Source: Tetradesmus obliquus
Taxonomy: Eukaryota > Chlorophyta > Chlorophyceae > Sphaeropleales > Scenedesmaceae
Length of the DNA: 64,000 bases
NCBI GenBank assembly: GCA_030272155.1
Contig: CP126196.1
Coordinates: forward strand, 2,170,001 to 2,234,000
Reading direction: 5' to 3'
Of this stretch, positions 1 through 64,000 are shown piece by piece. The number at the start of each line of letters is the position of its first letter. Position 1 is the stretch's first letter. Position numbers and translations under genes: made by a program. Below the pieces are notes generated by a model. That model worked only from the letters and a program-made list of their open reading frames with translations. It was not told the DNA's origin and ran no database searches.

Positions 1-1601
1 GGGGCTCATGGTTGTCTGCATATTTGCCTGTGCACACACTGCCGCGGCTCGTCACCCTGCACAGCAGCAGCAGCACATGTCATCAGGTCATGCACATGTA
101 GACCGTGGCACAACGGAGCAGAGTATAGCCAAACAAGGTATCACGTTTGGCATTGGAGGCTGGACCGGAAGGTTACACTGCTTATCAAGCACGAACACAC
201 AAATGGGCGGGCTGGTCAAGAGACAGTAGCGACTCACCTGGCGCCCGCTATGATCGAGATCTCCAGATGATTGCTTAAAACAATATACTGTAAAATATTT
301 GATCCGCAGGTGCAGCGCTGTTCTGCGAGTGGTTTGTACTGCTGCTGTGCCGCTCGTATGCGGAGACACTGCAAGCAGAGGAAGTCAGTTTGCTAATAAG
401 ACATGCGTTAAACAAAATGATGTATCGTGGCTGCATATAGGCTCCGATCGTCACAAGCTGAAACCTGCTCAACCTCCTTCGTGCAAACCCTAAGCAGGCA
501 AAGTTTGAAAGTAGCCATTAGTGGGCCACCAGTAGCGGCCCTGCTGGCCAGGCGTGAGGCACTGCCAGCGACTTGTGGCTAAAGCTGCGGGCTGCTTATT
601 AGCAGCAAAATGTCACGCATCTGCATCATGCAAGCCGCATGCGCCCGGCTCTCAGGGCCTGACATGGTACGCATGTGAAGGCGCCGATCGCACTGTCATT
701 GCCAATCTGCGCTGCACGCTTGTCGGATGCAGGCTTGCACAGTTCTTATCAAATTGTTACACACTGCTTGGCGCTGTTTGCAATGACCACATCATGCTAA
801 GACAAACACAAAGAATACTGTGAACTGGTTGCTGCACCAACATTAGCCACGTGTGCAGTGTAGTTGCCCATGACCATGCACGTGTAGCGTGATAGCTGTG
901 CAGAGGCGCAGCATTGCACGTATGCAAAGGTGCTGTGACACAACGTGCGCGCAGCATGAAGCGAGCCGCCGATCAACCCTGCCAGTGGTTGCCAGGAAGT
1001 GTAAATTCATCCTTGAATGTGTCCACAACAACAGCCACACCAAACACACCATGCACGGCAGGCAATACAAGCAGACAATGCCGAAGGGCGGCTTGCCACC
1101 TGTGTACTGCTTGCATGTGCACACACACAAGACTGCAAGCAACGTAATCTGCCTGTCATGCACCCTGGGTGTGCGCACCACAATGGAAGCACACCAGCAT
1201 CATGCACATGCAGTGAACATGCAGTGAACATGCAGTGAAATTGCTGATGCCACGTGACTCGTCCTTTACAACAGCACCATACTTTTGCTGCTGTGCAGGC
1301 AACCATGCAACGATGCTGAGCAAAGGAGGCTGCTGCACAGGATTGCTGCGCAGCACTGCAGCCCTCAGACACGAACCAACATATCAACGAAAACAACTTC
1401 CGTGCATGTCACAGCCAAGGGCAACCCCTGTGCAAGAGCGGCTGCCGTGCTGTACGGTGCAGGAACGCTTACGCCCTGCTGCGCGCCACACACAAGGCTT
1501 ACATCCGACACTTCCACACGAGCCGGCGCACCCATACAACAGCTCCATCTCTGCCACACTGTGCGCCGCTGCAACGATGACTGAGCAGCTGCTGCTGCTG
1601 C
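1..1601. other. No gene recognised; probable 3' flank of TRX z
   Basis: No exon chain with continuous frame and splice sites was found here. The right part is probably the 3' untranslated region of the thioredoxin gene. Short direct repeats built on TGCAGTGAACA lie at about 1208-1240. The open frames present are short and match no family I know. Confidence 0.5.
1266..1270 (-). terminator. Candidate poly(A) signal TGTAA for TRX z
   Basis: Plus-strand TTACA reads TGTAA on the minus strand, about 330 bases past the stop codon of the thioredoxin gene. TGTAA is the usual green-algal polyadenylation signal; the assignment is by position only. Confidence 0.45.
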
Positions 1602-1720
1602 TCACAGCTCGTTCTTGATGATGTTCTTGATGGTCTCTGCTGGCAGCAGGCCCTCTGTCCTCAGCGCTGGCTTGTTGTTGTCCATGCCAATGAAGATCAT
1701 CGTGGGAAGGCCCTGGATCT

Positions 1721-1779
<59 letters not shown>

Positions 1780-2060
1780 GTCGCAGCAACCAGGAAGAAC
1801 AACAGCAGTAAGAGTCTGCAGCAGCGCCAACGTGGCAGCCAAGACAATGGCAATCCAGCAGATCCACCGAGTGCACAGCTGAACAGGCTGCACAGTTGTC
1901 ATCTCGAGTACAGTTATGCATCCTGCTGCTCGCTCCAGAACGTCATCAACCCATTCTGCTGCTGCTCCTGCTGCAAGTGCAACTGCTGCACATACGAAAG
2001 CAGCTGAGCCACCATGCATCCAAATGGTAAATCTGGCATGCATGAATAGCGCAGGCGCTG

Positions 2061-2102
<42 letters not shown>

Positions 2103-3125
2103 CACCTGCAGCCGCGTGCTGAGGTCGGCGTTCTGATCAACATCCAGCTTCAACACGTCAATGCCATCGCCCAGCTCGCTAGCCACCTGCGGTTGACAAC
2201 GGGCGGGAGCATATGACACTGCTCAAACAACAGTCATATCCAGCATGAGAAGGCGCTGCTGCTGCTGCTACTGCTGCTGCTTGCAGTGGGCAGCACTGCA
2301 CTGATTGACAAGCACAAACAACAAGTTGCATGAACGTGCTGTGCTGTATGCATGGCCTGTTGTGTGGTCCTTATGTGACAAAAGGTGGCAGAAGCAGCAT
2401 GGACAGTCAACTGACTAGTTGAAGCAGCATGTATGTGCAACACCCAGCGCTGCAACCAGCACATTGTGCTGTGCTGTGCATGCATGTGATCGCTAGAAAT
2501 GCATCAAAAGGACACCAATGCAACTGCTGCCCACAACTAATGTACATCTTTATACTGGACACCGACATGCAGCAAGCACAGCTAATTCCTTAAGCATGAA
2601 GTGCCAGCTCACCTTTTCCAGCTCCTGTGCCAGCAGCAGGCATGGGCCACACCCTGCAGTCAACAGCAGCCCGGCCGCAGGTCAACGTCTGCATATGCAG
2701 CGGGTCGGCAACGCAGTGTGCACGCAATCCTAGGTGTATGATGCAGTGTACACGTACATGTTGCAAAGAAGTCCACCACGATGGGCTTGTCACGTGCTGC
2801 AATGGCAGCCTCCAGCTCTTCTGCGGTGACTTGCCGAATGTTGGCAGCTGTGGCCTGTGTGGACAAGCAGTCATCAGTGTCAGCTGCTGTCCTTACCAAC
2901 TGGTGCGCCACGTGCCACCACACTTCAAACCATTGAAAGCAAGTACCGCATTAACGGCACCGCATGCATGATCAAGGTGCATCCCAGCCTTACGTGTGCA
3001 GCAGTGTTTCGGTGGTTCCGTGGAAGTGATCTGCTGCTGATCACTGGCCGCAAGCACGGCCGTGCAGCTGACGTTGCATTTGCATGCTGCCTGGTCCTGA
3101 CAAGGTGGTTGCTGGAGCTGAGCAT
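1602..3125 (-). CDS. TRXz (CITRX): Thioredoxin z / CITRX-type plastid thioredoxin
   Basis: Five exons give 155 residues: 2994-3125, 2758-2854, 2613-2653, 2106-2186 and 1602-1718, all with GT-AG borders. Residues 1-44 are rich in Ser, Arg and Asn and poor in acids, as expected for a chloroplast transit peptide. The thioredoxin fold follows. The active site WCGPC (residues 77-81) is split by an intron that falls after the first base of the Trp codon. The cis-proline loop is QGLPT (119-123). The segment after WCGPC (LLLAQELEK) and the C-terminus (RTEGLLPAETIKNIIKNEL) match the TRX z/CITRX subgroup rather than m, f, x or y types. In plants TRX z is a plastid protein associated with the plastid-encoded RNA polymerase; the same role here is inference. 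The gene diverges from the TMEM214 gene. CTG repeats flank two splice sites. Confidence 0.9.
1721..1778 (-). repeat. (CTG)n run abutting a 3' splice site
   Basis: About 19 CTG units on the gene strand end directly in the CTGCAG acceptor of the last TRX z exon, occupying the place of the polypyrimidine tract. Confidence 0.9.
2069..2103 (-). repeat. (CTG)n run just after a 5' splice site
   Basis: About 11 CTG units begin a few bases past the donor (GTGGG) of TRX z exon 4. Together with the run at 1721-1778 it means this intron both starts and ends in the same triplet. Confidence 0.9.
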
Positions 3126-3869
3126 TGTCTGAAAGCAGGTGTCCGAAGAAAGTTGTCAATGGACTTGACCACAGCCACGTCAGAAAGAGGACGATAAACC
3201 ACTAACATTTCAAGCTTGATTAACTGATCAAGGATTATACATCGCACAGCGTGAGTCCAGCAAACCCCTTGAGGCTCAAGCTGAGCAACTGGGACTGTAA
3301 CGTGTTCCTTGGCTACGCATACTTCTTCTGCAACTTCTACCGACGTTATCACCTGCTGTATTAGTGTCTCTGTACGGCCCGTTCACAAGCTTGTATCCAG
3401 TGCTGCCGGGAGGAGTCGTTCTTCACGTGCGTGTCGTGGCTATATTTGCACATAAATGCATTGATTTCACTTGTATTAAACAATGATGGATACATGGAGG
3501 GGCGTGTGCTGTTCAACCGAACAAACGTGCTTCACCCTTCCTGTTCCTTCTGCATGCTTGCGGCCTGTGGACGTGTGAAAGACAATGCTGCACGACTTCA
3601 GTAGCATCGAATATGCCTTCTTTTATCATTGCAGCTGTGTTATCAGACCTACACCTCTGCTACTCTCAACAGCAGTTGCCTTGCTGCAGTACTGTGTCTG
3701 TTCGTGGCCTGATCTGGCCCTGGCAGCTTCTGGCTAGCAGCAGATGCATGGTTTACTCACTTATGCACTTATAAGACCCATCACAGGCTCGCGTTTGTCA
3801 CCCCTCTGGCGTCTTCATGCCTGTGTCCCACTGCTGGTGCTCATATCTGCAGGCACCAAGGTCGGCAAC
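3126..3869. promoter_or_regulatory. Divergent intergenic region, probable shared promoter
   Basis: About 740 bases lie between the start codons of TRX z (minus) and the TMEM214-like gene (plus). A bidirectional promoter is inferred from layout only; I see no clear TATA box. A CTGCAG at about 3848-3853 just before the plus-strand ATG could be a 5' UTR splice acceptor. Confidence 0.4.
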
Positions 3870-6800
3870 ATGCTTTCCATGAACAGGGAGACCAAGCCTG
3901 GCCACTGGCAGACAGTGGCGCCAAAGGAGAAGAAGCAGAAGCGCCAGGGTGAGAAGCAGTGCTTGCAGGACAGCAGCTTTTGTGCTGCACCAGCTTGCAG
4001 GACAGCCACAGACTTGATGTATCTTGCTGGCTCCCAGTGTCGCTGGTTGTGACTCGTTTGCACACTCCAACATGCTAACAAAACACAGCAACTGCAGACA
4101 TAAATGCCATAGCCTGTGTTCAGCAGACGCACCTCCTGAACATCAGTAAACATCAGTATGTACCCGCCCTTCCTGCGCCTGTTCTGTGCTGACTTGCGCC
4201 TAGCAGAGGAGAAGAAGGACGTCAAGAAGGACAGGCTGGGTGTGGCCATCGACCCCACTGCAGCAGCCTTTGCAGCCTTTGACAGGTCCTATGCCAACAA
4301 GGCCGCTGCTGCCAAGGCCGCAGCCGCAGCTGCAGCGCAGCAGAAGGACGCCAGCTACTCGGGTGCCTTTGCAGGACTGGTGGACGAGGTGCCCCAGGTG
4401 GTGCAGGATGAGGAGGGCAGCAGCGGCGACGAGGGCTCCTCTGCGGCAGCTCCTGCAGCTGCTGCAAAGGCCCCCAAGCAGCCTAAGGCGCCCAAGAAGC
4501 CAAAGCTGACAGTGGCACAGGTGGCGGCAGGTGCGCGGCTTGTAAGCAAAGACGTGTGGTCAAAGGCTCAAACTGCACTGAGTGTTGCAGTAACCGTACT
4601 TACGCTTGCGCTGCAGGCGTGGACGTGGCTGCGCTGAAGGCCTGGATGACCGAGGTCAAGAGGAAGTACAGCAAGAACGAGACCGCCCAGGTAAGGGGTT
4701 GTCTGGGCTGAGTTCAAAGCCGCTACAAATAACAATACGGCAGCAGCAGCAGCAGTGTGCCGGGCATTTCATGGACTGCACTCTACGTGTGTAACCATCA
4801 ATGCTTGCGAGAAGATGTGCAGACTCATGGCGCCTGCTGCTCCATGCTCGTGCAGCATGCTTTCATGTCAGCTGCACCTGGTCACCCGTTCCTACCTGCC
4901 TGCTGCTGGGCTGCTGCGTGCATGCCTCATCTTTGTCTCCTTTCCACGCATGCCTGTGCTGCTCCTGGTCTGTCTTGGTCAGGCTGCCTTCCTGGACTCA
5001 CCCTGCTGCTTGCTGCTGCTTGCTGTGAACACGTGTGCAGCTGGAGGCGCTGTCTGACTGGCTGCTGGTGGCCTTCAAGGAGGCCAGCCTGGACCTGGGC
5101 AAGCTGCTGTCTACCAAGGGCCTGGCGGTGGTGAGCAGGGCTGTCTGGTTGCTGATGTTTTACTGCTGCTGCTGTTGCTGTTGATGCTGGCAACCAAGGG
5201 CCTGGCAGCGGTGAACGTGGCACTTGAAACTGTACCTGATTTATCAGCACGTTGTTGTTATCGTGCAATGCTTGCAGTTGACTGCAGTTCAAACCGATCA
5301 ACAAGACACATGCCGCAAGCCTACTGATTCTCATGTATGTACCATGCTCACAATAATCGCAGGCCACCGAGCAGCCGCTGGCTGAGGTGCCGCAGCCGCT
5401 GCTGAGCACCATCACCAGCTTTGTCTCCGACGTGGGGGACGACGCTTTGCTGGCGATGTGTGTGCCGCTGACGGCGGCAGTGGTCAGTGAGGCAGTGGGT
5501 GGCCCCTCTGGCACTGCGCCCACTGGCAAGGGCAAGGCGGGCCTGCAGGTCATGCTGGCAGTGATCCTGCGCACGCGCCCACAGGTGAACACGCAAAACC
5601 ACATGTAGCTGATGGGTGCTGCCACCACATTTGCATGCTGATTGCTTGCTGGCAGATGAAAAGCACTCGGCTGTCAGTGCGTGTGACTAATGTATGTGAA
5701 GGCTCTGACTAGTAGATGCCGTGACTATGGACAAGCCGCTGTACTCCTCACAACCACCTGCCTTGTGATATGTCTGCTCTGCTGCATTGCCGCAACAGGT
5801 GCTGGTGCGCGCAGCGCCAGAGCTGCGCCTGGCAGGCAGGCAGCTGAGCGGCGCTGGCCGCCTGCAGGTGCTGCTGTGGGTGGTCAACCAGGTGAGTCTC
5901 TGACTGATTTCATTCAGCTGATGCTGGACAGCTGATTCCAACTTGTTCCTGCGTTGGCCTCCTTCCACAAGCAGGCTGCAGGAGCCTGCTGATGCTGTAT
6001 TCACATCACACACGTGTGGCTCTGGCAGGTGCCGCTCAGCCTCATTTTGCGCGGTTCAGCTCAATCAAACTTGCTGATTCCCACATTAATCTCAACTCTG
6101 CTTTCCTGTCCTTCTCTGGTGCGTCACAGGCTGCCGTGGTGGATCCGTCAGTGGGCGTGGCCGTGTGGGTGCGCCTGCTGCTGCCGCAGCTGCTGGGCCT
6201 GCCTGAGCTGCCTGCAAGCAGCAGCGGGGCCCCCAGCAGCAGCGCTGCTGCTGCCAAGGGCAGCGGCAGCAAAGGCATCACCCCTGCTGCCCTTGTGGAC
6301 GACCTGATGCGGCCCCTGGAGGTGCCCCTGCAGGGCCCAGCAGTGCAGTTCCTGGCTGGCCTGCTCTCCAAGCTGCAGGCAAGCGGCGCAGCAGCAGCAA
6401 CCGGTGATGTGAGGCATGCAGGCGGGGATGTGGAGCCTACTGTGCCCGGTGCAGCAGTAGAGCTGCTGTCGCGGCTGGCGGCAGGCAAGCCTGTCACCAC
6501 TGCAGCAGCGCCTACTGCTGGCGGCCCGGGCGCCGCAGCGGCGGCGGCAGCGGCAGCAGTGGAGGGCAAGAAGGCCGCAGCAGCGCGCGCTGCTGCTGCC
6601 TCGGCCCTCGCGCCGCAGCTGCCAGGCCTGACGCAGCTGGCTGCGGCTACGAGCTGCCTGCGGCAGTACAGCGACTGGCTGCTGCTGGCGTTAGAGAGTG
6701 CCGCGCAGTCTGATGCTGCCCCTGAGTCGCCTGACCAGCTGGTGCAGCGGAGCGCATCCAGTGTGGTGGCCTGCATCTGCGGCAGGTGAGTTTCGCTGTG

Positions 6801-8252
6801 TTTGAGCTGCAGGCTGCTTTGGGATGCTGGTGCTTTGGAGGCGTGTATGCTTGCCGAGGTGTGTGATATGCAGCACCATGGGCTGGCACATGTTTGAGAG
6901 CGCAACACTGATCAGGTCAGCTACGCAGCATGATGTGGAGGTTTCAAGTTGAGCTGATTGAGCACGTGACAGCCACGTGCAGGACAATAACCATTGGTTT
7001 GTATCGCACTGTCACCTGCCTACCTGATGCTCTGCAGTGATGCGTGCTTCGCCCTGTGGGAGTCCAAGCACAAGGGCAGCCTGCGCGGCAGCGCGCGCGT
7101 GCTGGCAGCGCTGCTGCAGCGGCCGGAGCTGCTCAAGCCGCTGCTGCAGCAGCCAGACGCTGCTGGCGCGTTCCGGGAGCTGCTGGCTGCGCTGCCGGCG
7201 CGCCACCGCGCACACCTGGCTGCGGGCAAGGGCTGGCAGGTGCGATGGCACAGCAAATGCAAACTCTCTGTCAACAGCATGCGCATGATGGTCTGTGGCT
7301 GCTATGCCTGCTAATTGACTTGAATGCTGTTCAGCAGCATGAAGTTGGAAACTTGTTGCTTTTTGGACTGGGCTACAAAGTGCACCACGCCCTTTCGTAC
7401 TGCGCTGTGCAGACTTATCTTGTGTGTTTCTTGTTCTGGCCTGCCGCCCTGCATGCTTTTTCACTGATTGGCTTCGGGCTTACCTCACCGATGTGCTCCA
7501 CCCGCAGGGCTCCTGCGCACGTGTGGCGGAGGACGCCTGCAGCAAGCTGCCCAAGAAGCTGGGCAGGGCAGGCAGGGGCGGCAAGGGGGCCGCCAGGTCA
7601 CAGGGCTCTGGCAGCAGCAGCCTGGGCAGCCTGGGGGTGGTGCTCGGGGCCACTGCTGCGCTGGCAGGCGTGGTGGTGATGGCAGGCCTCTACAGGCGCG
7701 AGGTGGCCGGCGTGGTGCAGGTGAGGCCTGGTTCAGGTGTTGAAACGTTGTTTGAAAGGCAGCCGAACATGGATTGGCAGACTTGTGTGTCGTATGCTTG
7801 CTGTTCTGAGTGGGAGCATTTAGTCCACTTCAGCATGTGTGTAATTCAGCTGCGATTTGATTTTGTGTAGTGCTTTCTCCTGTAAGGGGCGCAGCTGAAT
7901 GGCGTTCTCTTTTTGCCTGTTGTCGCTGCTGCAGGCGTATGCAGGCAAAGAGGCTGCGCAGCAGGTGGACACCGTGCTGCTGCCCCTGGAGGCTTCTCTG
8001 CAGCAGCTGCAGGCAGCAGCAGCGCCCCACGTGGCAGCACTGCAGGCAGCCGCCGCGCCGCACATCGAGTCTCTGCAGGCGGCTGCAGGCCCGCACCTGG
8101 AGGCTGCGCGTGCAGCGGCAGCGCCGCTGCTGCAGCAGGTGCAGGATAAGGTGGCGCCTGTGATGGCTCCTGTGGTGCGGGAGCTGGAGCAGGTCATGGC
8201 CAGTGCCTCCAAGCACTTGCAGGAGATGCTGGAGAAGGCCAAGAGCCAGTAG
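3870..8252 (+). CDS. TMEM214-family ER membrane protein (DUF2359)
   Basis: Ten exons give 756 residues: 3870-3948, 4207-4530, 4617-4690, 5041-5130, 5363-5584, 5799-5891, 6130-6785, 7038-7239, 7508-7720 and 7935-8252, in frame throughout. The N-terminus has the family's GHWQTVAPKEKKQKRQ-like basic stretch. A Lys/Ala-rich linker follows, then the conserved helical region with LEALSDWLLVAFKEASLDL (from residue 160), LQVMLAVILRTRP and LQVLLWVVNQ. One strong membrane segment (GSLGVVLGATAALAGVVVMA) lies near residue 630. The last exon encodes an amphipathic helix of about 14-residue repeats built on AAAAPHVAALQ. Human TMEM214 is an ER membrane protein linked to stress-induced apoptosis; plants have homologues of unknown role. 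The start is the first Met after a possible 5' UTR acceptor. Family assignment is from remembered motifs. Poly-Ala in exon 7 reflects GCA/GCT repeats. Confidence 0.78.
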
Positions 8253-8857
8253 CGGAATGGAAGCTGCAGCTGGGTACAGCTGTTTCGGACGCGGGGTGAT
8301 ATGCGCACGTAGCTGCAAAGAGGCTACTTGTGCTATAGTGCTGCACGTGTGTGGTAGACCTGCTGGGTTGTTCACTAGTACTCAGTACTGACAGCACCAG
8401 TGGCTCCCAGCAGCAGTCAGTTGCCTGACACGTGGTGTGCTGCCAGCAGCACTGGTAACAACCTTCGTCACCTGTGTCATTGTGAACTCAGTGTCCAGCT
8501 GCCGTCCGAAAAGCAAGCGAAAGGCATTCATCTGCTTTGTCTTGCCCTCCACCTGCTAGGAGAGGTATAGCGTCCAGGGCCCGGGTGGTGTGTAAACACT
8601 GAACCACCCCATGTGGTGTTAGGGTTCTCAACTGAGCTCCCGTCTGTGCAGCTTAGTACAGTGCTTGCATGAGTGGCTTGTCTGTGCTTCGATATAGTAC
8701 TTAGCTTCTTCCATGCTTGACTGTTGCTGCTGCGCACCCACATACAAACGTCATCCGACCAACCAATTTGTTGGCGAGGCCTTGAGCACCTTCAGCAGTG
8801 CTGTTGTTGTTCCTCACAAAAGGCTATCCAACTCGAGCGAGCCACTTCGTGGCTTGC
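8253..8857. other. Intergenic: 3' UTR of TMEM214-like gene and MATE promoter
   Basis: No further exon is supported. A TGTAA lies at 8591-8595. The rest is the likely upstream region of the transporter gene. Confidence 0.5.
8591..8595 (+). terminator. Candidate poly(A) signal TGTAA
   Basis: TGTAA about 340 bases after the TMEM214-like stop codon; chosen by position and motif only. Confidence 0.5.
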
Positions 8858-11800
8858 ATGGCACCTCTCCCTCTCCGCAGCAGCAACGGATCGAGCGTCG
8901 CTGCATCATACACAGGCACTTCACGTGCTCTAAGACAAATATTTCTTCTCCAAGGTGCGAGCTGCTGCTCATCCAGAGCTGAAACTGGCACAGTGGCCTT
9001 CTCGCTAGGGTGCTCTGCTTTCGGGCTGCTGCAGCTTGAGCATCATCTCACAAACTGCCGCAGTTTTAAACACCAAACTATCCTGATGCACCCTATCTTG
9101 CAGGCACAGCGCAGCCAGGGCCCACCAGGAGGCGCAAGGCAGCCTCAGCAGCTGTGAGAGCAGCTGCGTCGTCTGACGTGGAGCCAGCCCCACTGCGCAG
9201 CAAGGCAGCTGCCGTAGCACCAGGCAGCGCAGATGGCAGCATCAACAGCAGGAGCAAAAGCAGCAAGCCGTTGTCCTGGCTGCAGTCAAAGTGGGACAAG
9301 GACATATGGCAGCTGGCTGTGCCTGCAGCGCTGGCACTGGCAGCAGACCCGCTGCTTGGCATGGTGGACACTGCCCTAGTAGGCAGGCTGGGCAGTGATG
9401 AGCTGGTGAGCACCTGCTGTACTTGTGTTGCGCTGGTTCCGCTGGTTCCGCCGGCGAATGGGTTGTAGCCTGTAGTGGTTGTAGCAGCTTGCTTGAAGCG
9501 AATGGCGAACCCCTGCGTGGCTTGCGTGCTGCAAGTGCTGTGCAAGCAAAGTGATGATCATCAGCAGCAACAGCCTGTGAATGCAGCTGGACAGGAATTA
9601 ATTGCATGCAATTTTCTGTGCTTGAGTTGCACCGCGCTGGTAGCTGAGTGCGCTGAGCAGTGATGCTTTGTGTGCTCAGCTCTGTGCATGCACTGCACCA
9701 CATCTCAATCCCACTAAGCTACACTGCTTTCACTGCTGCAGGCTGCGCTAGGCATCAACACCTCGCTCTTCTCCCTGTCATTCATCCTGTTTAACTTCCT
9801 GGCGACAGCCACCACGCCAGCAGTAGCAACAGCAGTCTCCAGCAGCAACAATCGCGCAGCGGGCGAGACCATCTGGCAGGCCACTAGCTTGGCAGTTGTG
9901 CTGGGGCTGCTAGTGGCTGGCGGCATGCTTGCCAAGGGCAGGTGGATGCTGGAGGTGATGGGAGCAGACCAGTCGCAGCAGCACATGCAGGACCTGGCAC
10001 TGCAGTACCTGTGGTTCAGGTGGGTGGCGCAGCTGTCTTGCAGGACGTGGGTTCGTTGGCTGCAGGGCTTGCAGGAAGTGAGCAACAGGGCTTGCAGGAC
10101 GTGGGCTGGCTGCATAACAGGGCTTGCAGGAAATGAGCTGGTTCCAGGCCGTTGTTTTGAGGCCTTGCTAATGTAGAGACTGGTGTAGAGAATAGCAACA
10201 GGCCACCATCGTGAACAACTTGGCCATTGTGTTGATGTTGTGGCTGTGGTGATTCCCAGCTATGTAGATGCAGCGTGCTACTGTTTCTTATCTGAAGCAG
10301 CTAGCTGAGTTTGCCACACTGCTGCTGGCCTCATCTTCCTGCAGGGCCTTTGCCGCGCCTGCAGTGCTGCTAACCACTGTGGGCCAGGGCGTGTTCCGCG
10401 GCATCAGCAACATGCGCGCACCCCTGCTCATCACGCTGGCGACCAATGCAGGTGAGGCAGCAGCATGCATACTGTGCCACTCCACATGGTAGATGTTTAC
10501 ATATGATGAATGTAGGGAGCTGCTGGTGGTTGAGGGCAGTGTGATGGCAATGTCGGCGATGAAACATGCTTGCTGCTGACTGCAGACGACCGCATGGCGT
10601 GTTTGCATGCAGCAGTGTGTTTGCCTGATGCATATTCCACGCCTTAGGCTGACGCGCGCTGCTGCTGCTGCCGCTGCCGCCGCTGCTGCTGCTGCAGTGC
10701 ATCTGGGCTTGGACCTGGTGCTCATGTTCCCCTGCGGGCTGGGCATCAAGGGTGCAGCCATCAGCACAGCAGTGTCGGAGTGGCTGGCTGCAGGGGCGTA
10801 TGTGAGCCTGGTGTGGGGCAAGCGGGAGCTGCTGGGGCTGTGGCCGCCGCCGCAGCTGCAGCCTGCGCAGCTGAAGGAGCGCTGCCTGCCGTTCCTGCAG
10901 GTGCGTCGGGGTGTGGCAGGCAATCTTGGTTACTGGTGACTGCTGAGGAGGCAGCAGCAGCTGTGGTATAGCTGTGTTGAGAGTGCTGTTGACAGCATGG
11001 GATGCTTTTGTAGCAGCAACTGGTGCACTTGCAGGTGTGTGGTTGTGCTGGGCAGTGGTAGCAGCGATGCAGCAGCCGCCGCCCTGGTTGTTGCCACTGC
11101 CTGGCCTCACCCTTCCACTCTCCTTCTCTCGTTGCAGGCTGGCAGTGCAGTGGTGATGCGCACAGGCTCGCTGCTCGGCACCAAGACCCTCGCCACAGCA
11201 GTTGCAGCACGGCTAGGGCCCGGCTCCGTTGCCTCCCACCAAGTCCTCATGCAGCTCTGGGTGCTGGCCAGCATGCTGGTCGACTCGCTGGCAGTGTCTG
11301 GTCAAACCCTGGTGGCTGTAAACCTCGGGCAGGGCCGCACCGCTGCTGCTCGGGAGATCTCGGAGCGGCTGCTGCAGCTGGGGCTGGGCACTGGCGTGGT
11401 GCTGTCAGCGATTATGTTAGGGGGCTCGCCCTGGTGGCCACAGTTGTTTAGCAGCGATGAAGGCGTGCTGGGGACGATACGGGACCTGGTGCCGCTGGCG
11501 GTGCTGCCGCTGCCGGTGAATGCGCTGGTGTACACGCTGGATGGCGTGTTGGTGGGCTGCAGCGACTGGGGGTGAGTACCTGTTATGTACTGCAGGCGGT
11601 GACTAGATATCAAGTGTGGTGATAGTTGCTTGCTGATTTTGATTGTAAGATTCCTTACTGACAGCTCTGCTTTGTCGGCTGGCACTGTTGCTTGGTGTTA
11701 TACACTTGGGCACAGCAGGGCCGCACTGCGTTGTAACAGGCAGGTCAGTGCAGGTTAGTGCACCCTTACACTTTGCAACAGGCGCAGGCACTGACGCTGT

Positions 11801-12196
11801 GCCATCGTTGCTGCTGCTGTGGCCAGGTACCTCATGAAAGCCATGGTGGGTGCATCAGCTGTTGCTGCCTCCATGCTGGTCATGGTGGAGCCCTCAGGCA
11901 CAGGCCTAGAAGGCGTGTGGTCAGCACTGGCCGTGCTGATGGTGGGCAGGCTAGTCACGCTCGGCTGGCGCTACCAGTCCGCCTCCGGGCCGCTGCCACC
12001 CCAGCAGCAGCAGCAGCAGGACGTGGCGAGCCTGCAGCAGCAACAGCAGCTGCTGCTGCACGAGCTGAGCGAGCTGGCGGCTGGCGCAGACGAGTCCGGC
12101 AGCAGCAGCAGCAGCATGGCTGAGGAGCCGGTGCTGCTAAACAACTCTGTGCCTGGCAGCCAGAGCTTGCAGGCACGCCGGCGAGTGGCAGAGCCC

Positions 12197-12243
<47 letters not shown>

Positions 12244-12343
12244 AACTAGCAAACCTGCTGCTGTGCGAAAGTACAGCAAGGTGCACAATGGCTTTGGCGC
12301 TGCAGCGGCAGAGCGACCTAAGGCGGCCCAGCGCCACATGTAA
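8858..12343 (+). CDS. MATE-family transporter, probably plastid-targeted
   Basis: Seven exons give 645 residues: 8858-8954, 9104-9405, 9742-10019, 10345-10451, 10698-10900, 11138-11571 and 11827-12343. The first about 80 residues (MAPLPLRSSNGSS..., then RRKAASAVRAAASS) are Ser/Ala/Arg-rich, like a plastid transit peptide. The MATE core starts with IWQLAVPAALALAADPLLGMVDTA in short form: VDTALVGRLGSDELAALGIN, then GQGVFRGISNMRAPLL, IKGAAISTAVSEW, SHQVLMQLWVLASMLVDSLA and NALVYTLDGVLVGCSDW. These are hallmarks of the DinF-like branch that includes plant DETOXIFICATION 42-48/EDS5-type proteins. Such carriers exchange cations for organic solutes across membranes; the substrate here is unknown. 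The last 150 or so residues are a Gln/Ser/Ala-rich tail not typical of the family. The exon 1 choice rests on its phase fitting exon 2 and on a good donor (AAG then GTGCGA). Confidence 0.88.
10035..10140 (+). repeat. Short tandem repeats in a MATE intron
   Basis: The unit GGCTTGCAGGA recurs about four times within 110 bases just after the exon 3 donor. Each copy contains an acceptor-like TTGCAG. Confidence 0.75.
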
Positions 12344-14928
12344 CAGTATCAGCAGCTTAGCACTGCAATGGTGATGGCACCCTCTATGGTAGTGGCTCAT
12401 AGTGGGGTGTGGGTGTGGCTGCGTGTGACGGCCTGCACAGCAGCGCTGCTGCTGTGGCGTGCTTGATATGTCGGCGAATGGCACACCTGAAGCAGATAAC
12501 ACACACCAATCATTCCATTTGTAGGGCGCTGGAAAAAGCAGCGACGCGCCCTCCCTAGCACAGCCATCAACACAGACACATCGCACTTGGCTGTTGGCTT
12601 ATGTTGCAGGATGGGTCGTTGTTTTCATGGTTATAACAAGTGACACGTACCGTGAATGCTTTTGTTGGTGGCTGACGGTGCAGTTGCAAGAATGCAGTGG
12701 TCAGTACTGGCGAGCCAATAACGTTCGGCACAGCACTGCTCCAAGATGTTTACTGCTGCTGCTGCTGCTGCTTGAGGTCGGGATGCAGCTGTCAAAGGTC
12801 AGGAGTTGTTGTTGCCGCCTGCATGTCTGCTGCCTGCTGACAGGCTGGTGTGGCGCCGTGCCATATGCGATGTGTGCGCAGCACGGCTGAGCTTGCATGT
12901 ATGCTTGTTGCTTGCAGCAGTCGTATAATCTTTTGTCACGGCTTGCTTATGCTTAATTGAATGTATCTTTGACCAGTGGCACTGCCATGCCGTGGCATGG
13001 CTGAGAGTGTGTTGCAGCGAGGCAGACTGATCAGGAAGCAGCAGCCGGCGGCGCACTGCACACACCCAGAGCATTCGGCGGGGAGTGTGGTGTGCGAGCT
13101 GGCTGCCTGCTTGGCCTGGTTGTACATGGAGGGCTGCTTGCTGCAGCGTGTTGTGTTGCAGATGAGTGGAGCTGCTTCAAGTTGCTGTTGCAGGTGTGGC
13201 GTTGCTTGGCGTGGATGAGAGCTTGGATGAGGCAGGTGTTGGCTGTGCAGCGTGTATGTGTGTGCCAGCCCTGCGGTTGTTGGCGCAGTGGATTGCCTGC
13301 CCATGTATGTGCTGCACGGAGCCAGTTGCAACAGCAGCTGCTGCTCCTGCGGCTGCGGCAGTGCGTGTATTATATGAGCTGGTGGAAATGCAACTCAGAT
13401 CAGGTCTTGCAGTGGCAGCTTGCGGCAGCGCAGTGTGTCATAAGACAGCGGCCATCATCGTCACTGCTTCAGCTGCTGTCAGTAGAGGTGTGGCGAGTTA
13501 TATGTGCGTGGTCGGGCTGCATGGTGCACCACGGAGTAAGGCGTGTTGCTTATGCCTGCTGGCTTTGCCAGAAGCTGTATGTGAGCACTAGTGAGGCGAC
13601 AACGGTATTGTGCTGGTTGGCAGGTGAACAGTTGCAGCATTTGTTGTTGGGACCAGCTGCTGTGTGGCTCTGCTTTTGGCTGAGCAAAGACATAACATCA
13701 CACTCTAAGCGTTGTGTGCTTGAGACGTGTGTTGCTGTTGCAGTACATAAGAGGGTCGTGTGCCAGCCTGCTGAGCTTGGATCATCACCCTTGCTCACCA
13801 TGCCACGTGTACAAGGCATAATGGCGTGCATGCAGCTGAGATGGGTGTGCGACCTTTGTTGCTGGAGTTGGTGGCGGCTTGTTTTGACCAACAGTGGGGC
13901 ATGACGCCCATGGCGCTGCTGAAGTCACCTCACAGCACCCCTAGCACCGCTGGCTGTTTGGCACGAGGCGCATGTGTACGATTATTTTCAAGTAGTCATC
14001 AGCATTGTTGAAGCATGAAATGCTGATTGGTGCGTTGACCTTGCCTCAGCAGGCGGCTCATGCATGCTCGCCTGGCAGAGGCAACGTGATTTGCATCTGT
14101 GGTGGTCACTGACACACGTTACACTGCAGTCCGGCGGGGAAGGCTGGCAATTCAGGTGCTGCAGCGAAATGTTTGGCTATGCCCTGTGTGTGCCCATGCC
14201 AGGAAGAGTGTTGGGATCAGCGCCTGTCTCTGCTGCAGAGCTGAGTCCTCCTGTACACGACCATTGCCGCTCATTGATTCGTTCTGCGGTGGCGTTGTAA
14301 CTTTATTTTCGAGTTTATCTACTGTATGCGGCATTTTTGGGATGAATGGTGCGTCAGCCCTGCAAGGACGTGAACGGACGAAATCAAATATCATGACAGC
14401 TTGCGACTGCAGCGCATCACAGCGACTGACCGAACACACATCACTCCCTGTATACTGTATGTCGCTATATTTGGTTACCTGATGCTGCAGGTCTTGCTTT
14501 GAGCAATCTCGCAGCCAGAAGGCACCAAGCATCTGCATCTGTGGTGTCATCCAACGCTCGTCACGCTGAAACCACTTATTATTGCCGTGACCGTCGCTAT
14601 CATGGATGTAAGTTGTGCCGACCACAACAGTGACACAGCTGGGGACCCTTGAGTTCACAACACGCAGAAGCAGCACCGACATGATCGCTGGACTGATCAG
14701 CCCAATCTACGCTGATGGGGAACTATAGGTTGATCGCGACCTGAAGTGGGCTGTAAGTTCAGTGGCGCATGCGTCTCACACATCATCGTAGCACACAAGG
14801 CTGGGCAGTGCAGACTGTGTTTGCCTGCTTAAGCAAGGCGCTCATCCATGCAGCAGCGCACCAAGCATGCAAAAACACGCCTGAAATGTGATTCTCTTTG
14901 ATGTGATGCCCACACAGGCACTGAGCCC
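12344..14928. other. Intergenic, no supported gene
   Basis: About 2.6 kb with only short or unconvincing open frames, none with recognisable motifs or a splice-consistent chain. It holds the 3' end of the transporter transcript and the upstream region of the next gene. A TGTAA is at about 14297, too far away to assign. Confidence 0.45.
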
Positions 14929-16467
14929 ATGGCTTCAGCAGACAAGCAGACTCCAGGCTGCAGCAGCCCTGCAGCACCTGCATTGCAGCAGAAACAACAG
15001 CAGCTTGAAAACAGAGGCTCATCTAGCGTAGATAAGGCATTTAATGATCTTCAAAGCAGCAGCCCTGCCAGGGCCAGCTGCAGCAGGTCGATGTCTCCTA
15101 GCAGCCAACAGCGCCTGCAGCTGCTGCAGCCAAGCGTGCTAAAAGCACAGCAGCAGCCAGATGGTGATAGCCAGCACTGGGCACACGGCCTAAGTGGTCA
15201 ATCCTGCAGCCAGCTGCTGCCTCAGCGGCAAGCCTGGGAGAGCAGTGTGGCAGCAGTGTGGGGCAAGCCAAAGGCAGCAGCGGGCGCGACAGGCTTGGCC
15301 ACTGCAGGATCAGCAGCAGCAGCAAGCGGTAGCCTGGAGGTTTGTGAAGAGGGCTTGGCTACTGCAAGCCACTGGAGCAGCGCGCACAAGAACACAACAG
15401 CTGCAAGCTCTGGCTCTGCAGGCACAGCTCCTGCTGCTGCCGCAGCAGGGCGTGGCAGCCACTGGGCTGCTGCTGGTGCTGGTGCTGCTGCCAGGATGCA
15501 CAGCACGTCACCTGGCAGCAAGACAGCCAGCCAGGAAAGCCTGCAGCAGCAGCAGCAGCAGCGTGGTGCTGCTGCTGCTGCACCCGCTGGCTCCAGCTCT
15601 CCACAGGGCATGCAGTGCGATGCTCCAGCAGACCAGCAGCAGCAGTCAGCGGACAGCATGGGACATGCTGATGCACCTGAGGCAGCAGCACATATTGCTG
15701 CTGCTGCTGCTGCTGCTGCTGGCTGTTCTGCTGCTGGTGTGAAGCGGCAGCTGCCATTGGGCTCCCTAGCTGATGTGGCAGCAGGCGGTGCAGCAGCTGC
15801 AGCCGGCAGCTGGTGGACTGCCGAAGCAGCGGCAGCAGCAGCTGGCACAGAGGCTGCTGAGGCAGCTGCAACTGAGCATGATGCACTGCAAGGCCTGCAG
15901 GCGCCTGAGGTGAGTGTGCATGGTGTTACAATTACTCATAGCAGCAAGACATTGGCTCTTGTGTCTGTGTGTAGGTGTAGGCTTGCCAGTGCATTGCATT
16001 GTTTTGCGCCTCAAGGTGGCCTTTGTGCATGGTAATACCATTAATTATAGCAGCAAGACACTCACGACATTCGTTCAAAATATCATTCTCAACAGCTGAT
16101 ACCACTTGTGTGCGTTGCAAGCCAGCGTGACGTGTTGTGCCGCCAACGGCACCCACGCTCGTTTCATCACGATCATCACTGCATGCATCGCATGTTTCCA
16201 TGGCGTTGCCGCATCCTGCATCCTCCCTGGCTCACAATGATTTGATGTACTGATGCTGTCGCATGCCCTTGCACACTTCTATTCTGTGCACCTGCAGCAC
16301 CCCTACCTTCAAGTCCTACCCCACCTGAAGCGCATCAGGACAGTTGCAGAAGGGCCGGCCAGCCAGTGCAGCAGCCCAGGCAGCGCTGCTGCTGCCGCTG
16401 CCGCTGCACGGCAGGCTGCTGCTGTTGAGGCTGCGGGCCTGCAGGGCCCGGCAGCTGCCCGCGGCCG

Positions 16468-16507
<40 letters not shown>

Positions 16508-17207
16508 GATGCGGCAGCTGCTGGCGGCGACTGTGAGATGGAGTGGCAGCAGCCGCTGGCGCAGCAGCAGCAGCAATGCAAGAAGGCAGATGAGGAGGAG
16601 GATCCATGGGTGCGCTGCTGCTGCTGCTGCTGTCATGATCATGATGATGTAGTTTGAACGTCAATGCCTGCCTATGTGCTTAGCCAGGCTTGTGCAGTGG
16701 GCCTGACATGTTGGCAACCCGTGTATGCTGAACAGTTGTTACCTGTGTCATCAGTGCTGCTGGTTTTTTTTGCACTGCTACGCTTGATGGTATGGCTTGG
16801 CACCAAGGAAACACCAATCCGCTCATCTACGTGTGCTGTGCTATGCCGTGCTGTGGTTTGTTGCGCTGTGCTGCGCTCAGATGCGGCACCACCGCGAGCT
16901 GCAGGAATTGAAGCAGCAGCAGGGCGCACTGCAGCAGCTGCTGACGCAGGCTGAGCATCAGCTGGTGAGGCGGCCAGCTGCAGGCATCGCGGCGGCAGCA
17001 GCAGCAGCAGCAGCAGCAATGCCTGACATGATGGCTGACTGGCTTCTGCATGTGAATTTATGAGCAATGTTACAACTTGCACATGGGTTGTCCTATGGCA
17101 ATATGAGCAGTCGGCATGCCAGCATGTCGAATGTCATGCAGCAAAGCATGTGCAGCTTGACCGCAGATGAGGGGTCTGAGCTCTAGGCGCTGTGCTCCTC
17201 GAATAAG

Positions 17208-17243
<36 letters not shown>

Positions 17244-18843
17244 ATGTTTGTAGGAGGCCCCACTGCTGCGGGATGCCCAAGTGCTCAGCAAGCAGCTGCA
17301 GGAGAAGGTGAGCGGCAAAAGAGGCCTTGCCCAGACGCAGCAGCAGCAGCAGCAACAGCAGCAGCCATCTTGCACATGTCTTGAACGACAACAGCAGCAG
17401 CTACCCCGCATCTGCCTTACGCTATCACAGCTACTGCAGCTGCCTCAGGGGCCTTCAATACCTGCTGCATTCCGTGCAACAGCGCCTGATACATCACGAA
17501 GATGGCTGCCTGGCGTTGCGTGCTGTCAGCAGGTGCTGGGATGGCGGTGGCCGTGCAGCACTGTGTTTCAACATGTTTGTCTACAAGTGAAGCACATGCA
17601 GCCTCATAACTGCTCATTCTGCTGGCACATCAATCTGCTGTTGCTGCTGCTTGCTGCTGCTACTGCAGGTCCGTGCTCATGGGCTGGAAGTGGTGAGCCA
17701 ACAGGGCAGCCGCCCTTGGGAGCACCAACAGGCAGCAGCGCTGCGCGGCGGCGGCAGCAGCAGCAGCAGGGAGTCTGATGTTGAGCGTGTGGCCGCCCAC
17801 ATGTTGGCACAAGAAGGGGTGAGTGGCATTGGCGGCTGCCAACCAGTATTGTTCTTCAATCTGCAATTGTCTTTAGTCATCATGATGCATGATTGACGGT
17901 ATGATGGTCTCAACGGTGGCTTGCAGCATGCCAACTTACGGCTGCTTTTGTTGCCGGCTTGTTTTGTTGTCACATGGTTTGCAACAAATCTTCTTATGCG
18001 TGCTGCTGGCTGTGTTTGCAGGGTGACTGGAAGGCGGGCATGCAGCGCATGCTGCGCATGATCCGCAGCAGCATGGCGCAGCAGCAGCAGCAGCTGCTGC
18101 TGGCAGGCCGCGGCCCGTTGGCCACTCAGCTGCAGCAGCTGCAGCTGCAGCGCAGCAGCAGCCGCACTGGATCGCCCGCGCCCTCTCGCAGCAGCACGCC
18201 GGTTGCTGCTGCTGCTGCTGCACCGGGTGAGGTTTTGGCGGCTGGGGTTCCTTGGAGCATGCAGCGCCAAGGCAGCCTGGCAGGCGTGAGCCCTTTTACG
18301 TCTGCAACAGTAGCTGCGCAGGCCAGCCCATATCCAGACCTCACCACACGGGCAGGTACACCTGTTGCGATAGAAAGCAGGGGGAGTCCCTTCCCTGGGG
18401 GCAGCCCACACCCTGGTGGCATTGCAGCAGCAGCAGCAGCTGGGCATTGCGGCAGCCCATTTACAGCAGGGCGCGGCGGCAGCCCATATCCTGCTGCTGG
18501 TGGTGCTGTTGCTGCTGTTGCAAAGTTGCATTGGATGGTGCCAGCTAGTGCCGTAGGTAGCCCTGTTGGAAGTCCAGTCTGCAGTCCCATGCTGCATGGC
18601 AGTGCAGTAGGCAGCCCCTTTACTGCTGCCAGTGAGACAGCAGGAGCAGCAGAGGTCACTGCAGGCATCAGCAACCTCATACTACCTAGCCCTGTGTGGG
18701 GAGCAGCCGATGCAGCAGCAGCAGCAGCAGCTGCTGCTGCTGCTGCTGCAGCAGCTGGGCCAGGCGCTGTTAGATTTGGCAGCCCGATGGCTTCCTCCTC
18801 TCGTATGGGAGAAGCGTCTGTTTCTGTTGCAGGCGGCAGCCCA

Positions 18844-18890
<47 letters not shown>

Positions 18891-19077
18891 GTCTGGAGGT
18901 GTGCGCGGCCGCAGCCGCAGCCCTGCAGGGAGCGCTGCGCGGGCAAAGCCTGTGCGGCAGCAGTCCCGCATGGCACCCAAGCCGTCACCATCAGCAGCAG
19001 CAGCAGCAGCAGCATCTGGCAGTGCTACAGCAGCAGGGCCAAATATGTGGAGCGGCGGCAGTTGCGCTGCAAGTCCT

Positions 19078-19112
<35 letters not shown>

Positions 19113-20025
19113 TTATGTGATGCACGACAGTTATCTGGGTGCTGGGGCTGCTGCCAGTGCATGGGATGCTGCTGCTGCTGCAACAGCAGCAGGGGCGCAC
19201 CCTGGGTACATGCTGCAGGCTGCCAGCATGTGTGGCAGAGCTCCAGATGTTGCTGGTGCAGCAGCAGCAGTGGCAGCCTTCACTGGCGGCAGCAGCATGC
19301 AGCATGTACCCAGCGGGCTAGACCCTGCTGCTGCTGCTGCTACTGCGGAGCTGCCTGTGTTGGAAGAGGCGAAGAAAGCAGCAGCAGCTGGCGCTGCAGC
19401 AGCAGCATCAACAGCCCTGGCAAGGCCTGCTGATGGCTGCGATCTGAGGAAGAGCGACCAGTGCCAGCAGCAGCAGCAGCAGCGGCCGCGGCAGGTGACG
19501 ACTGCTGCCGCAGCGGCAGCAGCGTTTGGTGGCGGGGTGCCGCTGTCAGTGTCTGTTGGAGCAGATTTGCTGGATGATTCAGCTGGCTGGTTGCTGGGGG
19601 AGGGGCTGCAGCTTGATACGCCAGGCCCAGCTAACCTGATGACTCAGCAGCAGCAGCAGCAGCAGCAAGGTGTGGCAAGTGGGCTGGCGCAGCAGCAGCA
19701 GCTGGCTCAGCTGCAGCACTTGGAGGCAGAGCTGCAGCAGATGCAGGCTGGCTTTGGGCAGCAGCAGCAGCAGCAGCAGTGTGGTGTAACTTTCGGCGGC
19801 TGCTGGGGCCCAACAGCAGCAGCAGCAGCAGAGCATGCAGCAAGGGGTGCTGCTGATCTTGCAGCTAGCTGCAGCAGCATGCCGCAGCTGCAGCAGGAGC
19901 TGCCATATGTGGGCCAGCAGTTCCCAGCAGCAGCAGCAGCAGTGCCGGCTGCTGGGATATATGCAGCCGCAGCAGCGCCTGCAGGACACAGCCAGGGGGC
20001 CCAGCTGCCAGGTGCAAAGGCGCAG

Positions 20026-20069
<44 letters not shown>

Positions 20070-20169
20070 CCCTGGCCCTGGCCCTGGCAGCAGTGGGGCC
20101 CTGGGCAGTGACAAAGATGACATGGCACTGCTGCAGGTGCTGCTGGGCTGGGGAGGTGGCGACGGCTGA
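14929..20169 (+). CDS. Unrecognised low-complexity protein with coiled coil and SP-rich tail
   Basis: Six exons in continuous frame give 1242 residues: 14929-15909, 16298-16609, 16881-16964, 17254-17307, 17669-17818 and 18022-20169. Every intron is phase 0. The ordered part is small: HPYLQVLPHLKRIRTVAE at the start of exon 2, a predicted coiled coil in exons 3-4 (MRHHRELQELKQQQGALQQL) and GDWKAGMQRMLRMIRSSM at the start of exon 6. The rest is Ala, Gln, Ser and Pro tracts. Exon 6 has a cluster of GSP-type motifs (GSPFPGGSPHPGG, GSPVGSPVCSPM) that could be proline-directed phosphorylation sites. I do not recognise the family; a nuclear or cytoskeletal scaffold is possible but not shown. The start could lie upstream, since an acceptor-like CACACAG sits 11 bases before this ATG in an open frame. 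Confidence 0.6.
17208..17243 (+). repeat. (CTG)12 upstream of a 3' splice site
   Basis: Twelve CTG units lie shortly before the acceptor of exon 4 of the low-complexity gene, with an unrelated ten bases between. Confidence 0.85.
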
Positions 20170-22318
20170 GCTGTAGCTGCTACTGCCCTGCTGCTCCGCT
20201 TGCGCTGCGGCATTTCCAGTGGCGAATGAAAGTCGCACAGACTGTGGTTGCTGGGAGTTGTCACAGGCAGTTGTTACTAACAGTTTGACGGCTCCTTTGT
20301 GCTGCACGCATGGAGGGTACGGCAAAAAGCCTGCACTATTTGAGGACACCGTTTGAGTTCTACTGTGCTCTGCTGGGGGCGTGTGCGGCTGCTGCAATGA
20401 GTAGGAAGTTTGCAGCGAAATACCTAATCATCACAGCTGCGGTGCATGTGCAGAGGCATGGTGGATCTCGGGTCTGCAGCTGGAGGCGTGCTGCTTTGGG
20501 GTGGTGGGCCAGGCAGGCCCATGGTTGCTAGGCGTGTATAGTGTTGATAGGCCAGCACAGTTGATTGCCAGGTGCTAGTGCAGTCAGCGCAGCCAGTCAG
20601 TGCAGTCAGTCAGTCAGTTACAGTCAGTCAGTTACAGTCAGTCAGTGCAGTCAGTGCGGTTGGTGCCGTCAGTCGGTGCAGTCAGAGCAGTCAGTACAGT
20701 CACTGCAGTCTCATGTTACTGCAGCATGTCACATAACAGTCAACAGCAGCAGCGCGTGTTTGTTGGTCTCATGCATCAGTCGCGCCTCAATCCAGGCTTT
20801 CTGTGTGCTTGTTCACACGTGAGCTGCTGTGATTTTGCTATTCGACATTTGCCTTGCCAGCTCGTGCTATGGCCTATTGCCGTCTATGGCTCCCCAACTT
20901 CCTACCCGTGGGGAGTTTGCATAGGTCAACACATCGGCAAGGCTGATGCATCGCGCCGGCTTCTGCCGCTAGCTGATGCAGCCGGCTGCTTTTTTGAATA
21001 GGTGTGCACATTGAACCTGATTGTATGTATGCAGATGTACATGATCCTGCTGGTACATCCTGGAGCCCTTTGAATTTTTTACATCGCCTACTGTTGATGA
21101 GGTTGCGCCACACACACAACAGTTGATGCTGGGTGTTACTGGCACAGTACATGTGGGTTGTTCTGTATGTTCCTAAGGCTGCAAGACATGCTGTCCGGTC
21201 CATGAGCAACGATGAACATGTTATTATCATTCAAAGTGGGCCACCGCTGCACACGCATACTCCCATTCAAAATAAATGCATGCAGGAGGTTCCCTCCATC
21301 TGGACAGACGTGTTGACGGTACTTCTAGATGGTATGTCTATGCTTATCGTAACCGTGTATACCGTGATACTTGCTGTGCATGCTGGGATGGTGTGTGGGC
21401 CCTTTGTGCATGATGTAGGGCGGCATTGAGTTGTTACTATGTTACTTTTATGGACAGCGCTCAACAACGAGCAAGTGGCACGTGGCTGAGGGGCTGCAGC
21501 TGGTCCTGCAGCTGCGTAGCTACGCTGCCTATAGGCAGCATTGCAAACCTGGGAGTGTTGCCAACGTGTTGCATCATCCTGCAGATTGTTGCATCTTTCT
21601 GCAAAACCCAGTCAAGCACCTCCAGCTGGCCGCTTTGCTTTGTTCTATTTCATCGTGCCGGAAGCAGCATGTCATGCTGCCAGTGGCTGCATCTGACAAT
21701 TCACAGCGTGGCATTGCTGCAAGCAACGCGTCAAATCTGGTGGTGGCCAATTGTATGTACATCTATCACCTGTAAAATCCCGAGGTGTGGCTGCAAGATG
21801 GGATGCGGAGTTGGGTGTAACCAGCAGGGCTGGCAACATGTGTCAACTAGGGCCGTTGGCAACCGCTGCAGCCACATGTACAATATAGGGTTTACAAAAG
21901 GTGAATGCACGACTGCACACCTGCAAGCAATGCTGACTCAGCATGATGTACACATGCAGTACATGGCTTTTTCAAAACAACGCTGCTCAGCGAAAGATTT
22001 GTGCTGGGGCAGTACAACAGATACCCTTGCAACATTCACCTGCTAGCGAGCACGTGTCAGCTCACACTCGTATCGCTGTGCAGTTGAGGCTGACGCATCA
22101 CATGGGGTAGGTGTGCTGGTTGCACTGCAGCACAGCTGAGCTGGCATGTGAGGTTTGGGAAGATGACAGATCCTTCAAAGCGCGGGGTGACGCCGGGTTG
22201 CACGCCTATATGGTAGTCTCAGGTGATCAATTCGGCATTCAACTACGCTGAAACTGTGCCTAGCTCGCTGTTGCAGACAGATCACCGCTGGTTGACTCAC
22301 CCAGCACGCTTACCCACC
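20170..22318. other. Intergenic, no supported gene
   Basis: About 2.1 kb with a CAGT-type repeat at 20580-20710 and no exon chain I can support. A TATATGG at about 22206-22212, about 110 bases before the next start codon, could be a TATA-like element. Confidence 0.45.
20580..20710 (+). repeat. Degenerate (CAGT)n tandem repeat
   Basis: About 130 bases of CAGTCAGTCAGTTACAGT-type repeats, with units of four nested in longer units of about 14. Simple-sequence DNA without coding sense. Confidence 0.9.
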
Positions 22319-25300
22319 ATGGAGCACCGCAGAAGGGTTTGTGTGCTCTGTCTGACGGTTCTGATCGTGCTTATCAGTGCTTTGGGCGGGTGCGAGGGCC
22401 GTGTAGCGCCCGAGAGGGAAAGCACCAGTGCCAACGAACGGGAAGTCAGGTGCGTGGTTCCGGTTGCTCTGGCTGAGCGTCTGAACACAATCAACGGCCT
22501 TGATCCGGTTTAAACGTAATGTTTTCAGCGTAATGTGCGTGCGTGTGTACCATTGCAATTGCTGCTGCCGATGTGCAGTGCACATCCCTGCTTCAGCACA
22601 GCAAGCTGCTGAGTCCCTCTGAATGGAGCATGCCTGGCCCATTATAAGATTCAACAGCCACAGCTATCTGCTGCAATTGCAAACCTTTCTCCGTAGAGCA
22701 CCTTTTGGCGAAGGGTGTGCATGCCAAGTAACCCACAAGCCTTGCTGCTGCAGGCTAGCTGCAGCAGAAAGCTCATGAGCAATCCAGTCGCTGTCACTCC
22801 TGCAGTTGCTGCAGATTTGTGCCCCTGGATGCAGGGATTAGACTTTTTGCTGAAGCTTTGCACCACAGCCGGTCAACCTGCCATCTTTCTTCTAACACCT
22901 TCTCCTTGTCATGCTACGGTCCCATACTGCCTTGCATTTGCGGCCTGCAGCTCGCGCCTGGCCTCTTTTGTGCAGCAGCTGCCACCACCCTTGGTGCAGC
23001 ACTTTGCGCCATGGTCAGTCAAAGTTTATGACACCCTCTCATACGCTGTTGCTGCTTGCAGCTCGCGGCTGCCCTCCTTTGTGCGGCAGCTGCTGGTCAG
23101 TAGCTGGCACCTTGGCTGGTCAAGTATCTATACCTCCTGACCCCTTTATTCCTCTGCTGCCGCTGCTGCTGCTGACTGCAGCTCGCGCCTGCCCTTCAGC
23201 GTGCAGCAGCTGCTGGTCAGTAGCTGGCGCCATGGCCGGTCAAGTATCTATACCTCCTGACCCCCTTTTTTCCACTGCTGCTGCTGCTACTGCTGCTGCT
23301 GCTGCTGATTGCAGCTCGCGGCTGCCCTCCTTCATGCAGCAGCTGCTGGGCAAGAGGCCCAAGGGCACTGAATGTGACACGCTTGAGTTCCGCAAGTCGC
23401 TGCTGACTATGATCAAGGAGATGCCCTTTGTGGGGCTGTTTGGAGACATCAAGGGACAGACAAAGTGAGCAGCACTTGCTGCTGCAGTGCCCTGCACTAT
23501 GTGCTGTGACGGTGTGTCATGCATAATCGTTGTGGGCCGTCTGGCAAAGTCAAGGGCCAGACAAAGTGAGCATCACATGCTGCAGCAATGGTTAGTAGCA
23601 ACTCATGATGACCTGGCAGGTTTGAGGGCAGCAACATGACTGTGGCACTGTGGTGATGTCCTCCAACTCACTGCTGCACCTGCTGCTGCTGTCCTTCATG
23701 ATGATCCGGCAAGATTCAGGCCAGCAGCATGTCTGTGGCGCCTGACAGCTGTGTATATGCCCTCTGGCAGCTGAGTGCTGTTTCTGCTGCTGTTTGCGCC
23801 AACTGCGCAGGTTTGAGGCCAGCGGCACTATATGTGAGGTAATGGGCTCATCTAACAGCTGTGTTATGTGACTGCTGCTGTGTGAACACTGTTGCAGGTT
23901 TGAGGCGAGCGGCATGACCGTGGCCCCTCAGGGCGGCCGCGACTGGCTGTGGATCGTGTTTGACAACCTGCTGGCTATCGGGCGCGTGGATGAGCACTTT
24001 GAGTTCAGGTGAGGGATGAGCCTGCTTCCTTATAACACTAAAGTTGGTAAGAGTCATATGGGTCTGAATGATTTGTGTTTGACAACCTGCTGGCCATCGG
24101 CGCGTGGACGGACATTTTGAGTTCAGGTCAGAGGTGGGGCAGCGTGCATGGAAGTAAAAGTCAATAGCAACCACATGAGTTCAGGTGGGGATGGGTTACA
24201 CTTTGAAACAGTGGCATTACAGTGGGTGCTGTTCACAGGTGTTTGACAAGTTGCCGGACATCGGGCGTGTGATCGAGCACTTCCATGTTAAATGGCGTTC
24301 TGAGCTGGCTGCTGGGAACTCAAACAGACACCTGATGACAACAGACGTGCGATGGCCATGCCCAGTGTTTACGGCAGTGTGACAGCAAGTTGCTGCTGCT
24401 GCTGCCGCTGCCACCTCTGCTGCTCAGGGACAAGAGCAACCTGCTTGTGGGTGAGACCGGACAGGTGCTAGAACTTCACGAATCACCCCTCATTGCTGCT
24501 GACGCCGCTGCTGCTGCTGATCCCGCTGCAGGGACAAGCGCAACCAGCTGGTTGGCGAGACCGGGGAGGACAGTCAGTTTGAGGGGCTCACCTACGTGGC
24601 ATCCACTGGCCACTTCTTTGCAGTTGAGGAGCTGTACGATGAGGAGGCACACGCCATGGAGCCATACACGCACGTGAGTGAACGGTGGAAAATTGCCACT
24701 GTTTTCACCTAGAGGTGTTTACGCTGCCAGCTGAACCTTTTGTTTGTGGAGCTTGATATTGAAGAGGCTCATTAATGTATAATTCAAACTTTATGCAAAG
24801 GCCTGCAGCTGGCAAATGGAGTGCCGTGGCCGCTGCGACCAGCGGCTGACAAGGTGACAGGACCCTGTGTCAGCTGGCTACACTAGATGCCGTCACACAG
24901 CAGTGGTAGCGTCAACGGCGTTCCTCATGTGTAACTGTGGCGGCTGCTGCTGCTGCTGACCTGCAGGAGATTGAAATGAGTGCGGATGGCAGCACCTACA
25001 CCACCATCCAGCGCTGCCCCGTGCACTACGCATTTGAGCACGAAAACAAGGGGTGAGAGAATGAATGATTCAATAAATGCATCTCAATGAAACCAGAGCT
25101 GAGAGAATAATTGATGATGAACAAACACAGCTCGAATGTACAGCAGCCCTGCAAATGGCGCAGCAGCGCGTTGCGGCTGCTGCAGGGTGTATGCGCTGCA
25201 GTTACAGATCAGTTATTGGCGTGGGACCTGTGCCGGAGGATGCCTGCTGGTGCGTTGTTGATGCTGTCTGGACGCTGCTCTTGTGGCGTCTGCACACCTG

Positions 25301-25345
25301 AACCTACAGAAGTCGTCTTGCCAGCTACATATGACCTGCAATACT

Positions 25346-25384
<39 letters not shown>

Positions 25385-28300
25385 AGCTTTGAGGGGCTGC
25401 ACTACCATGAGGATGCTCATGGCCACAAGTACCTGCTGGGGCTGTGTGAAGGTGGGTTGTTACCTCAAGCTTATAACATGTCAGATAACACGCCGCCACT
25501 CATTCATGTCTGTCAAGCACATGAAACGAAGCTGTGTGGCTGCAGCTTGTTGTTGCCAACAGCAAACTCATGCATGCTGCACCGCCAGCAACTGCTGCAC
25601 TGGAGTCACCAGTACAGTTCAGTTGCTCAGCGCTGCTTTCCATGTGAACAATCATAATGCTGGTCAAAGAAATCCTCTGCCATCTATTTGATTTGCCGAG
25701 AGTTGATGTATCGGGGCGTTGCTGCATGCTTGCTGCTGCAGGCAACTTTTGCAAAGGCGGCGCGGAGGGCAGGGAGACTGGCAACGGCCGCATCATAGTG
25801 TCACAGGTATGCCGCCCTCAAGGCATTGTGTGTGCAAATGCAGCAGAACGTTTTTTGGAAATTCATATATCTTGGTTGTGCAGTTGAACCCGTCTCCGTG
25901 TGCGGCAAGAAACATTGTATTCAAGGTTACGCACCAGCCCTGCTGCTGCCGTTTCCCTCCCTAGTGCGTAACTTCCAGCGTGTCTGCAACCCCGTATCGA
26001 CACGTGCGCCAGCCTCCAGCATATTTGGACGATACAACAGACCAATTCCTTGTGCTGATGTTTTTTTGGTGCTGCTGTGCTGCAGTTTAACGGCAAATCT
26101 GGCGAGGGGTCCTGCGGCTGGGACGTGGTCAAGGAGGTGGCTATTGCGCCCGCAACATTGGATTCACACTCCAAGCACCCAAAACCACTAATTGTTTATA
26201 ATTATGGCTGATGCCTGCGTTGCAGTTCAACGGCAAGTCTGGCGAGGGCGCATGCGGCTGGGACGTGGTCAAGGAGGTGGCCATCCCCCCTGCAGCAGAC
26301 TTCATGGACTACAGCGGCATGGCATTCAGGGGCAGCAAGGTGGGCTCCTTGTTACAACACATTGTACCACTGGATATGTCCCGTGTGAAGCTCTGCTTGT
26401 GGTTTGCTTGGAGCGTGCATGCGGTTTGTGCATCATTGAACGTGGTTTTCATGTGTTGTGGCTGGGACGTGGTCAAGGAGGTGACCCCCCTGCAGCTGAC
26501 TTCGTGGACTACAGCGGCATGGCCTTCAGGGGCAGCAAGGTGGGGGCCAGCTGCATTTGATGTGCGCCATATGTCGTACATCTGCCGCCTTCTCAGCGAC
26601 ATGGCCTTCAAGTGCAGCATGGCAAGCGGCTGTGCAGTATAACAAAAAGATTTGGGGAAGCAATATGCCCCATCTTAGCAAACTGCTGTTGTCAGCAGAC
26701 TTCATGGACTACAGCGGCATGGCCTTCAGGGGCAGCCAAGGTGCGTGGGGCAGCAATACGTCTGACTGCTTTTGCCATGCAACCGTTGAGGGAGATTTGC
26801 CTGATGCGTGGTTGGTTGAGGCATGCGGGGTTTGACAGTAGTGTTGTTTGATCTGAGATCTGGTCTAGGCAGACTTCATGGACTACAGCGGCATGGCCTT
26901 CAGGGGCAGCAAGGTGGGGGTTGAAGTTGAAAAAGAGAAGGAAACTCTAGAGGCTACACAGGATGATGTGTTACGATATGGAAAACAGGGCGCTCCGTGT
27001 GTGCTGTGTGATGCTCTGCTTGTTTGGGCAACATGTGAAGAAGTCCAAAATCAGAAGGAAAAAAAGGCATGTGTGTCCTGGAGGGTGCTGCAGGGGTGCT
27101 GAGGCTGGGATATGGTCGAGGTGGCGGCCATACCCCCCACTGTAATTTTCCTGGACTACAGCGGCATGGCCTTCAGGGGCAGCACGGGACAACAGCGCGA
27201 TGTGGGTGGGGCGTTTTGAGTTTGAGGGGCTGGAGTCCACCTCTGCTGCTGTTACTGCTGCTGCTGCTGCTGTTGCCGCTGCTGCGGCAGCTGCTGCTGC
27301 TGCTGCTGCAGGCTGCCGTTGTGAGCCAGGAGAACAGCGCGATGTGGGTGGGGTAGTTTGAATTGCGGCAATGCAGTTTCACCTCTGCTGCCCCCGCCGC
27401 TGCTGCTGCTGCTGTTGCAGACAGCAATTGTGAGCCAGGAGAACAGCGCGATGTGGGTTGGGGAGTTTGATTTCGAGGCGCTGGAGTTCACCTCGGAGGG
27501 CCAGGTCTTCAACTTCCCGCGCGACAACCACTGCGACGTGAGCGGCTGCTGCTGCAAAGCAGTGCAATGCAATGCAACACAATGCACAGATGGCAAGGAT
27601 TGTGCTCTGCAGCATTCGGCTGCTGATGAGGATCTGTTGGTGGAATTGATTTGGCTGCATGGCCAGCACAGCTAAGCCACATGTCTGTCAGCCTGACAGG
27701 TGCATGTTCAACGACATATGTTGCTGCCGCAATCACACGATCAGATCTGAGCGTGACAGCACCTCATATTGTCGACCTGGCCTTGCCGGTGTGCCGCTCA
27801 TTACCATGGCGGCACTTCCTTGTCACTCACCTGCCCTGTGAACCCCCCGTGTACGATCTTCTGCAACGTGGAGGGCGTGCAGTGGCTGGACGACGCGCGT
27901 GTCGTCATCAAGACTAGCACCCTACCCTTGCGTGTGTGCCGCTCATTCACGCCTCTTGTCACTGCCCTATCTCTGCACGCCTGCCCCCGCAGATGATCTT
28001 CTGCAGCGTGGAGGGCGTGCAGTGGCTGGACGACGTGCGTGTGGTCATCGAGACTAGCACCCCAGCCTTGCGCGTGTGCGCTCAATCACGCCTCTTGTCA
28101 CTGCGGCGGCCCTTGCACGCCTGCCCCCGCATGAACTTTCAAAACGTGGAGGGCGGCAGGTGGCTGGACGACGTGCGTGTCGTCATCAAGGCTAGCAGCC
28201 TAGCCTTGAGTGTGTGCGCTCATCACGTTTCTTGTCACTGCCCTGCCTCTGCACTTATGCTCCTGCAGATGATCTTCTGCAACGTGGACGCTGACGTGGA

Positions 28301-28769
28301 GGGCGTGCAGTGGCTGGACGACGTGAGGGTGGTCATCACCAAAAGCACCCTGGTCTTGGTTGTGTGTGCTCATTCATGTGTTTTCTGTCGCTGCCCTACC
28401 TCTGCTCACTTGCCCCCGCAGATGATCTTTTGCAACGTGGAGGGCGTGCAGTGGCTGGACGACGTGAGGGTGGTCATCGCGAGCGACAAGGCAAAGAAGG
28501 ACCAGCCCTTCCGCTGCGTGGACCACGAGCAGCGCGTGAGCATCTTCGCGCTGCCGGAGGGCTCCAACGACGGGCCGGAGCCCTCGCGGGCGAGCGTCGA
28601 GAAAAGTAACAACAAAAGTAACAACATTCAAATCGACAGCCAACAGCTGCAGCAGGTGGATGAGGGTGGTGAGGATGGGGAGGTGGATGTGGTGGTGGAG
28701 GAGGGACTGACTGTGCACTCCTTCTTTGAGGAGGATGGTGCCGAGCAGGAGCTGGTTGCTGCAGTTTGA
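22319..28769 (+). CDS. Secreted beta-propeller-like protein, SdiA-regulated/phytase-esterase-like
   Basis: Ten exons give 442 residues: 22319-22449, 23315-23464, 23898-24008, 24532-24673, 24967-25052, 25387-25451, 25742-25806, 26226-26339, 27421-27537 and 28422-28769. The start has a good context (CCCACCATGG). Residues 1-25 are a signal peptide (RRRVCVLCLTVLIVLISALG). Blade-like repeats follow: FEGLTY...GHFFAVEE (about 147-160), FEGLHY...KYLLGLCEGNFC (about 208-228), DYSGMAFRGSKTAIVSQEN (about 278-296) and NVEGVQWLDDVRVVIASD (about 332-349). The EG-x-x-W/Y and 'EE/EGN/QEN/SDK' pattern resembles the SdiA-regulated and esterase-like-phytase propeller families. I recall unnamed conserved homologues in other eukaryotes. 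No catalytic residue can be assigned. The tail after FALPEG is acidic and unique. Most exons have decayed tandem copies in the adjacent introns; the copies chosen here are those that keep the frame. Confidence 0.78.
22951..23314 (+). repeat. Three tandem copies of the start of propeller exon 2
   Basis: The exon 2 start (acceptor then CTCGCGGCTGCCCTCCTT) recurs upstream at 22951, 23062 and 23182, before the intact copy at 23315. The last two extra units share about 120 nearly identical bases and end in a GTCAGT donor-like site. Confidence 0.9.
23430..23897 (+). repeat. Copies of the exon 2 end and exon 3 start
   Basis: The end of exon 2 (GGGACAGACAAAGTGAGC at about 23452-23469) recurs at about 23555-23572. 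The start of exon 3 (TTTGAGGCGAGCGGCATGAC) has degraded copies at 23620, about 23712 and 23811, before the intact one at 23898. Two of the three extra copies keep a CAG acceptor. Confidence 0.88.
24070..24480 (+). repeat. Copies of exon 3 end and exon 4 start
   Basis: The exon 3 end (TTTGACAACCTGCTGG...GAGTTCAGGT) is copied at about 24077-24128 with a frame-shifting deletion, and more distantly at about 24240-24290. The exon 4 start (CAGGGACAAGAGCAACC) has an extra copy at 24427-24476 ahead of the intact one at 24532. Confidence 0.85.
25345..25384 (+). repeat. (CTG)12 forming a 3' splice site
   Basis: The CTG run ends in the CTGCAG acceptor of exon 6 of the propeller gene. Confidence 0.9.
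26087..27215 (+). repeat. Exon 8 in five partial copies
   Basis: The block for DYSGMAFRGSK (intact at 26299-26339) recurs at about 26502, 26700, 26875 and 27153 with very few changes. The first half (FNGKSGEG...GWDVVKEV) recurs at 26087 and in part at about 26459 and 27108. The 27153 copy runs without an intron into exon 9-like sequence. Confidence 0.9.
27310..27360 (+). repeat. Extra copy of exon 9 start
   Basis: GTGAGCCAGGAGAACAGCGC and the following bases match exon 9 (27421-27537), but the frame is broken by TAG at about 27354. Another partial copy is at 27187-27240. Confidence 0.9.
27850..28421 (+). repeat. Four tandem copies of the start of the last propeller exon
   Basis: Copies of the MIFCNVEGVQWLDDVRVVI block start near 27852 and at 27993, 28131 and 28269, with the intact exon at 28422. 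The spacing of 138, 138 and 153 bases is divisible by three, so copies 2 to 5 lie in one uninterrupted frame (27936-28769). Several keep a CCCCCGCAG acceptor. Confidence 0.92.
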
Positions 28770-29590
28770 CGAACGCAATCTGCTGCGTAACTGCATGCAC
28801 CTGCTCCATCATGGCGCTGTGCAGCGCAGATATGGCTTGGCCGCCATGCATGGCCCATATGGGCTGCGGCAGTGATTGGCCCAGCCATTGGGCTGGCAGC
28901 TACAGCGCCACAGCGACGATGGCTTTGAGCCTTGCTGTGCTGCATGCCCAATTTTGCATGGACGGAAGATGTTGACAGCTGACAGCGCTACATGGACACG
29001 ATGTCATGTACCGCCGGACGGCTGCCAAAACATGCGCTGATGCTGGTTTGCATGTGATGCGGCACGTGGTCTAGCTCTTGCTCAGCAAGCTGCTCGTCGC
29101 ATCGTGTTGCCTGTTGCATGATGCCAGTGCAATGATTGTGTTTGGGCTGGCACAGCAAAACCACGTGAAGACCTTAAAGAAAACAGCAGAATGCGGGCCT
29201 CAGTACTTGACATAGATAGCTTGCTGAGGCTTCCAGCTCTTTTGGCTTTTTACGGCATGTTTTGGAACCCCAAAAACTGTGTTGACTTCTTCAAGAAGTT
29301 CTTGGCGGGCCAGCGCCCCACTGTAGGGCAGCCCTACTTGGGTGAGATTGTGAATCAGCAACAATCTGGTGGTTTCTTTCTTTTCGAAGGACTGGCCAGT
29401 GGTGTGGTTTGGTTGCTTTCTTCTCTGCCCAACTTGGGCATTGAATGAGCCTGTCATTGGATCTCCAGTGGCGAGATTGGTAAGTTGATGCTCCTCTGTG
29501 TCACCGTGTTTCGGGGCGCGGGGTTGGGGCGATCGGGTTACAGGAGGAAATTGGGGCGACTCGCTCACTGTATTATTATTGTCCCCCTTT

Positions 29591-29664
29591 GAGCCTCTCG
29601 TTGGCTCCTGACTGGGGTTCCCACTCCTCGTTGAGTGGAGCATGTAATGTAATGTAATGTATGT
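29591..29664 (+). mobile_element. LINE-like 3' end with (TAATG)n tail
   Basis: A block of about 71 bases starting GAGCCTCTCGTTGGCTCC and ending in (TAATG)n is identical to 38789-38859. A shared 3' end with a short tandem-repeat tail and different 5' flanks is typical of 5'-truncated non-LTR retrotransposons. Weak similarity may extend upstream to about 29555. No reverse transcriptase is visible. Confidence 0.55.
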
Positions 29665-29670
29665 ATTACA

Positions 29671-29969
29671 GGGGGCGATTTACTTGAGACTGAGACACCG
29701 AGTTAATATGAAGGGGGGGGGGGGGTAAAGCGACAAGTAAGCTCGAACTTCATGTGCTCCAGGGGGGGTAAGCGGGAAGCAAAGTGGTGACTGCCAGTCA
29801 GCACACTGAACAGGTGAGGAAAGCCTACCAGGGGAGGGAGGGGGGGTAAGCAGCAAGCGGCTTTGATCAGCGTGTAGGCAAGAGCTTGACCCCCGGTAAG
29901 CGGTTGCACCCCTCCACAGATTAACTGGGTGTCTCAGCAGGTCTCAGTCTCAAATAAACCGCCCCCTAA
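29671..29969. mobile_element. MITE-like element with terminal inverted repeats
   Basis: Left arm GGGGGCGATTTACTTGAGAC (from 29671) and the reverse complement of the right arm (29926-29969, GGGGGCGGTTTATTTGAGAC) pair over about 40 bases, with a nine-base insertion in the right arm. The interior has G-runs and repeated GGTAAGCG-like motifs and no coding sequence. It sits directly next to the LINE-like tail. The target-site duplication is unclear. Confidence 0.65.
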
Positions 29970-30623
29970 CTTGTGTGGCCTCACTGTAACTTGGTGAGTG
30001 AGCGGCCACCCAGGCGTCTCTGCAGCGCCTGGATATTTGCGGCTGGAGAGGGCGCCAGTGATTGGCTGGAGCCTTGCGCTTGCGCTTGTTTGGCAGTGAG
30101 GTTTAACCAGCACAATTTTTCATGCTAGACTGTCCATCTTTACAACCTGCCACAAGTCTGCAGCTGGGGCAGATTTTACTCAATTGCCTGCAAGCGGACA
30201 GCACCTGTGTCAAAACCCTACGTGGACACAGTGGATGTGGAGATTCTTTAGCACACATCACATGCTCACCATTGTCACGCATGCTTGGACTGGGGGCCAG
30301 CTGTGCCTGAGTACACTTGTGACACTCAGTGAGTAACAGCAGAAGAAACTGACCTGGGTTGAACATCAGTGATGTTACATCACGATGGGCCCCACGAGAG
30401 AGCATTCAGTCGTTCCAGTCGGAGCTTTGCGATTAGTAATGCATTTTCAACCCAAGCTCAATCCTAGGGAGGTGCCAGAACCTTGACAGCGCTGTTGCAC
30501 ACGTGTTTCTGACCGTTTCGAAGTGCATCAACACGCGAATGCTGTCGTACTGTCGTGTACGGTTTTGACACGCATTATCACCCCGCAGCTTGTAGCTTGC
30601 GCAGCGCGAACAATCCGCACCTT

Positions 30624-30642
30624 CAGCAGCAGCAGCAGCAGC

Positions 30643-30692
<50 letters not shown>
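30624..30692 (+). repeat. (CAG)n tract in the RING gene leader
   Basis: About 22 CAG units with one interruption end 45 bases before the ATG at 30737, so they probably lie in the 5' untranslated region. Confidence 0.85.
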
Positions 30693-30693
<1 letters not shown>

Positions 30694-30736
30694 CTGCATC
30701 TAGCTTGCCGGCAAGTACAAGCATGCCAGAGCCACC

Positions 30737-32546
30737 ATGGAGGTCGACCTCTCTGACATGGACCTGGCTGCGATCCTCAACGGCACCCAATTGCAAGCTC
30801 CCGCCATCATGGGGGGAGCAGGGATGGCCCCAGCACTTGCAGGAGGGCAGGTTGCAGCAGATGCTGATGTCGTTTTAGCGGCCCTGCAGCTCATGCTGCA
30901 TCAGCAGCAGCAGCGCTACGGCAACGGCGAGCAGCCGCCAGTGCGGGTACAGCAGCAGCAGCAGTACAATGGCCCACCGCTGCGTTATTTGATGACAGGG
31001 CGGGCGGTGAAGTTTTGCACCACCAGGGAGGAGGTGCTGCACCACTACCAGACTCTGCCGGAGGGAAGGTAAACATGACATGAAAAATACCATCGGTTGA
31101 TAGTAGAGTATGGTAATGAGATGATAGAAAGTGCCGGAGAGAAGGTACTTGCCAGTGGCGGAGTATGCAGCAAAGCTGCAGCGCAGTGCAGTGCTGTCAA
31201 AGCTCCTAGCGGCATTAAGTCAGGCAGTGAGCCAGTTGTCAGTGACATCATGCATGCCCTGATCGATGCTGCATGTTGGTGTTGTTGGTGTGCCTGTACG
31301 CATGCAGACGCTCGCAGCTCTCCACATTTGCCTGCATACAGGTGCTGGCCACCACCAGAGTATGCAGCGAGCCTGGTGTGCCTCCCTGCACACATGTGGA
31401 CGTAAGCAAGTATTCTGTTGAGTGTTGTCACAGGCCGGTGCCAGAGTATGCAGCGCAGGTGCAGGGCAGTGTGTTGCTGGCGAGCTGCTACGGCTCTCTG
31501 GCCGGTTGTGTGCTGACTCACTGTTTTGCTGTCACAGGTACTGGCCAGTGCCGGAGTATGCAGCCAGGCTGCAGGGCGCAAACAATGCCGGCATCGTACG
31601 TACACGAGTCAACACAACAGGTGTGTCTACTGGCCACAGTTTGGTACTGCAGCTGTTCCGGCCTTTGGGCGGTGCATAATCAATGCTGTTGTCGGCCTGT
31701 GAGCTGGCGGTGGCATTGCACGTGTGACAGTTAACACACAGCAGCATGCGGAGGCTACTGGCAGGTGTTGATGCTGCCTGTGAGCTGGCGCCCTTTTGCA
31801 AAGCATCCCTGATGCGACGTAGTGCGGTTTGAAGTGACTTGACGGCGTATGACAGCAAATCCCTGCGTTGCAGTCAAAGATGGTGCCAGGACCCACGTGT
31901 AACTATCCTCTCTAAAACAAATGCCGGCGTTGCAATCTAGACAATTTGCTCAACAGCACCCTGCCCTTTCCTGCCTGCTGTTGGTCTGTCCTGTGTTATG
32001 CTGCAGGGCATGCTCCCAGCGCCATCCCAGTGGTGAGCGATGCGTGGCACAGGGTTCAGGGTCTGTGGTTTATGGAGGTGTCAGGGTTGAGGTTTAAACT
32101 TTGAACACAAACCCTAAGCATGCTTCAAGCGCCATGCCAGTGGTGAGCGATGCATGGCACAGGGTTCAGGGTTTGTGGTTTATGGAGGTGTCAGGGTTGA
32201 GGTTTAAATTTTGAACACAAACCCTAAGCATGCCTCGCCATGTCAGCAGTGAGCGATGCATGATGTGTGGCAGAGATCGGCCACCCCCACCGCCGCAATG
32301 CCGCAGTCCCAGCCGCAGGTTCTATGCATTGCAGCAGCAACAGGAGAAGCTTGCAGGAATAGGCTTGCAGGAATAGGAATGACAGGGATGGCGCGGTGCT
32401 GGGTGTGCATGTTAGGGCAGCCAGTGAGCTGGCATTTTATCTGCCCTGCACATGCACAAGCAGGCAGTCACAGAGCAACTGGGCCTGCACCACACCCACT
32501 GCTGCTGCTGCTCCTGCTGCTGCTGCTCCTGCTGCTGCTGCTGTTG

Positions 32547-32625
<79 letters not shown>

Positions 32626-34138
32626 AGGAGCTCGCAGACCGGCTGGGCCTGCGCCGCCACCCGCTGCGCGCCGGCGGCGGCGTCGTCAGCACCATCTTGT
32701 ACCAGGACACACCCGCGCCAGCAGAGGTCTTAGAAGAGCCGCTCACTGTGCAGCTGCTGGCAGGGCCTGGTGCAGTGGCGCTGGAGATCACCCTGCCTGC
32801 TGTGCTGGTGCTGCCTGGCACACCGGGGTCAGACAGGCAGCTGTTTGAGCTGCAGCTGGGGCTCTTTGACTTCTGTGCAGCTGTGGAGATGGACTTCATT
32901 CCGCTGTGGGCTTCGCAGTTCAAGGTTCGGGAGTCCGGGTACTGCTTTGCGCTGCCGGTGGTGGCGCCGCCTCCGCCGCACATCTACGGCAGCATGCCAA
33001 TGGGCTCGAGCACCTTTCACATCACGCAGGCGGCGTATGATGAGGTGAGGGCATGTTCAATTGCTGTAAACCCTAAAACCCTGTTAGCGGTCAAGAGGAG
33101 GGCCGAAGGCTTTTGATTGTTTGGGCTCGAGCACCTTCCACATTACGCGGGCGGCGTATGATGAGGTGCGAAAGGGATTGATGCCTGCGCCAGTTCAGGG
33201 ATAGGCACAAGGTGCACACAGGCGCTGGGATTGCACTGGCTAGTCAGGCAGTGCTGGCGTGTTACACAGCAACAGATGCTGCTGCTGCTGCTGGGGCTGA
33301 TCACATTACCAGACTTGCAGAAGCTGCTGCTTTACCCGCAGCTTACCATAACGTGTAGCGTCCGCTGCTTGCTGACGCGGCACATGTTGCTGGGCCTTTG
33401 CGTGCTTTGCCTCACTGCACGCAGGTGCTAGAGATCACACTGGCTAGACAGGCAGTGCTTGCGCGCCGCACAGCTGCTGCTGCTGCTGCTGCTGCTGCTG
33501 GGGCTGAAGAGGCCGCCTCGCCAGCAGAAGCTGCTGCTGAGGCGATGCTGCAATCAAGGCGCGTTCAAGCAGGGCCGACAGCAGCAGAAGCAGCAGAGAC
33601 AGCAGCAGCAGCAGCAGCAGTGGGAACACGTGAGTGGATCGATGAATGGACGACCGCTCCTCGGCCACAGCAGCAGCGCCAGCAGCAGCGTGGTAGGCGT
33701 GGTGGCCGGCGCGGTAGGGGTAGAGGTAGGGGCAGCAGCAGCAGCAGCCGACAGCAGGCAGCACAAGCAAGCAGTGGTGCCGCCGGTCCTGCTGCTGCTG
33801 TCACAGCAGACTCAGCAGCAGCAGCAGAGGCTCATGCTGCTGCAGCTACTGCAGCAACAACAACAGCGGGCGTATACGCTGGGCTGGACCCCCTGCCAGC
33901 TGGCCTGACTGCCAGCCTGTGGCGTGACGTGGCTGCCACCTCACTGCCGGAGGGTGATGAGTGCTGCATCATCTGCATGGACGGCTTTGAGGATGACCTG
34001 GAGGACGGCAGTACACGGCTGGTGACGCAGCTGGCCTGCCGCCACACGCACTGCGTGCTGTGCCTGCGGCAGTACGTGACGCAGCGCAGCTTCCGGCGGC
34101 AGCCGCTGCGCTGCCCGCACTGCAACACGCAGGTGTGA
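30737..34138 (+). CDS. RING-HC protein, probable E3 ubiquitin ligase
   Basis: Five exons give 523 residues: 30737-31068, 31538-31620, 32007-32032 (a 26-base microexon), 32628-33044 and 33425-34138. The start has a strong context (GCCACCATGG). The C-terminus is a C3HC4 RING: C-x2-C in CCIICMDGF, then CRHTHCVLC and CPHC, about residues 465-520. C3HC4 RINGs bind two zinc ions and recruit ubiquitin-charged E2 enzymes; the substrate is unknown. The middle (exon 4, LADRLGLRRHPLRAGGG to GSSTFHITQAAYDE) looks folded but I do not recognise it. Exon 5 adds an Ala-rich stretch and an RG-rich stretch (GRRGGRRGRGRGRG), possibly RNA-binding. The exon 2-3 junction was chosen because it keeps phase; an earlier donor at 31596, skipping the microexon, also works. 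Tandem copies of exon edges fill the introns. Confidence 0.75.
31129..31537 (+). repeat. Three decayed copies of RING exon 2 inside intron 1
   Basis: Copies of the exon 2 start (GTACTGGCCAGTGCCGGAG) lie at 31145, about 31340 and about 31433, before the real one at 31538. The first is joined without a gap to a copy of the exon 1 end (31131-31144). Confidence 0.85.
32008..32240 (+). repeat. 110-base tandem repeat carrying the RING microexon
   Basis: Units begin at 32008, 32118 and 32228 (third partial). The first two are over 90 percent alike by eye. Each begins with the microexon sequence (GCATGCT...GCCAGTGGTGAGC), but only the first has a CTGCAG acceptor. Confidence 0.9.
32500..32626 (+). 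repeat. Long (CTG)n run ending in a 3' splice site
   Basis: About 42 triplets, mostly CTG with a few CTC/TTG interruptions, lead straight into the CTGCAG acceptor of RING exon 4. Confidence 0.92.
33120..33345 (+). repeat. Copies of the exon 4 end and exon 5 start
   Basis: The end of exon 4 (GGCTCGAGCACCTTTCACAT to GATGAG) is repeated at 33122-33166. A decayed copy of the exon 5 start (CACTGGCTAGACAGGCAGTG) lies at about 33235-33345, ahead of the real exon at 33425. Confidence 0.88.
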
Positions 34139-34423
34139 GCCACACACACTGTCTGGCAGGTGGCACAGGTGGCTCGGCAGTGCACAAGAATCAGCCAGTC
34201 ACCCAAGGACGCCATTCGTGCGGGGCAGCTGCCTGGTCGCAGCAATAGGCTGCTGCCTGACTGCTGTGCCTTCAATGGCAGATCGTTGTTGTTGTGTTTG
34301 CTTGCTGTGGCGGAGCTAGCCAAGCATGCTGGCTAGGCTTTCTTTTGCTTGTATGTGCTGGTTTGTGGTCAAGAGCGGTACGCGTCCGCCTGGTTGCCCA
34401 GTTCTTTGACGACTCATTCGCTC

Positions 34424-34428
34424 TGTAA
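34424..34428 (+). terminator. Candidate poly(A) signal TGTAA
   Basis: About 285 bases after the RING gene stop codon, in the usual green-algal form. Confidence 0.5.
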
Positions 34429-35924
34429 TGGGATGTACATGTTCAAGCGCGTTACTGCCAGCTGGTGACACCAAGTTGACCAGATTACGGCATAACGAGC
34501 TGCTGAATGAGCTTGTTTTATTACAGAATGTGCGGTCTCTGTCACAAGTGCTCTGCTGTCAGCGCTGTGCTAGCAGCAGCAGCACCACCACCAGCAGCAG
34601 CCGCTACGGCGGCAGCAGCAGCAGCAGCTGGTAGGAAAAGATGCACAACAGGACATTCATGCCGCATGTGGTTGTTCAGAGTACATGGCATTTGCTATTT
34701 CATTTTGCATCAAGCATAGGGCCCTGCCGTATCATGATGATGCCATCCATGCCATGATGGGCACTCCCCAATGCACACATGGGCTCATGTTGACAAAGTT
34801 CTCCATGCCAGCTCTGTTGTGGCCAGACTATGGCTCAAGCTGACCAAATTGCCTCTTGCATAATGTTCAACCCCCAGCTGTAAAGGTTCATTGTACAGTG
34901 GCAACGGCGGTGTTACTGTTCCACTGTTACGCTGATCAGTCATGACGTTACTGTGTCAACTCTTGTTGAAGGGATTTATAGGCCCAGGCAGCTCAAGTTG
35001 AGCCGGTTTACGTCTTATCGGCCATTGAAACGCCTCAACGTGTTTGGGTATTTGCAGGCAAGCTTCTATCCTAGCCCAGTAGGCTAAGGAGGCATTCAGC
35101 TCACACCCACTGGAAGCTGCATCATTGCAGCCGGTCGTCGCATCCTGTCGCTTTTCATAGACCCAAAGCGACATTTCGTACGTGTCTCGAGGCTGGCAGG
35201 CACCCTGGCCATCCACAGGAAGCGACTACTGTAGCACCAACTTGGCAAGGAGCTCAGTCCTGCTGCAAGCTGCGGTGAGCCGTGTACACCGAATAAAAGA
35301 TAGGATCGACCGTTAGATGTATATATCTGTCTTTTAAGCGCTTGCAGCGGGTGCATGGGTACAAGGGGTTCGGCAGTGCATGATAGTATACTATCATGTA
35401 CGTACATGTGAGCAGCAGTCGGGCCTGTCTTGACGTCTGAGCGTAGTGTCGTGCGAGATTTCAATGAACAAGCAGCCTCGCAAAGCAGCTGCCATCAGCA
35501 TCACCACCAATGGCAACGCAGCAGTGATGCAACAATGTGGCAAGAACAATAGTTGGGCTGTGCATGGGCTGGATCGTGGCAGTGCAGTACACTGCATGGC
35601 ATGCGTGTACATTGTGTTGCACTAGTGTAAGTACTACAGTAGTGAGCACACAACTGATTCACCACTGTTGCTTGGCACCGCCAAAACATGACACGCGCCC
35701 CATGCATGCCGAGCATGCTTGACAGCGATGGCCAACTGAACAGGAACCAGTACTCCTAGCGGCTACGTAGCCGCACTATGCTGGTCCGATTGCGACAGTG
35801 CCGTAGAGATGAAAGCGTACAACCGGTGGACGTGTAACGCCATATGGTTTGTACCCCATGTCCGTCTGCTCCGCTCGGCCCGGGCCCGGGTACACCGGTG
35901 CACCTGGGGCAGTGCGATACCGGT

Positions 35925-36006
35925 CGCAACGCAGTCGCCCCAAGAATTCGGTTTGATGGACACATCAGTGCTAACGTAGACAACGTTCATGGGGCGACTG
36001 CGTTGC
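35925..36006. repeat. Hairpin-forming inverted repeat
   Basis: GCAACGCAGTCGCCCC (35926-35941) and its exact reverse complement (35991-36006) flank a 49-base loop. Just upstream is the GC-rich palindromic stretch CCCGGGCCCGGG. Confidence 0.85.
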
Positions 36007-36370
36007 ATCCAGTATTGCAGGCTGCAATGCAGGGTCAATCAAAGTCTGGCCGAATTGGCCTACTCAGTACCAGTACTAACGCAGAGCAGAGTTGCACGCA
36101 GCGTGTTTTGCGTTTCGTACTGTGCATTCCAAACCCGTAATGTGCGTTCCAAATGCACAACGTTTATTTGAATTGCCAAGTACACGTATTTTCAACCCTG
36201 CTAGAGAGCCATGACGTGTGGAACGACCACAGTACGTGCACATCCACGTGCTGCAATAACGGTGAGTGACAATTGATGCGCATGCAACATGACAGTTTGT
36301 AATCATGCTGCAATGTGTGCAGGCCCTGTTCTTCAACAACTGACCGCTTGAGGTGGTCTTGCTGAGCAAC

Positions 36371-39300
36371 ATGCAGCCAGAGAAGGCGCGAGTGACGGTT
36401 GCATGGCTAATGTTGTTGCTGGTTGCTATAGAAAGCGGCTCTGGGGAGCAGCGCCTACCACAACATGAGATTGCCCCCGGTGAGAATATCACTGTGCTAT
36501 ACTCTTGCGCCGTGTAGCGCAGATGAGTGCTCAGAATCGGCTGCACCTGCATAGTTGGGTGTTATGCGGGTTCGCATGCCAACGACGGGGCTCGAGTAGT
36601 ACAATGGCAGCAGTACCCAATCATTTGTCAAGGGCAAGGCATATAACACCCACTGACGGGCCACACATGTATGTTGCTATCAAAAACATGACAAACTTGC
36701 TCACCACGACACTGATTGCAAAAAAGGCCCGGGGCCCTCATCTGCATGATCGCCGATTGCTAGCCTTGACGATCAACATGTCTTGCTACGTGGTGATGTG
36801 CACTTCAAACGGCTTGGCGAGCTAGGCACCTGCAGCAGGCCGCGCAGCAATGATAGTCGGCCTGCAACGCTCATGCATCATCTGCTATTGCAGGCCTCAA
36901 CGTGGAAACATCACGTGAAGCTGGGGCAACCCCCATGGTAGCACCATCTGCTAGCCAGACTCATGGGAGCGTAGCATTGCCTTCTTCAAGGAGGTTGTCT
37001 GCAGCCTTCACCGTTGGCGGCCAACTTTTTGTCGGCGGTGCCACCAACCTCTTTGATCCCCAAGTCCTATCGGGCCAATTAATCCCCAGTGCCTGCACAG
37101 GTGGCAGGCAATGCGGCAACACTAATGGCGCAAACGTGAGTTGCATAACTTGCCAACACAGTGTGTAGGTTGCAGTCGTGGGTGTAAGCAGACATGCGGT
37201 GCATGTTGTCTCTGCAAGCCTACGCATTTGGTCTACGCTTAATAGGTGCGTGATTCCAAAAGCAGGATGATGCAACCTCCGTTGCAACTATGTTATGCCC
37301 TTTGCAATTACGAGGTACTGTTGGAATCGGGCATAGGGCTTGTGGTGACTCAACCGAACCATACCACGTTTGGCCGTGCATCATAGTACCATTCCACACC
37401 AAAACATCTACTGATCTGTTTCTGACTTGACGACTGCTTGGTTTTTTGCCCTGCCATCTGCTGACAACAGGGTGTAATCGTCGCAGACAACTTGGTGGAA
37501 TTTGGCTATACGGATGGCGCAATTGGGTTTGAGCTGGACATCAGCGAAGAGTGAGAGTCATATGATGAACCAGGCATGCATGAAAGCATGACGCATGACG
37601 CGGATGATTTAGCGACTGACAGCCAAAGTGTCATACACATGGCCGCTCAATATGAACATGCCATTTGTGACAGCTACGTACGCATCATAGTAGGCTACGT
37701 ACGCATAATCTATACAGACATCGTACACCATAATTTGCTGGTACGTTGCCGAGTCCTTGTCCTGATCAGATCGGTGAGGACGGGTGCCAGTGACAGTAGC
37801 TACTGTGCTGACCGATGATATGGTGGGCAAGCGCTGAAAACTGGAACGGGTTTCGACCCGATAGGAAGGCGCGTATGGGGTACACCGTAGGTTGCGTATT
37901 TTTGCAAATACGCAAGCATGCTAATGGTAGGAGGCGTGGAGACGCATGGGATATCTTTATTGCCACACACGCCCCCTTCCTCAACGTACGCAGGTGGCAA
38001 GTGTGAACACACCACGTGTAGCTCATTCATTTGATTAGCCACTATAGCCACTATGGTAGCCACTATGGTAGCTACCATGTAGCACCGGTACCCTACCCGC
38101 CTCCACGCCTCTAGGGGTGCTGCACCATAACCTAACGATAACCAAACGTCAGGATAACGGCGTTATGCTAGCGTTAGAGAAACATGTTACTACTGAACAT
38201 CAAACGCGGCGCCTAGCCTGCCGCAAGCACATACAAATGCTTTACCTGTATGTATATTAGCATATAAGACTCTTTGGCACGGCAGCTAACCACCACACAC
38301 CTCAGCATGACCGTGCCAAGATGCCACTTCAGCACTGAATAGCTGTTGGCAGCTGTAGTGGGTGATCACTGATGTAACCTTGTATTGCATTATGCAATGC
38401 AATTCCTGTGCACATGAGCAGACAAATACACTAAACATGTATACAAATGTTGTAAGGGCGACTGAGAACTATTCTGTGATATAATAATAATAATAATAGT
38501 GGCCCTTGCAGGTTTTATGCTGATAGCATCAATGCCAGCTAACGTCTAACTAACGAACGATAAGTAATTTTGTTAAAAATAATGTTAGAATATTGTTATC
38601 TGCAGGCTGGCCTCAGGTTAGAGGCACTCCTACACGCCTCCTACCATTGTTAGTGGCTGAGGCCCCGTTGGCCCATTAACTTACGCATTGGGCTCCCCAA
38701 CGTCCTTGATCGTAGTTTCCATTCCCATTCCTATTCCCTCGCTCAGCTTAAGGGGTTATTATTTGTAATAGGGGTTATTATTTGTAATGAGCCTCTCGTT
38801 GGCTCCTGACTGGGGTTCCCACTCCTCGTTGAGTGGAGCATGTAATGTAATGTAATGTAATAACACACAACATCGCTCATTCATTGATTCATTCATTCAT
38901 TCATACACCGTGCTTTAACATCATGGTAGCAACACGCGTGCATTGCATAATGCCATGTTCAGTGTGCTGCCGTGCACGGTAGTGAACACGTGTTCACGTG
39001 TCAAATGCAGATTGCACCTTGCTTATCCTAAGCTCGGCTCGGAGCCCACGGGCTCTACCGGCAGGATGGCTGATTTGCAAGGCCTATATCCCAGTGTGCT
39101 AGGCTGCTAGGTCCCACCACCTAGAAGTGACACTTCGAGACACATGCTGGCCTAGCCAGGCCTAGCCAGCAGGCACCTAGCCAGCCACCTAGCCAGCCCC
39201 CTGGCTGCCCACCTTGTGCCAGCCTAGCCGTGGGGCCATCCTGCCGGCTGAGCTGCAGATGCACATAACTGTATACATGTACATGAAGATGTACACCGCC

Positions 39301-42300
39301 AAACAGCCTAGCAACTTGCTACACAACTGAATTGTCACCATGCCTGAGACATTACTATGATATGCATCGGGGTTGAAGCTTCACTTTGCGCAACACATGT
39401 CCACAACAATCAGTCCAAGGATTATGATAAATCTTGTAGCCCATGTGATGATCAAAGATCATCTGTGTGTGGCACTATGATCACAGATCATGATACCTTG
39501 TAGCCCATCACCATCATCTGCCCTTCCCTACTGTCCCTCTACTCTGGAATAAGGACAATCATGGTACCATGTCTAGTAGTCATGTGATGATCACCGATCA
39601 CAATGATCACAGATCACAGATCACATTGTGACATTGAAACAGATCACAATGATCACAGATAACATATTATCCTGTCTTTGTACTATCGATGTTGTGCTGA
39701 TCCCTTGCAGTGGCATCGTGACGATCTCTCTCACAATCCTGCCAGCTGCCCTACAAGTCAGTAATCCATACATAGTGAACTTTTGGCAGATCACACTGAC
39801 TACCGTGGGCCTGAGTGCAACCCTAAGTAACCCCACAGATGTCTCCAACACGTTCCCACTTGGCCAGAATATTCTAAATGTGGCTGCGGGCAGCAGCTAC
39901 ATCGCCTTCACTTCACCAACGCCAACCAATTGGCCAAGCGCCGGCACCTTCAAGGCCTCTTTCAAGATGGTGAGAGGCGCCCGTAATTTGCCGCTAGAAA
40001 AGTGCTTGGAGGTGCACCACTCAGTGCCATCTTAGCAGCTTGCCACAACACCCGATGCCTTTGACCCTTCCACCCGGGCATGTACAACAGAGTATCGCGT
40101 GACATTGCAGCGCCCACTGTGGGCTAGGTTAGCACGGGCCATGGTGCGCAGGTCAAGCTACCAAGGCTGTGTACATCAGTTTCTTCAAGAGCTAGTGGCC
40201 TGGCCTAGGCGGCCCGAACTTGAAGCACGGTATACACCGAGATGCGCACAGAATTTTGTGTGCTGTGCTGTGCTGTGCTGCAACTGCCTGATGCCATGTG
40301 CAGGTGTTGTGTGAGTCGGGGCCCGTGAGAAGCTAGTCAGTAGTCGGCGCTGGAATTGAGGGGGTATTTTGTGCTAGTGCCACGTACTGCTAGCGCCACG
40401 TACTGCCAGGCCTAGGGTCTGGCAGTCACTGACTAACCCATGCATTGTGGAAGGCACCATGCTATGCTGGTTGTATGTGATGAGGGTGGGACAATGCTGC
40501 AAGAATTCAAACACATGGTCATCATGATGCCAGCATATACTAGTTTGTCACAGACCTGCGGCAAACGCTGATGTATGCCAACACACCATTTGGTGCGGCA
40601 TGTAGGTGTTGAGTGGATGGAACAAGCATGCTGCCTTGTATGCATTATGCTGCACTAGCGAATGGTACCGCACTGACTGTGCAGTGACTCACAATGTGTG
40701 GGAGTCATGACTATATCACATCACATCACATCATATCAAGACGATTCAAGCAATTTGCTTGTCATCAGCTTTGGCAAAGTAGATCTGCTTTGCAATGTAG
40801 ACCACTTGAATGTATAAATAAATGCACAATGAGCAGTCATTTACCGTGGCATCAAACCATGATATTGCTGAAGACTTGGTTTTCTGCTTTAACCACTGTT
40901 GTCTTTTATCTATGTTCATGGCACCCTCCACGTTGATCACCGATGCAATGTCGGCATAGCTGACCGCTAATGCGTTTCATGTTGTTGCAGCGAGATTCCC
41001 GTGCACATCACTGCCGGCTGTTTCTGGAGCCGACCCCCGCAGTTGCTCCACGCCTGTGGTAGTGGGAGCAAGCTGTGACCTGGATTGCCTGCCAGGGTTT
41101 GCCCCACAGGGCAACCCACGTGCTGCTTGCAACATTCCTCAACAGTTTTTTGGCCCAGCAGAATGGGCAGTCGGAGGATCGTGCATTGCGCGATGTGAGC
41201 AGCCTCTTCACACAAGGACTGCATAATCGTTTTGCAGTGACGGCATTGTTTGGTGAAGTTCAACACACTACATCGTGTTTCAACAGCAGGGCACACCAGA
41301 CGTATTCGAGGGAGAGGCATGGCGCTGTAGCTGCCAAGCACAACAGCATTGTGAACAACCTGAACACCCTGCTCATCCGCAGCTCTCTAGCGTATAACAT
41401 GAAGCACATCTTCACTTGCAGGCTGCTTTACATTTGAATATCATGGTCAATTCAGACTGTCATACTGACTCTGTCTACGCGCACATGTTGTCAGCATCGT
41501 GCTCTGCGCAACAGTAGTATATGCAACGCAGAGTACAGATTGATTGTTCTGCCTAGAGAGCAGTTTTGCACTCAAGGCGCAAATTGAGTATGCAGAACAT
41601 TGGCCCGAGGCGTGCCAAGCGTTACAACAATGACCCCACAGCCAATGACAGCCTGGCAGTCTCTCATTCTGCAACTGTATGCTGTTGCAGGGTGCACAAC
41701 GCTACCGTTTCCTGGAGCCGACCACTCCACCTGCCCCCTGCCCTTGGCATGGGGAGCAACCTGTGACCTGGCGTGCCTGCCAGGGTTCGCCCCACAGGGC
41801 AACCCACGCGCTGCTTGCAACAATCCTTCTGGACTGTCTGCAGCTGTTACCGTCAGCGGGGCATGTCTTGCGCAGTGTGAGTTGTGCAAGAGACGCTATG
41901 TCACAGGCTGTGCAGTATGCGGCGGCTGCCATCGCATTTTCAATGTTTGATGCCAGCCTATCATGCAGATGCTGTGATTTGTACAGAGGTACCAGCTAGC
42001 CAGGGAACGCCTGCAAGTGCAGCTCTCACCTGAGGTGCGTTCATGCTCACTTTGGCAAGTATGCAATGCACCAGTCAGTGCAATGCACTGATGCAGAGAC
42101 TGTGCCACAGTGTGAGCCTGATGCTTGTGCAGATACAATGCGTAGTAATACAGTATATGTGTGACAGAGCATCAACACGGATCTCGTCATCTCACACACA
42201 CTGCTGTGCGTGCTTGCTGATGTAGCTTGCACTGGTAACCCACGCGCTGTTAACAATGGGCAGTGGGACTGCGCTATCACCGGCATTGGCCAAGTCTGCA

Positions 42301-44545
42301 CGGCCAAGTGCAATCGTGGCTTTGACTATGGAGCAGCACCTTCCGCCGTATGCACCGCCATCCCTTGGTCAGCTGCCAACAACACAGTCACTGCATGGTC
42401 GCCAGTCAACGGCACCTGCCAGCCTTGGCCGGTCATCCCAAACTCGGACATCGTGTATCAGACAGCAAGCTTGCAACTGGGCCTGGTCTTCTCCGGCAGC
42501 TGCACCAAGCAAGCAGCGGATGCTCTCGGGAATGGCTTGGTGAATGACCTGCAGCAGCTGCTGGGCAGTGCTGTAACAGCCACCACTGTTGCTGTTGTCA
42601 AGGGTGTCTGTAGCAGCAGCCATGCACGCGTGGTAAGCAAGCAATCATCATTGTTTGAACATGCAACATTACCTTGGCCTTTGCTATCTGCAGTGAACGC
42701 GGCTTTACACAAGTGTGGTTTCATTATCCGCAACTTGCCGAGCTGAGCTCAACATACATCAGGAGTAAGATGTTTGAAAGCTACGATTGTTGGTGCAGAA
42801 GTCATTTATTTGCCGATATCCCGAGCGTACAAGCCGTGTCTCCATGTTTTCAAGGCTTTCTTGTGTTCTGATATTGTGCTGCTGTTGCTGCAGGCAGAAC
42901 CTGGTACAGTGGCCAAGCGAGGTGCAGCCACGCAGCAACTGGGCAGTATCCAGCAGTTCACTCTGCAGTTGGGGCAATCTTTGTCAAAGCAGGCATTCTA
43001 CAGCAGCGGAGAGAGCTTGCAGTCATATGCATCTCAAGTGTTGCAGCAGCTCCGTGAGGCCATTGGCACTAAAGGCGTGAACGCCAGCCTCCCCATCACA
43101 GCCAACAACTTTGTCCCCGCCACCGCCCAGATATTGTTTGGCGCAGGTGAGCCTGTCAGAATGAGGGCCTCACAAGGTTATCTAAACTGTGCAACAACAT
43201 ACTCGCTGTCAACAACACCCGCAGCGCCACCTAGTACGCACTGGCAGCGAGTAGGTCTGCTAGCCTTCAGGGCAGTTCCTGGGACCAAGACCTGCATCAT
43301 TGTTCATGGACATGATGTGACGATGGTAGTTTCATTTAAGCATTCAATCAAGTTGTGCCTGTGGCTTGTGAGGCTCTATGCTAGCAGGTCTCTCCTTCTT
43401 GCATAGTCATTGACTGGCTGGCAGCATGGTTGTCCATTTGCCACTGTGCTAGCTTGCAAGGAAACTGGCAGCGCGCTGCCCTGCTTGCATGTTCATCAAC
43501 GAAGTGTTGCTGCATTGCCACCCACACCCTATCCAGCCTCAACTTACCCAGGAGCTGCAGACCCGCTTGAGTAGTCACTCACTCGCTCTGTCACTGCTCC
43601 ATCTCCAGCAAACCGGCGCACCTGTGCCACCACCTGCTGCTGCCGCTGTGCAGGCTTCCAACTTGCAGATGTCAACATAAGCACCCAGGATGCGTCACCT
43701 TGCTCAGCACGCCAAATGCAGTGGGTGTCACCTCCAGCACTTGGCCCTTGCTATGTCTGCGACCCTGGCACTCAAAACCCTGCCCCAGGAGCGACCTGCA
43801 AAAGGTGCAGCATTGCTTTCTCAGAGGCCGACAAGGAACGCAGAGGCTGTGAATGTGCTGCTGGCTGGAGCCCGTCGTTTCAGCTACGACTGGCAAGCTG
43901 CAGCAATTCGTGCAAGATGGCCTCAGCTGCAGCTCCATTCCACGGAGTGTGGTGAACATTGTGGGCAACGGCTGTGCCTGCAGCACTGGATTCACAGCAT
44001 AGTACGACAACACAGGCAAGCTAGTGGCTTGCAAGGTTCAGGAAGATGCTCCAAGCATTCAAGCAACTGTGCCATCTGGCATGCGCACCAACATCACACT
44101 GCCCAGCAGCAGTGCTCCCATCCTCTCTGCGGCCAACTGCAATGATGGAGGCCGTGCAGTTGTGGTGAAGGACAGCGATGGCAAAGATGTGATCTCATAC
44201 ATATCGAGGTGAGTGGGCCTGCGTGTGCAGTGGACTGCAGTGGCAACAGTACATAGGATGTTCATTGGAGTGATTTGCACTGCTATCATTTGTGCGTGCA
44301 GTACATAGACGCCGTTTGCGCATGGTGCGCAAAACACCCAACAAGTGTTGCGCTTGGCAAGCATTGTCTGCGGTACAATCAACAACGCAAACCAGAGCAC
44401 TAGCGCTAAGCGCTTCTCGCGGAACACTGAAGCGGGGCGGAAACAATGCAACATATGCATTTTTAATATCAGCAAACTCACATCTGCATTCAATGATTGT
44501 GCATGTCACTGGTATGACGATGGATTGACCAGGTTCTGAGCAGCA

Positions 44546-44577
<32 letters not shown>

Positions 44578-44596
44578 TTGTTGCTGCTACTCATGC

Positions 44597-44630
<34 letters not shown>

Positions 44631-44641
44631 ACTGCTGCTAC

Positions 44642-44695
<54 letters not shown>

Positions 44696-45295
44696 CACTG
44701 CCTCCTGCACAGGGTTGGTTTTGTGGGGAACGAGACCTGCTTGGCCGCCACTGCCCAGGGCAGCAAGGCTGTCACCATAACAGTTACACCCGGCTCATGT
44801 GATGACAACGTTTGTGGGCTGCAGCGCAAAAGTGGCAGCTGCTCAGGTGGCAGGTGCACGTGCGTAGGCGGCTCTCAGATGGCTTCCCTTTTTGCACGCA
44901 GCCCCAACAACGCAACACGCCCTCTGGTGCCAGTTGTGCCTGCTTGCCGCTACCCCTTCTTCACACCTACTGGAGCCTTCTTCCTGACTGATATTACAGC
45001 AAGGCCAGGGGTACTTCTGGACGTCACATTCACGCTTGCGCAGCCGGGCGTGGCATCTCAGTGTGCTGACGCTGCTATGCTGCCCATAGTCACCATGTTC
45101 AACTCGGCATGCGGGAAGCGCGCAAGTGCACTTCCCGCTGCTGCGCCACAACAGTTCGATATGAGGACTGCCCAGTGCAAGGACGGCGAGTACTCTGCTC
45201 AGGTTGAGGTGCCCAACATCAGCGGCGCATGCCTGAGGCTGGTGATCAGGCTTGCTGATGGCAGTGTTCGGAGGGTTGCTGTCAAGGTCGACTGA
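36371..45295 (+). CDS. Secreted modular protein with Sushi-like modules; possibly disrupted
   Basis: Firm exons: 36371-36479, 36894-37135, 37471-37550, 39711-39969, 40991-41194, 41691-41876, 42226-42632, 42894-43146 and 44713-45295. Less sure: one near 40039-40091, one near 43506-43677 and 43716-44208. Exon 1 encodes a signal peptide (VTVAWLMLLLVAIESGSG). Exons 2-4 form an unrecognised, probably beta-rich domain. Exons at 40991 and 41691 and the first part of 42226 encode Cys-rich modules that look Sushi/CCP-like (GASCDLDCLPGFAPQGNPRA, ATCDLACLPGFAPQGNPRAA). The first two are phase 1-1, the classic shuffled-module phase. A later region has CxCxxG modules (CECAAGW, CACSTGF). The last exon has a Cys-rich segment (GSCDDNVCGLQRKSGSC) and a beta-rich end. 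A frame change near 43885 and an in-frame TAG at 44000-44002 break the 43.7-44.2 kb exon. An extracellular or cell-wall role is inferred from the signal peptide and modules. Confidence 0.6.
38789..38862 (+). mobile_element. Second copy of the LINE-like 3' end
   Basis: Identical over about 71 bases to 29591-29661, again ending in (TAATG)n. It lies in the 2.16 kb intron after exon 3 of the modular protein gene, next to (CATT)n and AT-rich DNA. Confidence 0.6.
39031..39256. repeat. Inverted-repeat element with internal CCTAGCCAGC repeats
   Basis: CCGGCAGGATGGC (39058-39070) pairs with GCCATCCTGCCGG (39235-39247), with further pairing of AGCTC-type ends. Between the arms lie several CCTAGCCAGC units (about 39152-39200). 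It may be a small non-autonomous element. Confidence 0.6.
39420..39660. repeat. Clustered GATCACAGATCA repeats
   Basis: GATCACAGATCA and variants recur at least six times, together with a repeated CTTGTAGCCCAT motif, just before the exon at 39711. Confidence 0.8.
44545..44694 (+). repeat. CTG/TTG tract before the last exon of the modular gene
   Basis: About 150 bases of CTG with TTG and CTA variants end 18 bases before exon 44713-45295. It reads as poly-Leu only because the triplet has no stops; it is treated as intronic. Confidence 0.85.
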
Positions 45296-48200
45296 GGTGT
45301 TGTGGCTCGTAGTGGATGCGCATTTCCACTTGGAGCACAATATGGGTTGCTGCCAGTGCTGATCAGTTCAATTGCCACATCTTGCAGGGTCATTGACGAG
45401 CCTGGACCCTTGCAAATTTTGTTTGGCTCAACTCAGAGGCACAAGAAACGCTGCGCAGGTGTCCCTTGGAGTTTCAGCATGGGATTTGTCCAATGTTGTG
45501 ATGCCTGTCTGCTTCAGGCACCAGACATGCTGTGCAAGCACCCCTGCAGTTTTTGACATGAGATCGGTTGAAGTTCTATGGCGCAGGTCGGTTATAGGCA
45601 CCAGATATTATGAATGCGCCGCGTGGAGCTTCATAGGGATCTCTCCTATGTCCTATGGTGCATGCCTGCTTCCGGCACATACTACATGCTGCATACGTGC
45701 CCCCTGCCAAAGGGCACTCCAGGCTGGAGTGTTGACTCGGACTTTGTCACAAAGTTTGAGCAGAAATTGAGCAGAATTCCTGCTGAATCATATGATTCTA
45801 TGCATAGACTCCATGGTATAGTTCTGTGTGTCGCCCATAGTGGCTGGATTGGGCGGGCTACTGCCTGCAGGTTTCTCAAACACCTGGCTCCCTTCAACGT
45901 ATGTTGCTGGTGAAGCATGCTGTGCAGAAGACCATGCACATGGTGGCATACTTGGGTGCACACCCCATGTACCCTTGCACGGTTCTAGTCGATATTATTG
46001 ATTAATAGCCCCCGGGTTTCTTAGTGTCCCACCGCCACGCTTGTCAACAACACCTATGCTACAAGGGACTGTAGTTGCTCGTCTTGCACATGCCACACTA
46101 TGCATGCATGGGCTTGTCAACATAACGTGTAGTATCACATTTTGCCTTGCAACGCATGCACCGCTTTGGCTCTTGATCTGCAGTTTGTTTTCGGCTCCTT
46201 CAAAGGCGGTGCCGCTTTGCTGGTTAGGCTTTCACACGGGCAAGCGTGTGCTGCTGTTTACATCATGCCTTGCATGGTTTGGGTGCGCGCACGCGTAGCT
46301 TTGACACAGTCACCAGTGGTTGCAGCAAACTTGTTCTTGCTGCATGACGCACCACGCATCTTCCTGGGATGCACACCACTTACATGATGTATTGGCGTGT
46401 GTACGCAACTACGCCCAAGCCGGCATCATCGCGTCAGTTGCCTGCACCGCTCAGCTGCATGACGCATCATGCATCTCGTTCCTATTATGCACATTCTGGC
46501 TGTGTATGTATCCACATTGTTTCTGGCACAGGTGTTCTAGCCACCTTCCACTTCTCCTCCCAGTTGTGAGTGCAGCCACACTGTGCTAGTCACTCGCACA
46601 ATGTCTGTCTGCCGACGATCAAATAGGGTTTGTGGCGATGCTGGAGGCGTTTTGTTGTTGGTTTGAACCCCCAGGGACAGCGGCACACGCGCATTGCAAT
46701 GCGCGACAATTGTCTGTGCACACTGTGGGGAGCGGCCCATTTCCATACCATCATGGTATGTGCTGGTTCCAGTGGAAGTGCTGGTAGCACTGCATGATGC
46801 ACACCAGTATGCAAAGTCCTGCGTACTAAATGCAGAAGACGCAACACATGCGACATTGAATTGGGTGCCTCAGGTGGCAGTCATGATGATGGCTGTGCAT
46901 CCGCACGTATGTACGTATATATACGTCAGGCTGGGTCCTGTCGTCATATGCATGTTGACTGTCAGCAGACATAGACCGTTAGAAAGGCTGTTGTGGAAGC
47001 GTTGTGTAATTTGGATTGTTGGCCATGGCGGCAGGCATCTTCTCTAGTCATGTGTGCATGCCACGCAGAAGAATTAAAGTCTAAAGTGTTGCCTTGTCTT
47101 CTGCCGCCCCGTCAGACGTTTGAACGTATGTTACGATAGATTGCACCCACGCCTATGCTGGCCAAACCTGCAATGTTTCTCAAACAACGTTGTTTGAGGA
47201 CACCCAGCAAAAACCGAACACATGTGACTGTCAGCTGGGACTTGATGGCGTCATGCGCTGGATAAGATGTTGAAACTGATAGCAATTCTCTCAATGCAGG
47301 CATACCATTGTGGGAAACAGATACTGAGCCTTCAATTGTGTGAGCTCGAATAGCTGCAAAAAGGATGCGGTAAGAAAGGTCATGGGAGGTTGTGACCCAC
47401 AGGCAGAGTGGTGGGAGACGGACACCAAGCCAACATCTGCCCGCAAAGCCATCATTTGCGCCAGCCACCGTCATATTATGTAGTACAGATTTCCGTCATG
47501 CTACTGCTGTCATGCATCCACAGCAGCAAAACTGCAGCAGTCCTAGACTGACAGGCTACAATCCTCAGCAATGACATGCCAGTGTTTGGCACAAGCGGTG
47601 CAGAGACGCGCAACAATGTGCGGCTGGCCCAACAACAGCGGAGGCTACACACAAAGAAGCTCAGGCACGCTTGGAACGCATCTCGGCGATTGGTACAACC
47701 ACCCCACACACTGTGTGCTCGGAGCATGGTACAAGGCATCGTAGCTCAGCCCCATCACACCTGCCAGAACAAGAGGTCATGTGCCCACGGATGATGCTAA
47801 CAGTACCACACTACAATCCACCAGCAGCATATTAGTACACCCCCAAACACGCCAAACCCAAACCCCAGGACCCCAGGAGGCGTGCAATAGCAACATCACC
47901 ATCATGTTGCATGCACGGCCCAAGAATGTAAGACTCTGATTACAGAGTAGCCTAGGCAGGCGTGCGTGGCTCCGGGAGACACCCTCAGCATGCTCTGGCA
48001 GTCCATCAGCACACATGCAAGCGACAGCACTGGCAGCGCCACTGCCAAGCTGATAGCCACTGTCTTGCACATCGCTGCTGTTGTCATACTGCTGCCTGCT
48101 TGATGAGCCACAGGAGCTGTTGTGGCCCAGCAGCCACAAAAGTGAACAACCGCCTGCACCATGCATAGTAGAGCATATCCTCTACAGCAACAAGAGGTTA

Positions 48201-49011
48201 GCCCTGGTTAGCCGCACGTAAACCATCTGATTCACGCACTGAGTTTGGTGGCTCAAAAGGCGCTCCAAGCAACGCCAGCCACAGCAACTTCCCAATAAAA
48301 ATGTCACGTGTGGGAGAATATGCAGTACACCGCTGCAGAAATAACAGGCAGAGCAATGGCATGCCTGCTGTGTCAAGTGCTGCCTTGGGGCGACCCCAAG
48401 TTCATTGGTCACTGAAGGTGCTTGCTGTGGCTGGCAAAACCTTGGAGCTGCTGCAGGAATGAAGCACCACTCGTCTGCCAGACACACCGCACCTAGCTTC
48501 GAGTACGCAGCACAGGCTGCATAGGTTCAGCTGGCGATGATTGGGAACAAAACACATCCTACAGGCTGCTCAACCCTTGCATGTGAATGTGTACACACCA
48601 ACGCACACCTACGATTGTGCTGCACTCAACACCTGCCAGGCAAGGTAGCCACCCTGCCCTATAGGGCCGTGCGGAATGCTTGAAACCTGAGAGTAGATGC
48701 ATGGGAGCCGCTGCCTATGACATGCTGTGCTGGTTGTGCCTGCTGCACAGCCAATGCATTGCAGTGCAATCATCCGTGCCAAAAAGGGCACCCACCCACA
48801 CACGCTGGTCAGGCACGCCAGCGCATATGTCCCGCTTCACCATCCAAACACTGTGCCCTTCATGCTCCTTATGCATATCAAACACGAAATGCAGCATGCC
48901 TGGCAGCCGCCACAACATGCACACAGCCCTTGGCCAATACTGTTTACCACCTGCACCGTGTTAGGCAGACCACGCAGGCAAACACTGCCACTATAATATT
49001 ATTGCCACTAC
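45296..49011. other. Intergenic, no supported gene
   Basis: About 3.7 kb between two genes that point toward each other. A loose tandem duplication of about 150 bases lies at 45470-45710. No exon chain is supported. A minus-strand frame at 48715-48924 is the least implausible open frame and might be a 3' exon of the next gene. Confidence 0.4.
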
Positions 49012-50991
49012 TCACTGCAAGGTGGGCAGTCGCTGCGCAGCCTCCGCTGCAGCAGCAGCTCCACCATGTGCCACAGCACCATCCGCACCTTGCTGCGCCT
49101 GCACTCCACCTTGCTGTGATCCCTGCTGCTGCTGCTGGCCTAGGTCCATCTGGCTGCTGCTCGCAAACTCAGCAGCTGCCGCAGCTGTGCATTGGCCCTG
49201 CTGCTGCTGCAGCGGCACCTGCCCCAGCAGCCCCAGAGAGGCCCTGGGCAGCCTTACTGAGCCAGGCGACATGCTGCGCTGCAGCAGCATCTGCTCATCA
49301 AGCAGCTGCGTGTCTAGGCCTGACATGCAGCCCCTGCTGCCAGAAGCTGCACCTGCACCTGCAGTTGCATCTGCATCTGCTAGCCCTGCTGCAAACCAGG
49401 ATGGCATGCTAGCAAGGCCCTGCTGCTGCTGCTGCTGCACGCCGAGCTGCTGCTGGAACTCCACAGGGTCTGCTGACCCTGCAGCTACTGCTATTCCTGC
49501 TGTGCTGCCGTTGCTCAGCCTGTGCCGCTTGGCAGGCGGCAGGACATCTGCAGCAGCACCAGGGTAGCCATATGCTGCTGCTGCTGCCGCAGCCATGTCA
49601 TCTCCGTAAGCAGGCCCCCCAGGGATACCAGGCCCTGCAAAAGGGTTGCTGTAGCTGCCGGCAGGAGGCTTGCTGCTGCTGTTGCTGCCCCTTCCTCTGC
49701 CCCTGCCCCTGCCACGGCCTCGCCCAGACCCGGCTGGAGTGCCCTGCCCAGGCATGCTGCCACCGCTGAAGCTGCCAATGCCGCTGCTACCCCAGCCGCC
49801 TGAGAACAGCACAGTGCCCCTGCCCCTGCCCCTGCGGCCTCTGCCCCTTCCCCTGCCCCTGCCAGAGCCCCCAGCGCTGTCAGCAGCAGCACCAGATGTG
49901 GCTGGGCTGCCAGCAGCTGCAGCAGCAGCAACAGCTGCTGAGTCTGGGGTTGGTGCCGGTGTTGCACCAGGCCCGCTGCTCTGACCACCTGCTGCTGGGT
50001 CAGCAGCAGCTGCATGTGCGTCTGCTGCTACTGCAGCAGCAGCAGCAGCAGCAGCCGATGCTGCCGCCTGCAAGCTGCCTGCAGCGGCAGCAGCAGTAGC
50101 GCTGCCGCCAACAGCGGGTGATGCTGCTCTGGATGCAGATGCCCCCAAGCAGCTCCTGCCCCTGCCTCTGCCCCTGCCGCGCCCCCTGCCCTTGCCAGTG
50201 CTTCCTACAGGCATGGGCACTGGCGAGCAGCTAGGGCTGCTTTCAAACCCTGAGCCAGCTGAGCCAGGCGTCTCCATATACACCGGCGATGCTGCAGAGA
50301 CGGGCGGCGTGCCCGCCCTGCCATACAGCAGCGCACCTGCTGCCATGCCGCTGCCCCTGCCGCCTCTGCCACCTCTAAAGGAGCCCCAGCGGCCCCTGCC
50401 CCTGCCACGCCTGCCCCTGCCGCGGCCTCTTGAGCCAGCGCTGTAGCCAACTTCCGCATCGCTCACATCAGACATGATGTCTGAGTCATCGTCTGTGTTG
50501 AGGCTGTCACGCGAGCCACCCATTGTGTCATCTTCCAAAAACGCGCCGCCAGATGCACCATGCGTCAGCAGCGCATCCAGAGAAGCACCAGCAGCAGTGC
50601 GCTTGCGGGCTCGCTTCAGCCGTGAGCTATTAGCAGGGCTGCTAGGTGCCGCTGGCGCAGCAGCAGCGATGGCGGCTGCCGCCAGCTGCCGGTGGTGCTG
50701 CCGCTGCAGCTGCATCTGCCGCACATCTGCTGCAAATGCGATCCTGCTGCCTCCTGTGGGGCTCATGATGTGTAGCCCCAACTCCTGACCCTTGTGGCAC
50801 ATGGGGTCACTGAACCGCTCAGCAGCATACTGCTGCGCTATGCCTTGGCTTGTGCCGGGCGCTGCCTCAGCAGCCTGCTGCTGCTGCTGCTGCTGCTGGG
50901 TGTGACTTATTGGCAGGGAGGGATGGTCATGCAGCCAGACAGCAGCGTCGCTGGCAGTCATGCGCCGCTTTACATAGCTCGGTCGCCGCAC

Positions 50992-51022
<31 letters not shown>

Positions 51023-54000
51023 TGCTGCTGCGATGCCTGCTGCTCAGCCTGCTGCTGCTGGTCCTGCTGCTGCTGCTGCTGATCATCTGGATCAAGCTGC
51101 TGCTGCTCCTGCTCCTGCTCCAGCTGCATTGAGTCCTGCGGATGCAGCTCTAACTGATGCATGTCAGCCAGCTCCTGCAGCTGTAGCTCCAGCTGCTGCT
51201 GCATCTGCATGTCCTGGGACAGCTGCGGCTGCCTTGGCCGCAGCTGCGGCTCATGTTGCTGCAAATGCTCCGCATGGCCCCCCGCAGCAGCCACAGCGGC
51301 TGCTGCATTGGCGGCAGCTGCACCCTGCGCAGCTGCGGCATCTGCAGCAGCGGCTGCTGCAGCTGCTGCAGCCTGCTGCTGCTCAGCGGCTGCTGCCATG
51401 GCTGCATAATGCTGCTGGTGGATGAACTGCAGCTGCTGCAGCTGCTCAAGCTGCTGCATTGTCAGGCCCGTCCCTGCCCTGCTGGCCGCCTGCAGCATCA
51501 GCATGTGCTGCTGCAGTGCAGCAGCAGAGTAGGCGTGCTGCTGCATTGCTGTGCTGTAGCCAACCCTGCCCATCCTGCTCTGCTGCAGCAGGCGCTGGTG
51601 CTGCTGCTGCAGGTACTGGTACTGCTGCTGCTGCCGCTTGACGTACGCCTTGCGTTGGTAGTACTCCTGCTGGTGGCTGGGCTTATTTGGGTCATAATCG
51701 TCATCCGAGTCATCTGCATTACGCCGCTTGCGCTTGAAATGGCCCCTGCCTGGACCCTCTGTCCTGGCAGGCCCATGCATCTTGCTGTAGTGCCCGCCAT
51801 AGCCGGCTGCAGGGCCTGTTGCAAACCCCGCGCAGAACTGATTGCTGGGCCCTGGGCGGTGCGGCGGCGGCGCCTCTGCATCGCTGTCACAGGCACCAGG
51901 CATCAACGCCTGCCAGCCTCTCGGCCCTGCAGCCTGCTGCTGCTGCTGCTGCTGCTGGGCTGCTGTCAGCGCAGCATGCAGCACTGCAGGCGCAGGCTGC
52001 AGGGAGTGTGCATCTGCAGGCGCTGCTGCTTCTGCAGACTGCGCCGTTTGGCCACACACCGGGGAGCCAGGCAGGGAGGAGTCCCTCCTGCTGCTGGTGA
52101 TGCTGCCGGCGTGGCTGCCTGTACCCTCCTGCTTGTGCAGTCGCTGCAGCAGCGCCTGCCCCAGGCCTCCCCCGCCCCTCTGTGCCTGCAATGCAATCAG
52201 CAGCAGCATAAATGCATGAGACGCGCTCACAGCACGGAACAGCAGTTCACTGGCACAACATGTAGGATAGCAGGTGCTTCTTGGAGTATGTGTATTCTGT
52301 GAGCCAGGCACCTGTGCCAGGTCACAACAGCACAACACAACCGGCAAACCACTGCCTGCTACTTATTTTCAAGTGTTGTCTGTACCTGTAGTCAGTCAAG
52401 CACATAATACTGCCAAAACCGCACCAGCAGCAGCACTCCCTGCACCCTGCTGCTAGGCATAACCACTTGCAGGAACTACACTACAAACGCACTCCCAGAT
52501 CTTCAAGCCAGCCAACCTGTGCTGCTACGTCTGGCACTGGGCTGGGGCCGTCCCTGTTTTCGTCACAAACATGTTTGCAGGACCTACAGTACTGCGCGCG
52601 CACAGCCAAGCTTCTCACCTGTGCTGGGGCTGCTGCGCCTGGCACTGGGCTGGGCCCGTCCCTGTTCTAAACACCAACATGCTTGCAGGGCCTACACTAC
52701 TGTGCGCATACAGCCGACCATCCGGCACTGCTGCGCCCGGCACCGGGCTGGGGCTGTCCTGGTTTCTGCCCACAACATGCTTGCAGGACCTACAGTACTG
52801 CGTGCACACAGCCGACCTTCTCACCTGTGCTGGCGCTGCTGCACCTGGCACTGGGCTGGGCCCGTCCCTGTTGCCAGCCATCCAAGTGCTACGTGGCTGG
52901 AAGCCCGGCACTGGCTCTGGGTCTGGGCACACGCTGCTGTTGGAGAGGCTGGGGGAGCGCGACTGCAACTTGGGGCACTTCATGCGGGGGTCCTTGTCGG
53001 CCGCCTTGCTGGCCTGCAGATGGCAAGAAAAGAGAAAGAAAGTAGTGCAAATGCAGGGGCAGCTTTAACGGACACGAAGTGAGCTGGCACGCATATCCAA
53101 CAAATGGCACCAGCCGCCAAGCCAGGGTCTAGTCGACGGCCTTGCTGGCCTACAGGTGGTGATTAAGCAGCGCAGGTGCAAGAGCCACCCATTTGAGCGA
53201 TGGTACAGCCAGTCAGCCCGCATGCAAACAATGAAAAGCACAGCTGCCTGCCAGGTCAGCATGTGTGAGCACGGAACCTATATTTCAATCAAGCCCCACA
53301 TGCATGCGTTATCAGTGTGCATGAACATGACAATAAAGCATGATGCGGCACGACCGCAGCAACTCAGACACATGTCACACGGCATATCGCTCGACGCCCC
53401 TGCACGCACCTCCTTGGCTGTCGCCTCCAGGTCTTCATCCCAGTCATATGCATCCCTCAGCTGGAACGCCATGGCCACATCCTTCAGCGTGATGTCACCG
53501 TCAAAGCGCAAGCCACGGCACAGCGCGGCCACAGAGCAGCGCTCGCCGTCGCCACCTGCAGCGCCAGCTGCAGCAGCAGCAGCACCAGCAGGCCCTGCAG
53601 GCTGGCTTCCTGAGGCTGGCCTGGCAGCTGCACCGCCCTGCTGCTGCATGAGGCCATTGCTAGCTGCAGTCTGACCTGCATCGCCACCGCTATTAGGGCG
53701 AGCGCCAACAGCGGCAGCAGCAGGCGCGCCAAAGATGCCAGCCAGTGCTGCACTGCCTGCCCTGCCTTGCTGCAGCAGCGAGTCGATGCGCTGCACTGTC
53801 TCTAAGCCCACCTGCCTGTCTGACTTGCGGGGGCATGCAGCAGCTGCACTCGCAGGCGCCATTCCTGCAAGGCCGGCGCCAGCCATCTGTCCACCTGCTG
53901 CACTGCCCATCACCTGGCCTGGCCTAGCACCTTGGAACAGCATGCCTGCCCCAGCTGCCCCTGCAAAGCCAGGCAGAAGGCCGCTGTACAGCAATCCCTG

Positions 54001-55984
54001 TGCCATGCCTAGCCCTGCAGCACTGCTGCCTGCAACGCCATTAGCTGCGCCGTTGGCAAGCCTGGCAGCAGCGGCAGCTGCTGCCGCGCTGCTGCCGCTG
54101 CCACCAGCAGCAAACGCGCCCATGAGGCGGGAGCCAAACACAGGAGAGCCAGACGATGGCTCTGACGATGTGTCGCTGCTGTAAGAAGGCCTCCTGTCCC
54201 TCCTGCCGTTCTTATGTTGGCTGTGGCCCGCCTCGCCCTCCTGTGCTGCTGCTGCTGCTGCTGCCGCTGCTTCTGGAACGTTGCCGCTAGCCCACACACC
54301 AGCAGCTGGATCGTCACTGTCCTCCCCGCTGCTAGAGCTCTCATCTTCGTCACTGCCGGCTGCAGGAGTGCCAGCAGCAGCTCGCTGCCAGGCTGCCACA
54401 GCAGCAGCTGCTGCTCTGCTGAGGTCTGCAGGGCCTGGCCCAGCATTGAGAGCAGCAGTGCCTGGCAGCGTTGGAGTGCCATCCCTGGCGTGAGCACTGT
54501 CAGGCTTCGGCTGCGTTGCTGCCTCAGGCTGCGGTGACGCTGCCTTGCTGCTCTTGCGGCTAGCTGCAGCGGAGGGCTTGGCATCCTGGCCTGTGCTGCT
54601 TGATAGAGCCCTGACAGATGCCTTGGCATCATGCACCTTGGCCCCTGCAGCTGCTGCTGCGGCGTGTTCTGCATGCCGCTGCTGCCGGCTGCTTGTTCCT
54701 GCAAGCCCTGCTGCTGCTGCTGCTGCCTGTCTGCCGCTGAGTGGTGGGCTGATGCAGGTGGCGCCAGCACCGCCCTCTGCTTGCAGGACATGCAGGCACG
54801 TTGATGTAGCCCTAGACATAGGTGGGCTGATGATCAGGTTGCCGACTGACAGCCGCCGATTATCCTTGGTGGCTGTACCTGCAAGAAGCCCTGCGCTCCT
54901 GCCGCCAGCCCGGCCCGCGCTGAGCGCGTTCCTGCAAGCTTTGCTGCCTCCATCGCTGCCTACAGCTGTCTCCGCCTCAGTCTGTTGCAGCAGGTCTTCA
55001 AGATATGCCACTGACCGCATGCTCAGGCGCGTGCGCGTGCTGGCTGCTGCTGCCGCTGCAGCTACAGGAGACACCATAGCCTCTGGGCCCCATGCGCCTA
55101 GTGCTGCAGGGGCCACATCAGGCTGGCTGTAAGTGTTGCCTGCTTCCTGCAAGCTGAAGTTGGCACTGGTTGGTGCCAGGATGTGGCGGTAGGGCTCGTC
55201 TACGCTGATGCGCCTGCCATCTCCCAGGCTGCTGAGGCGGTTGAGATGTGCGCGCTGCTGCGGCTGCTGCTGCTGTGGGATGGCGACTGCTGCAGGTGCC
55301 GGCATGCTGCCAGCTGCGGCCTTTGGTGGCCTGCCTGTTTTCTTCCGCTGCCGCGCTGCTGCCTGGATACCTGCTAGCTGATGCTGGTGCAGCAGCGGCC
55401 ATGACTCAGCGGCGGCCGCTGCCGCCGCCGCCTCTGCATCTGCAGCAGCTGCGGCAGCATGCTCTGCACCCCCGGCTGTTGCTGCCTGCTCTGCTGCGGC
55501 AGCAGCCGCTGCTGCCTGCTCAGCTGCTGCTGCCGCTGCCTGCTCACGCTCCAGGCTGGTGAGCGAGTCGCTTGGCTTCGGCATGGCAGCTGCAACAACA
55601 GCTGCTGCTGCAACAGCAGCGGCTGCGGCTGCAGCAGCTGCTGCATCGATGGCCCCTGCGTCGCTGCCTGTGCGTGAGCGCTTAGTAAGCGCGTTCGCTA
55701 CTGCGTATGGCTTGATGTCTCTGCTGCTTGCTGCCCTGCTGCGCTTCTTGCCTGCACAGCCTGCAGCGTCCTCACCAACTTCTGGCTCTGATTCGTCTGG
55801 CTGTCCTGCAAGGCCACGTGTGCCGCTGAGCTCGTTGGCTTGGCCGAGCTGCGGCACCTGGCTGCGGCTGGTGCGCCGGCCGCTGCCAGCAGTGGGCCTG
55901 CTTGCAGGAGTAGGCTGCACGTGTGCCAGCTGGTCTGCATCATGCTGCTCTGCCTGGTCATCTTCTGAGGCCAATGCCGACCTG

Positions 55985-56053
<69 letters not shown>

Positions 56054-56541
56054 TTGTGCTTGCTGAGGCTGCGGCTGTTAGTCCTGACTAGCACTGGCGC
56101 CTGCCTCTGCAGCATGCTCTGCATAGCATCGCTGTCCTTAGACCCAGCACCAATTGCACTAGGCGACACTGACCTGCTGCTTAGTTTTTGACGAAAAGGC
56201 GAAGCATCTACTGCAGGCTCTTCTGTCGTCTGATCAGCTGATAGCGGAGAACTGTGGTCTGAACTGTCAGCGCCAGCTATCCTGCTACTGCTGCTGCTGT
56301 GCAGAAGCTGCTCCTGTTCTGCTTTTGCAGCCCGCTGCAGACGGGCCTTCTGCTGCTGCAATCGCGCTGAAAGTGTGTTGCTGGCAGCAGCCTTAGTGCT
56401 GCCACGTCTGCTGTTGCTGTTGCCGACAGCCCGCTTTTGTTGAGCTGCTGGCGACAGCGTTGCTGCTGGCCCTGGCGCCTCCATGCCAGGCAGCTGCGTT
56501 GCTTTCAAGCTGGGGTGCTCATAATCCATCTGTGCCTTCAT
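49012..56541 (-). CDS. Very large AT-hook/RG-rich low-complexity protein, probably nuclear
   Basis: Three exons, both introns phase 0, give 2164 residues: 53410-56541, 52825-53013 and 49012-52185. The Met at 56541 is the first after an in-frame TAA. Exon 1 has a long poly-Gln tract, an AT-hook-like KKTGRPPKA (about residue 400) and the best ordered segment near its end (RGLRFDGDITLKDVAMAFQL, then DAYDWDEDLEATAKE). Exon 2 continues this. Exon 3 has a basic/acidic block (GHFKRKRRNADDSDDDYDPN, a likely nuclear signal), poly-Gln and several RGRGRGRG stretches. AT-hooks bind AT-rich DNA and RG repeats bind nucleic acids, so a chromatin or RNA role is inferred; the family is unknown. The stop TGA overlaps a GTGAGT donor, so more exons could follow below 49012. 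Confidence 0.62.
52532..52824 (-). repeat. Tandem copies of the exon 2 end in intron 2
   Basis: The exon 2 end (GGCACTGGGCTGGGCCCGTC on the plus strand, intact at 52847) recurs at 52739, 52641 and 52532, spaced about 98-109 bases. The 52641 copy keeps the GTGAGA donor and has a TTTAG acceptor-like site, so it could act as a 48-base in-frame exon (NRDGPSPVPGAAAPAQ). Confidence 0.9.
53132..53158 (-). repeat. Copy of the exon 2 start in intron 1
   Basis: GCCTTGCTGGCCTACAGG matches the exon 2 acceptor region at 53003-53020 with one change and still ends in an AG acceptor on the minus strand. Confidence 0.8.
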
Positions 56542-57790
56542 ATACCCGTTCACTTACACTGCCTTAAGCCCATGACAAGTGGCCAGGCAAAAGGATAGGG
56601 ACAGAACAGCCTGCAGGAAGGTGAAAGTGAGGCAGTGCAGGCCGGCGCTTGAGCACGCGCAGGCAAGCATGCGATTTGCTGGAAGGCTCAAGCGTCACCT
56701 ATGAGCTGCTGCAACCCCCACGACACGGCCACTTGACGCGTGGCATCTCAGGTGTGGGGCCGCGGGAAGCTCAAGCACTGCCGCACAGCAACGAGAAGCA
56801 CAGGAAACAATGGCTCTAGATGACTATTTAGCTGTTCCGAGCGCTTTAGCGCTCAGCTTTGAAGGTGCTGAGCGTGCCTGCGTGCAGACCAGGCGCCAGG
56901 TTGACCTTGCGTGCCACGAGTGGAGGGCTTTTCACCCCAGCCACATCTGTCTCGTTGCGGAGCCGCTGCTGCGCTGATCACCTTACAATGCCAATTAAAA
57001 CACTATTATCACCCGGTGCCTCGACCCGCAGGCCCGCAACAGTGCACAAGCTACGCTTCTCACCTGCAAGCCTGCCTCCTCGCTCAGAGCCGAAAAGCAC
57101 CGTCCAGCGAACGTGAAAAGCAATATGATTGGGATTGAAGACGTCACTGCAGATCCGGGCTGCTAATTTCCACGTAAAGCTGAGCTCTCCAAAGTTGAAG
57201 CTCGTGTCGTCACGCAAGGCACGCTTTCGCGGCTGAAGCCCAACCTATTGGCAGAAAAACACAGCTAGAGCATAACCTTTGGTTGGTAGAACATTGAGGA
57301 GTCGAACGGAGTGAGTGTCATCTACTGTGTGTCATGTTGGGGTTTGAAAAGAAGAAGACAGGCATCACGAGCATTAATTTCTAATCAAGTTTCGAGCAGC
57401 GGGCTTGAACATCACCGGCCACCGCCGTTGGCTGGCTACAGCCATCTGATTCACTACCCAGTAGTCGGCAGTGCACAGTCCACTTTGAAAAGCACACTGC
57501 ACAGCATGTCAGCCAAAGACCTATGCCTTGAGCAACACACACAATCACAAGAATATAACTACACAGGCTTCTGAAGGAAGACGAGTTTGTGCAGATTTCA
57601 TGTCAGTGCCAGGTCAGCGCTGTTGCAGTCGACTCGACTCCATGATGGACCTTCTCTTGGTCAAACATTGGCAGAGAGTCTGCAGAGTCTGCAATGTTGC
57701 CACATTATTGCCTACATTTCATAACAGCACGAGCAGACAGCACAAAAACAGTACAACTGTGCAACCCTGGTGCACTGTCACCAGCAAGCG
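56542..57790. other. Intergenic: promoter of the AT-hook gene and 3' flank of the peptidase gene
   Basis: Both flanking genes are on the minus strand. No coding exon is supported. A TTACA (TGTAA on the minus strand) is at 56983-56987 but lies 800 bases from the peptidase stop, so I do not assign it. Confidence 0.45.
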
Positions 57791-58668
57791 CTACTCAACA
57801 GCCACCAGCTGCTGCACGGGCAGCCTGCCTGTGCCAGCCGCTCTGCTCCTGTCCCGAGCCTCTCCTGGCCGTGCTGCACCAGCCAAGCGCAGCCCTGCCC
57901 TGTAAGTGCACAGCGCCCTACCAAAATCCTCAACTGACAGACGCTCATTTGTGCCATGCACTCTGTGGGCATCATCCGCAGCTGCATTCTGGCTGTAGGG
58001 GCAGAACCTGAGTGTAGAGTTGGTGAGGTGGCGGTAGTGCTTCGAGTCTGTGCCTCCTGACATGAGGTATGGCACCACTGGCAGATCGGTGCCCCACACA
58101 GACTGTATGGCAGCCCGCAGCAAGGCAAATTGCGGGCCTGATGCATCTGCATGCAGCAGCAGCAGAAGCAGAAGCAGCACATTCAACACCCCTGCTGCTG
58201 CTGTTGGTGACACAGTAAAGCTGGCGCTATTGTGGCAGCATGACTACCGGATGCCAAGCAACCACACATTACAAAGCCATCCCGCGCAATGCATCAACAC
58301 ATGCGCTTCTCGGCAAGCGACTACAATGGCAGCAGGGGAGCAGAATGCATTTCAGCGCCACATGCGCTCAGCCATCTAGCAAACTCTGTCTCAGCCATGC
58401 CGCACGCAACGCTGCCACAGGCGATTGTCAAACTTTGGTTGCACAGAAACACCAACAGACGAAAAGGGACACAAGAAGCAAGAAGGGGCACTGACCTGTC
58501 ACAGGAGCAGCCCTGTCATGCTCTTCACCCATAGTGATGCTTGCATAGTCGGCAGCAGGCCCCAGCCACTGCTTGGTGAGCTGCAATGCATCGTCAACGG
58601 TGTCACCTGGCGCACCAGCATGGTTGCAGAGGCCAGCAGCACCAGCGGCAGCAGTAGCAGAAAGGTTT

Positions 58669-58702
<34 letters not shown>

Positions 58703-59300
58703 ACTTCACTTTGCAGTGCACAAGACAGACAACACATGAGTGCAATCACACTGGATCACTGCACCTCAGGATTGGTCCTAAGGAGCCTACTGCAACACAT
58801 TCTGCCATGACATGCGGTCTATCGTGCATTGCCCTCCAAGCACCTGAAGCAAGGTGCAGCACGGCAGGCACACACCCATGCAGCAGACAGCTCACCTGGC
58901 AGCAGCCTGAAGTTGATGTTGACTGTGGCTGTCTGCGGCAGCACGTTGTCCGCAATGTTGGAGACACTGCACAGGCAGAGCGGAGAAATTGCGGGGTGAT
59001 CGACAGCACATAGTGAAACACAAAGCATGGAATTCATACAGCTGTCCTGCAAGCAGCAAAGTACTGCTGAACACTCAACATCACAGCAAACAGCGCCACA
59101 CTGCAGCGACACAAAACACTTTATGGTGCTACCTTATGTTTGTGATGGCTGCTGTGGTGCGCACAGCAGCTGCTGATCTTCCGTCCAGGCCAGCCAAGTA
59201 GTGTGCAGCCAGTGAGGCCAGGCCTGGCAGGTACTGGATGCCCACCAGCAGGGGGCCCAGCCAAAGTGGGGCAACAGCCGCCAGCGCAACCAAGTGCTCT

Positions 59301-59334
<34 letters not shown>

Positions 59335-62300
59335 GATTACAGTGCGTGCAGCATCTCACTGTTTACATGGCACATGCGGCACGCAGCAGTCAGGCGCATG
59401 TGAGCAGTAAGCGCTATCTGGAACCGAACACGTCAAGCCTGGGGCGCAGAGCACGACCCAGGACCTGCTGCTGCCAGCTTGCAGGACACACTCTTTCTCA
59501 AAACATGCAATGCTTGCAAGCGCCATGACAATGCTTTCCCACATTCCTTACAGCTATCAGTCCCTCTGCAGGCGCTGTGCTTGTGCACAACACGTCGCCC
59601 ACCTTTGGTTGGTGACACCAGCGCAGCAGGCGGCGGGTCGCTGTCTACTGCTGCCAGCAGCTTGGCCATGCGAGTGGCCAGGATGCTGCCATCCACTGGC
59701 GGCTGGCTGGAGTGGCCCCCTGGAGAGGTGAGGGTCACTTTGATGCTGACGTAGCCCTTCTCTGAAGTAGCCACCAGCGCAACTGCACACACAGCGGCGA
59801 CAGCAACGTGATGTTTGGGAGGATGTGATGCGCAGTAGTTGATGTTATGTTGGAGAGGCCTCAAGCTAGTGTGTTTTCACTACTTGCCTGCACTTTCTAA
59901 GGGTGCTTGCCTCCTGTCGGACACACACGTGTCTACAAAGTATTGACCACGGGCTTGAGGATGTATCTAGACCCCTGCTTTGTTGCGCATCTTCCTGTGC
60001 GTCAGCAGTGCCCTAAGCACATGCTAAGCTCAATCCTGTCTCCTGTAAACATGCTTGCAGCGTGCAGGCGGCTGTCATCATGCAAGCACGATACACAAGC
60101 ACGATTGCATGCCCCCCATCCCACACTGTGGCTTAGCCAAGTCGCCAAGCACGTCACTAGAGCAGATAGTCACAAGCCGCACCCGGGGCTGTGATGAACG
60201 GGTTGACGCCGCCAACCGCGACGCCTGAGCCCTCATCCCAAATGAAATCAAGAGCAGGGTAGCGTGAGGACAGTAGCTGCGCCAGGTGTGCTGCGCCCTT
60301 GCTGCCCCCCACTTCCTCATCATGGCCAAAGCCAAAGATGAGCGTGCGCTGCGGCACGAATCCTGCAAGCAGACAGCCAGGCAGTGCGGCAGCCAGGCAT
60401 CCGCACACTTATTGGATTGACTTGCAGGACAGCACTGCGGAGTGACTCCTGCAAGCAGAAGAGCAACAGCCGCATGCTTAGTAACCGACTTGCAGGACAG
60501 CGCTGCAGCGCATGTCCTGCAAGCAGCAGAGCAACGGCAACATACACAACTGCTGACCTGCAGGACAGCGCTGCTGAGTAAATCCTGCAAGCAGCCAGGC
60601 AGCAGCCGAGCGGTCAACAGCTGGCTTGCAGGATAGCCCTGCAGCATGAGTCCAACTGCAACCAGCAGAGCAACAACGTTACGCTTGCAGGACAGCCAAC
60701 CTGCAAAACACTGCTGCACGCAGGCCACATGTTCATAGCGTGCTAGCAGCTGGGAAAGCACGGCGCAACAACGCACCATTCGCTTGCTGCTGGACGGACA
60801 TCTTGCACGTTGCCCAGTGCAGGTGCGGCTGCGCATCTGCTATATTGTGCTGTCACCACAGCATGATACCATATGATCGTTTAAACTGCTGACATTTGCG
60901 GCTGCTGCCACCAATCCTTGCTTGACCGCAAGCAAGCAAGCAGCCTTACAACAGCACACATCCATGCAGCAGCGCTGTTGCAGCCCCCAGCAGCCCTGCC
61001 ACTCACACCAATTCATCAGATCTTCTGCAGTGATAAATAAAGTTTTCCACAAAATGCATCAACATCACCAGAGCTCATCTTGATTGCAAGCATGCAGCCG
61101 CACCTTCATGCAGGAGCGCTGTCGCGGCCTCTAGCAGTCCTATTGCTCCTGACTTCACATCCAGCGTGCCCCTGCCCCAGATGTAACCATCGGCAACAGC
61201 ACCACTGAACGGCGGGTGCTCCCAGTCCTGAGCAGCAGCAGTCGACATGGAAGCAAAAGATGCACGTGACTCACTCATTTCAGACTGATTAGCATGGCTG
61301 CACTGCTGCATCCAGTTGTTTGGCTGCTAGAGCTCGGATAGTGGCAAAAACAGCAGTGGGAGTGGCACCCTAAGGATCATTGCGTGGTGCAGCAAACATG
61401 CAAAACCAACAGCTGATCAAGGCACCTGGTAGCTGTCCTCAGGCACCGGCACGACATCAAAGTGGCTGATGAACAGCGCGGGGCGCAGCTGCGGCTGGCT
61501 GCCTGGCCAGGTGATGAGGTAGCTCAATGAGTCAACGCCAGCCTGCAGGGCACAAGGCAGAGAAAGAAACACAATTGCAGCAACAGCCGCAGCAGTCTCA
61601 TTAGCATGCTATGTGATGGTAATGTAGGAGGGGCTCTTTGCGAGTCAGCGCCAGGCTGCAGGACACACAGCACACAGTGAACAGAGCCACAGCAGCAGCA
61701 GCAGCAGCGGCAGCAGCGCGTCATGTGCATGCATATTCCCTATCTGTACCTGCGCACGCGCATGCACACATGCCATCTGTATGCTGGAATCGGAGCATGC
61801 CCAGGAGTGAGGACAACAACGTGCCCTATTGGTAATAGAAACAGCTGGTGCAGGTTTAGGTGTTCTGGTGTTATCTAGACATGCGTAGCACAGCATCATT
61901 GCAGGCTGCTGTCAAGGGTGGTCTGTGTTTCAACTCTGGGTAAGTGTGAATCACTGCTCAGGCAGCTGCTGTGTGTGCTGCTGCCCACCTTTTCCACCTT
62001 CAGCTGCTGCCACACCTCTGCGCCACATGCCACAACACACACAGCAGCAACGAGGCACTATCATAGTTGCATCGTAGTTGAATCACATCAACTGATGCTG
62101 CTGAGAAGTATCGGCAAGAGAAACAGCATCATGCACTGTCCTAGTTCCACAGCAGCAGCATCACCAGCAGCAGCAGCAGCAGCAGCAACAGCCTCGCATT
62201 GTGATGTCCAGCAATGCAGGCTCACCTGGGTATGCTGCCTGTAGGAAAGCATCCAGTTTACTAAACTCCTCAGGGTACCGAGCATGGTTACCGGTGGACA

Positions 62301-62487
62301 GATCGCTGACTGTTTTGAAGTGTATGACTTTGCTGAAGCGATCAACAGCAGCTGTGATGTTGGGAAAGGGGCAGGGCTTGAAGTCTGTGGTGGCAGCACG
62401 TGCGCTGTTGCCTGCCCAGCTTGTCAGCAAAAGAAGTATGCTAGCAGCCACGAGGGTGCTGCATTTGGGGACGAACGTCGGATGCAT
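57791..62487 (-). CDS. M20-family carboxypeptidase (CPS1/PM20D1 type), secretory
   Basis: Ten exons give 531 residues: 62226-62487, 61989-62017 (a 29-base microexon), 61426-61542, 61104-61227, 60183-60362, 59603-59782, 59133-59298, 58896-58966, 58496-58606 and 57791-58146. Residues up to about 31 are a signal peptide (STLVAASILLLLTSWAG). All metal and catalytic motifs of the two-zinc M20A fold are present: HFD in ISHFDVVPVPED (His124, Asp126), the bridging Asp159 in WGRGTLDVKSG, the Glu193-Glu194 pair in GHDEEVGG, His261 in SPGGHSSQPP (dimerisation domain) and His450 in SGGTDSKHY. Length fits the family (about 500-580). Relatives are vacuolar carboxypeptidase S and PM20D1, which makes or hydrolyses N-acyl amino acids; which substrate applies here cannot be told. 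Introns carry triplet runs, and intron 4 carries a 67-base tandem repeat. Confidence 0.93.
60363..60665 (-). repeat. 67-base tandem repeat of the exon 5 acceptor region
   Basis: On the gene strand the exon 5 start (CTTGCAGGATTCGTGCCGCA) has four decayed copies upstream, with acceptors near 60450, 60516, 60583 and 60650. Each keeps CTGCTTGCAG or close to it, and most keep a CAGCGC-like core. Confidence 0.85.
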
Positions 62488-63490
62488 GTCCTGCCTGTTG
62501 CACGGACCGGTGTGTTGCTGTCAATGAAGTTGCAGGGGAGCACGGCTTCAACACTGCCTCAATGAACACTGCTGCACTTTCTTTTACTGTTGATCATTCA
62601 TTGCAGCCATATTGTTTCTGCGCCTGCTGCTCGCTGGCAGGTGAAGCGACGGAACGGTTCCAAAGTATCGCAGGCTGCGATTCGCTGCACTGCCTGAGCA
62701 CCGCAGCAGGTTGCAACTGCAATGAACATGCGATAACAATATTTCATTGGATTTAGCCACCACGCTGATGCTCAACTGCGCACAACCCACCGTTGAAAGG
62801 GGTAGAAGGGTACAGCAGTACTGCAGGACAGCAGCACTTGTCATAGCGAAGGAACGTCACAGCCACCACTCCCGAACCACTGCATGCTGCCCGCCAAAAG
62901 AGGCACTGTATATATCTTCCAAATAGACTGCTGCCATCTGCTCTTTGCCTGTGAAAGTATATGTGCCAGCCACAAAGGACACAACATGCACTGCTTGATG
63001 ATCAAGACCCACTGGAAGGCATCCAATGTTGTGCATGTGGCGTGTACGGAAAGCAACAAGCATTGGTAATGCTGCAGCAGCCAATGGCTGCTGAAAGAAT
63101 TCAGGGCTGGATGTAGGGCATATCCCACACACAAACAACAAAGTTTCGATCCAATGCACATTGATGCTTGCAATGCGTGCGAGATGGCGTTGAGCTATGG
63201 CTTGATGGGTAACATGATGATGAATGATGCACATTGATGACCCTGGTGCCTGCCTGCTGCGGTTGAAACTCGCCAAAATAACAGCAAGTCGTGCTGTCAC
63301 AGTACAAAAGGTTTTCTTAACACCCAACTCCCTGACCAAAACAGTTATGTTGATGAAACACACACCAACCCCAGAATGTAACAACCTGATTGTGATCATG
63401 CCACAACTCATGGCTGGCTCCAGCTTACTTCAACCCCGAACCAAACGGCACATACTCAACTCAGCTCCAGTCAGCTCAGCTCAACTCAGC
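62488..63490. other. Intergenic, no supported gene
   Basis: Promoter side of the peptidase gene and 3' flank of the partial gene. AGCTCAGCTCA-type simple repeats lie at about 63455-63497. No coding exon is supported. Confidence 0.45.
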
Positions 63491-63831
63491 TCAGCTGAGG
63501 TCCCCAAAGGTACTCTCACCATCTGTCCTAGCTCCCTTCTGCTGCGCATTCCCTGCACCCCCACTCCTTGGAAACTTTGTCACCACCCCCGGAATCTTCA
63601 CCACCATGGGCCCTGCTGCAGCACCAGCCCCCTGGCCGCTGCTGCTGCTGCTGCTGCCGACCCTCTCGCCCGCAGCAACACCAACAGCAGCCTTGGACAC
63701 TGGAGAGGCTCCTGCTGCAGCAGCAGGGCAGCTGAGGTCCCAGTTGTTCTGGTCACCAGCAGCAGCCGCCTGTGCTGCAGTGGGAGTGCCATGCTGACCT
63801 GGCAGAGCCAGGCGCTGCGAGTCACTGGGCC

Positions 63832-63866
<35 letters not shown>

Positions 63867-64000
63867 AGGTCTGCTGCCTGCACCGCAGGCAAGACTCCAC
63901 CCTGTGCTGGTGCTGCTGCTGTTGGGCTGGCAGGGGGGGTGTCAGCCTTAACACTTGCAAAGCGCTGGTAAGCAGTGTCTTGGCTGCTGCCAGCAGCAGC
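63491..64000 (-). CDS. C-terminal part of an unrecognised low-complexity protein
   Basis: One open frame runs from the right edge of the window to a TGA at 63491-63493, so only the last about 169 residues are seen. The sequence includes TAYQRFASVKADTPPASP, a poly-Gln run, then Gly/Ser/Ala-rich stretches, and ends ARTDGESTFGDLS. Just before that, VVKIPGVVTKFPRSGG looks more ordered. No family is recognised. It could contain a further intron. Start and total length are outside the window. Confidence 0.6.

Follow-up and report, generated by a model that had tools for sequence, protein, structure and literature searches.

Intron 1 of a RING-finger gene in Tetradesmus obliquus: a fossil exon junction and a probable gain by local exon duplication around AG^GT

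Tandem duplication of exonic sequence around AGGT is treated as an accepted route of intron gain in the accounts of PMC3443670 and PMC4974935. The ATP2A1 intron (Hellsten 2011, as presented in the same two sources) combines an AG^GT junction (^ marks the boundary), exon copies inside the intron, a preserved coding sequence and intronless homologues. Work cited by PMC4974935 describes fission yeast introns that extend over several 24-bp AGGT units in tandem; the same source describes an intron of the potato RdRp gene where the duplication crossed an intron–exon boundary and a pre-existing intron provided the signals. A different mechanism is represented by the Daphnia neointrons attributed to staggered breaks, which are AT rich and repeat the terminal 4-12 bp of the adjacent exon at their far end, according to PMC4202315. 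Direct repeats near intron borders are described in general terms in PMC11782384, and the source sequence of newly gained introns is, in the account of PMC4974935, rarely identified. Among the titles listed from the open-licence literature, none was on the intron discussed here or on exon copies in the introns of such algae.

The RING gene and its predicted exons

The window, meaning the whole stretch of DNA that was analysed, is 64,000 nucleotides long (G000:C6:2170001-2234000) and belongs to an assembly of 104.7 Mb in 17 contigs. On its plus strand lies a gene whose joined exons (30737-31068, 31538-31620, 32007-32032, 32628-33044 and 33425-34138) give a predicted protein of 523 residues, with a C-terminal RING finger (zf-C3HC4, E 0.00014). 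Its parts are the following.

30737..31068, plus strand: exon 1, an open frame up to GGAAG^gtaaac that aligns with the first part of the relatives' continuous open reading frames (ORFs); the start codon is the author's choice
31069..31537, plus strand: intron 1 (predicted); 17 of 22 homologous ORFs are in frame across the site and two paralogues on contig C8 are continuous there
31538..31620, plus strand: exon 2, functional copy, from acag^GTACTGG to ACAACAG^gtgtgt; homologues conserve the peptide
32007..32032, plus strand: exon 3, 26 nt, GHAPSAIPV (compare QAPSAITR in P0002)
32628..33044, plus strand: exon 4
33045..33424, plus strand: intron 4, with the flanking exon edges copied inside (33122-33168 and 33213-33299)
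33425..34138, plus strand: exon 5, with the RING finger (zf-C3HC4 match in the joined protein)

Rebuilding the exons placed the end of exon 1 at 31068 (AG^GTAAAC) and the start of exon 2 at 31538 (ACAG^GTACTGG), the same boundaries as in the initial annotation. The end of exon 2, put there at 31595, was moved to 31620, because homologues continue with GIVRARINTTG. The joined exon 1–exon 2 peptide aligns with continuous ORFs of homologues, and intron 1 is predicted to be spliced from 31068 to 31538. Exon 3, together with its downstream intron, is repeated in a 110-bp tandem array of 2.3 copies (32008-32262), with copies at about 32118 and 32222.

Exon-derived copies inside intron 1

The donor side and the interior of intron 1 contain the following elements.

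31056..31071, plus strand: first copy of a direct repeat (TGCCGGAGGGAAGGTA), with AG^GT and the present donor; 15/16 identical to 31132-31147
31072..31131, plus strand: AT-rich filler of 60 nt between the direct repeats
31131..31184, plus strand: fossil exon 1–exon 2 junction, intronless; 47/53 ungapped over 31132-31184; encodes VPERRYLPVAEYAAKLQ
31340..31381, plus strand: decayed exon 2 start with acceptor-like CATACAG ahead; 32/42 identical to exon 2
31430..31467, plus strand: decayed exon 2 start with acceptor-like GTCACAG ahead and a 3' flank common with the fossil copy; against exon 2, 34 identical positions, 3 mismatches and 6 gap positions

The central observation, already made in the initial annotation, is that sequence like the end of exon 1 runs directly into sequence like the start of exon 2, with an AGGT at the join. 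This observation is confirmed. An ungapped alignment of 31132-31184 with the joined exon 1–exon 2 sequence crosses the splice junction and shows 47 identities in 53 positions, 12/13 on the exon 1 side and 35/40 on the exon 2 side. The exon 1 arm, on which the reading depends most, is no longer than 13-14 nt. AG^GT is present both at the fossil join (GAAG^GTAC, 31141-31148) and at the present donor (GAAG^GTAA, 31065-31072).

Two controls bear on this match. Among 449,286 14-mers free of masked bases, taken on both strands from the window and 19 sampled 10-kb stretches, just two agree with the exon 1 end in at least 12 of the 14 positions; these are read as exon 1 itself and the fossil copy, which would leave no other places. 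In a second control, 8,938 sampled 79-mers ending in AG before GT were placed ahead of exon 2, and the score gain given by the real exon 1 was equalled once, by a 79-mer that may be exon 1.

A single residue bears on the age of this copy. The first V of VPERRYLPVAEYAAKLQ is the residue found in 15 of 17 homologues spanning the junction (P0018 has L and P0019 has I), and the same position is L in exon 1 of the window and of P0010. Because V is kept as in most spanning homologues, the fossil copy looks older than the exon 1 sequence that resembles it, with the caveat that exon 2 would also give GTG.

The two further decayed copies of exon 2, noticed earlier at about 31340 and 31433, are real, with 69% and 71% ungapped identity to the fossil copy for those at 31340 and about 31430, respectively. 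The 14 bases ahead of them match the end of exon 1 at 3-7 positions, depending on register, and the acceptor flank of exon 2 is not exon 1-like either (3/14). The flanks of the copies resemble one another. A non-exonic 3' flank is common to the fossil copy and the 31430 copy (equalled by 1 of 2000 shuffles). The flank ahead of exon 2 resembles both the sequence after the fossil copy (4/2000) and the flank ahead of the 31430 copy (25/2000). These resemblances suggest that the fossil copy is probably part of the same duplication series as the other exon 2 copies. The fossil copy is the one nearest to the donor and is also the most exon 2-like when 42 ungapped nt are compared (37/42), a pattern at odds with the simplest order of duplications. 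As a separate observation, the copy at 31342-31401 has an acceptor-like start and is followed by a donor-like GTAAGC at 31402, forming a possible 60-nt in-frame cassette exon. The idea that the fossil copy represents a full exon 2, including its last part, was rejected, as 1009 of 2000 shuffles score equally well.

The acceptor side of the intron thus amounts to a tandem array of decayed exon 2 starts; the donor side is a direct repeat around a filler. The sequence TGCCGGAGGGAAGGTA at the end of exon 1 occurs again at 31132-31147, differing at one of 16 positions. The filler between the two copies (31072-31130, 59 nt) has a GC content of 32%, a value as low in 0.17% of 12,660 overlapping sampled windows, and it resembles none of the exons tested. 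When the donor-side segment 31069-31130 was compared with exon 2 (31538-31610), no similarity was found (score 6, reached by 494 of 2000 shuffles). The filler was therefore rejected as a decayed copy of exon 2 and, with 642 of 2000 shuffles scoring equally well, of intron 2. In a genome search that skipped very common words and scored the best candidates, 31069-31135 and 31186-31425 each matched their own place alone; an introner or transposon origin of the filler or the mid-intron was rejected on this ground.

The age of intron 1 and its probable origin

The initial annotation proposed that the ancestral exon was continuous and suggested looking for the absence of the intron in relatives. A search with the exon 1–exon 2 peptide gave 6 proteins, and a seven-row profile search, which scored 7,996 candidates sharing most words, gave 22 homologous ORFs among these, including those 6. 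Read individually and aligned, 17 of the 22 cross the junction in frame without an intron; one of them, P0027, begins only just ahead of it. Ten of the 17 belong to clusters whose longest contig exceeds 5 kb. As read from the alignment, the spanning ORFs cease to resemble the window where exon 2 ends and continue into intron 2, which indicates that this intron is unspliced in them and that they did not arise as retrocopies; P0015 extends through intron 2 as far as exon 3 (HAPTAI). Entries labelled 'lgn' may be spliced sequence, since P0005 skips an intron of the C8 gene, and the EukProt entries P0001 and P0002 are gene models, hence no test of intron absence.

The remaining five ORFs are P0010, which stops exactly at the junction, P0021, which crosses it in a shifted frame, and P0023-P0025, which end upstream, near residue V^RY. 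P0010 is the closest homologue found and ends with PEGR, at the point corresponding to the TAA of the donor in the window; this stop was seen at the protein level only, on a contig of 589 bp. Within the same genome, two paralogues on C8 are continuous at the junction in DNA (L008 4068-4220 and an ORF ending at 5740); both are divergent, and the junction was located in them by loose alignment. Together with the 17 ORFs, they bear out the proposal of an uninterrupted ancestral exon. Two features of this family stand beside these data: P0022-P0025, another branch of it, apparently have an intron elsewhere, just upstream at V^RY or ^RFC, and P0002, P0015, P0018-P0020 and P0026 carry short extra residues at the exon 1–exon 2 junction, as if this spot often expands.

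A tree of 21 rows, from which P0003-P0005, P0021, P0022, P0026 and P0027 were left out and whose deep branches are poorly resolved, groups the window and P0010 in one clade (100/97). Presence of the intron requires one change over the 16 scored rows. Intron 1 thus appears young, being absent from most homologues found.

There is good support for the view that intron 1 was gained from duplicated exon sequence. The specific course that is judged likely places this gain on the stem leading to Tetradesmus obliquus and P0010, by local exon duplication around AG^GT. The ancestor would have had one continuous exon. In the first step, the start of exon 2 would have been tandemly duplicated, which would have kept the original junction in place and put a complete exon 2 downstream of it. 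The old junction, GAAG^GTACTT, could then have served as donor and TGTCACAG, ahead of the downstream copy of exon 2, as acceptor; if the old AG^GT were spliced to this downstream copy, the mRNA would be the same as before. In the second step, repair of a break would have duplicated the 16-nt end of exon 1 and added 60 nt of AT-rich filler, shifting the donor 76 nt upstream to GTAAAC and stranding the old junction in the intron. In the third step, the further copies of exon 2 would have decayed. As part of this best explanation, the stretch 31131-31184, now enclosed in the intron, would be either the uninterrupted junction of the ancestor or a direct duplicate of it, and the 16-nt repeat with its AT-rich filler is most readily interpreted as the product of staggered-break repair. 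Three points are inferred from the arrangement of the sequence: the order in which the steps took place, the origin of the filler in break repair, and the splicing of the intron.

The initial annotation had described the event as tandem duplication at an AGGT, in which the first copy gave the donor and a later copy the acceptor. A continuous ancestor, an AG^GT junction and several exon copies in the intron agree with the duplication itself. The assignment of donor and acceptor is not supported: the donor-side 62 nt are AT-rich and have no likeness to exon 2, and the acceptor flank agrees with the end of exon 1 at 3 of 14 positions. Because the filler and this flank are unlike the exon sequence expected, intron 1 is not classed as a textbook AGGT tandem duplication; it would work like one with an added break-repair step.

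Among the other explanations, repair of a staggered double-strand break alone comes closest, and it is regarded as rather improbable. Under this explanation, the filler was captured between duplicated 16-nt AG^GT ends, so that the intron at first measured 76 nt (31069-31144) and was spliced to the exon 2 start at 31145; exon 2 was tandemly duplicated later and the acceptor moved to 31537. The direct repeat and an AT-rich filler that matches only itself in the genome are what such an event would leave, in keeping with the AT-rich Daphnia neointrons that repeat the terminal bases of the adjacent exon in the account of PMC4202315. The acceptor required, GCCGGAGAGAAG^, has no pyrimidine tract, however, and a 16-nt repeat exceeds the 4-12 bp reported in Daphnia.

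It is less probable still, and on the whole quite unlikely, that an ordinary intron was present first and later received a short intronless piece, whose source could be a paralogue, an allele lacking the intron or mRNA copied by reverse transcription. In favour of this, the two arms of the fossil copy are about equally diverged (12/13 and 35/40). Nevertheless, one extra event is required, the non-exonic 3' flank of the fossil copy is common to another exon 2 copy in intron 1, and the intron is missing from most homologues found.

That the exon 1-side match arose by chance seems very unlikely. Exon 2 also holds AGTGCCGGAG, from which ten bases of that side could derive, with the exception of the GAAG beside the junction; the fossil copy would then be an exon 2 fragment with GTGCCGGAG as its left neighbour, and 10/10 bases do match that piece. 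Over the 20 nt left of the join, however, the end of exon 1 matches 15, compared with 13 for another place in exon 1 (30831) and 12 for the best placement in exon 2, and GAAG adjoining GTAC is accounted for by exon 1 alone.

Similarly, there is little to recommend a reading of the exon 2 copies as tandem alternative exons used in alternative splicing and not as debris, which would be compatible with the gain itself: the possible 31342 cassette and the retention of GAGTATGCAGC in 4/4 copies speak for it, and the last part of exon 2, missing after the fossil copy, speaks against it.

Beyond intron 1 and comparison with known systems

Intron 4 of the same gene contains a 47-nt copy of the end of exon 4 (44/47 identical) and a copy of the start of exon 5. 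Beyond the exon 4 edge, the exon 4-end copy stays similar to exon 5 for just 4 nt. Neither P0004 nor a C8 paralogue, in which the reading frame is interrupted further upstream, has intron 4. A neighbouring gene (26000-28770) is crowded with tandem exon copies; exact GACTACAGCGGCATGGC occurs at five places within 26307-27154, and five CGTGGAGGGCG units lie at the end of that gene with a spacing of about 140 bp.

A scan made independently of gene models, covering 254 kb, gave no excess of split copies with GT...AG at the breaks: 10 were seen and 11.3 expected at thresholds of 10/16, and the observed number was below the expected one at the five other thresholds tried as well, which counts against generality. 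The stretch L011 (G000:C2:500001-510000) consists entirely of N. A tally over 250 kb, made up of 60 kb of the window plus 19 sampled stretches, gave 309 pairs of local direct repeats and 2 inverted ones. All but one of the direct pairs (308 of 309) lie less than 1.5 kb apart. Local direct repeats cover 34.4 of the 250 kb, many pairs lying in the same arrays and so not being independent. AGGT/ACCT is the most enriched of 132 tetramers inside the repeats (1.53-fold; 1.32-1.83 when stretches were resampled), with a median rank of 2 and a place among the top five in 229 of 300 resamplings; among repeats of at most 80 nt it is second. This enrichment fits repeats that span splice sites and does not show intron birth.

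It can be proposed tentatively, and with considerable doubt, that introns are actively arising and being remodelled in this genome through local tandem duplication, so that many of them would carry decayed copies of their flanking exon edges and some an uninterrupted ancestral junction. If this were true, the origin of each intron could be read from its own sequence. The abundance of local direct repeats (309 pairs and 2 inverted) makes this genome a candidate system for watching intron formation. At the level of the single locus, an intron, exon copies, a fossil junction, continuous same-genome paralogues and intronless homologues are united in one place; the order of events is therefore testable in close relatives.

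Each of the described systems corresponds to a part of this locus, as far as the cited accounts present them. Intron 1 shares with ATP2A1 the AG^GT junction, the exon copies inside the intron, the preserved coding sequence and the intronless homologues; its copies differ in being multiple and truncated, its donor side is non-exonic filler, and the pattern of copy 1 as donor and copy 2 as acceptor is not visible. As in fission yeast, the intron extends over several exon-derived tandem units; unlike those in fission yeast, the units have decayed, are unequal and alternate with stretches of unrelated sequence. The likeness to Daphnia lies in the direct repeat of the exon end (15/16), the AT-rich insert (GC 32%) and the signs of repeated rounds, and the difference in the longer repeat (16 nt) and the tandem copies of the downstream exon. 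The potato RdRp intron resembles intron 1 in the tandem duplication of acceptor-bearing exon starts; in contrast to that case, most homologues found here have no intron at the site. Overall, intron 1 is counted as a known kind of event that is unusually well preserved and completely evidenced.
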